Made by a program: the position numbers and the translations under genes
Part shown: piece by piece, positions 1 to 64,000 of the stretch
How positions within the stretch are numbered: position 1 is the stretch's first letter
Layout of the letters: every line of letters begins with the position of its first letter
The notes under the pieces: generated by a model
Told to the model about the DNA's origin: nothing
Database searches by the model: none
The model's input: the letters and a program-made list of their open reading frames with translations, nothing else
NCBI GenBank assembly: GCA_942159475.1
Contig: OW804094.1
Span: 58,152,966-58,216,965, forward strand
Source: Sthenelais limicola
Taxonomy: Eukaryota; Annelida; Polychaeta; Phyllodocida; Sigalionidae
Length of the DNA: 64,000 nt
Direction of reading: 5' to 3'

Positions 1-430
1 CACTTGGCACAAGCCACATCTCCTACACAAGTGTACACATTTTTTTTGCACATTTAGTCGATTCTGCTAGTGTTGTCTGAAAGTGATTAATACTACATAT
101 ATGCTTCTATTTTGTTTACTGTTATGTTTGATGTACATATTAAATCAAATTTTAGCGAAATTTAGGTCATTTTAAAGGAATTGAAACACAATTTGTAGGC
201 AAAAAGTGTCTTTGAGTCAGCCCCATTTGCGGGAGTTCATGGGGTGACACATTCCACAGCTGTCATCACCACCTCAGTTCCTTTCTTCTGGCATATCACC
301 CTGGGATCAGCTGGGGGTGCCACTGGGGTCAGCTGGGCTGTCCTTTTCTTTAGACCTTTTTAGAAATCAGAATTAAATGTATAATTCAAAATCTGCTGTG
401 CTACTCACATTGTGAGAGTGAAATAGAACT
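1..430. other. Non-coding DNA at window start
   Basis: No coding exon, RNA gene or clear repeat is visible. The sequence is AT-rich with a small G-rich patch near 300-345. Confidence 0.5.
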
Positions 431-450
431 TTAAATGAAATTTGGCAAAT

Positions 451-1121
451 GAAAAATGACTGACACATACATCACCAGGTACAGTCTAAGCCCCGAAACC
501 TGGCAAGAGGAAGACTGCTGATGAAGCAGACAAGGCAACGAGAAGCATGCACAGCATGTATTAGAACAACCGAACCTGCTACGGCTGACTGTTGGGAAAG
601 GCTGACTGACGACTAGGAATAGGCTAGCTGACAACTGGGAAAGACTAGTGACACCGGGAGAGACTGGGTTCAAATTGTGCAGCTTTTGCCGGTGGGCTCT
701 GCGGGCATGAAACACGGTCCGGAACACCCATGGGGCTGCACAGGAGGTCAAGTTGTGGAATGCAGTCCAGAAATGGATGTGAGACAGCATAGGAGACAAG
801 CCTGGACACACACCATAGCGCTTATAGCCTATACCACAACTTCGAAAGAACGGCATTGCCTTGGAGGATAACATCTGGAATGGCCTTGACTGTAGGTGGA
901 AGGGGGTTCACTTACGGCGCGGCCCCTGGAAACCTGCAGTCGCTAAGTGGAGCCTGATCAGCTCTGCTGGGGCACCTCTTGAAGAACACCAGGTACAGTC
1001 TAAGCCCCGAAACCTGGCAAGAGGAAGACTGCTGATGAAGCAGACAAGGCAACGAGAAGCATGCACAGCATGTATTAGAACAACACACTTCAGGTGTTGA
1101 TGTATGTGCCAGTCATTTTTC
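451..1121. mobile_element. Inverted-repeat-flanked unit containing two identical 98-bp copies
   Basis: The left end (about 451-473, GAAAAATGACTGACACATAC) is matched in reverse complement at about 1098-1121 with one or two differences, giving terminal inverted repeats of about 23 bp. Inside, a 98-bp block occurs twice in direct orientation, at 473-570 and 987-1084, and I see no difference between the copies. The DNA between them is GC-richer than its surroundings and has no convincing coding sequence. It may be a non-autonomous transposon. No flanking target-site duplication was recognised. Confidence 0.55.
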
Positions 1122-1374
1122 GCTAAATCTTTAACAAAACCAATCAAAATAATTTTAGATGCATTGTGCTTAAATTTACAAACATTTTTGTGTTTTCTGC
1201 ATCATTGTAGCTCATAATTATATAAGATTAATTGTGAACATCTTTTGAATACTGCCATTCTTGAAGGCCCCTTCTTTTTTATGGCACCCCCCTACCAACT
1301 CTATACCCTAGTCCCTACAGGTGGTGACTTATTGTTAGGTCTAGTCACAATAAATTTTAAATAAATTTTTCGTT

Positions 1375-2175
1375 CAGTTTTGCAAAAGGAAAATTTTACG
1401 ATTGACTTATTTTGACTTTACGATTGACTATTTCGACTTAAAATAAACTTTTCTGACTTTTTTATTGAATATTTCGACTTTACGATTGACTATTTTAGTT
1501 TTTACAATTGACTTTTCTGACTTTATGATTGACTTTTCTGACTTTACGATCGAATATTTGGACTTTTGACAATTGACTTTTCTGACTTTATGATTGACTT
1601 TTCTGACTTTATGATAGACATTTCTAACTTTACGATTGACTATTTCGACTATACGATTGACTATTCCGACTTTTTGGATTGACTATTCTGACTTTTTGAT
1701 TGACTGTTCTGACTTTTCAATTGACTATTCTGACTTTTCAATTTACTGGTCTGACTTTTTTGATTGACTGTTCTCACTTTACAATTGACTGTTCCGTATT
1801 TACAATTGACTATTCTGACTTTACCATTGACGTTTCTGACTTTATGATTGTATGTTTCGACTTTACAATTGACTTTATGATTGACTTTAAGCTTCTTTAC
1901 GATTGACTTTCCTGATTTTACAATTGTCTATTTCGACTTTATGATCTGACTTTTCAATTGACTATTTCAACTTTACGATTGACTTTTTCGACTTTACGAT
2001 CAACTTTTCTGACTTTAGATTGACTCTTTTGACTTTACGATTGACTATTTTGATTTTACGATCAACTTTTCTATCTTTACTATTAACTATTTTGACTTTA
2101 CGATTGACTTTTCTGACTTTACAATTGACTTTTCTGACTTTATGATTGTTATTTCGACTTTACGATTTCCTCCTC
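1375..2175. repeat. Degenerate ~21-bp minisatellite, array 1
   Basis: Dozens of imperfect copies of a unit like GACTTTACGATTGACTATTT run head to tail; frequent 1-3 base indels blur the period. The plus strand is T-rich and shows the recurrent words TTTGAC, CGACTTT and GATTGACT. Related arrays occur at 5529-5885, 12125-12840 and 13215-13835. Open frames through it (for example 1700-1906) are repeat artefacts. Confidence 0.85.
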
Positions 2176-3030
2176 CCAATCTCTCCCTTTCGCCCTCACT
2201 CTCCCTCCCACCTTCTCTCTCTCTCCCTATTCAATGGATTTAAGGTCAGGTTTTTTTTATTTTTTAGAAAAAAAAAACAGACAAAAAAAGGATCTGACAC
2301 AGATATTGAAGCAATTGGGTGGAAAGATTGTAAAATCCTTCCACCCCCTGTTTCCTGAGACAGGAAATACCCAGGCCTGTCTCCAGACATAACCCTTAAT
2401 TGTAGTCCATACCAAAACCAAGCCTATGAACCCTACATTGGTGGTCATAAGTCGGTGAAGTGGGTAGTGGCTAGACCGACTGGGGAGAGGAGGAGGTGGA
2501 AGCATTATGAAATTTACTTTGATGAAAAATTGGCCTTATAGAAGTTGTGAATGTGTATTTTTTTTCATATTGCATTTAAGGCCACTGCTAATTTTTAAAA
2601 AAGCCATCTACCTCCTGACCCAAATTTTCACCATGATGTAATCGGATTCAAAGCTATTTGCTATGTTTAACTAATAAATTAGTGTTAGAAATTGGTTAAC
2701 ATCCAGGGTTCCCAGTGCTGCCTGAAATCAATCCCCTATCAGTGCCCCTACACCAGAATTCTGGGTCGCCCAAAGGGGGCATGATTGAGATCTTATTTGT
2801 CTTCCTATTTCTCCCACTTGTTTCATCTCTTGTCTATCTGCTACAGGGCTGCCAACCTGGGGAAGGCAAACAAGCCTGAGGTTTTCTGTGTCACCTCCTC
2901 CCCTCGAGCCAGAGCCAACTTATGTTTATTCTCAGGCTTATAAATTGCAATGAAATTGTCACGGAAGCTGAAATTATTATGGCTATGTTTGCTGTATTTC
3001 ATGTCTTAGCTCTTGAATTACTCTTGTGTG
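2176..3030. other. Non-coding DNA, nothing recognised
   Basis: Pyrimidine-rich at its left edge, then mixed sequence with A runs near 2265-2290. No gene, RNA or repeat unit could be supported. Confidence 0.4.
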
Positions 3031-3345
3031 AGTGAGAGAAGAGATCTCGAGGTAGCAAGAGAGAAATGAGAGAGAGAGAGGGAATTCGAGAGAGAGAGAA
3101 ATGAGAGAGAGAGAGAATGAGAGAGAGAGACAGATAGAGAGAGAGAGACAGAGATAGAGGGAGAGGGAGAGAGAAAAAAATGATAGAGATAGAAAGAGAG
3201 GGGGAGGGGGGAGCGGGAGATAGAGATGGTTTACACGGCCGGAATTTTTTTTTAAATTGTGCCGTTCACATGGAAATTTACCCTCACAATGAAAGAGGGA
3301 GAGGGAGTGGGAGAGGGAGCGGGACAGGGACAGGGACAGGCAACA
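3031..3345. repeat. Purine-rich (GAGA) tract
   Basis: Long GAGA and GGGA runs on the plus strand are broken by a short interval near 3230-3285. The mirror-like polypurine composition could form triplex (H-) DNA. The apparent Ser/Leu-rich frame on the minus strand is a compositional artefact. Confidence 0.8.
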
Positions 3346-3925
3346 CAACAACAGCACAACAGTGACCAAATAAAGCATCTAAACAGGGTTCAATTTGTGA
3401 TACTGTTAATACAGATAATAATTTACAGAAAGAACTCGGAAGAGAAAGATTGTGGGAGAGGGAACAAGGAGAGATGAGGATGTGGGCTTTAAAAAAGTGA
3501 GCAGTATAGTCGTTAAACCCTTTCTTGTATTATATTATTAAGCGTCAGCTTTTCTACTCTCACTTCAAAATGGAGACACATATATTACTGACCAGGGTGC
3601 CCCCCGACTGTTTAGGCCACTTTTTCTCCACCTTCTCCCGAAATCTGTCTTTTATGTCTCAGAGCTTGCCATAGAGTAATGTGTCCGACGTTGTCCTATT
3701 TGAATCAACTTTCAGCTTACATCTGTGAAGTGCTTCCTATTTCAGTGTTAAGTGGAAGGGGTCACACCAAAGCCCTCATTATTACAATAATTACTCTTGA
3801 CTAAGGATTTAGCCCTTATCAAAAATTGGGCCTAGAATGCATCTTTTATCAGATGAGACAGCTTTCCCAGAACTCACCCTGACCTTGCATTCATCTGACC
3901 TTGCACCAGAAAATGATAGGAAAGT

Positions 3926-3974
3926 CACCACCACTACCACCACCACCACCACCACCACCACCACCACCACCACT
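3926..3974. repeat. (CCA)n microsatellite
   Basis: About 16 near-perfect CCA triplets. They abut the left edge of the 115-bp tandem repeat block. Confidence 0.9.
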
Positions 3975-3975
3975 A

Positions 3976-4325
3976 AAATCCCATGAGGACAGAATTTTTT
4001 TTTTATCATTTTTTTTTCATCTACCTTGTCTAGGGTCTTGCTCCCAACCGCAAAATGCCATTAAAACGCTCCAAACCGCAAATATCATTAAAATCCAATT
4101 AGGACGGAATTTTTTTTTATTATTTTTTTTTCATCTACCTTGTCTAGGGTCTTGCTCCTAACTGCAAAATGTCATTGAAACGCTCTAAACCACAAATGTC
4201 ATTAAAATCCCATTAGGACGGAATTTTTTTTTATCATTTTTTTTTCATCTGCCTTCTCTAGGGTCTTGCTCCTAACCGCAAAATGCCATTGAAACGCTCC
4301 AAACCACAAATGTCATTAAAATAAA
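3976..4325. repeat. 115-bp tandem repeat, block A (three units)
   Basis: Three successive units of about 114-116 bp each contain CTAGGGTCTTGCTCC, then AACCGCAAAATGCCATT, then GGACGGAA followed by two T runs. The same unit forms block B at about 5160-5530. Confidence 0.85.
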
Positions 4326-5159
4326 TCCCATTAGTACAGGCATTTTAGGTAAATTTTAGGCCAAACCCGGAATAAAATAATGTAAAGCTGATTTTTGGAT
4401 ATATGATGTGGGACACATGGGGGAACATTCACTGAAAAGTTCCCACCTGGGGACTGTGTGCTTTTTGAGATTTTGACGTTTTTGCGTCATTTTTCACAAA
4501 ATAGCATTGGTCTCTATGGGAAAAAGCACCTGGTTCAGGCCATTATTGCCAACATTAAGAATATTTGGCATTGTTATGTGCAGGGAATATAAAATATATA
4601 AAATATACTGTACAGGTTGAGGTACCATAGTAAACATGGACGTATGGAGATTCCAAAAATATATATTTCAACAAAATATCTTTTTTTTAAAAAATTCTGT
4701 TGCCATGGCAACGGTCAGATTTTGGTAAAAAAAAGCATTTTTTTAGATCAGGTCATAATATTTGGGGACCTAATTGTCTACATTGTGCATGTTGTGACAC
4801 ATTTTTTAAATTTGGCATGTTGTTAAATAAGGCCTGAAATTTTCAAAAAGCACCAGCTACAAGTTGGTAGACATCCCTGGTGGCCAGTAGCTGCAAAATT
4901 CAAGATGGCCGCCCAAAACAGTAAATATGGCATATCTTGGCTTCTATTTGGTAGATCTCCAACTATAATACCATTTTATTGATGTTTTTAAATATGAGGA
5001 ATTCATTTCTGAAGGTCATTTTATGTTCCAAGGTCATTTTCAAGGTCAAAATCCAATATGGCCCCTACTGAGTAACAAGAATGTTTTCTCAGCTCTCGTT
5101 GTAGGCCTATATGCATTCCGTTGGTGTACATATTCATTAATAAGAACAATTTTCTTAGG
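4326..5159. other. Spacer between two 115-bp repeat blocks
   Basis: No gene is visible. The stretch is bracketed by copies of the same tandem repeat, so it is either an insertion that split one array or the inside of a larger repeat unit. It contains a short perfect inverted word (TTGCCATGGCAA near 4701). Confidence 0.4.
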
Positions 5160-5530
5160 ATCAATCTTCCCAACCGCAAAATGCCATTGAAACGCTCCAA
5201 ACCACAAATGTCATTAAATAAATCCCATTAGGATGGAATTTTTTTTAAAAATTTTTTTTTCATCTACCTTGTCTAGGGTCTTGCTCCCAACCGCAAAATG
5301 CCATTGAAACGCTGCAAACCACAAATGTCATTAAAATCCCATTAGGACGGAATTTTTTTTTTTTATTTTTTTTTCATCTACCTTGTCTAGGGTCTTGCTC
5401 CTTACTGCAAAATGTCATTGAAACGCTCTAAACCACAAATGTCATTAAAATCCCATTAGGACGGAATTTTTTTTTATCATTTTTTTTCCATCTGCCTTCT
5501 CTAGGGTCTTGCTCCTAACCGCAAAATGCC
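5160..5530. repeat. 115-bp tandem repeat, block B
   Basis: Three further units are nearly identical to block A in sequence and orientation. The last unit stops within the CCGCAAAATGCC word, and minisatellite array 2 begins immediately. Confidence 0.85.
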
Positions 5531-5912
5531 TAGACTTTTCAATTGACAATTCTGATTTTTCGATTGACTATTTCAACTTTCCATTTGATTTGACTATTTT
5601 GACTTTTTGAGTGACTATTTTGACTTTGATTGCCTATTTAGACTTTTCGATTGACTTTTTTGACTTTTCGATTGACTTTTTGATTGACTTCTGACTTTTT
5701 GATTGACTATTTCGACTTTTTGATTGACTATTTCGAGTTTTCTGACTTTCTGATTGACTTTTCTAAGTTTCTGATTGACTTTTCTAAGTTTCTGATTGAC
5801 TTTTTGATCGACTTGCTGATTGACTGTTCTGACTTAACGAATGACATTTTTGACTTTTTGATTGACTTTCTGATTGACTATATCTCCCCCTCCCCCTCCC
5901 CCTCCCCTTCCT
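5529..5912. repeat. Minisatellite array 2 and (TCCCCC)n tail
   Basis: Same ~21-bp family as array 1 (words GATTGACT and TTTTGACTTT). It ends at about 5885 and is followed by four copies of TCCCCC at 5887-5910. Confidence 0.8.
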
Positions 5913-6583
5913 TATCTGCGCTCTGTTGTAGCGGGCCTCTGATATATATCTCTCTCCTCCTCCTTCAGTTTATGGCCCTGGCGGTGACCCTTTTATCCGA
6001 GGTATAAGTTGGCAGTTTGACCCTTCTTAAAGGACACGGCTACATTCCTGCAAAGTTTAATTAAATTGCAGGACAATTATCTCCCAATTACCTTAAGTCA
6101 TCCCGATGATGATATCTTAGCCGAAATATTAATTCCCAACAGTCCCAAATTTCATTAATAAATGATATCGGTATTCAACTCAAGTCCTAATTGGTCACAT
6201 TCATACCCACACATCCCTCTTCAATGCTTTGTTCACTGAATTAAGAATGAATTACGAATTCTATACATTCCCACATTCAAAGGCCACAAGGGTATATCAT
6301 GAATGAAATCGAAATATAACTTAATGGAATTGTACTTAGTTTCATGACCAAGTAATAGAATAATACTTATTTTTCACTGGTCAAATCAATAAGGCCACAA
6401 AAAATAGGTGTGTTTCCGATTCCCCCCATCACCAACCCCCTACATAGAAAAACATTCTCCTCCCTGCCTTTTTTGGGCCTAAATTGAAAACATATCCCTC
6501 TTCACCACTGTATAAACACCCCACCTATTAGCTGACGCTTGTGTTGGTATACTCCACACTCCGTCAGCCTCATTCCTCTCTTG

Positions 6584-6961
6584 TATTATTGTACTGAGTC
6601 CCTATACTGGCACTCACTTAGAATAGCCTATAGACAGGAGAGGGAGGAAGGGGTTGGGAGGAAACGGGGGGGGGGGGGATAGGAAAGGGGGGGAATGGAG
6701 GGGGAAGGTTGGAAGGTGCTAGGAAGAGGGAGAGAAGGGAATGTGATTCTGCGTCACCCCTGGAAATTATTTTTGAACAGGGGAGGGTGGGGAAGGGAGA
6801 GGGAAGGAATAGGGGATGTCTTCCCGGTGATAAACGGGGGCAGCTAGTATTATATTATATTATATTATATTATATTATATTATATTATATTATATTATAT
6901 TATATTATATTATTGTACTGAGTCCCTGTACTGGCACTCACTTAGAGTAGCCTATAGACAG
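6584..6961. repeat. Direct repeats around a G-rich tract and (TTATA)n microsatellite
   Basis: A 54-bp sequence at 6584-6637 recurs at 6908-6961 with two visible differences (it includes TACTGGCACTCACTTAGA). Between the copies lie a G-rich stretch with a run of more than ten G near 6668 and a 5-bp TTATA microsatellite at about 6848-6912. The arrangement suggests slippage or a small segmental duplication. Confidence 0.8.
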
Positions 6962-7999
6962 ATTGTTTGTCGTCCATTTTATTTGACAACAATTTATTGC
7001 TTTCATTGTTAATGTAAATATTATCAAAACCACCATGCTGAGTTCCTGTACTGGATTTAATAGAAAAACGCACCTTATCGGGGAATATTAAGTGCTATGA
7101 TTATTTCCGATATTATTTCTGATATTCTCAGATTCGTTTTGCCGTTTTACCCTATTATGTATCAGTCCTTCTCTCTAGATAATTTGCCTCTATCAAGGGA
7201 GCGGCTGGAAGATCTGGGAAGTTAAAAAATAGGTTCCCAGAAGTATTTGTCACTGTAAACTCTAAATCAAAAAATCTCCAAATTAAAAAAAAAACGTCTA
7301 GTAAATTGTCGGATTCCTATAAGAAGTAGAAACACAACTGCCTCTACGATCCAAGTGCCGAAGGACCAAAGCCACACAAAAATATATGCAGTATTTCCTT
7401 CAAAACATAGGAAACATGTGGTTGTGGCAAGGGCCCATGATCCCTCACGCATATTATATATTATATATGCATCTGGTAGACAGGTGGTAATACTAGCTGA
7501 AAGTTATTATTGAGAATAACATCGCCTCGAAATATTATATATTTAGAGAAAGTGTGTTTTACTTTAAGATATAACATACTAAGCTGGAAAAAGTACCAAA
7601 AATATTACTTTACTCCTGGCTAGTTTTAGCAGATAGTAAAGGCTGGGAATGGTGCCATCATCAACGTAACCATGGTAACATGGTATGAATCAGAGGACAG
7701 TAAACAGTTAGTCAGCACCTAGATGCACTGGTCTGCCCAGCAGCCTCTTCCCCCACCTTATGTGGTTGCCTTATGAATATAATAATCATATCAGACTGAC
7801 TGTTGACAGGATGTTCCCTAGAATAAAAGTCTAGTATTGATCTACACTTTGAAAATCAATTTGTTTATTTATTTCATGGATGAGGATAAAATTGGAAGTC
7901 TAAATGGAAATGTATGCATGTATGACGTATATTGTCAGTTTTATCATATATAATTTACGCTGTGCATACGAAAATGGTGCCTGTGGGTTCTTGTATGGG
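6962..7999. other. 5' flank of shootin-1, nothing recognised
   Basis: AT-rich DNA without supported genes. Enhancers could lie here, but the sequence alone does not show them. Confidence 0.4.
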
Positions 8000-8077
8000 T
8001 GAATATTTCTTGGAATTGGATTAGGGGGACTTGCATAGTCCCCCTAATCCCCCTAATCCAATTCCAAGAAATATTCA
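8000..8077. repeat. Long hairpin with 32-bp perfect arm
   Basis: The left arm (8000-8031) begins TGAATATTTCTTGG and ends GGGGGACT. The right arm (8037-8077) is its exact reverse complement except for an extra 9-bp copy of CCCTAATCC. The loop is TGCAT. It sits about 230 bp upstream of the TATA box of the shootin-1 gene. Possibilities are a tiny foldback element, a cruciform, or a small-RNA precursor if transcribed. Confidence 0.85.
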
Positions 8078-8308
8078 GAGTTAGTCCTGGTGACACTACA
8101 TAAGCCTTATATATATATATCTTTATTATAATGAGCACGACTGCCCTTTGAGCCTTTAACAATGCCCCAGGGTTGTTTTACGCCATTTTGGGATTTCCAT
8201 CCATCTCAGGTGGAAATAACTTCCTCGTGGACTATGGAGGGTGCTCAAACGGTAATAACTCAATTAGTTTTAAGATCACCGAGAGGAGGAGTGCGACACG
8301 GTCAGAGA

Positions 8309-8318
8309 TATATAAATA
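8309..8318 (+). promoter_or_regulatory. TATA box of the shootin-1 gene
   Basis: TATATAAATA lies 234 bp upstream of the ATG in coding exon 1, with no splice site needed in between. Transcription would start near 8340, giving a 5' leader of about 210 nt. Further upstream non-coding exons cannot be excluded. Confidence 0.5.
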
Positions 8319-8551
8319 GCCGGTGTGCGTGAGTATGGATCACCATATACAAGTCGAAGACTCACCACTTCATTGATTGGTCTCTCAGCGTGTGAGAGAC
8401 TAGAGTGTGTTCTGGTCGTGTATTGTTTTACTGGATCCTGCTTGGGCATCCCGCTTGGAAAGTGTATAGGAAAATGTGTTAATTCTTCTAAGGAATTTTG
8501 TTTACACGCTTACAGTTGGCTGTATCCATTGATTATATCCATTGATTAAAT

Positions 8552-11500
8552 ATGGATCCACCAACCCCAGGCTCTTACAGTACGTATCATTAAGTGGTTT
8601 TATAATAGGATAACATCTTTTATTTAAAAAGTATCGTGTCTTTTGCTGCAGAATATAACAAAGTAACCTGTCTCTATCTACCATGCATTACCTTTTCATG
8701 ATAGGTTATACAGTATATAAGGTACAAGAAATACTAATTTACATGAATTCATGTTCATGTCTTTAGCTACACAATTCAATATGAGACTATATTCAAAGTC
8801 TTTGGCCTGATTTTAGTCTTTGACCTGATTTTGTCTACGTATCTTGTTGGACGGTTTGTGCTTTGCTAAAAGTAGCAATACCATTGACCAACTTCCATAT
8901 GCTTCTTCACGCCAGAGTTAACAAATATATATTACATAGGGAAATCTATTAAGAATTAATGGAGTGTTAGAGGTAAAATAGGGAATGCAAACAGCTCATA
9001 CAACCCAAAAGGAAGTTACCCTTGCATCCGTTTGGGTTAAGTAATTGATCGATCCTAACGGATCATAATCATATAGTGATATGGAATTTAAAACTAAGCA
9101 TATTATTTTATGCACATCTGTGTATGTATTTCCTGTATAATGTATTATAGTGTTGAGTAGTGTAGTGTTGGATTTGGATTTCTGATCCCATGGCGCCTAA
9201 AACCATACCCCACATCAAAATCTTGAAATAAGATAAGCCTTGCGCCTCTGAATATTATATATCCTTCCGCAACTCTTTTAATGTAGAGGCTCCTAGAACA
9301 TGTGGACTCGAATCAACTGTATGGGAATTTAGAGAAAGAGGAACTTATATTACTTCTAAGATGGGAATGATCTTGGGATTATCAAAGCGTCGCTTGTTTA
9401 ATTCAAGGAGGTTATTGATAGGGACACGGTACAATTCTTATAGATATCTTATCAGTTCCTGTCCCATCAACTCTTCGTTGCTTCCTGTATATGAAGTATT
9501 TACATTTTAAGATGCAGGACTTTATCTCGTTTTAGCGTTTCCATCTTAAATATTAAATTTCTTTGTTATGTTGTATTCCGCGGTCGGATATTTTTCTTCT
9601 AGAGAACTTCAGGACTTTTCACACACCTTAAAAAAATCAAATCTGTCACCACAAATACGTGAGCTTGTTAAGCCACACACTTGAAGATCACTGAACCGTT
9701 CAAAAAGCGCCATCAAATTCTTCAAAATTAACCATTGAATAAGTGTCAACAAACGTTTAAGAATGAGTCAGGGCAATTTGATAGCGTCATGTCTTGAGAT
9801 ATTCCAACTTTTCTCATTAATTAAACCTTTTCCTTAATAGATTTTAACATTTAATTATACTTTCTGACAAAAGGGTTTTGAGTGATGCTGGAATATTTAA
9901 TGTCATTAGAGCTATTTCACTCTACTGTGAGGTATGTATCTCTTTAATGTTGGTTAATGTTTGTTTGCGAAGTTTCTTTCCAGGTTAGTCCTTTGTGAAA
10001 TAAATTTGTCAATTTGAATAGGGGAATCCTTCTTTGTTTCGGAGGAGGAGGAAGTGGAGCCCATAAAAACAGAAGGCATTAGTTGATATCAGTTGATATT
10101 AGTTGATAGTGTAATTATCAGTTACTTTTATCAATGGCGGTCGTTATCTGTGATGTTGAAGGCAGATAACTAGAAAGGCAAACATCTTACATTGTGACAT
10201 ATTCATTCTCACACCTCGCAGTGATTTAGATTCATCAGATATCCTTGAGTCTAATAATGTATTTTTCCACTGTCTCTCTCTTTAATTGAATTAGTAGATA
10301 TTGAATGACCTAGCCGTATCATGAATGGTTGTAAACATTCATAAAGGCAGTTTATCAACTTTCTATTTTATATAAGGTATGTAAAAGTAACCAGTAAAAG
10401 TCCAAATAAAAAAGTGCAAAACTCCACCCCATACTTCTCTTACTCAACACAAGTCACAGCATAGTAAAATTGAATTTCAACCGGTTGGCAGATCCCCTCC
10501 CAACATCTTATATAAGGTATGTATTAGTTTCCTGTAATTTTACTGTTTCGAATTTTTGTCCATGCTATATTTGAACGTTCAATTCATTTTCAGGCGTCGC
10601 TGATTACGAAGATTTACTTAGGAAATACGATCAAAACCAAAAACAGGTAGGTAGGATGTAGTGGATAATTAATGTTTGCTGTTCAAAAGTGTGGATTGTT
10701 GTTAATAAGGCACGAAACGCATAGCGCTCGAGTTCCTTATAATCAACACTCCATACTTCCAGAACAAGCCAACATTTGTTATCTACTTTAACACACGCCA
10801 CCATCCACCATCCCGCAATCTATCTATCTATCCATCAATCTATCTATCAATGGATCAAAGAAGCCTCCTAACCTTGCCTCCTCTCTCCATAAATCTATGG
10901 CCTTTTATGACTCCACAGCTAGTGTCTTATTTCTCCCTGACTCAAGATTAATTCTTGGTTAATTCCTAAAAGGAACTAATCATATTGTTTTCTAATGCAT
11001 TGTTGTCAAAATCACGAACATTTCCCTGTTTTTTCATTTTCGTAGCTTGAATATAACTGTATTTGTCTAACTCTTTCACAAGGTATCAAAGGTTAAGTCA
11101 GAGGGAGTGTGGGAGAGAGGGAGTGTGGGAGAGAGGGAGTGGGAAGGGGGAGTGAGTGAGCAGAGGGAGGGCAGAGAGGAGCAGGAAAGAGAGGGGCAGA
11201 CACATAAAGGAAGAGAGAGGTGTTTTCTCTCGTTAGTCAATCCTTTACAATACTGAATGACCAGCACAGAGCCCAGCTGTAATAACACATCAGTAATTCT
11301 ATTCAGCAATGCCAGCCACTGTCATAAAGCATCCGCATAGCAATGAGAGTCCATTAATCAATTCATTTACTTCCGTTTGGTTTATAACGTGTTGTATAAT
11401 GTATCGTTTTCAAAGCATTCCATACAGTCATAAAAGGGTACGAGTGATATTCAATGCAAAACTGTTGATTATCATCCTACTAAAATCCTATAATGCATGC

Positions 11501-14500
11501 CGATCGCCAAAGAGTATATTGGAGTATATTAGTACCATCATTTCTGTGAATTTATGGCAAATAATTAATGGTAATATTGCATGAAAACCCCCTAAAATTG
11601 TGTTAAAAATGAATAAATAAATCTGGACCTTCAGTATCACGAATAAGGCAATATTATGCCTAGGGCTACATAATAAATATCTATATATTCAGTGACCTTG
11701 CCAAAATAACGTGTTTAGTATAATATTATTACGAGGGGAGGATCCTAGAGTGTTAGGACCATTGATATGTAATATGACTGTTAATAGGTCTGAATCCGAG
11801 TTTTACAGTCAATGGAATACTGGAGGTTCACCATTACTTTCTACTTGGGCAGTGTTTACGTCAGTGTTTACGTCTGCACTCTTTGATGTATGGCCCACCC
11901 ACTGTGCCACTGCCTAGCATCTGTCCTCCACTGTGCTACTTCACTTTTTATTTAAAGATATTTTGTTTGCAAAATATACATTCTGAGTCATGTTTTGGCA
12001 TATTCTCACAATATTTACAATCATTTTGATCTGTATAGCATAAACATGGGACTTCTAGAAGAGAAAATATTATAATTTGTAAATATATATTTGCAGTTAA
12101 AGAAGTCTGATGAACCCCCAGATGTCAGACTTTGCAACTGACTTTTTCAACTAACTTTTTTTCGGACCAAATTTTTTTCCAACCAAATTTCTTTATCAAC
12201 CAATTTTTTTCCCAGCCGACTTTTTTTTCATGTTTTTTATGTTTTTTTTTACTTTATGAACGACTTTTTCGACTTTACGATCAACTACTTTGACTTTACG
12301 ATCAACTACTTTGACTTTACGATCAACTACTTTGACTTTACGATCAACTATGTTGACTTAATGATCAACTATCTCAACTTTACAAACGACTATCACAACT
12401 TTATGGACAACTATCACAACTTTACTGATGACTGTTTCAAATTCACTATCAACTCTTTCAATTTAACGATCGACTCTTTCAACTTAACGATCGACAATTT
12501 CGACTTCATTTTTTTCAACCCACTTTTTTTACTTTACGATCGACTATTTTGACTTTACAATCGACTATTTTGACTTTACAAAAGACTATTTTGACTTTAC
12601 AAAAGACTATTTTGACTTTACAAAAGCCTATTTCCACTTTACGATTGACTATTTCAACTTAAAAATCAACTATTTCAACTTTTTTTTTGTTTTTAAAGGG
12701 TTTTTTTCCCAACATACCTGCCTCTATTTCAACTTAACAATTGATTATTTCAACTTATCGATCGGCTTTTTCAACTTAACGATCAACTATTTCAACTTCC
12801 CAATCTACTATTTCAACTTCAGTTTTTTCAATCAACTTTTTTTTTAATACTCTGTATGCCTGGCATTTTATATCGCATAATTATAAATGATTGATAAGTA
12901 CATTATAATCACATATTATACTAAGGGTATAATAAAATAAAAATTATGAAAAATGTCATTTAATATTGCCCCAAGAAAATCCATCTCAAAAAACACAGTA
13001 CACATTTTTTGACCTGGGCCCTAGAACAATCAATCTTGTAACTAAGGTAACGTTGGCAACCCCTAGCAAGAAGAATGCACAAATCAGCACCCAATGTAAA
13101 AATCAATCCTTGATAAAGGGCAAATGCCGCCCGAAACGTCAGAACCCAATAAACGCAAACCAAAAACTTACCAAACGCCTCCTGTCCAATCCGTTACTGG
13201 GCTTACCCCATTCAATTAGGATTTTTTTTACTTGACAGTCGAACATTTCGGCTTGACGGCAGACCATTTCAGCTTCATGGCCGACCATTTCAACTTTACA
13301 ACTTTACAATTGACTGTTTCAACTTCACGGCCGACTATCTCGACTTTATGACTTTATGATTGACTATTGACTACTTCAACTTTACGATTGACTATCTTGA
13401 GTTAACTATCGACTATCTCAACTTTACAATCAACTATCTTCATGACCGACTCTTTTGACTTTACAAAGGACTATTTTGACTTTACACTCAACTATTTTGA
13501 CTTCACTGACGATTATTTCGACTTTACTAATGACTATCTTGACTTTACAAACAACTATCTTGACTTAACAAACGACTATCTCAACTTAACAAACAACTAT
13601 CTCAACTTTACAAATGACTACATTCTGTCCACCCTCTGTAGAACCGAAACCCCAACATTAGCCTATACCGGTACTCTTTGAAGTTTTGTTTCTAGAGAGG
13701 GTGGACAGAGTGTATCTTGACTTTACGATCGCTTATTTCAACTTCATGATCAACTTTTTTCGACTTGATGATTGACTTTCGACTTCACAGACAAAAATTT
13801 TCGACTTCACGATCTACTATTTCGACTTCGCCAGTCACACAGATTCACCACAGCTACTACACTCAAATCTGACCCGATGGGGACGAAAGTCCCTGAAAAG
13901 TATGATGGACTTTGAACCGCTTTCTTGTATTGTGTATATACGAATGGGTCTATCCAGCACAGCAATTGTATGGATGGAGAGAGAAAAATGAATGGAAAAT
14001 TAGAAGAGAGGAAAATAGAAAGGAGGGAGAGGTTGTTATTAGAGAGATTATTATCATATTAATATCTACGACCATACTTTCCTTTCCAGTATGAAGACCT
14101 TCGACAGAGATTAGTAGATACAGAATCCCAGTTGTCAGACCTACAAAAATGTATGTATTCCAAGAAATCCCCTGTCTCTATGTTCCTATCGTTATTAACA
14201 ATTTTGTTATTAACAATTTTGTTCAAATTTCACTGTTCCAATATATTGCATGTTCTTTGTGAAACTAAACGATGATTTCTTTGTACATAATTCCCTTGTT
14301 TAGTCAATAACTACCTTGAATAAATATTATGAGAATAATATTTATTTTCAGTACTCGAACCTGTTGTTGACGAATATAGTAACCTTGACCACAGATATAA
14401 CATTGAAAAAGCATGTCGGAATCAAGCCGAGCAGTATGCCACCAAGGTGAGAGAGAACAATACTAACCATGGTATCGTATTTCTGCTCAGGTTGTACTTT

Positions 14501-17500
14501 ACATGTCACGTGAGATTGTTTCTGTCGATGTGTCCCAAATTTCAATTCTTAACTTTTAATAATACGTCTTACAAAATTGCTGTAGGGATAATTTCGTTCC
14601 CATTAACATCATGATCAATTTCTAAAATACTGTGCAGCTAAAAGGTTTCGCGTGCTAATATTTCGCGGTAGGGCATTTCAAAACATTTACGCGGAGAAAT
14701 AATTCCGCGGTTGAGTGCCTCTATGCCCTAGAACTGATATGTGAAACCCATAATTTCGCGGTGCCAGAAATTATTTCGCGGAATTCGCGGTATTTCAGCA
14801 CGCGAAAATTTTTAGCTGCACGGTATTACCCCGGGTAATATGGCCAAATATAATGTGATAGGATATATTTACATGTAGAATTTTGTACGGTGCCTACGGC
14901 GTTATTTTACAAATACCTGCTTCTGTTAAATAGATTTGGCAATTAACTGTTTTTCAACTTAAACACTAGGTTTGAAGTATTTTTGGTAGTTTGTACTCAT
15001 ACTGAACTCGTTCTACCGCGAGGTGGCCTTGCCTCACCATTCGCTTCCCATTTTATGTGAAGGTCACTTGTGTTTTTGTCTCCCAGACTTGGCCGATATA
15101 TATATACGATACACAATACGCTTTGTAAATATTAATCTTTCGGCGATACGACCAAATAACAATGCTACATATCTCACTTACCGGCCATTGCTTTCCCGAA
15201 ACAAACATATCGGACTCTGGTGGTAAAGATATTCCTCTAAACCTCTGGCATTTCCTGTTGTCTCTTCAATAGAGTCATGGAATGCCCTATATCTTAACCA
15301 TGTTATGTAGATACAGAGCCGATCGTTTATTTATACTTCATTTACCACTCAAATTGTTAGATAGCAAATGGAGTATCATAACCTATTACTCATTTTATTA
15401 GGTTGGCCGCAAGAGATAATGTGCTCACCCAACACCATTATTTATGTTCTGTTGGGAGCGTAACGTCTGATGTTTTATTGTGTATTTGTGTTGCTTTATG
15501 TTATACCAACAAGTTCAAAGCATTATGGTATTATCTGGTAACTTTGACCCATGCTAATTTAATATTTAGGCACTTGACAAATATATTAAGCTTATATTTA
15601 TTTCGTAGATTTATTTCCTATATATACAGTTTATTATAAGTGAAAAGTGAAAAAAAGTAATTCTTATGTCGTTTATATTTTTTCTGGGAAATGGTTATTT
15701 CTGATATTGTCTGGTCCCACCCACACGCCATGCATGAAAATAGCATGTTTTGCAAGTATCAATCTCTCTGGATGAATGTTATTTCATGGGGACTCCCATG
15801 CCATCATGTATTGCGGATTCCCTCCCGCATTGTCCCGTGGTATATGCATTTCTTTATATATTAACTATATTTTACTTTGGTCCTGCTCAGTTGTTTGGAT
15901 GCGCGTTCTCAACATTTAAATAGATATTCTATTCTAAATTTGATACACCGAAAGTCATGTTTTAAAATCCTGAGGCAAATAATGTGATATCACTATACGG
16001 AAGTGATGCATCCATGTGCTTCACGGGCGTATTGGGAGGGAGGGCATAGGGGAGGGGGATGAGGTGATAGCTCGCCTTAGTACATATTAGAGTTGGGGTG
16101 TGTTATAGCAATATGATGTACCAGATAAGGAAGAGTTGGACCAGTTACCATGATATGTTCAGTGGGACGCTGTTCGTTTTTACCAAGGCTTATACACTTC
16201 CTAGGAAGAAAACCAAGGTAAAATCTATTCAAAGTCATGTGACTTTTGTGGGGTCAATTGGTGTAGAGTTTCGATTACTGAAAGTTGAGGATCGTTTTCG
16301 AGTGATTGGCACAGGGTTTCGAATTATCGTTCCTTCCAGTTTCATTTCAGTTCATAGATTAATGAGACAATCATTTCCGAACTCACGATTATTAGATGAA
16401 ATATTCATTGGTTTGTTTTTTGAATGTTTTCCATAAAAACAAATAATCCTGTTTTTACATTTCTTGAATGGAAATCCACTGCCTAATGATTGTTACACCT
16501 ACTGTATGCACTTAGTTAAAGCTATGAATAAGCTATGAGTATTTGCTGATCATAATTTTCTTAGTCTTTCTGTTTTATTTTTATTTATTTTTTAGAAATT
16601 TTGTATTTGTGTAAACCTAATATTCCCGTGATACACAATCAAAAATACGATTACAGATTTTCGTTTGATCAATATATCAATATATACTTCTGAAAGTTTA
16701 AAATGTTTAACCATTTAAGATTATACATTTCCTGTTGGACTTATATACATGCAGAAAAAGTCGGATCCATTTTTGTAAAAGATCCTAATGACATACACAG
16801 TTGTTAAAAATTGCCATACACACTGTTGTTGGGCAAAAACTTTTTTTGATCTTTCCCCCTTCAATATGAGAATAAAAGCAAATAAAATTACACATGAGTA
16901 TAAGAGAAGTTTGTGTTTTTAGTCATTTTTCAAGGCAGTTTTGACATCAGCTAAGCCTGTGAGATATAATACCCTGTCATATTATATGAACAGGGCGTAA
17001 TAGGTGTACATGTCACTTAAATTACAGAATCATATTCATCTACAAGCTATTTATACCAAATTAGGTTAGGTCCCTCATTGACCTCCCTATAGTTAGTACA
17101 TTAGCGATCAGCACAAAAAGGACAATGGTAAATTGCAAGACATATCATAACCAGCGATTATCCCTTTTTAATATTTTCTTAATGCTATTCCATTCAAGAT
17201 TCCTCATATTAGCTGCGAGGTTGTTCCATAGTGATGGACCAATGTAGTGCGGTGTATTCTTATATTTCTCCCTATTAGGCCTTATGATCTTCATTACATA
17301 CCCGTCAGCCAGTCTGGTTTCCCTGTTCATTGGTTGAACAAAATTCGGGCCATGCTTTTTGCTTTGCATAATGGAACCTGGAATTCTTGTCTCCGCTCCG
17401 TCCCGATCCAAACCCTAAGCTGCCCCACTATAATTACATTAGCATTGGACCCATTTTCAGAAACCAGTTGCCTCTTTTGTTCCATTCATGAAGCTTCAAG

Positions 17501-20500
17501 AGTTCCCCTGTCGGTCTTTTAATCTCTCTTAATGACTTATTAATCACACATATGCATTTATTGATCTTCTGGTTCTCTAGGTGGTGCAAGAGAACAAGAA
17601 GCTAAAGCGACAATCTCAGATGTTGGTCCAAACGCTGAGCACCGTAGATGTAGATATCACCCAACTACCCCTTCAAGAAGCCATGGAAAATCAATCAAAT
17701 GGGAGCTCGGCTGAGGACCAGACTAAGCACTTCAACGCCATGATTGAAGGTTCTAATATGTTGATGTCTAAAAGTTCTATTATTCGGGTTTTCTTATGAA
17801 ATTACTTTTATGTGCGTGGCTAAACCTTCTAGCGTTCATTTGGAGACAAGTAGTGAGATTTAAGTATTGAGAAATTCTTTGCCTCCTAAAATGATTTTGC
17901 AGTACTTTTGTTTAACTCACACAGAGAATGAATGAACTAAAATCGTTTTGTAATATTTATAGATTTGCAGGAACAACTTGTGAAAGCCCGTTACGAGATA
18001 AAGAAATTGTCAGAAGAACGAGATGCCGCCCTAGACGAGAAGAAACTAGCGGAGAAAAGGGTAATTTATCAAAAAGTTCACAGTAACTTACCAGGTCCTT
18101 GGTATGGTGGATTCATATTCCCTTTGCCCAAAAGCAATACCAGAATCCTATTCAACCAACTAAAGTGTACCGCTAAATAGATTCCAAATAAAATAATTTA
18201 AAAAAAAAAGATCTCGCCTATGCTATCTATAATGTGTCTCACAATTTCAAAAGCCGTATTGTTATAAGCACTTTTATTACTCATTGGAGATTCATATTTC
18301 CTATGTAACATTGCATATAGATAGCATATCTTCATAGTATGGACTCACATATTTCTTTCAAAATTTAAGAACGGAAGGGTGATTATAATATACTATTATG
18401 GTTCGCGCCAGAAATGAACATACATGAATAGATGTGTGTGGTGCCATAGACATGTATTCTTTCTGTGAGTATGTAGATGTACTGAAGTCGACATATTCCT
18501 TTTCACAGTACCAAGCGGAGGTGCAGATGTCGGCGATGCTCAGGTCTTCAATCGATCACCACGAAGGCTCACTCAAGCAGTTTAAAAGGGTTTCAGTGAA
18601 GGCTGTCAATGAGTATGAAGAGGTTGTTAGTAAGTTCCTCACCGAGAGAAAATTAAAGGAAGAGGCTGAAAGATATGCTAGCAAGGTCAGTGGAGACAGA
18701 TTTGTCTACTAAACAACCAGAATGAAGACATTTTTTTTTTTGCAATCTATCCTATATGTCAATTCATCTTAACAATGACATATTTGCTGTCCACTGATAA
18801 AATATTAACTACTCTCTCGTCACGTCTTAAATATAAGTAAATATAGTTATATTCTGTTTAAATTAAGACTAGTTTTTGTTGACACATTTCAAAGGTAAAG
18901 CCCTTTGACATAAATCTTCTATCGTATTGGTATATGTTTGACATTGTGCATCAGGTTTTGTCCGAGAGAGATGCCATGGCCCGGGAGAGCTCTGTGCTCA
19001 TAGCTTCGGCGAACTCAGACGAACGATTACGAAATTCCCTTATGGAAATCGAAGATCTCAATAAGCAGTTAGAAACGGAGAGGACCTTACACAAACAGAA
19101 GGTACAAACTTGCTCAATTTTATTAATCTTTATTTATCTTGTTGCGTATTCGTACTTTACTTTTAAAACCTTTGTTAGCCATGAATAGCCGTTTAATTTT
19201 TCTACCGTTTGGGATGGTATATTTAATAGATCTATCTGTTCCACATGGATTGAGTTATTCTCATTGGAAACGTCATTTTCAAATGGACCGACAACTATAC
19301 AAATTAAAGCTATAATGATTAAAAAGAGGAGGGTATCGCATACTTAGGGTGTTTCCTCTCTCGCCTTAATATGACGAACTGATAATACCAAATATTATAT
19401 ATGTTCACTAGAGAGTAAATCAACCAGTTCTAAGGACTGGTTTATTCATATGCTATATTTATGACACCATTAAAGGTACTTTGGAAACGTTAAGAATGAC
19501 CAGGCATTTTTGAAAGCACATTTCCAAGCGTGTTACAGTTGTGGTGTACTTAAATAAATTAAGGCACCAAAAGGGTGCGCACCAAAAGGGGAAGAACATA
19601 GAGAAAATGAAACCAGAATTGTATTCGGTCCAAGAAAACGTTTTTGATATACATGTGTTATCATTGTAGAGGCCTCGTTGGCAGGAAATTGAATAAAGAA
19701 TGTGATTTTTAAAAAAAAATCAACTAGTCCTTAGGATATTACTTCGTATGTTGACATTTCACGTTTCATCACGATTCTTTTCAATGTAATTTATCTTCAG
19801 ATTCGGGATATGGAGGAAGAACTGAAAAATTCGACGGACGCAAAAGAAATGCAAGACGTAGAAAATCAGCTTCAGGAATCAAATGAACTCATCGCACAAC
19901 TCCGAAAACAAATTGCCGATGTGAGCCAATGGAATGATACGCTCAATAAAAGAAGTTAGTGTTAATTTGTTTTGCTATTCATCATGTATTTATCATTTCT
20001 CCTACCGTGAGCTTTCCTTGTTAGAGACCGGATTCCAAAGGGATGATTGATTTCCCGGGTCCTTGCACTTATTTAACACAAGTTAGGTACCACAGAAATA
20101 GGTTTTCTCCTATATTTTAACATTGTCTATTCCTGATGCAAGACCCTTTAATCTTAAGATTCGTTCGATTAATTAAGCGATATGTGATACAATATAGTAA
20201 CTGATTTAAATTTTGAATCAGAATTTTAGATTGGGAATTATTTGGAAAATTACCCCCGAATCTAGAAAATACGGCTTTGTTAAAAATATGTCGCCATACA
20301 TATTGTTACTGCTACCAAACAATCCTTGGACGCACTTATTGATACAGAATTTCATCTAAATTGGCTTCATATTCTGTTACATTTGATAGTCTGTATCTAT
20401 CATGACGTTCTAATTGGGACTTGTTTTCAGGTGAAGAAGAGTATTATGATGGTGTTGATAGTGATGCTTATATTTATGACACCATTAAAGGTACTTTGGA

Positions 20501-23500
20501 AAAGTTAGAATGACCAGGCATTTTTTAAAGCACATTTCCAAGCGCGTTACGGTTGTGGTGTATTTAAATAAATTAAATGAACATCCTGCTAACTAAAGGA
20601 AAGTAAAGATAAAGAAGTCATTGTTGGCATCTTTGTATAAACGTATGCTTCCCTCTCCCTGAATGCAATTCTGGTGCTGGTTGAAACACATCTTCCCCGG
20701 ACAGAAATACATTATAATTGTGAGCTTACAATATAGTTAATTTAAGTCAAATGCTTTATACAGATCAATCAGCAATTTATTCCATTAAAATTTTGTTGAA
20801 ATGTCGCATCGAAATTATCACAGTCCCAAACTTGTGCATAATCTGAAAAGCATGTTTTCATTACATCACTATTTCTTTCATAATTCATGTAATTGTATGG
20901 CCATCGTCGACGGTATCCCCCGCCGCACATGTGGCATTTACCTGTGGTAAAATAAAAGTTTGAATTTCTGTGGTTTAAATGGATAGTATTTAAATGAACA
21001 CAATTGTAACCAGGAACACAGTATCCTGTTTAAAAGAAATGAGTGTAGTCATAAGTCGCTTTCAAACATGCAATTGCCTTGTAGCAACTTGATGTTAGTA
21101 GCGCTCATAGCCGCCTGTATAATAGCCAGGTTAAAAGGATAGTTAGTGAAATTTAGTGGTAAAATAGACAAAGAAACTATAACTTCCTAATTGTAATTGA
21201 TGATGATACAGATTTCTGCCTTGGTGTGTACCTTCAAACTTTATACTCTCACTCATCATGCTATTTCAAATTAAAATCTATAACCAATAAATGCTATCGA
21301 TTGCTAATGTTTTTTCCCAATATATTAGATGGAGAACTCGAGAGCCGTTTAGACGTTACAGCTCAGAAATTGGACATAGCCGAACAGAAGCTACGACCCC
21401 CACCTCCTCCACCACCGCCACCACTTCCAGCAGGGGGGCTGTTCTCGTAAGTCTAGATTTTGTGTATATTTAACTTCTAAGATTTTGTGTATATTTAACT
21501 CATAAGATATTTTGTTAAAGTTAATGTAAAGTGTTGTTGATTCATCAACAGTATGCTAGACTTGTGCAACTGCAAGTCTTGTTTGATATGCTTTAGAATT
21601 TGAGTCAATAATCAAGTAATCCCTAATCAAATTTTATGGATCTTTGCAATCATTCCTGACAATCGAACTTAATTATTAACCTAGGGTATACTAGGTGATA
21701 CCCCCATTACTACTTTTGATATTGTTGCAAATTTATAGTAATGTTTCTTTTTAAATTAGTTGCATCAAATACAATCACCATCGAAAAAAGAGTGAAAATC
21801 CATCCCCCAAACATCCGTTCTAGATGAATTCAACAAGTTTTTTCTGACTATCAGTTCGAAGCTAACAGACAAAAAACCCTTATATTTCAAGTGGCTAAAA
21901 ATCAAATAGAAGATTCGCATGCCGCCTTGTTCTCATTTTCACCAGTGTCCCATAAATTTGTAGAGAAAATCATAAGAAAAATAGACAAAAACAAAAATTC
22001 AGGTATTGAACAAGTACCTGCTCATATACTCAAGCCATGTCTCATTGGTTTGTCAATACAAACGACTCATATTGTAAACCTGTCTGTCTCCCAAAGTATT
22101 TTTTTTTAAGAACAATTTTATTGGTCAAAGTTTCACATCAGATGCGATAATTCTCATTTGCCAACTTCAAAACATATCTATCACATATACAATCAATGAG
22201 TTTTAACGTTAATTCTTGTTCGTACTATATTACTACTCGATACAGTCACCTACATAGCTAATTAATATTATTATCATGTACAGTAACATCTTCCAGCGAT
22301 TATGCCACAGAGCTTTAAACAAGAAATTTTGGTGTGGACCAAGGAAAGAACGGTTTCCCCCGATATATAGATCATACCATAACCCTGCATCTAACCTCTT
22401 AGACTCGGATAATGTTCCACGTAGCTTAGACTTGGTGCGGGAAAAAGGGTTGTCAAGCACTCAGAAGTACAACACACGTTACTAATGTTGCATGAATAAG
22501 TCCTCATGACGCACATTATTGCGTCGTACTCGGCATGGGCATTCAGCTAGAATGTAATATAGGCCTACTTTCCCTCCGATCTTCCTTATTGGACCAGTAT
22601 TAATGAAAATAAATATCTGAATGAAGGAAGGGCTGTTCTTCCTAACTTTACTTGGATGAATTATGTGTGTAAATAGCGTTTTTCACTCCATTTCTACCGA
22701 TCCTGTCAGTTGACAAAATTTCACCTGAACTCTCCGTGTTGAATCTCGCTGAAAAGTTGTCACTTATGTAACAGTAAAGTTTTCCTCATTTATTCCTTAT
22801 TTAAATACACATGTTGATAGAACTACTATAGCTATGGGGGTAGAAAAGCATGCTCTTTCAGAATTTAAAGATCTTGACAATGTATTTCGAGTAGAAATAG
22901 CGTTTTTTATTGTTTCGCGGGAGCGTGATTTCCCCGCGATGTGCCTGCCACAACCCAATTGGGTCAGGTCGTCAGAAAATGTACAATCATTACAACACGA
23001 CAATGAATTATGAATAGACATTTTATTCAACTTGGGCTACATTTTGAAGACCACAATATTTGATGAAAATACATTGCATACATGAGAGGTGTTGAGATTG
23101 ACATAATAGTTGAAGATTCACAGGATCTGATGTAAAGATATTCTGTAATAAACATAGCATACATCATATGATAATTCAACATGAGTCTGTGGAGAAGTAA
23201 GCAATGCAATGTCATTGGAATGTCTTTGAGTATATATTCTTTGAGACGAGAATCCGGGTATTTACAGGTGGCGCTACGATCGGCAGCAAAAACTCGGGTG
23301 AATACACCAGCTGAGTGCCATAGGCGCTGACGCTAAAATACCTGTTTTCAACCCCTTTGAAACCATACATAAACGGGTCAAAATGCTATGAGCATACATG
23401 TATATATCAAGTATTGTTCATACATTGCAGTCGCTGGTTCCGTTTTCCCGACAATTGTGTATAATTTAAGAAATCGAGGGGGAAAGTTGGAGATTTTAAG

Positions 23501-26500
23501 CTTGGTTGCTATGGTCGTCAAGGGCCAGAGTCCCCCAAGTACCGGCCCACTGCCCGGCAGTGGGGTGAAAGTAAACAATGGGGGAAATCTCAGCATTACT
23601 GTCGATTTTAGGCAATAAATGTTGCGGAAATGTTGCTCATGTTCATTATGAATATATTCTATGATATGGATTTTAATATTATATATGATTAATTGTTCAA
23701 AATTGCACAAAATCAGTTCGTTCCTAGAAGTGTGGATGCACTGTCACGTGACCAGATGAGCGGAGGCCGTCTCTCCCTATACCTATAATAGGTAATTAAT
23801 TATAAAATGCCAATGCGAAGCAATTTAGAGTATAAGTATCAATTCGAGATATTAGCAAGAGCAGTATGGATGGAATTCATGTACTGTCTTTGTGAGTTTA
23901 TATATGAGTAGACCGCATCTGAGGTCCAAGTCCCGTGTAATTTCACATCAGTTAAGGATGCGTTTCCTTCGTGGAAAACATAGCTCGCGCCACCGCGACG
24001 GAGGCTATGCAGAGAGTAGTGAGAAGAATTGAGTCTGAGATTGTTCATGGCTTGGAGCCATTGTGAAGCCAAGTACCGGGTAGTCATGGCCAGACCACCT
24101 CTGAACTGGAGTAGTGGAGAGAGGAGCTCGGAAGGCTGGATGGTATGAAGAATTGTCAGAGCAGTATGTAAGCAGATATTACTATTCACTATTTTGGGAA
24201 CAAATATAGAGACAGGAATTCGTCCTGTTTGCATGGTTTTTGACCATTTGATTGAAATATTAACACCAGAATTAGATAGCACAATATCACCAGTTGTCAT
24301 GTGGCGAGTAAGATCAAACGCATTAGGTGATTGAGGGGCAACATTACTCTGACGTAGGAAGCCTAGGAACATTAGGCTGTAAGCCACTCTGAGCTGTGGT
24401 CCATACTCATGGAAGTACAGAGAGGATATCACCTTGGAGAGAATGGCTGGCGTTACCGGAAGCTTCTGTGTGGGGATGTGGCGAAGAGAGAGCTCGAGGC
24501 CCCTTATCGCGTTGAGCACCAGCGGAGATTGGAAGGAGGCAGGATCGAGGCCTGCCAGCCTGAAGAAAGTCCTTATGTGGCTCAGGGCATTCTTGATTGT
24601 CGCAGGTACCTCGGTAAAGCGGGCCAAGTACTCAATGTACCAGCACGCTTCCCGGGGATTGATGGTAGTAAAGTTGAGGTCGACTATGTTACAGAAGCCG
24701 ATGAAGGTTGCCATGGCAGACTTCTGATTAGAGATGGTACCTGGTCTGTGCGCTTCATGTTGTCCAGCTAGCGCAGCTGAGTCTAATGACGCCAGGAGTT
24801 GGGGATCTTTTTGTTTACTTAGGCCTACTGAAAAGTTTCGCTCATATATGCCTTATTTAAAAACTGACCTTGATATAAACACATATTTAGGCGTAGAAAA
24901 GCATGCCCTTTCCGAATTTCATGTTTTTGGCAATTTATTTTGAGTAGAAATAGCAATTTTTATCAATTTGTGGGAGCGTAAAATCCCCGCGATGTGTACA
25001 CGAATGCGTCTGAAATTCAGGTGGGACGATGCTGAGTTGTGTTTTCTATTTATACCCTGAATGCGGACGTTTCTACAGCAGGCAAAAACTGGAACCTATT
25101 TAAGGTTTAGAAGATCTTAATATGAGAAACACACGGAAGAAGGAGATACAGTTAGGATTCGACACCGGCTGTCAAGAGACCGCCCTTTTATTGAAATTGG
25201 TCAAATCAATTTAATTCAATTTTTAAAGAAAAATTTTTCTTCTCACAAGTCAAGTCCAGTTCAGTGGTAGTGGAGCGAGTGTCTGTGCACCGTCCAGAGG
25301 CAATCCATAGCCAGCGGTAGGGGGCGGTGGTCATCAACATATAGTTCTATATATAGCAAGGCAATCCATAGATCCAATATAAACTGTTGGTGCCAAAAGA
25401 ATAAGATCTTGATACATGCTGAAAAATGCAATGTTGTTAATTTTGCTATCATCAAAAAGAGCAACAAACACGATCTCTACCTAAAACTTGGCAGCTCAGT
25501 AGGCTACTGGCTGGGGCTGCAGAATATAAATCCGTAGGATTTCTCCTAGACGTAAAGCGACCCAGATGGTGGCACTAGTTGCCGTCAAGGTAACTCTCCT
25601 GAGAGTTTTTGCACAGTTGCACCACATCTAAGGGTTGAGACAAGGTAGCTACGGATTTAACCATTATTGCTTTTATAACGCAAAAACGTTCTTTAAAGGG
25701 GAACACTGGACTTGGTATAATACCATTTCAGACGTTGGGAAAAACTATAATTTGATGTTTTGTACATTGTAATATGTAATTCAATCATTTATAAGTCAAT
25801 GGGGAGTCATCTTTTCATGTTCTAACTGGTTATTATCCGGAATGGTGGCGGGAACCATATTCCCAGAATGCTATGCGAAAATGACGCCAGGCAAGCGCTA
25901 GCACAATTCCGTCTCTTGTAAGCTGCCATAGGTCTACTGTTATATTTGCCGGGGACCGTTGAGATTGTTTTGGTTTGCTCAAATCGGCTCCAACTACTCA
26001 CTCGCCCTACTGCTACTGCAAACTCCTCCTTCAACCCACTACTTTCGTCTTCAGAAGCCTTCAACACCAAAGAGAGGATTGGAATAAACTTTCTCTTCCT
26101 CATTCTCATTACTTGCCTACAGAGTGTTATGTAGACCTATAAGGCTATTGTAGAGGAATATGTAGACGTCTGAAAAATTCTTCTGTTAGGTTAGCTCGCA
26201 CAGGGACCCCACCCAGAAAAAAACATTGCAGGAAAAACATCGCAGAATTAGGTTAGCGAGAGAAAGCCAGCCCAGAAAAAATGATTGTTCAAAAACATCG
26301 CTAAATTTGAAAAACGTCGCATCCAGAAAAATCCTCGCAAACATTGTGAGGGATTTTCACGGCCATTTCCCTTGCAGAACTGTGAGCAGAATCATTCCCA
26401 TCACACAATTTTAAATAGGCATAAATGTACCTTTAAGCTGTCCAATCTTCATGGTTATATAACTTTTAATAATCCTGAGAAGTAAAGGAGCTGTAATCAA

Positions 26501-29500
26501 CGATAACATCTTATCATTCGTGGAAAGTCATAATTTTATATTTCGCTGAAGGGCGTTGCAACGCCTTAAATGACGACGTGCGGTTTCCGTCATCGTCATG
26601 GTGATGTTTTTTCCTATCGCTGAAACTTGTTGGTACGTAACTTGAGGTATATCTAGCCTAAATTGAACTTAAGTGTCATGGCGGCGGAGCGCGAATTAAT
26701 GAAAATTAGTCGCATATTTGTACCGATGTGTCGACCGGAAGTAAACAATGCCCATAGAGTTAGCATTGGGGCGATACATAATCACTCCCTACATCACCCC
26801 AGTAACAGTTTGACGGTTATGAAGGCTATAGTTGAAATCGCTTGCCTCTAAAGATGGATATATGTAAGTTAGAACTCATAAAACTATATGATCGTTGAAA
26901 GAACAGGGATTTAATATCGCGGTAACGTTGGGGCTATGGGACTTTCGCGCGACATGTCCACATGACGTCATGAAACTGCTACAGTAGCGCGACTCAAAAA
27001 AACGCCGCGGTGGACTACTTACGCGCCCTATAAATACATCTCGTAGCAACAGAAGCAGAAATAGCTTCAAATTAGTACAAGAAATATCCCCAAATCAATA
27101 TTTTCTGTTGTGCGGTTTTTTCTGTTGTGCGATGTTTTCTGTTCTGCGAGCAAAAGTGACTGCTATACATCGCAGGATCCACATGACAGCGATGTTTTTT
27201 CTGGGCGCCTTGCACGAGAAACATCGCTGTTATTGCGATGTTTTTGCTGAATTTCCCTCGCAAACCGGGTTTGCGATGTTTTTTTCTGGGTGGGGTCCCA
27301 GGTTTAAGATGAGATAAATGAAAATTTCTTTTCAAATCTGCCCCATGACTCAGTCGTCTCAACTTTACAGTACATAAAGTTGATTTTCCTCACTAAATAA
27401 GGGCATATTTTCTGTAATTCCCATTGTATCAGATAAATCTGTCTATAACAATTCCTAGAAAACAAAACCACCTCTTTCTTCGATAAAGGTTTGTAAAATT
27501 TTCCAGAAACACAACTCAGAGTTGCTCCTGTGTTTACTAAAGTTGGTAATTTGTAATGACTCAGTTCCAACACAATACAACCCTCATTCAAACCAATAGA
27601 AATAGGATTTCCCTTACCTGGCGTCAATGTCAGCACAATATCTTCCTCCTGGGTCTGTTCGTTTATACACAATTTAGGGTCTTTTTCACATTCCTCGTAG
27701 TGATAGCCCTCGTTTTCACCATGGGTCTCTAGTTTTCCTTCTTCCTATAAGGAGTTGGAGGCCTGTTCTTCTCGCTTGATGACCTTCCTGGGGAGTGGCT
27801 CTTCTCCCTTGAGCTGCTTCTCCAACGTTCTCTGCTGTCCTTTCTGCTTCTGCTGCTGGATCTGTTTTTCCTTGTCTTCCTATGTATCGATAGCTCACAA
27901 ACCATCTCCGTCATGGATTCTTTAAACACCCTCTGTCTGTCAGACATAGCTGTGTTTTGATCCGAGGCAAGGTCGTCTACAGTATCTTTAAACACCCTCT
28001 GTCTGTCAGACATAGCTGTGTTTTGATCCGAGGCAAGGTCGTCTACAGTATCCACTAGACCTTTCTAACAGGCCTCATCTACCTCAGCCGAGGTATATGT
28101 CCTCTTTTCTTCCTTGCACTCTTGTCCTTCTCTTCCTCTTTAGCTCTGTTCTTTTTGTCAGTTTGTTCCGGACCAACCATTGTTTCCTTTTATACTGAGT
28201 GTTGGTATATTCCAATATTTGTCCCGTAGGGCTTGTGTTTATAAAGTCCTTGTCATGGGGAGTGTGACTTCAGGTGATGTGAATTAGAATAACTGGAAAA
28301 ATCTAGTTCAAAATTTCGATTTTATATTTAAAGATGAGCGATGTTCCATACAGGATCTCAGGATCTTACAGAATTTAATAAATTCTTTATCAATATCGGT
28401 CCAAGTCTGGCGGAAGCCATCCATGTAAACCCTTTAGATGAACATACAAATATTAATATGGGTAAAGAGGTAACAGATAAAAAGTTCAGTTTTAGTAATA
28501 TTTCTGACATGATGGTCGAATTAGCTATAGCCAAAATAGGTAATCACAAAGCCTCAGGGTTAAACTTTAAACTTGATGCCCACTTCCATATTGAAACCCT
28601 GCATGTTGGCTCTGAGCAAACAATTTGCCTATTTGTTCAACCTTTCATTACAAGTTGCGAAAGTACCAGCGGCTTTCAAAACAGCTACGGTAACACCCCT
28701 ATTTAAAGAAGGGAAAAGAGATGTTGCTGGTAATTATAGGCCAATTTCTTGTGTTAATCTTCCGGCCAAGGTTCTTGAAAGTTGCGTACAAATGCAGTTA
28801 ACCTCGTATCTCCAAAAAGAGAATTTATTATGCAATGTACAATTCGGCTTCAGGGGAGGGAAATCTATTAACGATGCACTTGATAATCTTTTTTCTTACA
28901 CATACAATAATATAAATAATAAGAAATTAACCGATATGGTATTTTTGGACTTCAAAAAAGCTTTTGATACCGTTAATCATGATATACTTCTCACAAAATT
29001 AAAGAATTTCGGCATTCAAAACGACTCTCTAAAATGGTTTCAAGATTATTTAAGTAACAGAATGCAAAAAGTGATCGTGAATGGAAATCTCTCCTCGTTA
29101 CAAAAGGTTGTTTGTGGTGTGCCTCAAGGAACCTCCTTGGGGCCGTTAATGTTCATTCTATACATAAATGACTTACACAAGGTTATTAAAAATAGTCTCA
29201 TACAACATTTTGCCGATGATACGGTTATTTATGGAGCTAGAGATAGAAATTCCAAATGTACTAAGGGCCTACAAGAAGACTTGAACAGAGTAGCCAACTG
29301 GTGCGCACTCAACAAAATTTCTCTTAATATTAAAAAATGTAAGTCCTTGACTATTAGCCTAAGGCAAGGAAAACTGAATGAGGTTAATGATTTCACTATA
29401 TGCCAACAGAAACTTGAAAAGGTCAGGTATTACAAATTCCTGGGCGTTGAAATAGACGAACAATTAAATTTCAAAACCTTCCTTGAAAAGAAAATTAATG

Positions 29501-32500
29501 TTATCAGAAATAAAATTAAATCATTATCGAAACTATTTAATATTTGTGACAAAAATACACTATTATTGATCTACAAGGTCACGATTCTACCCCATATAGA
29601 TTACGGAGATATTTTCTACCAAGCAGCCCCGCAAAGGTATTTAGACCGACTCCAGTCGCTCCAAAATGCGGCTCTAAAAATCGCTTTAAAATTGCCAAAA
29701 TTTGCTAACACTAGAGATATCCACAGAGAAGTTAAAATATCTGCTCTTTCCACTCGAAGAGATGGGCATATTTTAGAACTTGCGGTCAGACGTTCTCTTG
29801 TGCCCGCAAACCTTGATGATAGGAAAATAGCACTGAGAGGGCCCTCAAATCGGAAGAAGCTGTTGGTCCCTCAACCTAAAAACGAGAGTTTTAAAAAATC
29901 ATATATCTTTAAACTTACCACACTCTGGAATGAACTTCCTCAAAAACCCAGAGAAATTCCGAATAGAAAAGAATTTAGAACATATTTAAAAAATGTATTT
30001 CCCCCGGAATTTGATTTTTAGGGGACGAAAACATAGTAACCTAAGAAAGGTCTTGTTAAGAAAGGTCTTGTAATTTGAACGTTACAAATAGTCGATGTAT
30101 GTTAAAGGTCTTGTTAATCTGAAAGATACAAATTGTCAATGTATGTACCAATTTGATTCATCGCCCATTAAAGGGAGGGGGGCGGGGGGAAAATGCAGGC
30201 ATGTAAGTCTTGTTAATATGACTGAGATATCAGTAAGCGGTTTATACCGTTGGGGAAAGGTCAGGTAAATGCTGTTTGTTCCAGTTAAACGAATATTGTT
30301 CTTATTCACTCTAACGAATTAATTCTATTCATTTACCTAACATTGTGATTGATGGAAATAGTGTGAACCAACCAGTATAGGGAGGAATATTTCCTGCTAT
30401 TAAATTCTTGCCAGTATAGGTAGGAAGACCGTTAAAGCTTTGTACTTTTGTTAATTCTCGTAAATATAGAGATGTGTAGTATTGTACCGAACTATTGTCT
30501 TTTGCTTGTCATATTCAAGTTGTAAACGATCAACAACTAATGAGGATTGTCATAGTATGGATGTGCATTTAACGATGATTCGTTAGACATAAGAAGGCTT
30601 CTGGGCTAATTAAATTAACTCGTATACTCTTTTAAAGCCTAAAAATATCGTCCTAATTTCTGCAACTGACCATCAACCTTCTATACGCACCACTGAGGAT
30701 CTTTCAAAAACAAAGAACAATGGAAAACACCTTGACATTGGATTTGATGGAAAAACTATGAAATAACGTTAAATAACGTTTTAAATTATATAAAACTATT
30801 AAATTCTTCTCCTGGACAAACCACTATCTACATGAACTCATCAGTTTAACCAATCTCTACAGACTTTAATTATTTCATTCTAATCAGGACTATATCTAAT
30901 GATACATTGAGGACATGTTATGAAAATTAATATTAAACACCCTTGTTTTTGTATGGGCCCCCCAGGAAGATCACTTTTGTGAGGATGCGTCCTGCTCTTG
31001 ATTATATGTGATTGTATTATGTGTAATTGTGAATAAAAGTTTTATATATATATATATATTTATTATACGCGCATTCTATATGAGACGTGCTATAAGTGGG
31101 GTGCTATAAAAATATTCATATAGGACGTGTCCTATATGAAATGTAGTTGTCTAAAAATAGCTCTGTTGTTATGCTTCGCGGAGCTTTGGCTCTCCGCGGA
31201 GCATGTAAACAAATCCCCGCGATCGGTAATCCACCCATGATTCTGGTACTATGATTATAGAAATACATAATAAAAACCATATCATTAAATAGAACATTAA
31301 ATTCTCTATCCAATGATATGAATTTTATTAATGTAGCTCAAGAAATGGCCACAATATGAACGTTTTAAGTTAACAATATAAATAGGCCTATACTAACGAA
31401 GCTGTCAGCGGGGCTGTCAGTGGGGCTGGCAGCGGGGCAGCGGGCTCTCTGTGCTTCTTTAATATTTTTCAGTGATATTTGATGAAATATGATCAAATTG
31501 TATGCACATATAATAAATATAGAATGGAACTCGCCGGCAATAATCGAAAATTTATAGGACTTGATTCGTCCACATAAGCACTCTGCCTACGGCATCGTGC
31601 TTATGTGGACGAATCTCGTCCTATAAATTTTCGATTATTGCCGGCTCGTCCCATTCTCTCTATATATATGCTCTCCGAGCTCCAACCGCGGCAGGTGTGT
31701 GTGAGTGGTAATAAACGGATTTGGCTGGCGAGGACCATAAGAACCTGGTTCTGTCGTTATTTCTATCTAGTCCCATAGCCACTACGATACGTGGGAAAAA
31801 ACCAAACACTACAATTGTTTCCATATACTACTTACACCGAATTATAATGCATCTGACTCACCTTTACCAACAGAGGGAGCCATATATCATATACCATTAT
31901 AATTACCATTTCTATGTCATCTTACCATTATACCATTATCCACACACAACTTGTCATCTAGTATGTATATCACCTATACTGTCGAACACGTCTTATTAAG
32001 ATCAGAGTAACAATAGTAGACGCTTGTCTTAGTTATTTATTGTCCTCCTCATACGAAACCGGGTCACTACATTTTGGTGCCGTGACCTCTGAGGAGTAAG
32101 ACAATAATCCACCTAAGGAAGAAGATATTCTAATGTCCGAAGATGGACATCTGACCATACCCACACTCAGTGTGGAGAATTTAAGACTATATAATATAAT
32201 GAGCAATGTGTTTAAATGAATATCCAACTGAGTCTGTTTCATCAGATGATAGCATTGATTTTGAAGAGTCAGTCAGTCGTTATAAGCCGTTCTACCACCA
32301 CTCCCTGGACAAGTCTCTCTTTCAAACCACATATTCATAATGTCATTAAAAAGATAAGAGCAAAAATCAGTCTGATGTATAGAGCAAAAATATCCCTCGC
32401 ACAAAAGGCCAAACATGACATCTATAAGATGGCCATACTCCCCTAAATTGACTATTGTGACTTTATATATGACTCATGTCCACAAAACCTACTTAGTAAA

Positions 32501-35500
32501 TTGCAAACCCTCCAAAACACAGCTTTAAGGATCATTCTTAACAAACCAAAATATGACTGGATCAGGAACATACTCTACTAAACATACTACCTTTACAGAA
32601 ACGCAGAAATATGCATATATTCAACATGGCTTATTAATTAGCAAACAAAAAACCCAAAGAATCACTCTAAAGGGAGAAAAAACCTAATGGGACTGCGACC
32701 CAGGTCGGCACTGATATAACTCTGTTATATTTAAATGCCAAACTCGTTGGAATTAACTACCAACAGAAATCCACTTGTGTAAATATGTAAATTACTTTGA
32801 CTAAATTATGTAAATCACATCGATTAAAACCATGCAGTGGTGTCGAATGGGGGAATTTTATATCCGAAAATGAATTTATATATTTTTTATAATGACCTGA
32901 TGAAGGGCAATCTTAGCCCGAAAGCTAGTGTAATAAAGAATTGAAACCATAAATTAGGGATTTTTTCCTACCCAAAATAACACCACCACTAAGACAACCG
33001 GGATACTCGATATAAAAGCGACTATCTACCTACCTCGATACATTTTTATAATGAATTTTTAAGTTGAAAATGAGTAAAAACGCTCATACTGCAAAAAAAA
33101 ATTAAAAAATTCATCCTCATCTATCATCATCATCAGATCATGTGATATTTGGGAGATAAAAAGAAAATGTGAGGACAATGGGTTTTTTATATACTACACA
33201 TGTTTATTAGCTAGTGGTAGTCATGCGTTATAATGTCTGGTTAGCTTTGTTGCATTATCTATTCAAGATTTTAATTTGTTTTCAAATTACCTTTTTTTTC
33301 CCAGGCCACTTAAGAAGCTCATAAAACAGTCGCAGGCACCCAAGAAAGGTGAAAAAACAACATGTATGTATCAAACCTAAAATCTTTCGCCTTATTTCCA
33401 TAATTTTCCATTGATGAATTTCCTTATATCATTGTTGTAATTGATGGTATTTTTTTGACGTTCTAACATTGTTCTAAATGAAAAAAAAGAAGGCCTAGTG
33501 CATGGATTCATGTGTTGTGCGTTATAATTATGACTATGTCAGCTCCCGAGGAGAAGAAATATGAAGATGCGCTCAAAGAAATGATGAACAGGATCAAAGC
33601 TGGGAACACCTTACGACCGGCTGCCCAAAGACGGGTATGTTTATTTTTCTGTCCCCAAATTTACAGTTTCTTGCATTTTATGAAATAGTTATGTTTTGGG
33701 TATACGGAAGAGTAGGAAATATACATTTATCCAATAAATCGGAAGTTAGACAGTGTGCAAATTTAATGATTTACTCTACTATATTCACTAGCCTATTCCT
33801 TCATTGCCCTAATCTTATAGAGATAATGTATTGATAGAGATGTAACTTGTTTTGACCATCCTTACAAAGAAGACTATTCCTGAGGTCTGGAAATATGTCG
33901 TATCTGCTTCAATATTTTGAGTTCATGTTTTATGTCGTTTAGAGAAATGTGTTGATTGATGTAGTTGTTTCTGTCTGTTAGATTATCTGGTGTCTGATCA
34001 ACTTCAACCGGGAGGTTTTATTATATATTTATGTTTATATACCTCCCCGGTTCAACATTGCATGGTCCTCCATTTACTATTTCCATCATGTAGATTATGT
34101 ATCTTGCTTCTACAAAAGATAAATCTAAATCTATCCTATTCAGAATGTAGCGTATAGGTGCAAAAAACCTGTAAGTAATGCGGGGGACAAGAAACCCGAA
34201 AAGGCATATAGCTTTTAGCTTGACTTCAATGATTTGCCTTGAGCCCATGTCATCCGATGCAGAGAACGAGACTGTTTGCATTCACAGTTGAAAGTCAACA
34301 TTTAGACATTTAGATAGACCCCAATTCCAACCATATAATTTTAATATGTGACATACATTTTACAATCCATTATTTACTCCTGACATTGGCTGATGTCGGC
34401 CTACTAATCCTATCTCCACACAGTGAGATCTATTTCTATGGAGTGATTTATCTGTTTGATACTTCATTCTATATTTTACGTCCCAGCCTAGGCCCAACTT
34501 AGAATGTATTGCTGATGTGTAGACGAAAGAAAGGTTAAATCTTCTCATTGACTTTCGTCTTGAATACTTCCATATTTAAATGCATTTATTATATCGGTCA
34601 AGGCCAGTCAGACATCAGAATACATCAGGATTAAATGATAGATAAGACCTTATGACCAAAGCATCCTATATAGTCATACCCCAAATGTGCATATTAATGA
34701 GTGTTGCATGCTTTGTATTTATCGATCTTGTGGTATCACTCTCTTGGTGTTCCATTTATGGTGTGGCCAATGATAGGAAATTTCCCTTCTTCGATTGGAG
34801 GACTTTTTATTGCTTTTTACATTATACATATATGATGAAAATCACGTACCGTACGTCCGTACGTTGATGATTTTGTGTTGTAGAGACCAGGGTTGCCGGA
34901 AGAATACAAACTGAGAAAGAATGTAAGATCACTGGATTAAAGGAAGGCTTGATAATCAAATTAAACGTTTGTCTTAACGAAATTACATATAATCAGTGTT
35001 ATGCATATGAGAAACTGTTGACGGATATTTCTTTTACATATTAACCAGTTTTGATGTCATGGAATCTAGTGGTATGTGTTTAGAACAACCACGAGTCCCT
35101 ATCGCCAAGAAGTTGTTTTATTTTTGTAACCCCGTTATATTAAATGTTTCCAATTGAGTTGGTCACTTATGAAATGGAACTTAATACAATTGGGCATGCC
35201 AGCACTAACCGACTGACAGCTTTGATTATCATTACGTTTATATAATGTACACGACTTTTATTTCTATAACTTAACTATGAAAGGATTTCCCTTTCTCGGG
35301 ATAAATTCTTCATACACTGCCAACATTAAGCTTTGCCCCTAGATGAACTGTCAACCCGTCAACCTATCAACGTTCACAATAGGTCACTTGAATGGGTTCT
35401 ATGTACAACTAAGCTTTGCCCAAACCATTAATGGAAGTGCTTATTCGGGGGTAACCGAATGTGTCACCTTCCTGCAGAAATAAGGACAGTCTTGGGTCTA

Positions 35501-38237
35501 ATAATAAAATTCATTTCCTTTCAACGCACAACTGACGCAATGAATGAACCTTCCCCTCGATAACTAACCATTAAAGTTTATACATGCATCATACTGATTT
35601 ATTCAAACCTGGATGTACTTAATTTACATGCCGTTGTTGATTATTCACAAAAAGTGTTGTTTTTTCGAAAATGGATATGTTTGCTGGCCTGTGTAGTGTT
35701 TATTTATTTGACTTGAATTTGACTCTAATTAAATATGATCGATAATTCTGAAAACGTCCCTGAACTAATTTTCCTTTCCTTTTTACAGCCTTCACTTCCA
35801 GATCTAGATCCCAGGAGCTCTAACAGCAATTCTGCTGTGGGGGAACTTAATTCGATATTGGTATGTATCCAGATGGAAACTTCTGTATTTTGATTTGTGG
35901 TTAACACGACCTGTAACTGTTTGGTGGCTGAACTCTTCTCGTAATGGCATTTTCCAAGGTCAAAGAATTTTAATTGTTCGGTGTCTGAAAAAAATGATAC
36001 AATGTATATAAGTTGATATAGGATCAAATGAACCACTTTCTTGTTTGCGCAATCATTTATTGCTTATATTTGATCTTTTATAGTTTTCATATATCCTGGG
36101 TAAGAAATACTGACATCATGTTTTTGACCCGTTTACTCTGTTCGAATTTATTTACATTTCGTTAATTGTCAATTCAACGAGATGATTTTACGTTGTTCTT
36201 TTAAAATTCATTGTTGTTTCTGAAATCATTTTATCCTACAATAGTCTAGGGCTTCATACTTAGATTAACTCTTTCTTTCAATAATGTCAGAAATAAAACA
36301 GTACCCTTATTTCATTAGTCACATATCAAGGCATCGAGATCCATGTCAGCTGGACAGTTATTTGAGGACAATGCTCAGGGAGAAATGAGCGAGCTTCACG
36401 CCACCTACCTCCGAATTAAAGGTAATAAGCAGAACGCCAACCGAGAACAACAGTGGCATGCGGGGGATCCACCCAACAGAAACCTATCTCTTATTGAAGA
36501 AGTGGAAGAGAAAGAGAGTCTGAGGTGAGGATATTTAATAGTACAAGTAGTATAGTTGTTTTCTTGTACCTCGATGTTATTGAATTAGACTAGCAAAGAT
36601 ATCTAGTCGGATGAAGACTTTGACTGAAAAGTGAGGAAACTGAGTTATTTCTAGTAATATAGGTTCGGGACAACATATTTCAACCATGAGATTTTCATCT
36701 GCGAGAATATATATGATTTGTGACATTTTAAAAAGATGATTTTAAAATTGATTTCTTTTGTTAAGGCTATTTACATTTATTTATGCAGTTAATATATAGA
36801 GAGGCATATGGTAAATATAAAGATGTATCTTATTAGCTTAAAAATATTTACGGCTTTGGAGAACAATTTATTTCCAGTTATAATCTCTCGGAGCACGAGA
36901 TTCACATTCTTCTTCTACTATTAAATCTTTGTTTTGTACCCTTGCTTTCTTTGCAATTTTCCTGCGCATCCTTATGAAAAGTACACGATTTATTCATTTT
37001 TTATATTTGTTTAAAATGTTTCACCCACAGCCCCCGACCAAGCCCAAGCATCCAATAAGTGAATGAATGGTGAACACAGTTCCTCCTATTTTTTCCTTCA
37101 ATTGCAAGCTGTTTTATAGGCAACATGTGACCATGTCCCTGCCTATATTTTAATTTCAACACATTGGCCTTTAATTCGATGCACTGTACATATGAGTTTC
37201 GCTGTCTTATAACAAATTGTAAAAATTAAAAATACTCCGTGACATTTTGCCTTATCAAATGTTGTGTGCTCACATGTTGTTACTCTGGGGATTTAGATTG
37301 CTCACGCCACGGTTCCAATTAGTGTCCAAACGAAGTAGCAGGTTTCCTATTTAATCCACTGCAACACTAGCATTTCCCAAGCACTTAATATATGATACGT
37401 AACTCGTATATTCCTCTCCGCATATAATTTATATGTGTGCACTTTATCGGTTGGCTGATACACTCTTCTCATTGGTCCCCTTAGAGATGCGTGTAATGGT
37501 TTGCTAATAGAACACTAAGCTTTGCCTTCCTTCAAATCTCACACTCGAAACCACAGACTTTGATTCAAATTGATTGCCGTATTAACGATATTTTCGTGGA
37601 CACATATCTACAGTTTTTCTTCAGAAGCACTACGGAAAGAAATTACCTAAATTTGCCTAAATTAATTTTGGTTGACAAAGAATGTTTTGTGTCAAGTGAA
37701 TACAGAAGCCCCCGAAAATTCCTCTGCACCTAAATCTCCACTGTTAAATGAAGGGATTAACTTTGTGTAGATATTAACATTTCCTCTTCTTTTCTAAATC
37801 GTATCTGCTCTTTTGTGTGCTAGCTCTTCTCAGGTTACATGTACATGTATGTGGTAACCTTTCAAATGGAATAATTTTGGCTTTGGAGGATTTGGGTTCG
37901 GTTTTGAATTGGTATACTTTTGCTTGTAATTTAGATGAATTTCAAATAGTTTTGTGATTTGATAGAACTATTTTACTATTAGTTACCTCACGTTGATTCT
38001 GAAAATGATTGTTTTTTTATTCTAACACCCACAAGGTACCACAACTATTACGAGTGGAGCTGAGAAATAAGTATTTTACTTTACGCCAGCATTTAATTTG
38101 TGATTCTAATTAGAATAATATATATTTTCAGCTCCCAATCCAGCAGAGAAAGGATTGAAGGTCGTCGCAAGTTATCAGTAGATTCCCTGGATTATATACA
38201 AGAGCACCCCAGAAAGATCGAATCTAGCTATCTTTGA
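8552..38237 (+). CDS. SHTN1: Shootin-1 homologue, 17 coding exons, 577 aa
   Basis: Exons: 8552-8579, 10594-10646, 14090-14150, 14352-14446, 17581-17749, 17963-18060, 18509-18685, 18955-19101, 19801-19954, 20431-20490, 21329-21446, 33305-33363, 33543-33634, 34884-34922, 35789-35860, 36319-36524, 38132-38237. All junctions are GT-AG; phases close to 1734 nt ending TGA. Residues ~15-370 are coiled-coil rich and include ENKKLKRQSQMLVQTL and VNEYEEV, like vertebrate shootin-1. Nine prolines follow (371-379), then KEMMNRIKAGNTLRPA, matching the conserved EMMDRIKKG-LRP block. Human shootin-1 is 631 aa. In vertebrates the protein links F-actin retrograde flow to L1-CAM in growth cones and helps set neuronal polarity; the role here is inferred. 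The start ATGGATCCACC is the only ATG in the short first exon. Exon 10 (60 nt, phase 1-1, acidic and tyrosine-rich) could be skipped without frame loss. Intron 11 is swollen to 11.9 kb by transposons. Confidence 0.93.
8580..10593 (+). other. Shootin-1 intron 1
   Basis: Donor GTACGT, acceptor TTTTCAG. No repeat or gene is recognised apart from a threefold AGTTGATAT-like word near 10083-10110. Confidence 0.7.
12125..12840. repeat. Minisatellite array 3 (shootin-1 intron 2)
   Basis: About 35 imperfect units of the same family as arrays 1, 2 and 4; the commonest form here is TTTGACTTTACGATCAACTA. A 98-codon frame at 12256-12552 made of repeated Phe/Asp/Tyr/Thr words is a by-product of the 21-bp period. 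Confidence 0.85.
13215..13835. repeat. Minisatellite array 4 (shootin-1 intron 2)
   Basis: Same unit family, more diverged, interrupted by a ~86-bp inverted-repeat element at 13624-13709. The intervening DNA (12841-13214) carries a LINE-tail-like hairpin at about 13110-13140. Confidence 0.8.
13624..13709. mobile_element. 86-bp MITE-like inverted repeat inside the minisatellite
   Basis: The left arm starts TCTGTCCACCCTCTGTAGAA. The right arm ends with its near reverse complement (AGAGAGGGTGGACAGA). Arms are about 27 bp around a short centre. It interrupts array 4, so it is younger than the array. No clear target-site duplication was seen. Confidence 0.65.
14630..14823. mobile_element. 194-bp MITE with TA target duplication
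   Basis: Terminal inverted repeats begin CTGTGCAGCTAAAA and CCGTGCAGCTAAAA, continuing to TTCGCGTGCT. Each end is flanked by TA (14628-14629, 14824-14825). The interior repeats the words TTTCGCGG and AATTTCGCGG. TA duplication and short inverted repeats suggest a Tc1/mariner-superfamily non-autonomous element. It lies in intron 4 of shootin-1, with no coding capacity. Confidence 0.75.
14824..17144 (+). other. Shootin-1 intron 4, central part
   Basis: Nothing beyond AT-rich intronic DNA is recognised. A 112-codon frame at 16098-16436 has no recognisable domain and is probably chance. Confidence 0.4.
17145..17530 (-). pseudogene. LINE reverse-transcriptase C-terminal relic
   Basis: The minus strand encodes GPSLWNNLAANMRNLEWNSI after a run of basic residues. 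This is the conserved C-terminal tail of many CR1/jockey-type reverse transcriptases (a pattern like LWNxLP before the end). Upstream frames are broken. It ends about 50 bp before shootin-1 exon 5. Confidence 0.6.
19453..19565 (+). repeat. Copied half-exon of shootin-1 (partial exon 10 plus donor)
   Basis: This segment repeats the 3' half of exon 10 (TATTTATGACACCATTAAAG), its GTACTTTGG donor and about 80 bp of downstream intron found at 20465-20577, with roughly ten differences. It lies upstream, in intron 8, without the acceptor or the first half of the exon. It is a direct duplication spaced 1.01 kb from the parent. It carries a functional-looking donor but no acceptor, so it is probably a decoy or dead exon. 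Confidence 0.8.
21815..22105 (+). pseudogene. LINE reverse-transcriptase N-terminal relic
   Basis: Broken frames encode LDEFNKFF followed by KIDKNKNSGIEQVPAHILKP, the segment just ahead of the RT core in CR1-like elements (compare KVGNYKASGIDLMPTRILKP in the ENO4-intron element). It is truncated soon after VNLSVSQS, with a T run. Confidence 0.65.
22790..22945 (+). repeat. Left copy of a ~150-bp direct repeat around the recombinase gene
   Basis: It shares the order TTATTTAAA, GTAGAAAAGCATGC, CTTTC-GAATTT, GAGTAGAAATAGC, GGGAGCG and CCCCGCGATGTG with 24845-24998 in the same orientation, at moderate divergence. The two copies bracket the tyrosine recombinase ORF. Confidence 0.6.
23839..24714 (-). 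CDS. Tyrosine recombinase of a YR transposon (Ngaro/DIRS/Crypton type)
   Basis: The 291-aa product has an N-terminal SAM-like helical part and a catalytic domain typical of tyrosine recombinases: Arg121 (FLGFLRQSN), Lys157 or Lys159, His236-x-x-Arg239 (HSLRRGG), His260 and a Tyr269/Tyr271 nucleophile candidate (AVYSYI). The open frame runs upstream of the first Met to about 24851, so the true start or an exon junction may lie there. Such enzymes insert and excise elements through circular DNA. No reverse transcriptase is adjacent, so it could be a Crypton-like element, a deleted Ngaro/DIRS element, or a domesticated gene. It lies antisense inside shootin-1 intron 11, and all key residues are present. 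Confidence 0.8.
   Translation of the reverse strand: MATFIGFCNIVDLNFTTINPREACWYIEYLARFTEVPATIKNALSHIRTFFRLAGLDPASFQSPLVLNAIRGLELSLRHIPTQKLPVTPAILSKVISSLYFHEYGPQLRVAYSLMFLGFLRQSNVAPQSPNAFDLTRHMTTGDIVLSNSGVNISIKWSKTMQTGRIPVSIFVPKIVNSNICLHTALTILHTIQPSELLSPLLQFRGGLAMTTRYLASQWLQAMNNLRLNSSHYSLHSLRRGGASYVFHEGNASLTDVKLHGTWTSDAVYSYINSQRQYMNSIHTALANISN
24845..24998 (+). repeat. Right copy of the direct repeat around the recombinase gene
   Basis: Counterpart of 22790-22945, just upstream of the recombinase reading frame. Split or flanking direct repeats are a feature of Ngaro-type YR elements. Confidence 0.6.
24999..26202 (+). other. Shootin-1 intron 11, segment without recognised elements
   Basis: No gene or definable repeat could be supported here. 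Confidence 0.4.
26203..27299. mobile_element. 1.1-kb DNA transposon with long TIRs, non-autonomous
   Basis: The left end reads GGGACCCCACCCAGAAAAAA then CATTGC; the right end is its reverse complement with one change, ending TCTGGGTGGGGTCCC. Subterminal regions repeat words like GCGATGTTTTT and TTTTCTG (right) and AAAACATCGC (left). No transposase frame is present. Target duplication is not obvious (flanks CGCACA and AGGTTT), so the superfamily is unassigned. Confidence 0.8.
27304..27672 (-). pseudogene. Retropepsin-like aspartic protease fragment
   Basis: The 122-aa frame contains LVNTGATLSCVS, the flap-loop motif of LTR-retrotransposon proteases, in which the catalytic Asp of DTGA is Asn. 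The first domain half is present and the rest is missing, so the fragment should be inactive. It follows Gag-like sequence on the same strand. The right TIR of the neighbouring transposon (ending 27299) abuts its 3' end. Confidence 0.6.
27716..28055 (-). pseudogene. Gag-like basic/Ser-Arg-rich fragment with 22-aa duplication
   Basis: A 108-aa frame carries two identical 22-residue repeats (DTVDDLASDQNTAMSDRQRV plus FK), caused by a 66-bp tandem duplication (about 27921-28052). It then becomes rich in Ser, Arg and Glu (RSSSRSRKDSRERWRSSS). Position just ahead of the protease fragment suggests a Gag tail or linker of an LTR retrotransposon. This is inferred from position; no zinc knuckle is visible. 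Confidence 0.45.
28335..31060 (+). mobile_element. 5'-truncated CR1/L2-like LINE in shootin-1 intron 11
   Basis: It starts inside the region ahead of the RT core (DLTEFNKFFINIGPSLAEAI), continues through the RT, a ~1-kb 3' UTR with repeated AAAGGTCTTGTTAA words, a GAATAAAAG signal, and a (TA)n tail at about 31041-31058. The RT is a close sibling of that in the ENO4-intron element. It is inserted in sense with shootin-1. The endonuclease and ORF1 portions are absent. Confidence 0.85.
28573..30021 (+). pseudogene. LINE reverse transcriptase, frameshifted and truncated
   Basis: The 482-aa frame has RT blocks NYRPISCVNLPAKVLES, FGFRGGKSINDALDN, FLDFKKAFDTVNHD, GVPQGTSLGPLMFILYINDL and the catalytic QHFADDTVIY. 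The C-terminal tail (TLWNELP) is complete. A frame change near 28568-28575 separates it from the upstream frame (28341-28706) that carries the preceding KIGNHKASG block. With no endonuclease domain and a shifted frame, the copy is not autonomous. The RT core itself shows no stop, indicating a young copy. Confidence 0.85.
31521..31657. repeat. Large foldback (about 55-bp arms)
   Basis: The left arm runs GAATGG, then CGCCGGCAATAATCGAAAAT, ending TTCGTCCACATAAGCAC. The right arm is the reverse complement with only small indels, around a loop of about 15 nt (CTGCCTACGGCA). It lies in shootin-1 intron 11, downstream of the LINE tail. It looks like a foldback MITE or palindromic transposon end. Confidence 0.8.
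31690..32090 (+). mobile_element. LTR-retrotransposon relic with primer-binding-site motif
   Basis: A sequence with an AATAAA-type signal near 31711 is followed at 32075-32087 by TGGTGCCGTGACC, preceded by a GGGTCACTACA run. That layout resembles the LTR end plus tRNA primer-binding site of BEL/Pao-like elements. No second LTR or pol genes follow; a LINE relic begins by 32210. This could be a solo LTR with leader. Confidence 0.4.
32210..32650 (+). pseudogene. LINE reverse-transcriptase thumb-region relic
   Basis: Broken frames encode FKPHIHNVIKKI, then IYKMAILP, a stop, then IDYCDFIYDSC and LQTLQNTALRIIL. These are the post-catalytic RT segments of CR1/jockey-type elements. It belongs to a family different from the two larger LINEs. 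A hairpin with GATGAAGGGC and GCCCGAAA at about 32898-32923 may be its 3' end. Confidence 0.7.
33635..38131 (+). other. Shootin-1 introns 13-16
   Basis: The intervals 33635-34883, 34923-35788, 35861-36318 and 36525-38131 between the last exons show no recognisable repeats or genes. Confidence 0.5.
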
Positions 38238-39412
38238 AATCTCTGCGGAAAATGAGCATTGCTTCTGGTCATCCATGTTGAAATAAGTAAATCTGGACGA
38301 TTAGTATTTCTTTGTTTTAGTAGACATGTATTTGGTCAGGACGGAATTATTATGACATTACTTGTGTGACCTGTTGTCTTAAAGCAGGTCTGATTGCAAT
38401 AATGCTTACCAAAGATGTCTTTGGATCGCTGGAACCTAGCTAGGAGACATTAGTTTTTTTACAGCCGATACCTTCGACCTTCAATGCAAACATTGTCCTC
38501 AGTTTTTTGTCCTTTTGTATTTTTGCCAATTACCAATCAAATTGTCAAATACCGTACAGACTTCATTAGTTCTTTCTAATGTATGACTGTCCCATGCTTT
38601 AGTATGAATGGTACGCTCGAATTAGATTTTGCCAAGAATACTCCGATTATCCTGGCGAATGTCGCAAATGAATCGTCTCTGCGAATATCAGTGTCCGTTT
38701 CAATACTGAACTGAAGAAAATCGTCCCATTGCCTCAGATATTATCAAACCTGAGCCTTAACCTAATATTGCTGGACTACATTGTTCTTAATTCATTTGCC
38801 GATGCATATTGTTAGTATCGGGTTGCTTCTGTGCGTGCTGAGACTGCTTCATATGTAACAGACTGTAAATATACTATCATGATTGAATATCTGAAAGATA
38901 AGATAATTTCTTCAATTATAATTAGGTGATTCCAGAATGGTTGCTATGAATTACCACCACTAAACGTTCTCTACAGCAGGTAGAATGTTCATCAAATGAA
39001 ATTGGCTTTCATTCGGTTCTTCTCTAATTATAATATGCCGTAAAATTGATAATCAATAAGAAATAATGTCTACTATAAATTATTTTTACGCCATTAAACG
39101 CACTTGTATTCGTGTTTTGTAGATAGTGGTGTACGGTATGTAAATTGTCCTAACGGTCCTATTCTCATTGAGAAAAAAGATATACAAAGAATATTAGTGG
39201 TACTCTTTGTATTTCCGTTTTATTCATGCTACTAGGCCTACTGTTCAGAGGAATTAAGCACCGACTATTCCAGTGCTATATTGCTGGCAATCATGGTACT
39301 CGGTTCTATTTTTTTAATGAATAGATTGTATTGTATATAGTCTTTGTGTATAAATTGGAATATGATGGAAAAAACTCTTTATCATGCAACTATATATTCA
39401 ATTTTGAAATGA
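38238..39412 (+). other. Shootin-1 3' untranslated region
   Basis: About 1.2 kb of AT-rich DNA without splice-dependent coding signals lies between the TGA at 38235-38237 and the first good poly(A) signal. Confidence 0.6.
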
Positions 39413-39418
39413 AATAAA
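39413..39418 (+). terminator. Poly(A) signal of shootin-1
   Basis: AATAAA, followed by AT-rich sequence. A second AATAAA is at 39531-39536. On the opposite strand ATTAAA at 39538-39543 is a candidate signal for ENO4, so the two transcripts end within about 100 bp of each other or overlap. Confidence 0.55.
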
Positions 39419-39776
39419 AAGTAATTAAAATAGATTAAGCTTTTCTTGTGAATCAAACGTTTGCGTGCATATTATCTACAAGTTAGTATCGATGCTTAAA
39501 TGAAAAGGTAACATTATTTGGGGGTAGTTAAATAAAGTTTAATACTTCAGTATCATTTATCTAATACATTTCACATTAATTTTTTTTCTCTGCTAGAATC
39601 GATGTAAATTATCACAGGAATTCCAACTTCAAATTTACAATATTTACATCAGCTATACATATTTACATCCGGAATTAAGAAATTTCCTTCCCTCATTTCA
39701 TTTATCAGCACGCATTCCCTAAAATCATAATACAATTCTGTCATTTAAGAACTAATTGTATTACTGCGTCTTCGTT

Positions 39777-42700
39777 TTACTTCTTCTTTGTTGGGGATTC
39801 AGCTTTTTCTTGTGCTCCTTCTTCGCCTTCTTCTTCGGGCGGAGGTGGAGGAGGTTCTATGTGTGGGAAGGACTGAGCTTGCTGTGACTCGAGCAGTCCT
39901 TGAGACTCTAGTTCTGCCTCAATTAGTAAGAGCCTGTTGATTTTGCTGACACGCTCGCCCCTTGAAAGACCTCCGAGTTTGACAAAACGAGCACCAACAC
40001 CTACCGCCTTGAAAATGAAAGGGGAATATCAATTTTGATAAGGTAGGTCGGGTTTGTGTAGGGGCATAACTGCTGGCTTCGAATCCAGAGGCTGGACAAC
40101 GGCGTCACTTCACCTCCCCGCCGTAAAAAAAAAAAAGTATTATCCATGTAAGAAATGTTTTCCCTATTTAATGAAGTCTTCATTCCTACACTTAATAAAA
40201 CTTGGATTGAGGTTACTTTATGAAATTATCTGGTGTATTAACTTTACTGTAAAATAAGAATGAGTCTCTAGTGTGAAGTCCTAGCACCTTCTGATCTTGA
40301 ACTCTGTGATGAAATGATTACTCGTGAATTGAAATGATGAATATACCTATTATCGAGTGAGTAGTGAGTATCTTACTGATTGTTAGTTTAACTCGAAACT
40401 TGTAATACCGGTATGTCTAAATCTAGTGAAGTGGTTGTTGGAAAGTTACAGAGATCTTCAAAGATTATCCAGGAAGAACGCTAATGCAGTCCCATTTCCT
40501 GCATCTTTGATATATAAGTTTTATTTAATGGAACATACCAAATCTGCTATGAACGTGTCTGGGCTTTCGCCAGCGCTGGTGGTCACAACTATATCATTCC
40601 CAGATTCTGAAAAAGGAGATTTATCAGAAACATAATGGGAAAATGCAATTTGTAAAATCATTTTTTTTCCATTCGGACAAAATTAATGATATCCCTACTC
40701 ACTTTCCATTTTCTTGGTGGTCTCTAATATATCTGAAATTGAGTTGATTTGTTCCAGTCTCAAAACGATGCCACTTGTTTTGAAATCTTCAAGAATCTCT
40801 TCGTTCTTGAGTAGTCCCGGTCTGTGGTAGACAAAATCCCCCATCATTAGGCATTGATCTGAAATCCTCTCACAAAGCTTCATCCAAGATTCTTTATCCT
40901 GATAAGAGAAGTGTAAATGAGTCCATTAGCCACAGTATCATTGAATACAGCAGGTTTATTAATAAGTCCATTAGCCACAGTATCATTGAATACAGCAGGT
41001 TTATTAAGAAATGACTAAATGTGTGTCATGGGAATGGATATTTTGTTCCCTTCCTCTTTCATTTCTTTGACTTATGAAAGTTTTACCTGTTTCCTCATGG
41101 GGTCTATGAGTCCAATGATTGCAGGATAACGTGTCTGGATATCAGCCCAAAACTCAATAAGATCTTCACCACCTTTCACTGCACCTGTAATTACCTCGTA
41201 CTTTCCTTTGTCCTAGAATAATGAAGAGTAAAAGAATTTAACTTTGTCAAAATGATCTTTCTAGTCTATCTCTATATTTTTCTTTTACTATCAACTAGTA
41301 TCTTTCACTGTTTTCCTTGAAGATTTTGAGAGAGTTTATATTAGGATAAGCTTCTTCAGTGTGTGTGTATGTGCGGGCGGGGGGGGGGACTATTTATGTA
41401 TACTAATTATACAATATAAAGTAATGCATTACTTTACTTTACCGGCTAAAATAATATTAACTCGAAATTATGTGAATCTGATATTATGATACTTGATAGA
41501 ACTTACCAAGTCGAAGCATTCCTGCATTGCACAGTCTAAAATGTAGAAGACATCTTCTCCCGGGGTCAGTTCTAAGGTTGTCAAGGCATCTTGGATGAGA
41601 TCCAGGGCCATCTCAGGTTTATCTAATGTTGGACACAAGGCACCTGTATCTGAGACAAGCCTGGCTGCTACCTGTTAACATGATCAAGAACAAAGACTCC
41701 ATGACTATTGATTATTTTTCAATTATATATGTAATTTTGAAGAAAGATATTTATAAAAGAATTCAAAATAATTTCATGATTTATCTTTTGAGCTGTGAAA
41801 AATGTAACTGGCATATCAATTTACCTTAAATTAAAAATACTAAAATAAAGTTTTAGTGATTAAAGATGCACCATGAAATATTGTATACATCCCAGGGTAA
41901 ACAGTATGCATTTTCCCGAAAGGTTAATCAAACAATAATAATTAAAGAAATGTTGAATATAAGGATTCTAAAATGATGTTGTCTATCTCCATCAGATATC
42001 TGCACATATAATATCTATCAATCAATGGGGGAATAGAGACAATATGGGAAAACCAATATGTTTGCTACGGGAATTTATTCATTTTGAAAGTATGCATTGG
42101 AAATAATGGGTGGTGTGCGTGATAAATTGTATTGAGATGTAGGGTGGTGGATTGAAATGTGAAATGAATGAGACCAAATCTTAAACAGTTACTAGGGAAG
42201 TATGGTACAAAAGTGATCAGCTGTTCAAGGAGGAATATTCAGAGGGAATATTCTAGCATGTATTCAATTCTGAAAGTATAGTGACTTACTTTTCCCTGTA
42301 TAGGTAAAAATTGAAGTGTTCATACATCAGGTGACTCTGTTCATATATGGAGGTTTAACAAAGGGCATTTATTGTAGAATGTTTAAAACACGTAGAGAAA
42401 AAAAGTTTCATTTGTATTTTCATTTGAGAGCGAGTTCAACGCATCAGTGACAAATGTATATATTAATTTATATTAATTTTGTGACAAATGTATATTAATG
42501 TATATTAATTTTGTGCTCGGACTTTATATTGTGAGTTAACATGTATTCTATATTTATGACAAAATATGTACATAGAGAACAGAACTTCTTTATGTTGTAC
42601 AAAATTGTGGTTAAAAATTGGTTTAGGCGGTAAATGGCAAATAGGAGCAGTGGCCTTTACAAGAATAATAATGAGTGGAGTATGTAGATGAGTGAAATAT

Positions 42701-45700
42701 ATTATAATTAAAATTAAATTAAATCTCTGTAAAATAAATGTTAAATGCAACACAAACATGAATACGATTTGATTTGATTATTCATTATTGATTTAGAGCA
42801 TCGACTTCAACATGAATTGATATAACGTTATTTTTAATGTCAAATTAGATGAAATAGATGCTTACCCCAGCTTTTGCAGCCAATGCTTTTGAAACATGTG
42901 TGTAGATGTTGTTCACCATTTTAATACTCTGAAATAGCAGAAAAATAATCATTTATCGAACTTCATAAACTACAATTAAATTAGTGATGTATTGACTTAA
43001 TAATCTAAAGTCAATGTCCCTGGGAAAGAGAAAACTGAGATTCATGTATCTACATGATCAGTTGAAATTGACGAGAATATGGATTTCAGTTTCGGTGTGT
43101 AATAACTCAGATATTAACCTCTTTCAGTGCCATGCCAGGCTTGGGTACCACCATATAATCTTTCACACAGTTGCATTTTCCTGGATATGCGCGACCGCCA
43201 GATATAATACTGATCATGGGTAGTGGCATCATGAACGAGTTTGTATCCTAAAGGGAAAAGAGTGAATATAATTTAATCATTGCATAAATAGTATAGCCGA
43301 TTAAAAGATAGTCCCAGAAATTATTCGATTACTTGGGAGTGTTGACCGTTTTCTAATTTAGAGGTATACAGGCCTTTCAGAAAAGGAAATCTTAATAGTC
43401 CACATTTGAAGTATATACACAAGTCCCATATAACGTCAAATTCAAATTACATTAATCCAATGAACAAAAACAGAAGTAAAATAGTACACACTGGGGGAAA
43501 TTTTAACATCAGTTGTCAGTAACTTTTTTGGACACCTTCCTATTATATTGAACACTAGAACTGTGAACTGTTTTCCAGTAGTCACCCACTAGCCACGTAA
43601 CAATTTTCATTACCTACTTGGGTGACTGGATAAGCACCTGATGGTGCCATGACGATGATAGGGGAACATAACATAATCAAATTCCACTATTTGATTCGAT
43701 ACAGATTGATCTGAAAACCCCTTGGATCATATATACCAAGGGCATAAACACTATATCTAGGGGGGGGGGGGCGGGGCATTATATATATGAGATACTACGC
43801 AATTTGGACTACCCCCGTAATTAGCAATATAGTAACAAGCTATGATTGACTATATTGTGGACTATGAATTGATTATTTATTTTTCGCAAGGATCAGCGAA
43901 ATAGCTTTAAAATGCCTGATGCACTGCCAGTGCATTCAAGCAGATAAGAGGTCAGATCTGGCCCGCAGCATATATATAGTTTTCAGTAACTTGAAATTTG
44001 CATTTAATCGAGATTTATTTTGACAGACATAATATATATATATGATGAAGAGTTGGAAAACTTGAATGCAAGCCGCGCAGGCTACATAAAATGTTGCATA
44101 ATAAAAAGTAGCAAATTCGAATTCATCTGGGCCGGTTCATCCTAGCTTTTACTTTCAACAACATATATGGGTCAGATTTTCAGAAAATGTACAATTCAAC
44201 TTCGCCAATCTTCTCAAATAACCCAAATTTCAGACGAAAATAAAGTTCAAAATACAGTTCAACCTAACCAAACAGATTGCTAGAATCAATGCAATGCCGA
44301 TTATACCCGAATTTACCTAGTATTAACTAAATTGCAGCCTAATTTTGCAGAATTCATTAAATGTGTACAGCTGCTAATTGTACATTTTCTGAAAATCTGT
44401 CCCATATGTATGTGACCGGATGTATGTGACCGGATACTTCAACCAGCCGTCGGGAGGTGCCGCCCTCTGGTGTGGCGTTGTAGAGCCTCTAGTCACTAGA
44501 ACTAAGATCTTGATACGAGCAGTTCATTTACCATTACAGTATGTACATATAATATTTTAGCATCATAGCCACTATAAAAAAAACTAATCACTAGGCCGAA
44601 ATTGATATGTTTGTCACTACTGACACATTATCCATAAATTATTAATGTACCTCGCCATTCTTGAGTGCATCGATATGCTTATAGAGAGGCTTCCCAGTCA
44701 CTGCTGCCCCTGTTTCACATATTGCTTTTGACAAGGCACTGACGGCATTGGAACCACACACAAATTTCTCTTTCGGTTCATCCGGTACAACTACGACAGC
44801 TGGGCCTCCTTTTCCACCTTTGCCCCTACAAGTTGTAAACAAGAATAAACATTAAACTATTGCCAAACCTTAATAAGCTAGGAGTTGTCATCCTAATAAA
44901 ATCAAAATCAGGATGAATGGTTTCGTTGAAAACCCCCATGATTTTTCTGATGAATAATACATTTCTCTTAGGTGGCAACAATCTAACTGACTAAAGAAAC
45001 AAATTAAGGGAATTTTATTTTTAAAGCAGAAAGTTCACCTCTTCAACGTAATATTAGTTAGATAATCATATAGCGGAGTAGGTACAAAGAAGCAAAAGAT
45101 AAACGACGCTGGTTTAGGAACATATAATCCAAACGCAAACGGAAATAAATTGAATAATAAATAAATATCTTGAAATTGGTCAAAATAGACATCATTTCCA
45201 CGCTCGGAAGTTATCGAAAAAAAGATAACGAAACACGGGAACATGCCACGATGATCTAATAAACTGCTGAAAATAACTTATTTTGATATTAAAAGGTTAA
45301 ATTCGTTAGTCAGCTCTGTTGATGAACCAAGGCAGTCAACTCTGTCAAGGAGAAAAAAAATGTGCTCAAATATGTCATGGGGAATATTGTGCAGTGTCGA
45401 TTTTAGTCTAAGGTCTTCGCCACAAGGTAACCTACTTTCCCATAGACTTCGATCTCTGATCAGTCACACGGGAATCGATCACATTATAAATATATTCGTG
45501 GGTAACGGTTGGATAGACATTAATCTCGGGGTACCGTTCTTATACATGGGTTAAAAGAATTTTGGAAGGATGTCAATTATAGAAGCACAACAAAGATATC
45601 TCCACTTACTTATTAAAAAAAGTGATGCAAATTGCCCTTTCACTTGGCACTAATTTATTTGCAGACAAGCACAAATGCAAGGAATTTCTATTTACCCCGA

Positions 45701-48700
45701 AAGACTATAGCTCAAGGGGAATTTTGCATAATACTTACGCCGCACTCCTTTAATGAAAATAGAGGTACAAAAACCAACAGGACAAAATGAGCTCGTGTAG
45801 GAGGTGAAATACAATTATGTCCCTTTTTACACAAGATATTGCAACAAGGAACAACGACAGGAACGACAAGATCCAATTAACAAAGCCTTTGTGTTTCAAA
45901 TGATACATGATTATTTGAAAGCAAATAAGTATAATATTGATAGCTTGCATTCTTTTATTTCGCTGATCATTTAACAAGCAACTAACAATAAACTACTTGG
46001 TTCAAAGGAAGTAATTTTGCAGGAAATGGTATCGGTGCATTATTTAATAATTACTCAGAATGTGTCGTGTTTAAAGGATCAAGCATAATTAATCAACTTT
46101 AGGGATATCGTTTTGCGAATTTCAGGGTTTGGAGAATCATAATGACATTCATTGTCTTATGGGAAATATACTGTTTCTTTTGGTCGATCAAATCTATAGT
46201 CGGTTGGGGCAGTGCGGGAAGGGGGGGGGGGGGGGATATTGACGGAATCTCCACGCTAGATAGGTCTAGATAGCTATTGGATAGAAATCCTTTTTTTCTT
46301 TACCTGGCACCCATACTCATCCGAGATGGACCCATACGTGACATGCGAGAAACTGAAGTTTGTCTGAGAACAACATCTAGATATATATTTTATTTGAACT
46401 TTTATATTCCACGTGCGCAACATATATGCATGACAATGAAATTATAATACAAGGTAGTTTCACTGTCACTGTATGACATAAATATACAACAGATGAAATT
46501 ACATGAACAAGAACATTTAAATAATTAAACTAATATACTGACGTTAGTATAGTTTCTCGTGAAACTTACTTGGCAGATTTTGGAGCTCCCTTTTTCGCAG
46601 ATGCCACAGATTGTGGTCTGGATGATTCTGCCTCAGCTTCTGGATTCTCCAAACGTTCTTTTGCAAGTCTATCTTCTTCCTCTTTTTTAAGTTCGTCGAT
46701 TGTTTGCCTATAAAAATACCAGTAGAAGTGATACACATTCGACATATACTACTCCCAAGTAAAACAAAGGTCTAATGTAACCTAAATTAATTAAGTAGGA
46801 ACAGTTTACTCTAACAAAATTAAATATTATTCACTGCTGATAACAAATTAAAACGTAGCAAAAAAACAACAATGATGCGTGCACAGTGAAAATCTTACAT
46901 GATATTCGCATCAATATCTCCTTGATTCGCTGGGTCCTGTCCCACAACAACCTTCATCAATTTGTCTTGCAATAATTCAATCGCTTTTTCCACAAACTTT
47001 GCCCTCTCTGATTCTTCGGCATCTTTCTCCTCCTGAGTGGCATGCTCTGGTTCCCAATTCTCACTGGAGGCGATGCTGGCAGCAAGGCACTGAATTTAAA
47101 TTGTATCGCTTAGTAAAGAAACGTGTGAGAAAGTTTTTTCTGTCCCAGATATTGCAAGGTTGGAGGTGAGGCTCCATCTCTTCAGTATAGAATATTGTGT
47201 ACATCAGGTACAACCAACGCGGCCAACCTAGCGCCTGAAGAGGCCTTTCGGTCGAAACCACACCCCCAAACAAGGTTTTATTGATTCAGTGACATAAACT
47301 CATTGTTTATCTAAAATTATTTTCCTAATTATTTCTATATATTTCTGAGAACAAATATCAAACTAAATTGGTATAGAGTCTCCTGACTCCACATCAGGAG
47401 CACCTCGTAGCAACCAGCGTAGCAACCAGTATGCGGGGACAAACGACTGCAGGGCGACGTACGCGCCCTGTTACCTGGCAGCTCAGGTGGATCGTTCCAG
47501 AGAGATCTCTCATTAGTGGATCTGGCGCAGCAACACGTATTATCAGTATAGAATATTCCATAGAACTATTGGATGTAATGCCTATTTGAAAAGAATTCGT
47601 ATGAGTATTTAGGGATAATACATGTAAGTTTTGCGACGAAGGAGGCATAGTGCATATGGGGTATGGAGGTTAATTTTTGACTGGGTTCGAAATAGTAGAT
47701 TACTGCAGAAAGTCCGTGTGAATGATTTTAACAAACGTAATGTAATTCTTTGGTTTCTGGGAGGGAGTAAGGAAGTAATGTTTATAAACTGGTTATGTTT
47801 GCTTGTCAAAAACTATATTGAGAGACAGAACGTCTTCTATGATAATGTTGTGTCAGCATGTATTAATGAGATTAAGGTGAGCCTAAATTATATGGTTGAA
47901 TACAATCACAAGGTACTCTGCAAGTCCTAAGCTCCGGAGGAAACTAGTTATTGAACTAGAAGAGTGTATAAACTTGGTGGTGCAAGGCACCTGAGAATAT
48001 GCTGTTTTAAAGGTTTATTTTTAAGATGTAAAAGGTCTTTGTACGTGTGATGTGGTGGGAATGAGGGATGGAAGAAGGGCGGGAAGTGTTAAAAGAAAAT
48101 TAAAAAGGTCAGAAAAAAAAGAAAAAAAGACGTACACAACTGCGTCCAGAGGGACAAGGTCTTGAAAAAGTTCGCTTATCAATGATTTAGATTGTAGAAG
48201 CCCAGAGGGCAGGCTAACTGAAATACAGATTTATGTTTAAAAAAAAAAATAATAATAAATAAATTGTACCACTTTAATCATCTGATTTTTAGATTGATGT
48301 TATCATCAATCTAAATGGATCGGGGTGAGATCTGTCAATCATTGATAGCATCTTGGCTCCTCCCATCCTGGATATCAGTGTGAAAAATCTGTTGATTCTG
48401 ATATCAGCAGATGGGATCAGAATCATGCTGGTAATGGCTGGGAGGGGGAGGGGATAGCGTTTGGGTGTGAATTAAAGGGTAGACCATGTGTGAATTAAAG
48501 TGGCAAGTTGCGAAATAAGATGCCTCATATGCAAAGGTGTTAAAGGGACCAACAGAATCACATGGAATGACCAGTCATATATGGGATAGGGATTTCATGT
48601 TTTCTGTCTCCACTTCCTCTCCCTCCTACTATCCCTCCCTCTCGAACTTTACATTTAACTGACATCAATCTCCGTTTCCCTTGGAAACGCAATCTTCTAC

Positions 48701-51700
48701 ATGAACCGGAAATAAATAAATAAACTGATCACTGTTAACTATTTCTTGTTTATCAGTATAAAATACAGGCCATGTAGGCCAATTATGTAATAGATAAATT
48801 GACCGAAGAGCAAAGAAATGAATAAATGAAAGAATAACTTATTAATGCCAATTACGGTACCGTAACTTTAATTATCACTAATCGCCCCATTGGATTTAGT
48901 AGTAAAATGTCGCAAAGGATCCGATGTGCTCAAGAGCAACCCCATATATCCTTATGTTAACGCTATCACATGTAACACTCTCAAAATAAGGATATCTCGC
49001 GCAACCCAGACAGAATATTTATTTCTACGGTTTCATGTAGAAATGGAGCGCGGCCATGAACCAAAAAACAGAGGGACCCAGCATAGCAGGTGCTATTGAG
49101 AATTCATTGTCGATTCAAGCTTTCAAACAATAGAATACTCAACCGAATGGAATATATATCATTTTCATTTTAAAACCTTTAGTTTCCAGCCATCTGGGCT
49201 TCTACAACGTTAAACACAGAGCAGTCATGAGTTTCAAGAATAAAAACTCAAAAATCGTTCATGTTGTTACACTATATATGACAGAAAATTATTTTGCATT
49301 GTGTTTTATTAAGAACATACAATATTTCTCGGCAAGGCATAATAAACACAAAAGGATAACTCGAATGGAATATTACCAAAACATTCAGGTGGATGGGGCC
49401 ACAATGTCTTTCAGATGAACAACTTTCGTTCTGTGGGTGCAGAAACTTACCTTTTCATTGTTATTTACAGTGCAGTACACCTCTGTTTGAACACAGAATT
49501 GTCCTTTGCTATCAAGGACCTCTCTAGGAAACAGCTAAAATAGAAAAAAAAAACATTAAGGGGAACATGTGAAGAGGTTTAAATTGGAGAGCGCAATACA
49601 TAAAAAGGATTGTCGTAACAATTCAAACTTAGACATAATATAGTGTTTGCACTGCTTGAATAATACAGAAAGTATGATCAAAAGACAAGTATTTTGAGAA
49701 ATTTCATAAAAAGATCACATGTAGAGTACTATAGCAAGAACAGCATAGTATCGCGTATGAGGGGGGCTATATTCTCCGAGTATGGCCGAAAACAATGAGG
49801 CCATAGGCTGAGTTGTTTTTCAGCCATACAAGGAGAATATAGGCCCCCAAAGACGCGATACTTTGCTATTCTTGCTTTTATTCCATGATTCTAACCTTAA
49901 AACAACTTTATTTGCATTAATTTCATCAAATTGTGTTGTCCTCATAGTCTCGAACAGTTGTGATGTCACTGTACAAATTACAATACACAGAGTTTATATT
50001 ATACACCTTGTGAGCGGCAAGTATATTGATTATATTGTACACTCACAGCCAAATCATGGAATGATATTATATCAAGAACAGCATAGTATCGCGTATGAGG
50101 GGGGCTATATATATATATATATATAGAATTTTTATTCAGCAAACATGTACATTAGTTGCAATATAAGCGGGAAAAGGACAAGGTTCGGTCTCCTATGGAG
50201 TTCTTCCGAGTAGCCCTTTTAAAATAAGTAGTAAAATATACATGACAATGTAGTTTGACGGTGTAACAGTGGTACAGTTTCTATTCAATGATTTAACACA
50301 ATTATAATTTGAATGGTAGTGGTTTTACGTTAATACATTTTGTTCGTTATTAGCTTATGGCTGCAGTCCTGTTTTTACTTTCTACATCTATGTCTTAGAT
50401 ATTAGGTAAGACGCGTTATTTCTGCAGTTTAGTTTGTTGTATCCTCTCTGCCTGGACTGGCAGTGTGGGTTGCTATAAACAATGTGTTTCTTCCTAGACT
50501 GGTCGAGAGTTAGGTAATAGTATATTTTTAACTGAAATTAGGTATTGTGTCTCTTCCTAAACTGGTCGAGAGTGATTAAATAATAGTACATTGGACTGGA
50601 GGTAAACTGGTCGAGAGTGATTAAATAATAGTACATTGGACTGGAAGTAATCTTAATACTAACAATATAGCTGAATTTTCAACTTACATTCCCCGTCCCT
50701 TCCCACAATCCACCATTGTATTGGTCTTAATGCACAGATCTTACATGTCTGTCTTCTTCCCCCCTTCCCCCTCTCCCCATACGGTTTCTAACAGATGAGA
50801 TGTGGTTTCCAACCGTTGCGGTTTACATGATTTTATATTCGGTTTCAATACCTCACGGTTTAATACATTTTTTACAATTTGTTATGCTTGGTTACTTATA
50901 TTTCACTTCAGGCACACAGTATATGTTCATAAAAGTAATAAATTTACCTCGAATTACTAACAATTGGTTATAACAATACAGTATTTTCCTGTCCCTGGGG
51001 AATATTTTGTTCTCTCAGGTGGACATCGTATTCCTGAGGGTAAGAGGATTTTAAATATACCTTAAACTCCTTTCTAGTTTTTATAGATCTGGGGTTGGCC
51101 GGAAGACCGTTCCACAACGAGGCCATTCTAAATATATAAGACTTTTTGAAACTTTCGTTTTTCGGGTGGGGTACTTTAAGTTTTTTCCCCTTGCTCAGTC
51201 CCCTCAGTACAATGTTTCTGTTATCCAGGTTATCAGTATTGAGAGTCCTTCTAAATGCCAGCTCAAGAGTGTGGCTTTGCCTTCTCGTATCTAAGGTGGG
51301 CAAATTAACCGCTCTATGTATTTCTCTTGTGCTGGTGAATTTTGGAAGTTCTAGAACAATTTTCAGTGCCGCGTTTTGTAGCGACTGTACTCTGTCAAGG
51401 TATCGTTGTGGGGCTGTTTGATAAAAGATGTCCCCATAATCCAGGTGTGGCATTATAGTGACCTTATAGATAAGTAATAAAGTGTTTCTGTCGCATATAC
51501 CATAGAGTTTAGACAGTGACTTAATTTTAGCCCGTACTACATTTATCTTTTTATCTAAAAAATTCTTAAAGTTTAGTTGCCTGTCGATCTCTACCCCCAG
51601 GAATTTATAATAATCAACGGAGTCAAGTTCATGATGGCCTATACTATAACAAGAATTCATGCTCCTTTCGGGCCTAAGACTAATGTTCAGGTGTTTACAC

Positions 51701-54700
51701 TTTTTTATGTTCAGTGATATTTTGTTCACTTCACACCATCTGACCACACCATTCAAGTCCTCTTGCAGCTCAATGTTATTTCCAGATTTTTTGTCTCTTA
51801 AATTATACAGTACGGTGTCATCCGCAAAATGCTGGATATGACTATGCTTTACGGCTTTATGAAGATCATTAATATAGGTAATAAATAACAGAGGTCCCAG
51901 TGAGGTCCCCTGGGGAACACCACAGGTGACCCCCCTCGACGAGGAAAGTCTACCATTAATGACTACCTTTTGAGTTCTTTCGTCAAGATAATTATGAAAC
52001 CAGTTTAATGAGTGATTCTTTATTCCGAAATTTTGGAGTTTTCCTAAAAGTAATTTGTGGTTCACGGTGTCAAAAGCTTTTTTGAAGTCTAAAAATATGA
52101 GGTCTGTGCTTTTTTTATTATTAATGTTATCATATGTATAAGTGAATAAGTTATCTAAGGCGTCATTGATAGACTTTCCTTGTCGAAACCCAAATTGAAC
52201 ATCACATAGTAATTTGTTAGATTCAAGATGCGTGGACAATTGTCCTTGAACGCAGCTTTCTAAAATTTTGGCCGGTAAAATGATACATGATATGGGCCTA
52301 TAGTTCCCAGTACAGGTTTTGTCCCCCTTTTTATAGATTGGCGTTACTGTTGCGTTCTTAAATTCAATGGGTACGCTTGCAGTTTGCAATGACAGGTTAT
52401 ACAAATACGCAAACTGCTTGCTCAGCGCCATCATACAGGGCTTAAGTATTCTTGTTGGCATCAGATCAATACCTGATGCCTTGTAATTACCAACTTTTTG
52501 GAGGGCGAGTTCTACAGAGATGTCCGTTATAGGTCTAAAGTTAAAATCATTTATGTTTTTGTCCTCTTCGACTGTTGTACCTGAGGGGATTGAGGGTATG
52601 TTCTTGGCGAGGTTAGGTCCAACGTTAACAAAGTATTCATTGAACTCGTCAGCCGCCGCCTTGCCCGATAACCTCATTCCTTCCCCATTATTAATCATTA
52701 TTTCGTTTTCTCTATCTTTGCATTTATCTTTAGCTATAATAGGTTTAATTGTCTCCCAGAACTTGTGTGGGTTAGATCTATTGAGATTGACTTGTCTTTC
52801 TAAATAACTATTTTTTGAACGTCTAATTTCTTCATTTAACCTACATCTCTGTCTCCTCGCCTCCTTCCAGTTTTCTTCTGTCCCATTATTTCTCGCCCTG
52901 TGATATGCCTTATCCCTATTTTTTGACATTTCAATAATAACTTTTGAGTACCACTCAGGGGTTTTGTTCACCTTCTTAAAAGTCTTCACCGGACACATTC
53001 TATTTACATATAGTTCTATGGTGGCGTATAATATTTTCCACGCTTCATTTACCTCTCTCGTTTGATAGAACTTGGTCCAATCCAGATCCCTCAAAATATC
53101 ACGGAGGATTTTTATATCCAGATTTTTTGTGTTTCTGGCTTGAAAAGTTTCCTGTTTGTAAGTATTTCTGAGTTTCTTTACTTGGAGAAAGACTGGCAAA
53201 TGATCGCTTAAGTTTAGGTTTATAGTGCCACTCTCATTAGTGTATTTAACGTTCGTGTGAATGTGGTCTATTTTAGAGCTAGATTTTTTACTAATCCTCG
53301 AAGGTACCTTGATTGTCTGGTGGAGGTTAAATTTACTGAGTAACGTGCCGAACCGGTCAGCGTTTTTTGTTTTACCTTCCTCAATTATATCAGAGTCGTA
53401 ATTGAAGTCGCCCATTACGATCACATCTTTTGATGAGTCAATAGAATTTAATGCCTCATCTAAACATGCAACCGCTTCAATCATACATCCTTGGGGTGGT
53501 CTATAAACATTAAATACCACCTTAGTTTTCATATTTTTCTTCGATATTACAAAACCCTGTATCTCAATATTCTTATTAGAAACAGTAAGTTTCCCACTAA
53601 TTGATCCCCCCTCTGAAACGTCAAATGACTTGTGAATGTACGTGGCTAGCCCCCCTCCTCTTCTCTTCAAGGTTCTATCAGATCTTAATAGCTTATAATC
53701 AGTCACAGTAATTTCGTTGTCCTTAGTATTACCATTAAGCCATGTTTCCTGGATTGATAATATTTGGGGTGACATTGATTTCATTACTTGGCGAACTTGA
53801 TCTACCTTTTGTACTAGACTGCATTAATTCCACGATACAATTTTAAGCCCCTTCAGTTTTCCAACATCTTCTACTTCATATTCCATTTATACCTCATTCT
53901 CTTCCTTCGCCATCTTTTGATGGACCGATTTTTCCCAATCCCAATTGATAACATGACAGTACTTAATTCTCTAACTGGCACAAAAAACAGCTGTGCTCCT
54001 AACACTTTCAATATACTCTTCTGCCCAGTGTTCAATAACTGGGTCAAAACTCAACAACATCTTGTGGTCAACCCTGTCTTTTGGCTCGGGGCCGGACAAT
54101 TCTATACAATTTGTATACCTGGACCCCACACTGCTACGTGCGGACCCCTGCTTGGCTATTAACTCTTCATACATTACTCTTCTGTGTTGAGTGGTTATAT
54201 AAAGGTATTTAGGTTTTTAAATTCCGAAGGAAGGAATTAAAGATAGTTTCAACTACACAGGGAGTTCTAGGAGTATGTGGGCAGGGCCTCAGAAATCGTG
54301 CTCATGAAAGCTCCTGTCTCGTCAGCTTGTCCCCATTCGACCTAGACCCCTGAACACCTAGTACTATAAGACGATTAGCCTAAACTCGGCCGTTGAAAAC
54401 CCTTGTCTCACATTACATATAAAATACAATCGATTATTAATCAAGTTGTCAATGCAATTAGTCAACGGGCTACTTCGGCCCTCTTGTACAGAATTTCTTG
54501 CCCTGTATTATAATTTTAAGTGGCCTTCACTAGGCTTCTTCAAGAACTCTGTCTCCCGTGTCAATACAAAATACAGTTAGTTATCATACACATGCTCCGT
54601 AGGCTTTGCACTGTATTAATGATGGCCTATACTTGGCTTACTTAATAATTCTGTCTCACCTTACATATACATACATAGTACAATTTGATATTTTAATATC

Positions 54701-57700
54701 TATCGGCTATTCCTTGGCCGCACTCTCCTTCTTTCTTTGAACAACATACAATAATAAGTGTAGCCTGGTCTTGGCTAATCAATACCTTTACATAACATGT
54801 TATATTTTTAAGACAGATAGATAGGTATTGTTAGTGCCTATTAGGGCACATGACCCAGATCATTGGACATGCCTCATACTAGAGTGGCCCCTATCATACT
54901 ATATGGTGCCATTAATTGTACTGAATTGCATATTCTAAGACTATCCACAATATTTTTAGTACTTACTTGATCTCCAGTATGAGGAATAGATCTGGACTCC
55001 AGTCCCTTCAAATACCGCTAGTTACTTCATAATCATGTTTGTTATTCGGGTGGTTATTTTAACCCCATACCCCTAAATGTGACTGTTAATATGTGTTTTA
55101 AGCCTCAGAAGTCGTGCTCATGAAAGCTCCTGTCTCTTTGGCATAATTCAAATTAAATAACAGTACATTACCTTAGACAGTTATGTAGTCCATACAGTTT
55201 GTATCCTCTAAAAGTATGTAATAGTTAATGTCAGGTTTAATTTTGTTTGCTTAGCACCAACGGTGTCACTGTCCCTTATTGGTTAAATTTTGTGATAGGC
55301 TTTTACAATTTGTTTCACTACCCCCTCCCTTAGCGTGTCCGTAAAGTGACATCAGTCTTCGGATAACTTGAAGTAGAAAGCTTCATATATTGGTTGTTTA
55401 GTGGTGATATGTTTCCTCTTTGAACGGTTCATGTGAACTAGTTGACTGACATAGGGCGTTGGGACGTGGTGGTTCTTGTTATTGTCCTTCACTGTATTAT
55501 TATAGGCGATAACCAACTTGTTTAGTAGCCCTTGGTCTTCTTCAATCATCTTCAACTTGGACTGTGTTAGAATTTGGTTGAGTCTCCAGGACTTTTGGGA
55601 GTTGAACACGTTGTATTTTACTAAATCCACACCGATGGTAGTGCAGAACAGAATTGTTGGTGGAGGCAGATTTTGCGGAGCTGTTTGGCAGATCGACATT
55701 CTCGCTTGTTCGAGGGCCTCCTCTGTGTCTGCGGATAGTAAAGTGGGACAAGTGTACCTCAGACCAACCTCCTTTGTAAGGTGGTCCCGTTGAGTGAGAT
55801 TACATATCCCCGATGCTATTACTACGACTTTTGGTTTCTCAATCATCCTAAAGTGGGTGGATCTTTCAACGATGGAATGTGTGTCAGCCCCTCTGGCCAC
55901 AAATACACTGACGTCTAGATTTGGCTCGAGACTGGCGAATGTAGCATCGAGCCCCGACGCTCGTGAGTCTCCAATTACAGCCACCTCTCTCCTTGCTAAT
56001 GCCATATTTTGATCTAGTTCTTCGTTCTAGAGTATTACCTTGTATAACTACTTAGTTGACTGTGAGCACCTTCCTGACTTCGTCGAGTATATGCCCAAAA
56101 TTGTTTTTGCCCTTGAAGGAGTTGACTTTTAGCGGTACTCGACCTCCATTGCTTACCAGCACACCTCGAGTGTTTTTCCTCACTCCCCATTTTTCGTCAG
56201 CTGTAATCTCATAGAAACCCTTTATTTTTTCATCGAGTAGTTTCTTAGTAAGGAACTCATGTTGGCTGAATTTTTCAGTTGCTATTTCAGTCAGGATTTT
56301 AACTTCAACCTTCTCCCAACTTCGCATCTGTTGCGAGGCCACTTGTTTATCCAGTTTGCCTCCAAGCCACTTGGCTTGCATGGGACTTGGCGCCTCGCGG
56401 ATTGTATTAGCTTGCTGTGGGAAGCCGTAGTGCCTTGCCTTGGTGCACTGATAGGCATGCTCTGCCGAATGGTAGGTTTCTCCCTTATATCTGATTTCAA
56501 TAGGGTAAAAGTTAGAGTAGCAACTGTGCTTTTCATGGAACCCCAGACCTCCGTTGTCCACTGGAAGTTGGGAGACGTCCTCCGGCCTACACCCGGGCGG
56601 AAGGAGGTTGAGGTCGGCCGATGAGAAAGACTTGTGTGCCTTCCCCCTTACTACTATATGTCCCAGTACCACATCTGTTATGTAATTGCAGCAATTTTTG
56701 ACAGTCTACTACCATTTGGTAGTTCTGATCATGTGTATCTGGTTTATACCTGTTGAACCATATCCTAAGACCCGTTCTGCGCCGAATGTCTTTAGCTTGG
56801 TTTAGAATTATTTTCTTGGTTCTAGACGAGTCAAGCTCGACATAAATTGCTCTCGTTAGTCGACTTTTAGGGATTCCCACCCTGTACGCTAGGAATTTAC
56901 CGTCATCTTTTATTTGTGCTGCGGGTCCAATAATTTGTCTGACTAAACCATCGGTATCTTCTACAATTGAGTAGAAATTCCCATCTGTGATAGGCGCACA
57001 TGGCCTCGGTGAACCGTGTTGCCACCTTTCGGGGACTCCCTCAATCAATACATGTGTCGACCCGTCTACCTTGGAGTCCTTGGTTACGGTCTTATTTGAG
57101 CTCAAAATCTGTTCAGAAATGTCTGAGTTTAAGGATGCTACTGTCTCTCCCACTTTTTCGATTTTGTTACCCAACTGCTCAATTTTCTCTAGGTTTTCCC
57201 CGATTGTTAGCCTGATATCTAGTACTGATTGGTTTACAGCTTCATCGAGCTCGGCGATGGCCTCAATGGCTGCTATATCAACAAACGTATCCCCTGGTTG
57301 CTCTTGTATTTCAGGGGGATTGTCCCCCTTGGACCCATTTTCAGTTATGGGGTTATTCAGTTCTGTACACACATATGATGTTTCGATTTTTCTCAACCTA
57401 CGATTCATGTTTTTGTAATTAAGTTCGTACCATTTTAATTTGTTGTTTAATTTTCTAGTGATCATGTTTGCCTTGAGGTTAATTGAGTGCAGTTCTCTCT
57501 GCAGTCTCCTATTTTCTTTCCAAATCATTTCTGGCCCAGATTCGGCCGCTAGCCTATCGAGTACTTTCTCCGTTATTTTCTGGATTAGTGCTGTTTCGTC
57601 ATCTACTGTCTTCTCTTTATTCAATACATGAGATATTTCCTCATCTAGTTCTGTAAGATTCGTTAGGTTTTGAGGATCAATTCCTGTTTGCCCGTTTACT

Positions 57701-59964
57701 GCTGCGGGAGCTGTGACGTCGTCATCAGCTATTTTGGTTCCCTCACTAACTGACAAAATTTTTGCTACGTTAGAAATTTGCCCTATCTCACTGTGCTCAG
57801 AATCAGAGTTCTCTTCAATGATTAAAGAGTTTTCTAATCTTACATTTTCCTCTTCAATTTCCTCTAGTGTTAGATTGTCTAGGTTTGCTAGTCTCCAAGC
57901 CTCAAGATTTTCTAGTCCCCCTTCTTCAGTGGGAGATGCGGTGGCGATGTCACCATCCCTGTCATCATCCCTGTCACCATATCTGTCACTGGCTGTGCCC
58001 CCTAGATTGTTATCGTCGTGACTTTCTTGATTTACTCTAACCTCCTCTTCCTTTATAGGACTAAGGGTCACGACATATTTTCCTTTAACAGAACCATACT
58101 TGCTTTCCTCTAATTTAGAAATACATTTTAGCAGACAGTCTAGTCTTTGTTCATCAGATGGTTTTCCAGTTTCGGTGGCGGTGGCTCCCTTTCTGTCACC
58201 GTCCCTGTCACACACCTTTATTTTTTCCTGGTTCTCCTGAATCTTCCTACCCTTATCTTCTGTATAAGAAGTTAGTGTCCCTTTTGAGTCTCCTAATGGA
58301 GTATAGTCACTGATTTCCTTCATATTTGGCACATTTGGTAATAGTTGATCTTCGGGCGAATTTTCAGTTTTTTTCCCAGTGCGTGGGACGTCGCTGACGA
58401 CCGTTATCGAACCGTCCGCTTCCATCTTGTTGAAACACCGGCGGCTGATTAAAAACTTGATTATCAATAGAACTATGCAGATCTTGATTATGTTTGCGAT
58501 GAAATTTTGTTCCACAACCATTTACAGTGTCGAGTTGGGTATCAGACAGGTCTGTTCGGTTTCCTTCCTTCTTATTTTCACCTAAACTATTTTCACCTAA
58601 AACTATTTTCACCTCCGAGTATGGCCGAAAACTACGAGGCCGTAGGCCGAGTTGTTTTTCGGCCATACGAGAATACAGGCCGCCGAAGACGCGATACTGT
58701 GCTATTCTTGCTTTTATTCCATGATTCTTAACTTATTACAACTTAATTTGATTTATTTCATCAAATTGTGCTGTCCGCATGGCTCCCCGATAGTCTCGAA
58801 CGGTTGTGACGTCACTGTACAATACAGGGAGTTTATATTGTCCACCTTGTGAGCGGCAAGTATATCGATTATATTGTACGCTCACGGCCAAATCATGGAA
58901 TAAAGGCCTCCGAAGACACGATACTGTGCTATTCTTGCTTTTATTCCATGATTCTTAACTTAAAACAACTTTATTTGCTTTAATTTCATCAAACTGAGTT
59001 GTCTGCATTGTCTCGAACGGTCGTGACATCACTGTACAATACAGGGAGTTTATATTGTCCACCTTGTGAGCGGCAAGTATATCGATTATATTGTACGCTC
59101 ACGGCCAAATCATGGAATAAAGCAAGAACAGCATAGCCATAGTATCGCATATGAGGGGGCGGGGCTATATTCTCCGAGTTTGGCCGAAAACAACGAGGCT
59201 GAGGCCGAGTTGTTTTTTGGCCATACAAGGAAAATATAGGACCCCGAAGATGCGATACTTTGCTATTCTTGCTTTTATTCCATGATTCTTACCTTAAAAC
59301 AACTTTATTTGCATTAATTTAATCAAACTGTGTTGTCCTCATAGTCTTGAACAGTCATGACGTTACTGTACAATACAAAGAGTTGTACACCTTGTGAGCG
59401 GCAAGTATATCGATTATATTGTACGCTCACGGCCAAATCATGGAATAAACTAAAGGATACTGTAAACCCGGACTGCAAAAGATACATGTTGTTAAATACT
59501 AGTAACATGGGAAGTGTGAATGTAATGTGAATGCCTACCCTTGTAATGACTGGAGATTTGGCAAAGGTTTGAAAATAATTCACCTGAAACAAAAGCATAC
59601 CCCGATTAATACAACGTCAACGCCTACATTCAGACAAGTTCCCTTTAACTAATTTATTAAGACTTAAGTTTTAGAAAGGTTAATTGTTGGGTCGTATCTT
59701 TGACCCGGGATCTTTGATTATGTTGTTTACTCACAAAGGAAAATGACAACATAAAAGGGGAGAGGTGTGGGTGAATACTTGAATCACAATCAAGAATTAT
59801 AAAAAGGGTTTTACCAGGTGGCCGAATTCATCCACAGGCTGGTCGTAAAACATAGAATTTAGGATCTCCTCTATTTTTTGAGGGACTCCATTTTCTTGGT
59901 AATAAACCATGGCCCTCTTCTTGGCCTCATACAGCTGACGGGCGCTTACGCCTTTGTTATCCAT
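39777..59964 (-). CDS. ENO4: Enolase 4 (ENO4) homologue, 13 coding exons, 586 aa
   Basis: Exons, 5' to 3' on the minus strand: 59964-59815, 59583-59539, 49534-49451, 47089-46899, 46707-46570, 44825-44651, 43247-43119, 42928-42866, 41671-41507, 41212-41087, 40898-40703, 40606-40539, 40007-39777. Phases close to 1761 nt with TAA. The N-terminus (AMVYYQENGVPQKIEEILNS) and a Lys/Gly linker are ENO4-specific. The enolase barrel follows: MPLPMISIISGG, KGKYEVITGA, IIGLIDPMRK, GESPDTFIADL and FVKLGGLSRGERVSKINRLL. Enolases convert 2-phosphoglycerate to phosphoenolpyruvate. Here the catalytic His (VSHRSGE in classical enolases) is Thr (VTTSAGE) and the catalytic Lys before the NQIG block is Arg. Activity is therefore doubtful by sequence; mouse ENO4 is needed for sperm flagellum structure. 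Intron 2 spans 10 kb because of the retrotransposon. Human ENO4 is 628 aa. Confidence 0.93.
40921..41006. repeat. 45-bp tandem duplication in ENO4 intron 10
   Basis: A 45-bp unit starting GTCCATTAGCCACAGTATCA occurs twice in tandem (40921 and 40966) without differences over most of its length. It lies directly upstream of exon 11 in genome coordinates. Confidence 0.9.
41672..42865 (-). other. ENO4 intron 8
   Basis: AT-rich intron. An imperfect duplication of the word GTGACAAATGTATATTAAT is visible near 42448-42515. No other feature. Confidence 0.5.
44169..44403. mobile_element. 235-bp MITE with ATAT target duplication
   Basis: Terminal inverted repeats of about 28 bp begin GGGTCAGATTTTCAGAAAAT at the left and GGGACAGATTTTCAGAAAAT at the right, continuing to GTACAATT. 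Both ends are flanked by ATAT (44165-44168, 44404-44407). It is AT-rich without coding capacity, in ENO4 intron 6. Confidence 0.8.
44826..46569 (-). other. ENO4 intron 5
   Basis: No recognised gene or transposon. A run of about 14 G occurs near 46221-46234. Confidence 0.45.
47530..47945 (+). pseudogene. LINE C-terminal zinc-finger (zf-RVT) relic
   Basis: Plus-strand frames encode FHRTIGCNAYLKRIRM, then CKFCDEGGIVHM (a CxxC...H finger), then WRLIFDWVRNSRLLQK and a basic tail. This matches the RT-associated zinc-binding region of L1/Tx1-type LINEs. At least one frame shift separates the CKFC part from the open frame at 47631-47930. It is antisense in ENO4 intron 3. Confidence 0.6.
47946..49450 (-). 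other. Rest of ENO4 intron 3
   Basis: Contains a 12-bp-stem palindrome (TTTAGATTGATG and its complement) at 48288-48315 and A-rich stretches, but no gene. Confidence 0.45.
49733..50106. mobile_element. Palindromic MITE copy, left of the retrotransposon
   Basis: 49733-49876 is one ~144-bp imperfect palindrome: AGCAAGAACAGCATAGTATC reads outward to the complementary GATACTTTGCTATTCTTGCT, with a GTATGGCCGAAAACAA / TTGTTTTTCAGCCATAC inner stem. A ~190-bp AT-rich segment then starts TTTATTCCATGATT and ends in its complement AATCATGGAAT near 50052-50062. The next palindrome (50071 onward) is cut at GGGGGGCTATAT by the retrotransposon. Confidence 0.8.
50559..50648 (-). repeat. 45-bp tandem repeat in the LINE 3' UTR
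   Basis: ACTGGTCGAGAGTGATTAAA and the following 25 bp occur twice in tandem (50561 and 50606). A third, diverged start lies near 50498. Short 3' UTR repeats are also present in the sibling LINE. Confidence 0.8.
50968..53784 (-). CDS. LINE endonuclease-reverse transcriptase (5' end broken)
   Basis: 938 aa from the first intact Met. APE-type endonuclease: IQETW (Glu13), MGDFNYD (Asp126, Asn128) and LSDHLPV (Asp194, His195). RT: NYRPISC (~494-500), FGFRQGKSI, FLDFKKAFDTVNH (~564-576), GVPQGTSLGPL (~622-632) and QHFADDTVLY (Asp655-Asp656), then a long thumb and C-terminal tail with SLWNGLP. It nicks target DNA and reverse-transcribes element RNA (target-primed reverse transcription). The natural ORF starts at ATG 53886-53884; an in-frame TAA at 53826-53824 directly follows the SWN motif that holds the first catalytic Asn. 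Translation from 53784 would lack that strand, so the copy is probably inactive for insertion though its RT is open. Confidence 0.9.
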   Translation of the reverse strand: MKSMSPQILSIQETWLNGNTKDNEITVTDYKLLRSDRTLKRRGGGLATYIHKSFDVSEGGSISGKLTVSNKNIEIQGFVISKKNMKTKVVFNVYRPPQGCMIEAVACLDEALNSIDSSKDVIVMGDFNYDSDIIEEGKTKNADRFGTLLSKFNLHQTIKVPSRISKKSSSKIDHIHTNVKYTNESGTINLNLSDHLPVFLQVKKLRNTYKQETFQARNTKNLDIKILRDILRDLDWTKFYQTREVNEAWKILYATIELYVNRMCPVKTFKKVNKTPEWYSKVIIEMSKNRDKAYHRARNNGTEENWKEARRQRCRLNEEIRRSKNSYLERQVNLNRSNPHKFWETIKPIIAKDKCKDRENEIMINNGEGMRLSGKAAADEFNEYFVNVGPNLAKNIPSIPSGTTVEEDKNINDFNFRPITDISVELALQKVGNYKASGIDLMPTRILKPCMMALSKQFAYLYNLSLQTASVPIEFKNATVTPIYKKGDKTCTGNYRPISCIILPAKILESCVQGQLSTHLESNKLLCDVQFGFRQGKSINDALDNLFTYTYDNINNKKSTDLIFLDFKKAFDTVNHKLLLGKLQNFGIKNHSLNWFHNYLDERTQKVVINGRLSSSRGVTCGVPQGTSLGPLLFITYINDLHKAVKHSHIQHFADDTVLYNLRDKKSGNNIELQEDLNGVVRWCEVNKISLNIKKCKHLNISLRPERSMNSCYSIGHHELDSVDYYKFLGVEIDRQLNFKNFLDKKINVVRAKIKSLSKLYGICDRNTLLLIYKVTIMPHLDYGDIFYQTAPQRYLDRVQSLQNAALKIVLELPKFTSTREIHRAVNLPTLDTRRQSHTLELAFRRTLNTDNLDNRNIVLRGLSKGKKLKVPHPKNESFKKSYIFRMASLWNGLPANPRSIKTRKEFKVYLKSSYPQEYDVHLREQNIPQGQENTVLL
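53887..55351 (-). other. Spacer between the SGNH and endonuclease-RT ORFs
   Basis: About 1.5 kb without a long frame; a 67-codon frame at 54174-53971 is unrecognised. A 44-bp word containing GTGCTCATGAAAGCTCCTGT is repeated at about 54291-54334 and 55101-55144. It could be the 5' leader of the RT ORF or a decayed coding part. Confidence 0.5.
55352..56005 (-). CDS. SGNH-hydrolase-like (esterase) ORF of the LINE
   Basis: 217 aa. SGNH block I is IGDSRASGLD (Gly12-Asp13-Ser14, with Ser14 the predicted nucleophile), block II is the Gly in ARGAD (Gly40) and block III is SGICN (Gly66...Asn69). A C-terminal D-x-x-H block is not obvious. SGNH domains are known in ORF1 of CR1/L2-type LINEs, where they may act on lipids or esters; the role is unproved. 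It starts 46 nt after the NADAR stop, in a different frame, on the same strand. Open throughout. The C-terminus is basic (NRSKRKH). Confidence 0.75.
   Translation of the reverse strand: MALARREVAVIGDSRASGLDATFASLEPNLDVSVFVARGADTHSIVERSTHFRMIEKPKVVVIASGICNLTQRDHLTKEVGLRYTCPTLLSADTEEALEQARMSICQTAPQNLPPPTILFCTTIGVDLVKYNVFNSQKSWRLNQILTQSKLKMIEEDQGLLNKLVIAYNNTVKDNNKNHHVPTPYVSQLVHMNRSKRKHITTKQPIYEAFYFKLSED
56052..56672 (-). CDS. NADAR-domain (YbiA-like) ORF of the LINE
   Basis: 206 aa; the domain covers about residues 46-204. Family motifs in order: SNFYPI (53-58), YHSAEHAYQ (67-75) and Lys78, SPMQAKWLG (96-104), Trp119, KFSQHEFL (134-141), ITADEKWG (156-163), GKNNFGHILDEVRKVL (188-203). This is the pattern of E. 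coli YbiA (SEHYFQAQKF, SPM, WG, GKNRLGYLLMELR). NADAR proteins act on ADP-ribose or riboflavin-pathway intermediates as N-glycosidases, and some remove ADP-ribose from nucleic acids. The first 45 residues overlap the end of ORF1 by 86 nt in another frame. It has no stop codons and may be cargo acquired by the element; it could also come from an older nested insertion. Confidence 0.85.
   Translation of the reverse strand: MVLGHIVVRGKAHKSFSSADLNLLPPGCRPEDVSQLPVDNGGLGFHEKHSCYSNFYPIEIRYKGETYHSAEHAYQCTKARHYGFPQQANTIREAPSPMQAKWLGGKLDKQVASQQMRSWEKVEVKILTEIATEKFSQHEFLTKKLLDEKIKGFYEITADEKWGVRKNTRGVLVSNGGRVPLKVNSFKGKNNFGHILDEVRKVLTVN
56587..58521 (-). CDS. ORF1-like coiled-coil protein of the LINE
   Basis: 644 aa from the first Met. 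A second Met (residue 33, codon at 58425, MEADGSITVV) may be the true start, because the first 32 residues look like a chance hydrophobic run. The middle is acidic with GDRDGD-type repeats. Predicted coiled coil lies around residues 310-460 (RLQRELHSINLKANMITRKL). A C-terminal globular part (about 500-625) has VLIEGVPERW and TRAIYVELDSSRTKKIILNQ, resembling the RRM/C-terminal region of LINE ORF1 proteins that bind element RNA. No zinc knuckle is visible. It overlaps the NADAR start. Confidence 0.7.
   Translation of the reverse strand: MVVEQNFIANIIKICIVLLIIKFLISRRCFNKMEADGSITVVSDVPRTGKKTENSPEDQLLPNVPNMKEISDYTPLGDSKGTLTSYTEDKGRKIQENQEKIKVCDRDGDRKGATATETGKPSDEQRLDCLLKCISKLEESKYGSVKGKYVVTLSPIKEEEVRVNQESHDDNNLGGTASDRYGDRDDDRDGDIATASPTEEGGLENLEAWRLANLDNLTLEEIEEENVRLENSLIIEENSDSEHSEIGQISNVAKILSVSEGTKIADDDVTAPAAVNGQTGIDPQNLTNLTELDEEISHVLNKEKTVDDETALIQKITEKVLDRLAAESGPEMIWKENRRLQRELHSINLKANMITRKLNNKLKWYELNYKNMNRRLRKIETSYVCTELNNPITENGSKGDNPPEIQEQPGDTFVDIAAIEAIAELDEAVNQSVLDIRLTIGENLEKIEQLGNKIEKVGETVASLNSDISEQILSSNKTVTKDSKVDGSTHVLIEGVPERWQHGSPRPCAPITDGNFYSIVEDTDGLVRQIIGPAAQIKDDGKFLAYRVGIPKSRLTRAIYVELDSSRTKKIILNQAKDIRRRTGLRIWFNRYKPDTHDQNYQMVVDCQKLLQLHNRCGTGTYSSKGEGTQVFLIGRPQPPSARV
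58570..58612 (-). repeat. Short tandem words at the LINE 5' end
   Basis: ATTTTCACCTAAACT is repeated about three times at 14-15 bp spacing directly next to the inferred insertion boundary. It could be element 5' sequence or added during insertion. Confidence 0.55.
58613..59449. mobile_element. Palindromic MITE cluster, right of the retrotransposon
   Basis: It resumes the interrupted palindrome (CTCCGAGTATGGCCGAAAAC). It then has three segments starting TTTATTCCATGATT and ending AATCATGGAATAAA (about 58709-58902, 58935-59120, 59269-59448), separated by full or partial palindromes. All share TGAGCGGCAAGTATATCGAT and TGTACGCTCACGGCCAAATC. Alternating foldback and TIR-flanked segments suggest tandem or nested insertion of one MITE family. 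Confidence 0.8.
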
Positions 59965-60414
59965 AATTGCCAAATTTCCAAGACGATACGAACACCGATT
60001 TTATCCTCGCTAATAAATGATGTAAAGAACAAGAGGTCCCAAGAAGATATTGTCTGTTTTCTCTGGTTCAAAAATATATCCCAACAGGTGCTATCACTCC
60101 GAGTACGCCATATTTGACGTTGCCATGGACGCTTCTAGATGTCGTAAATTTTTATAGCGAGTTCTTTTGAACCACGGGTGAATTTCAAAAGAAAGATCTG
60201 TGTAATTTTGATTTGAGATATTTTCAAAAGTCAAAAGCAAACCTTTCAGGCAATATTTAGAAGGTAATTCCTTTCCGGATGTAGCAGACGACACACGGTC
60301 TACACGTACGGAGGGTCAAGGTCGCACCTGTTGTTGTACCAAAACAAACAATTCCTGTTTTCCGTTGAACTAATAGGCACCGCTTGTAGAGGAGCAATTA
60401 TTTCACTTTTCAGC
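59965..60414. promoter_or_regulatory. Divergent promoter between ENO4 and ANKRD53-like gene
   Basis: Only 450 bp separate the two start codons, which point apart. At 60119-60132, GTTGCCATGGACGC resembles an RFX X-box: the half-site GTTGCC (GGCAAC on the minus strand) is perfect, the other half is poor. No TATA box is evident. Joint regulation is inferred from distance only. Confidence 0.5.
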
Positions 60415-63400
60415 ATGGATTTAAAACTTCTTAATATCAATAGTAACAATTCTTCGGGCAATTCCCCGCCGCCTATGGCAAGCACAAGGAGACGAAGCAA
60501 ACTTGGCTTCACCAACGACAAGAAACTCTCCGATGATGAGTTTATGGCAGCCGCTATAGGAGACACTGAATGGCTGAGACAGAGTTTGAGAAATAATGGA
60601 GGCCTTATCAATTATGACCAGAATGTAAGTGGATGCTAAACAGCTTATAGAAATCGACCCTTTCACAAGTCACAAGAGAAAAGTGTATTGTTTACACGTC
60701 GTTGCTAGGTCGCCATTGGCATTGGCCATTGCCATTGCGCTATCGATCCGGATAACGCAAACTATCATAATCATTACCGGTACCAGGGTTCCTAACATCA
60801 GAATCTAAATACCATTTAGGCAGTAGGGTTGAATCATGTTTTTATAATTCAAGACAGTCATATTTTGTGAATTATAAGTTGGTGATTTTTCCGAAAACAA
60901 CGAGTTTGTGTTTCTTTGTCGTAGGGTCTAACACCTATCCACCTGGCTTCAATCCATGGTCGCCTTGATTGCCTGCGTCTCCTGGTGGAGAAATTAAAGG
61001 TGGAAGTAAATCTCCCTTCAACCACGGGATGGCGCCCTATACACCTAGCTATCAGCAACCAGACGGGCAAGAGATCATTTAATTGCCTCAGTTATCTTTT
61101 ATCTAAAGGGGCAGACCCTTCAGCGTAAGTTTGAACAAAAATACCGCATACTGATAGGCCTACTACGGTACTTAACAACGGGAATTTCACTTTTTAAAAT
61201 ATAACGCAAATATGCTTGTGGAAATAATTATTAGATTTTTATAGCCCAAACCGGAGCCAAATACCAAGTTATCCCATATTATCACAGAATTAATTAAAAC
61301 ATATATAGCCTACCGTACGGTGTATATAAATGGAATATTTAATAAAAAGTGAAAGTAGAATTTAGAGGCTACAGACAATTAGGCCTGCCAATGAAATCGC
61401 ATAATAGGCCTATATAAAGTAAAGGCTGACGTCAATCACTCAGGCCATCAAATCAATCAAAAAGTATAAAACTTTATTTAAAAATACCCATGAACTGTAT
61501 AGCCATATCTTTCATCTAGTCATGATTCGTGCGATCGATGCCCAGTATATCATTCATATTTTCCCGGCAGAAAAAATGAAGATAACCTGACGCCTATGCA
61601 CCAAGCAGCGAGTGAAGGCCACGTCCAATGTATGAAAGCTTTGATCGATGCTGGCGCTGATATTGATGGAGAGGATGCCAGAGGCCACAAGCCCATAGAC
61701 CTCGCTAAACTCTGGGGTCACAAGAAATGTGGCAGGTTAGTTTGGTTTCCGTTCTTGTTCCTACAATTATAAATTGCATCTATGACAAAAATATAGTATA
61801 AATTATTTACCTTCATATGATCCATTTATCTATCTTAAAAATAGAGTACCTTTTTGATAGGTATGTATGCAAGATTGACACAAATTTACATATCTCAATT
61901 ACTTCATGGCACATTTTATCGCGAGGCCGATCATTGTATTAAAGTATTAACAGAGATCTGAAGAACCTGAAGTTGATCAAACAAATACAGTAAATGAAAA
62001 CATGTGTGATATGAGGTGTCCATTTTAAGTTCACATCGGATGATGAGACATTGATGGTAATTCAAGAATTCATATCTGCCACCACACGTATCCAACATTT
62101 CACAAGTGGACTTATTTGTTTCCTATATTAGTTTCCACAATATTAGTTTCCCCGTATATTATATATTATACTGGACACTGTAAGAACTTATCAATACTTT
62201 TGATCTTATTCTTTATGTCAGCACTTTTCATCTTCTGAGGTTACAATTGCAATTCATCCTTCATTCTTTGTGTACGTACGTGGTGTACTTCCTTTTAATT
62301 TATTTAAATGATCTTTAATTCTACAAGAATTCACCGGTCACAAGTTGAACAAAAAGCGATTAAACTCTCACCCGTATCACCTTTCATTCTGTAAATAATA
62401 CTTCGCACGATAAGAAATGTGCATCTTGCTTCGCATGTTAGGTATCAATGCAAAAATCTTCGGTCAATTTAGTCTGAATATGCATTATATTACTTCGAGA
62501 TCTGTTGTTGTAACATTTATTTCTAAGTGTTTTAGTTACATTTAGATAAATATCTATTTAATTATGGATACCGGTATGTAATTATGATGCCATTCCTCTC
62601 TTGAAACATAGTTCTAATAATTTATGTTTTCTGCTTAAAATAAGCCGACGTTTACATGGAGGTAAATATATTTTCCCCCTGTTCATAAGAAAACCAATAT
62701 TGAAGCAGACCATTATTGGTTATCTAACGTTCATGTTGATAATCAAAGCTTATTTGCAATTCGCTTCATCGGATCGCAATTTAATCCCGACGAGATGATT
62801 TAATTTCAGAATTCTCGCTGCTGAGATGTGGCACCGAGATAAAGATTTCATTGCGAAAGAAATGAACCAACTGAAGAAAGTCAAGATGCAGCAAGTCCTT
62901 CGGGAAATAGAAGATGACGAAGACCTCCGAAATGATCGTCAGTTTTATGGGGATGCTGCTTTCAAACAATGGCTCGACGTGAAATCCTTACCAAATACCC
63001 CACAGGCTCCTGCCTCTCCTAGGAAGAAGGCAGGCGTGGAGGGGAATGTTCCCGAGAAACGCGCGCCTCTCCAAAAAGCGAATAGTTACCAGCAGCGCGC
63101 CAGGCGATCTGCAAGAACGTCTACGCAAACACCCGCAGCCAAGTCAGAGGCTGGAGAAGTCCCTATGCAAAGTCCTAATCAGGATGAGTCTAAGCAGTAC
63201 GTGGCCGAGGTGAAATTTATAGAGCCCGAATCATCATCGCCACAAGAGGACAGTGACAACAAGCCAAAAGAGGAGAACAAAAGGCCAACGCTTGTGAATC
63301 CGATTCCTTGGAACAAATCTCCTAAACTTCCTCCACCTGAGTATGTGTCTATTCTTCCCGACCATTACCCTAGAGATATCTATACATTCATTCCCAAGTA

Positions 63401-63932
63401 TCCCGCAGTCCGAAAAAGGAGTCCAAAACCAAGGGACGAGTCACCACTACGCAGTGGGATGGAAAGCTCTGCTGATCTTTGCCAAGATTCGGGCACGATT
63501 CTGCGAATGCCTAAACTGCCAGCTGACGTGATAGAAAAAGCCCTGGGTAAAGACCCTTTCAAGAAAGAGAGAAGGGTCGTATTCAATTGCGAGAACATCA
63601 TTGATGTGCAAACTCGTAAGCATTACGATGCCGATAACGATGGGATTCCGCGCCAAGAGATCGGTCTACACATGACTAATCAGCTTGATTCTCACATGTT
63701 TAGAGCGGGTCTCCAACCAGAGAGAATTCCAACCACTCCGAGCACGGTCATCTCTGGAATTACTTCGTCAAGGTCCAGCTCGACCAGTCGGAGTATCGGG
63801 CCCTTTAGTTCAGTTAGAGTAGATGTAGCCAGTGTAAAATCTCTCATGGACAAAATGACTAGAACAACCGATTATGCTGATCTCCAGGTGCCGGAGGTCA
63901 CCCCCAAAGCTCCTTCTCAACCAGTTGTCTGA
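60415..63932 (+). CDS. ANKRD53-like ankyrin-repeat protein, 4 coding exons, 565 aa
   Basis: Exons: 60415-60624, 60925-61124, 61571-61735, 62810-63932; GT-AG junctions, phases close to 1698 nt ending TGA. Residues 1-70 end with GDTEWLRQSL, like GNVEWLRFCL in human ANKRD53. Ankyrin repeats follow: GLTPIHLASIHGRLDCLRLL (~71-90), GWRPIHLAIS, LTPMHQAASEGHVQCMKALI and ARGHKPIDLAKLWGHKKCGR. Then comes MWHRDKDFIAKEMNQLKKVK (human: MWKKDKKDFAREM) and AAFKQWLDVK. The last exon adds a long, Pro/Ser-rich disordered tail with several SP sites. Human ANKRD53 (about 530 aa) is reported at spindle poles and microtubules; the function here is inferred. The ATG at 60415 was chosen because an in-frame ATG at 60331 adds a non-conserved stretch. 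The poly(A) site lies beyond the window. Confidence 0.85.
61736..62809 (+). other. Intron 3 of the ANKRD53-like gene
   Basis: About 1.1 kb, AT-rich, without recognisable elements. Donor AG|GTTAG is slightly unusual; the phase (AG|A, Arg) closes correctly with exon 4. Confidence 0.55.
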
Positions 63933-64000
63933 AAGATCAGAAACCCGCGCTCCAAAGGAATTGATTATCTTCTTTGATAAAATGAAGCTCATACATCAAT

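What the first reader, a model, noticed from the sequence alone, without database searches (positions are those of the whole stretch)
50107..58612. LINE carrying a NADAR gene plus an SGNH hydrolase gene
Sequence shows four same-strand ORFs inside one bounded insertion: coiled-coil ORF1-like, NADAR with all family motifs, SGNH with GDS and GxxN blocks, and endonuclease-RT. SGNH in CR1/L2 ORF1 is known. I do not know a described LINE with an intact NADAR ORF. NADAR enzymes act on ADP-ribose-type substrates, so the element could counter host ADP-ribosylation or NAD-based defence. That role is inference.
Basis: partly seen in the sequence, partly recalled or inferred. Interest (0 to 1): 0.88.

Follow-up and report, generated by a model that had tools for sequence, protein, structure and literature searches.

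The report
LINEs with a NADAR-tailed ORF1 protein
A large set of LINE-type jumping genes in this genome carries a NADAR domain fused to its first protein, often followed by a second hydrolase-like gene, and the NADAR domain would likely strip ADP-ribose from the element's own RNA or new DNA strand, which would point to ADP-ribosylation as a host defence.

Summary
Window 58,612-50,107 (minus strand) is a bounded LINE insertion with ORF1, NADAR, SGNH-like and endonuclease-RT sequences. The window copy is broken in all three genes. Of 20 loci fetched from the NADAR hit list, 19 are LINEs of this plan, 13 with the SGNH-like ORF. Of 48 loci picked by RT alone, 30 have NADAR upstream; the misses look mostly 5'-truncated. 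NADAR dN/dS is 0.04-0.23, and its identity exceeds that of RT in 16 of 21 pairs, the five exceptions all in the window's lineage. Catalytic residues are kept. NADAR and RT trees agree. NADAR in LINE ORF1 is already in print in one sentence (oyster Tx1, PMC12477816); the CR1/L2/Jockey-like RT, the separate SGNH-like ORF with Cys for the oxyanion Asn, and the selection evidence I did not find in print. Best mechanism, untested: ORF1p-tethered guanine de-ADP-ribosylase.

The parts
50107..58612 (-). Damaged LINE copy, 5' end at about 58612, 3' end (TA)n at 50107
   Evidence: Joined flanks match the neighbouring satellite unit; three sister copies at about 93% with other flanks
56675..58521 (-). 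ORF1, upstream part: acidic N-terminus (by eye), then a region with weak matches to coiled coils and to L1 ORF1p
   Evidence: (coiled-coil chains E 0.01, LINE-1 ORF1p 2ykp E 0.1 only)
56052..56675 (-). C-terminal end of ORF1 with the NADAR domain (domain about 56534-56064), here in another frame than the upstream part
   Evidence: Pfam PF08719 4.8e-22; one reading frame in L039, L040, L041
55352..56026 (-). SGNH-like hydrolase ORF, cut short here; 247 aa in the three sister copies
53887..55285 (-). Spacer between the SGNH-like ORF and ORF2 (1.2-1.4 kb)
55102..55136 (-). 35-nt motif in the spacer, copy 1
54286..54320 (-). 35-nt motif in the spacer, copy 2
50968..53886 (-). ORF2: endonuclease and reverse transcriptase; open from 53823 on, with a stop near its start in this copy
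50107..50967 (-). 3' region with tandem 45-nt units (50558-50647), AATAAA and (TA)n tail

Best explanation
The insertion is a damaged copy of a three-gene LINE whose first protein ends in a NADAR domain that is predicted to remove ADP-ribose from guanines in the element's own RNA or new DNA strand. Shown: in the sister copies ORF1 is one protein ending in NADAR, followed at once by an SGNH-like ORF and, after a spacer, by ORF2 (endonuclease-RT); NADAR and SGNH show purifying selection in the pairs where it could be measured, and the NADAR catalytic residues are retained. Inferred: ORF1p coats the LINE RNA as other ORF1ps do, which would hold NADAR next to RNA, cDNA and the nicked target during target-primed reverse transcription. 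There it would erase guanine ADP-ribosylation, a lesion that would hinder translation or reverse transcription, placed by a host ADP-ribosyltransferase. The SGNH-like protein would help the RNP at membranes, as proposed for CR1/L2 esterases. Predicted: enzyme activity. Untested: substrate, host enzyme, benefit to transposition.
For: Single ORF1 with NADAR in L039-L041. 14 of 14 ORF1s in alignment A1 (13 taken from NADAR hits plus L039) match PF08719; the profile hits a solved NADAR, 8bau, at 3.8e-27. In 24 LINE NADARs (window included, some near-identical): E at the E88 place 24, K or R at the K95 place 23, K at the K115 place 24, superfamily E 24, W 24. NADAR dN/dS 0.04-0.23 where dS was measurable; NADAR identity exceeds RT identity in 16 of 21 pairs, not independent of each other. 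NADAR and RT distances correlate, Mantel r 0.78, 0 of 2000 permutations as high. RT-first sample: 30 of 48 loci with NADAR upstream (one). NADARs hydrolyse ADP-ribosyl-guanine on DNA (PMC11543638, passages) and on RNA (PMC11833690, passages). Guanine-N2 ADP-ribosyltransferases exist in some animals, e.g. CARP-1 in a clam (PMC11209040, passages).
Against: No enzyme test. The window copy cannot make the protein. In 11 of 24 the key Lys is Arg, and one (L022) has Glu: for E. coli C7 NADAR, K95R kept in vitro activity but lost rescue of DarT1 toxicity. NADARs differ in specificity even between close relatives (PMC11125620, passages), and YbiA is reported to act on riboflavin intermediates. In the window's own lineage NADAR is less conserved than RT in 5 of 7 pairs. 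A host guanine ADP-ribosyltransferase was not found because the search did not complete. I know of no report of guanine ADP-ribosylation on LINE RNA.
Confidence: 0.5

Rival explanations
1. NADAR works as a reader: it binds ADP-ribose without needing turnover and docks the LINE RNP at nicked or damaged chromatin marked by host PARPs, where target-primed reverse transcription starts.
For: A solved NADAR with bound ADP-ribose is described; fusion to ORF1p; Arg at the phosphate Lys in 11 of 24 need not stop binding.
Against: Both conserved Glu residues are kept in 24 of 24, more than binding alone would seem to need.
Confidence: 0.2
2. NADAR acts on something other than ADP-ribosyl-guanine (RNA processing, a nucleotide metabolite or another N-glycoside) needed in the RNP cycle.
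For: E. coli YbiA is reported to act on riboflavin intermediates; the Ectocarpus authors suggest processing of RNA intermediates.
Against: All NADAR representatives tested on guanosine-ADP-ribose RNA in PMC11833690 removed it.
Confidence: 0.2
3. NADAR and SGNH are passengers: host genes picked up by this copy, or separate insertions, with no role in the element.
For: The window copy alone shows broken frames.
Against: Same order and spacing in many copies (84 of the first 100 SGNH rows have NADAR 42-167 bp upstream), low dN/dS, congruent trees.
Confidence: 0.03
4. SGNH is the working part and NADAR a structural C-terminal domain of ORF1p (for example a dimer or RNA-binding surface).
For: The SGNH esterase of a zebrafish LINE binds lipids (PMC3905857).
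Against: Six of the 19 LINE loci (L009, 14, 15, 16, 22, 24) keep NADAR and show no SGNH-like frame of 180 aa or more; catalytic-site residues are invariant or nearly so in NADAR.
Confidence: 0.07

Closest known systems
NADAR-bearing ORF1 of Tx1 LINEs, Crassostrea gigas (Repbase, noted in PMC12477816; passages read)
   Same: NADAR domain in the ORF1 protein of a LINE
   Different: Those are called Tx1. The RTs here carry a GVPQG-type motif that I recall for the CR1/L2/Jockey group, not for L1/Tx1. The passages I saw give no SGNH, selection or copy analysis.
NADAR in Gypsy Pol, Ectocarpus (PMC12477816)
   Same: NADAR in a retrotransposon protein
   Different: LTR element, N-terminal region of Pol, another host group
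Esterase ORF1p of CR1/L2/RTEX/Penelope (ZfL2-1; PMC3905857, passages)
   Same: SGNH-type hydrolase in a LINE; Ser, Asp, His kept here too
   Different: There a domain of ORF1p with Asn in the oxyanion hole; here a separate ORF after ORF1 with Cys at that place
GDSL ORF3 of bdelloid LTR elements (PMC5408684, passages)
   Same: Separate GDSL/SGNH ORF in a retroelement
   Different: LTR element, ORF3; the word NADAR does not occur in the paper
Type II ORF1 of the Jockey superfamily (coiled coil, RRM, CTD; PMC4120745, passages)
   Same: Possibly the same upstream plan (weak evidence)
   Different: No NADAR type is described in the passages I saw
DarT1-NADAR toxin-antitoxin (PMC11543638, passages)
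   Same: NADAR catalytic residues; it works like the antitoxin in the proposed mechanism
   Different: Bacterial operon with a toxin; no toxin partner seen here

Membership tests
LINE (non-LTR retrotransposon), APE-like endonuclease type | Endonuclease and RT in ORF2 | tested here: met
LINE (non-LTR retrotransposon), APE-like endonuclease type | 3' simple-repeat tail, many copies with different flanks, 5' truncation | tested here: met
   Of the 18 NADAR-less RT loci two were read upstream, both without element sequence in the stretch read
LINE (non-LTR retrotransposon), APE-like endonuclease type | Target-site duplication | tested here: inconclusive
   No clear duplication at the window site
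CR1/L2/Jockey group | RT motif of the GVPQG..GP..ADD form | tested here: met
   RT lines printed (two read GVAQG; L011 was not printed). That this marks the group is recalled; no reference RT tree could be built, so the clade inside the group is open
L1/Tx1 group | RT motif of the L1 form (recalled) | tested here: not met
   None of the RT lines printed has it
NADAR superfamily | Pfam PF08719 above its cut-off | tested here: met
   79.4 bits against 35.1
NADAR superfamily | Catalytic Glu, Lys/Arg, second Glu | tested here: met
   24, 23 and 24 of 24; residue roles
NADAR superfamily | Guanine-ADP-ribose hydrolysis | not testable with these tools
   Needs an assay
SGNH hydrolase superfamily | Ser, Gly, Asn, His in the four blocks | tested here: not met
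   Gly, Asp and His in 15 of 15, Ser in the 14 rows that reach it, but the Asn of block III is Cys in 15 of 15; block III aligns to GIND of 3p94
SGNH hydrolase superfamily | Profile match | tested here: inconclusive
   Lipase_GDSL_2 in 2 of 15, best E 0.0086; 3p94 E 0.015
SGNH hydrolase superfamily | Flavodoxin-like fold | tested here: inconclusive
   Single-sequence model, mean pLDDT 30.5, unusable

The most novel reading that the evidence does not exclude
LINEs carry their own nucleic-acid de-ADP-ribosylase as part of ORF1p, as a standing counter-defence: hosts would mark transposon RNA or cDNA by guanine ADP-ribosylation, an undescribed anti-transposon defence, and NADAR would erase it. The Polinton-like locus with a NADAR in the same genome would be a second, independent case.
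Probability: 0.33. Interest if true: 0.92.

Novelty: new variant of a known kind. Interest (0 to 1): 0.72.

Why it matters
If the domain works as predicted, a transposon's ORF1 protein is an eraser of nucleic-acid ADP-ribosylation, kept in several deep LINE lineages and, outside the window's own lineage, more conserved than the reverse transcriptase. That would make reversible guanine ADP-ribosylation, known mainly from bacterial toxin-antitoxin systems and a few animal proteins, part of the conflict between hosts and their transposons. It is directly testable: one ORF1 protein, one modified oligonucleotide, one point mutant. It also suggests that some NADAR genes annotated in eukaryotic genomes are transposon copies.

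Tried and rejected
Protein searches of the 5.8-billion set with the ORF1 alignment, the SGNH alignment and the window NADAR gave no hit at E 1e-3, not even this genome's other copies, so this says nothing about other species. Structure models of the window NADAR and SGNH-like protein from single sequences were unusable (mean pLDDT 41.8 and 30.5), so no fold search was run. Rfam found nothing in the element or in ten relatives. The 35-nt spacer motif folds into a small hairpin in its three forms, no better than shuffles (z -0.85, -0.27, 0.06). The ORF1 upstream profile found only coiled-coil and unrelated chains at E 0.13 or worse; LINE-1 ORF1p appeared at E 0.1 with the full profile. Host identity: mollusc-type haemocyanin gave no match, with no positive control, so the host group stays open. 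Passenger genes and chance were rejected. A host guanine ADP-ribosyltransferase was sought with a Pfam accession recalled from memory for scabin-like proteins; it did not complete.

Limits: the 20 loci were picked by hand down the list of 150. score about 150 candidates each and scores 48 of 30616, so counts are lower bounds. In one search I used the first 100 of the listed SGNH rows. 16 of the 18 NADAR-less RT loci were not read. dN/dS mixes evolution within the element with drift after insertion; many between-family dS values were saturated and give no ratio. The L027 stand-alone NADAR falls among the LINE NADARs with weak support, so one single origin of all LINE NADARs is not shown. Literature searches cover an open-licence library only, and of the longer lists only the top rows were seen (20 of 104, 15 of 29). 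PMC10294476 was listed but not read (one search failed).

Full report
What is there. On the minus strand of the window, from about 58,612 to 50,107, lies one bounded insertion with four coding stretches: an ORF1-like frame, a NADAR domain, an SGNH-like frame and an endonuclease-RT frame. It sits inside a satellite of inverted-repeat units. When the two flanks are joined, they align through the join at 84% over 346 nt to the neighbouring unit, with 27 gap positions of which 5 are at the join. The 3' end is AATAAAAATTC(TA)n.

What the copy looked like before it broke. A DNA search of the own genome with the NADAR-SGNH stretch found three sister copies at 95% on other chromosomes and about ten places near 69-70%. 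The sisters (L039, L040, L041) match the window over almost its whole length at about 90-94% (L040 lacks a piece of ORF2), have different flanks and the same 3' end. In all three, ORF1 is a single frame of 826-830 aa whose last 165 or so residues are the NADAR domain, followed by a separate 247 aa SGNH-like frame. In L039 and L041, where it was measured, the SGNH frame starts 28 nt after ORF1 and ORF2 (971 aa, open) follows after a 1.2 kb spacer. So the element has three genes, not four. The window copy is a damaged member: a frame break near 56,675 cuts NADAR off ORF1, the SGNH-like frame stops before its DGxH block, ORF2 has a stop near its start, and some 50-60 nt of the 5' end are missing.

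How general it is. A Pfam NADAR search of the genome scored 150 of 5561 candidates, all 150 over the cut-off. Of 20 loci fetched from that list, picked by hand, 19 are LINEs with NADAR inside ORF1 and an EN-RT frame, or pieces of one, downstream; 13 of the 19 also have an SGNH-like frame between. Seven of these 13 frames reach E 1e-4 against the window's (L011, L013, L019, L021, L023, L026, L028); the other six were assigned by place, five of them aligned and L012 by its 94.6% identity to L018. The twentieth (L027) is a stand-alone NADAR. A second search with one NADAR of the window's own lineage scored 150 of 4271 candidates, 45-100% identical, and one with its SGNH-like protein gave 151 matches. 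Of the first 100 SGNH rows, 84 have a same-strand NADAR ending 42-167 bp upstream, median 73.

A sample not chosen by NADAR. Searching with the window's RT alone gave 48 scored loci of 30616 candidates. NADAR lies on the same strand 1.7-2.45 kb upstream in 29; one more has NADAR and SGNH fragments by DNA, so 30 of 48. Of the 18 without, 15 lack SGNH as well and 3 have an SGNH row, one of them partial; one locus has NADAR but no listed SGNH. Loss from the 5' end inwards is what LINE truncation leaves. Two of the 18 were read upstream (L044, L045): no match to the element in the 1.8-1.9 kb read. The other 16 were not read, so loss of NADAR from some intact families is not excluded.

Selection and age. 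Where dS could be measured, NADAR dN/dS was 0.04-0.23 (zero in one near-identical pair), SGNH 0.05-0.14 with one value of 0.39, EN-RT 0.05-0.24, the ORF1 part before NADAR 0.03-0.19; the part after NADAR in other lineages was looser, 0.18-0.76. NADAR identity exceeded RT identity in 16 of the 21 pairs with both values (for example 74.5% against 63.8% in L018/L017). The five exceptions are all in the window's own lineage (for example L039/L042, 72.6% against 76.5%). NADAR and RT trees of 24 loci recover the same main groups, with distance correlation 0.78 and 0 of 2000 permutations as high; deep nodes are poorly supported, L013 is weakly placed in both, and some shallow nodes differ. The stand-alone L027 NADAR falls among the LINE NADARs with support 0.66. 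The simplest reading is that NADAR has travelled with the RT since before these groups split. One group (L009, L014, L015, L016, L022, L024) has NADAR and no SGNH-like frame of 180 aa or more.

Is NADAR still an enzyme? Against the solved NADAR 8bau and E. coli YbiA, the 24 LINE NADARs keep the first catalytic Glu (24), Lys or Arg at the phosphate-binding place (12 and 11; one Glu), the Lys linked to toxin rescue (24), the superfamily Glu (24) and the Trp (24). The residue roles come from PMC11543638 (passages); placing them on these sequences is my alignment. The SGNH-like protein keeps Gly, Asp and His in 15 of 15 rows and Ser in the 14 rows that reach it, but the Asn of block III is Cys in all 15, aligned to the Asn of a solved GDSL lipase. 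Sequence support for the superfamily is weak, and no usable model was made, so I call it SGNH-like.

How it most likely works (inference). ORF1 proteins coat the LINE RNA (general knowledge of LINEs). A NADAR at the end of such a protein would sit next to RNA, the growing cDNA and the nicked target. NADARs remove ADP-ribose from guanines in DNA (PMC11543638) and RNA, while the macrodomain and ARH-like enzymes tested beside them did not do so for guanosine RNA (PMC11833690, passages). Guanine-N2 ADP-ribosyltransferases exist in animals: the activity was found in six edible clams and CARP-1 cloned from one (PMC11209040, passages); whether this host has one is unknown. The economical reading is that the domain cleans the element's own nucleic acids of a host-made lesion. 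I give this 0.5; rivals are a reader or docking role and another substrate.

What is known. PMC12477816 (passages) reports NADAR domains in ORF1 of several Tx1 LINEs of the Pacific oyster in Repbase, in one sentence, and in Ectocarpus Gypsy Pol. I saw no other such paper in the rows listed for NADAR with retrotransposon, with transposon, with LINE plus reverse transcriptase plus ADP-ribose, YbiA with LINE, DUF1768 with transposable element, and Tx1 with oyster; these cover only the open-licence library. SGNH esterases in CR1, RTEX and Penelope ORF1p are known (PMC3905857, passages), ORF1 types of the Jockey superfamily are catalogued without a NADAR type in the passages seen (PMC4120745), and a GDSL ORF3 is known in bdelloid LTR elements (PMC5408684, passages). 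The RTs here carry a GVPQG-type motif, the form I recall for CR1/L2/Jockey, not for L1/Tx1. Hence: a new variant of a known kind.

Noticed in passing
L027:3974-7034 (G000:C1, minus strand), with two similar 162-codon NADAR hits elsewhere on C1: Stand-alone 162 aa NADAR beside frames that look by eye like a Polinton-type DNA polymerase and packaging ATPase (no Pfam hit for these); an RT with a GIY-YIG domain, Penelope-like, lies next to it (1021-3174).
   Followed up: partly
window 55102-55136 and 54286-54320; L042 3672 and 3991; L043 3758: A 35-nt motif in the spacer before ORF2 stays recognisable between families whose spacer otherwise gave no blastn match; small GCUY/GAGC hairpin, not better than shuffles.
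   Followed up: partly
ORF1 N-terminus in L039, L042, L043 (window about 58521-58430): A hydrophobic stretch followed by basic residues opens ORF1 in three families of this lineage (by eye); it could be a membrane anchor, which would fit a lipid link of SGNH.
   Followed up: no
alignment A2, column of C75 (L039 numbering): Cys replaces the oxyanion Asn of SGNH hydrolases in 15 of 15 sequences.
   Followed up: partly
L026:3994-5250 and L028:4171-5370: Open frames of 419 and 400 aa in the spacer, no Pfam match; may be only stop-poor spacer.
   Followed up: no
window 49725-50106 and 58613-59450: Satellite of nested direct and inverted repeats (60-nt arms, 85% complementary) into which the LINE inserted.
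   Followed up: partly
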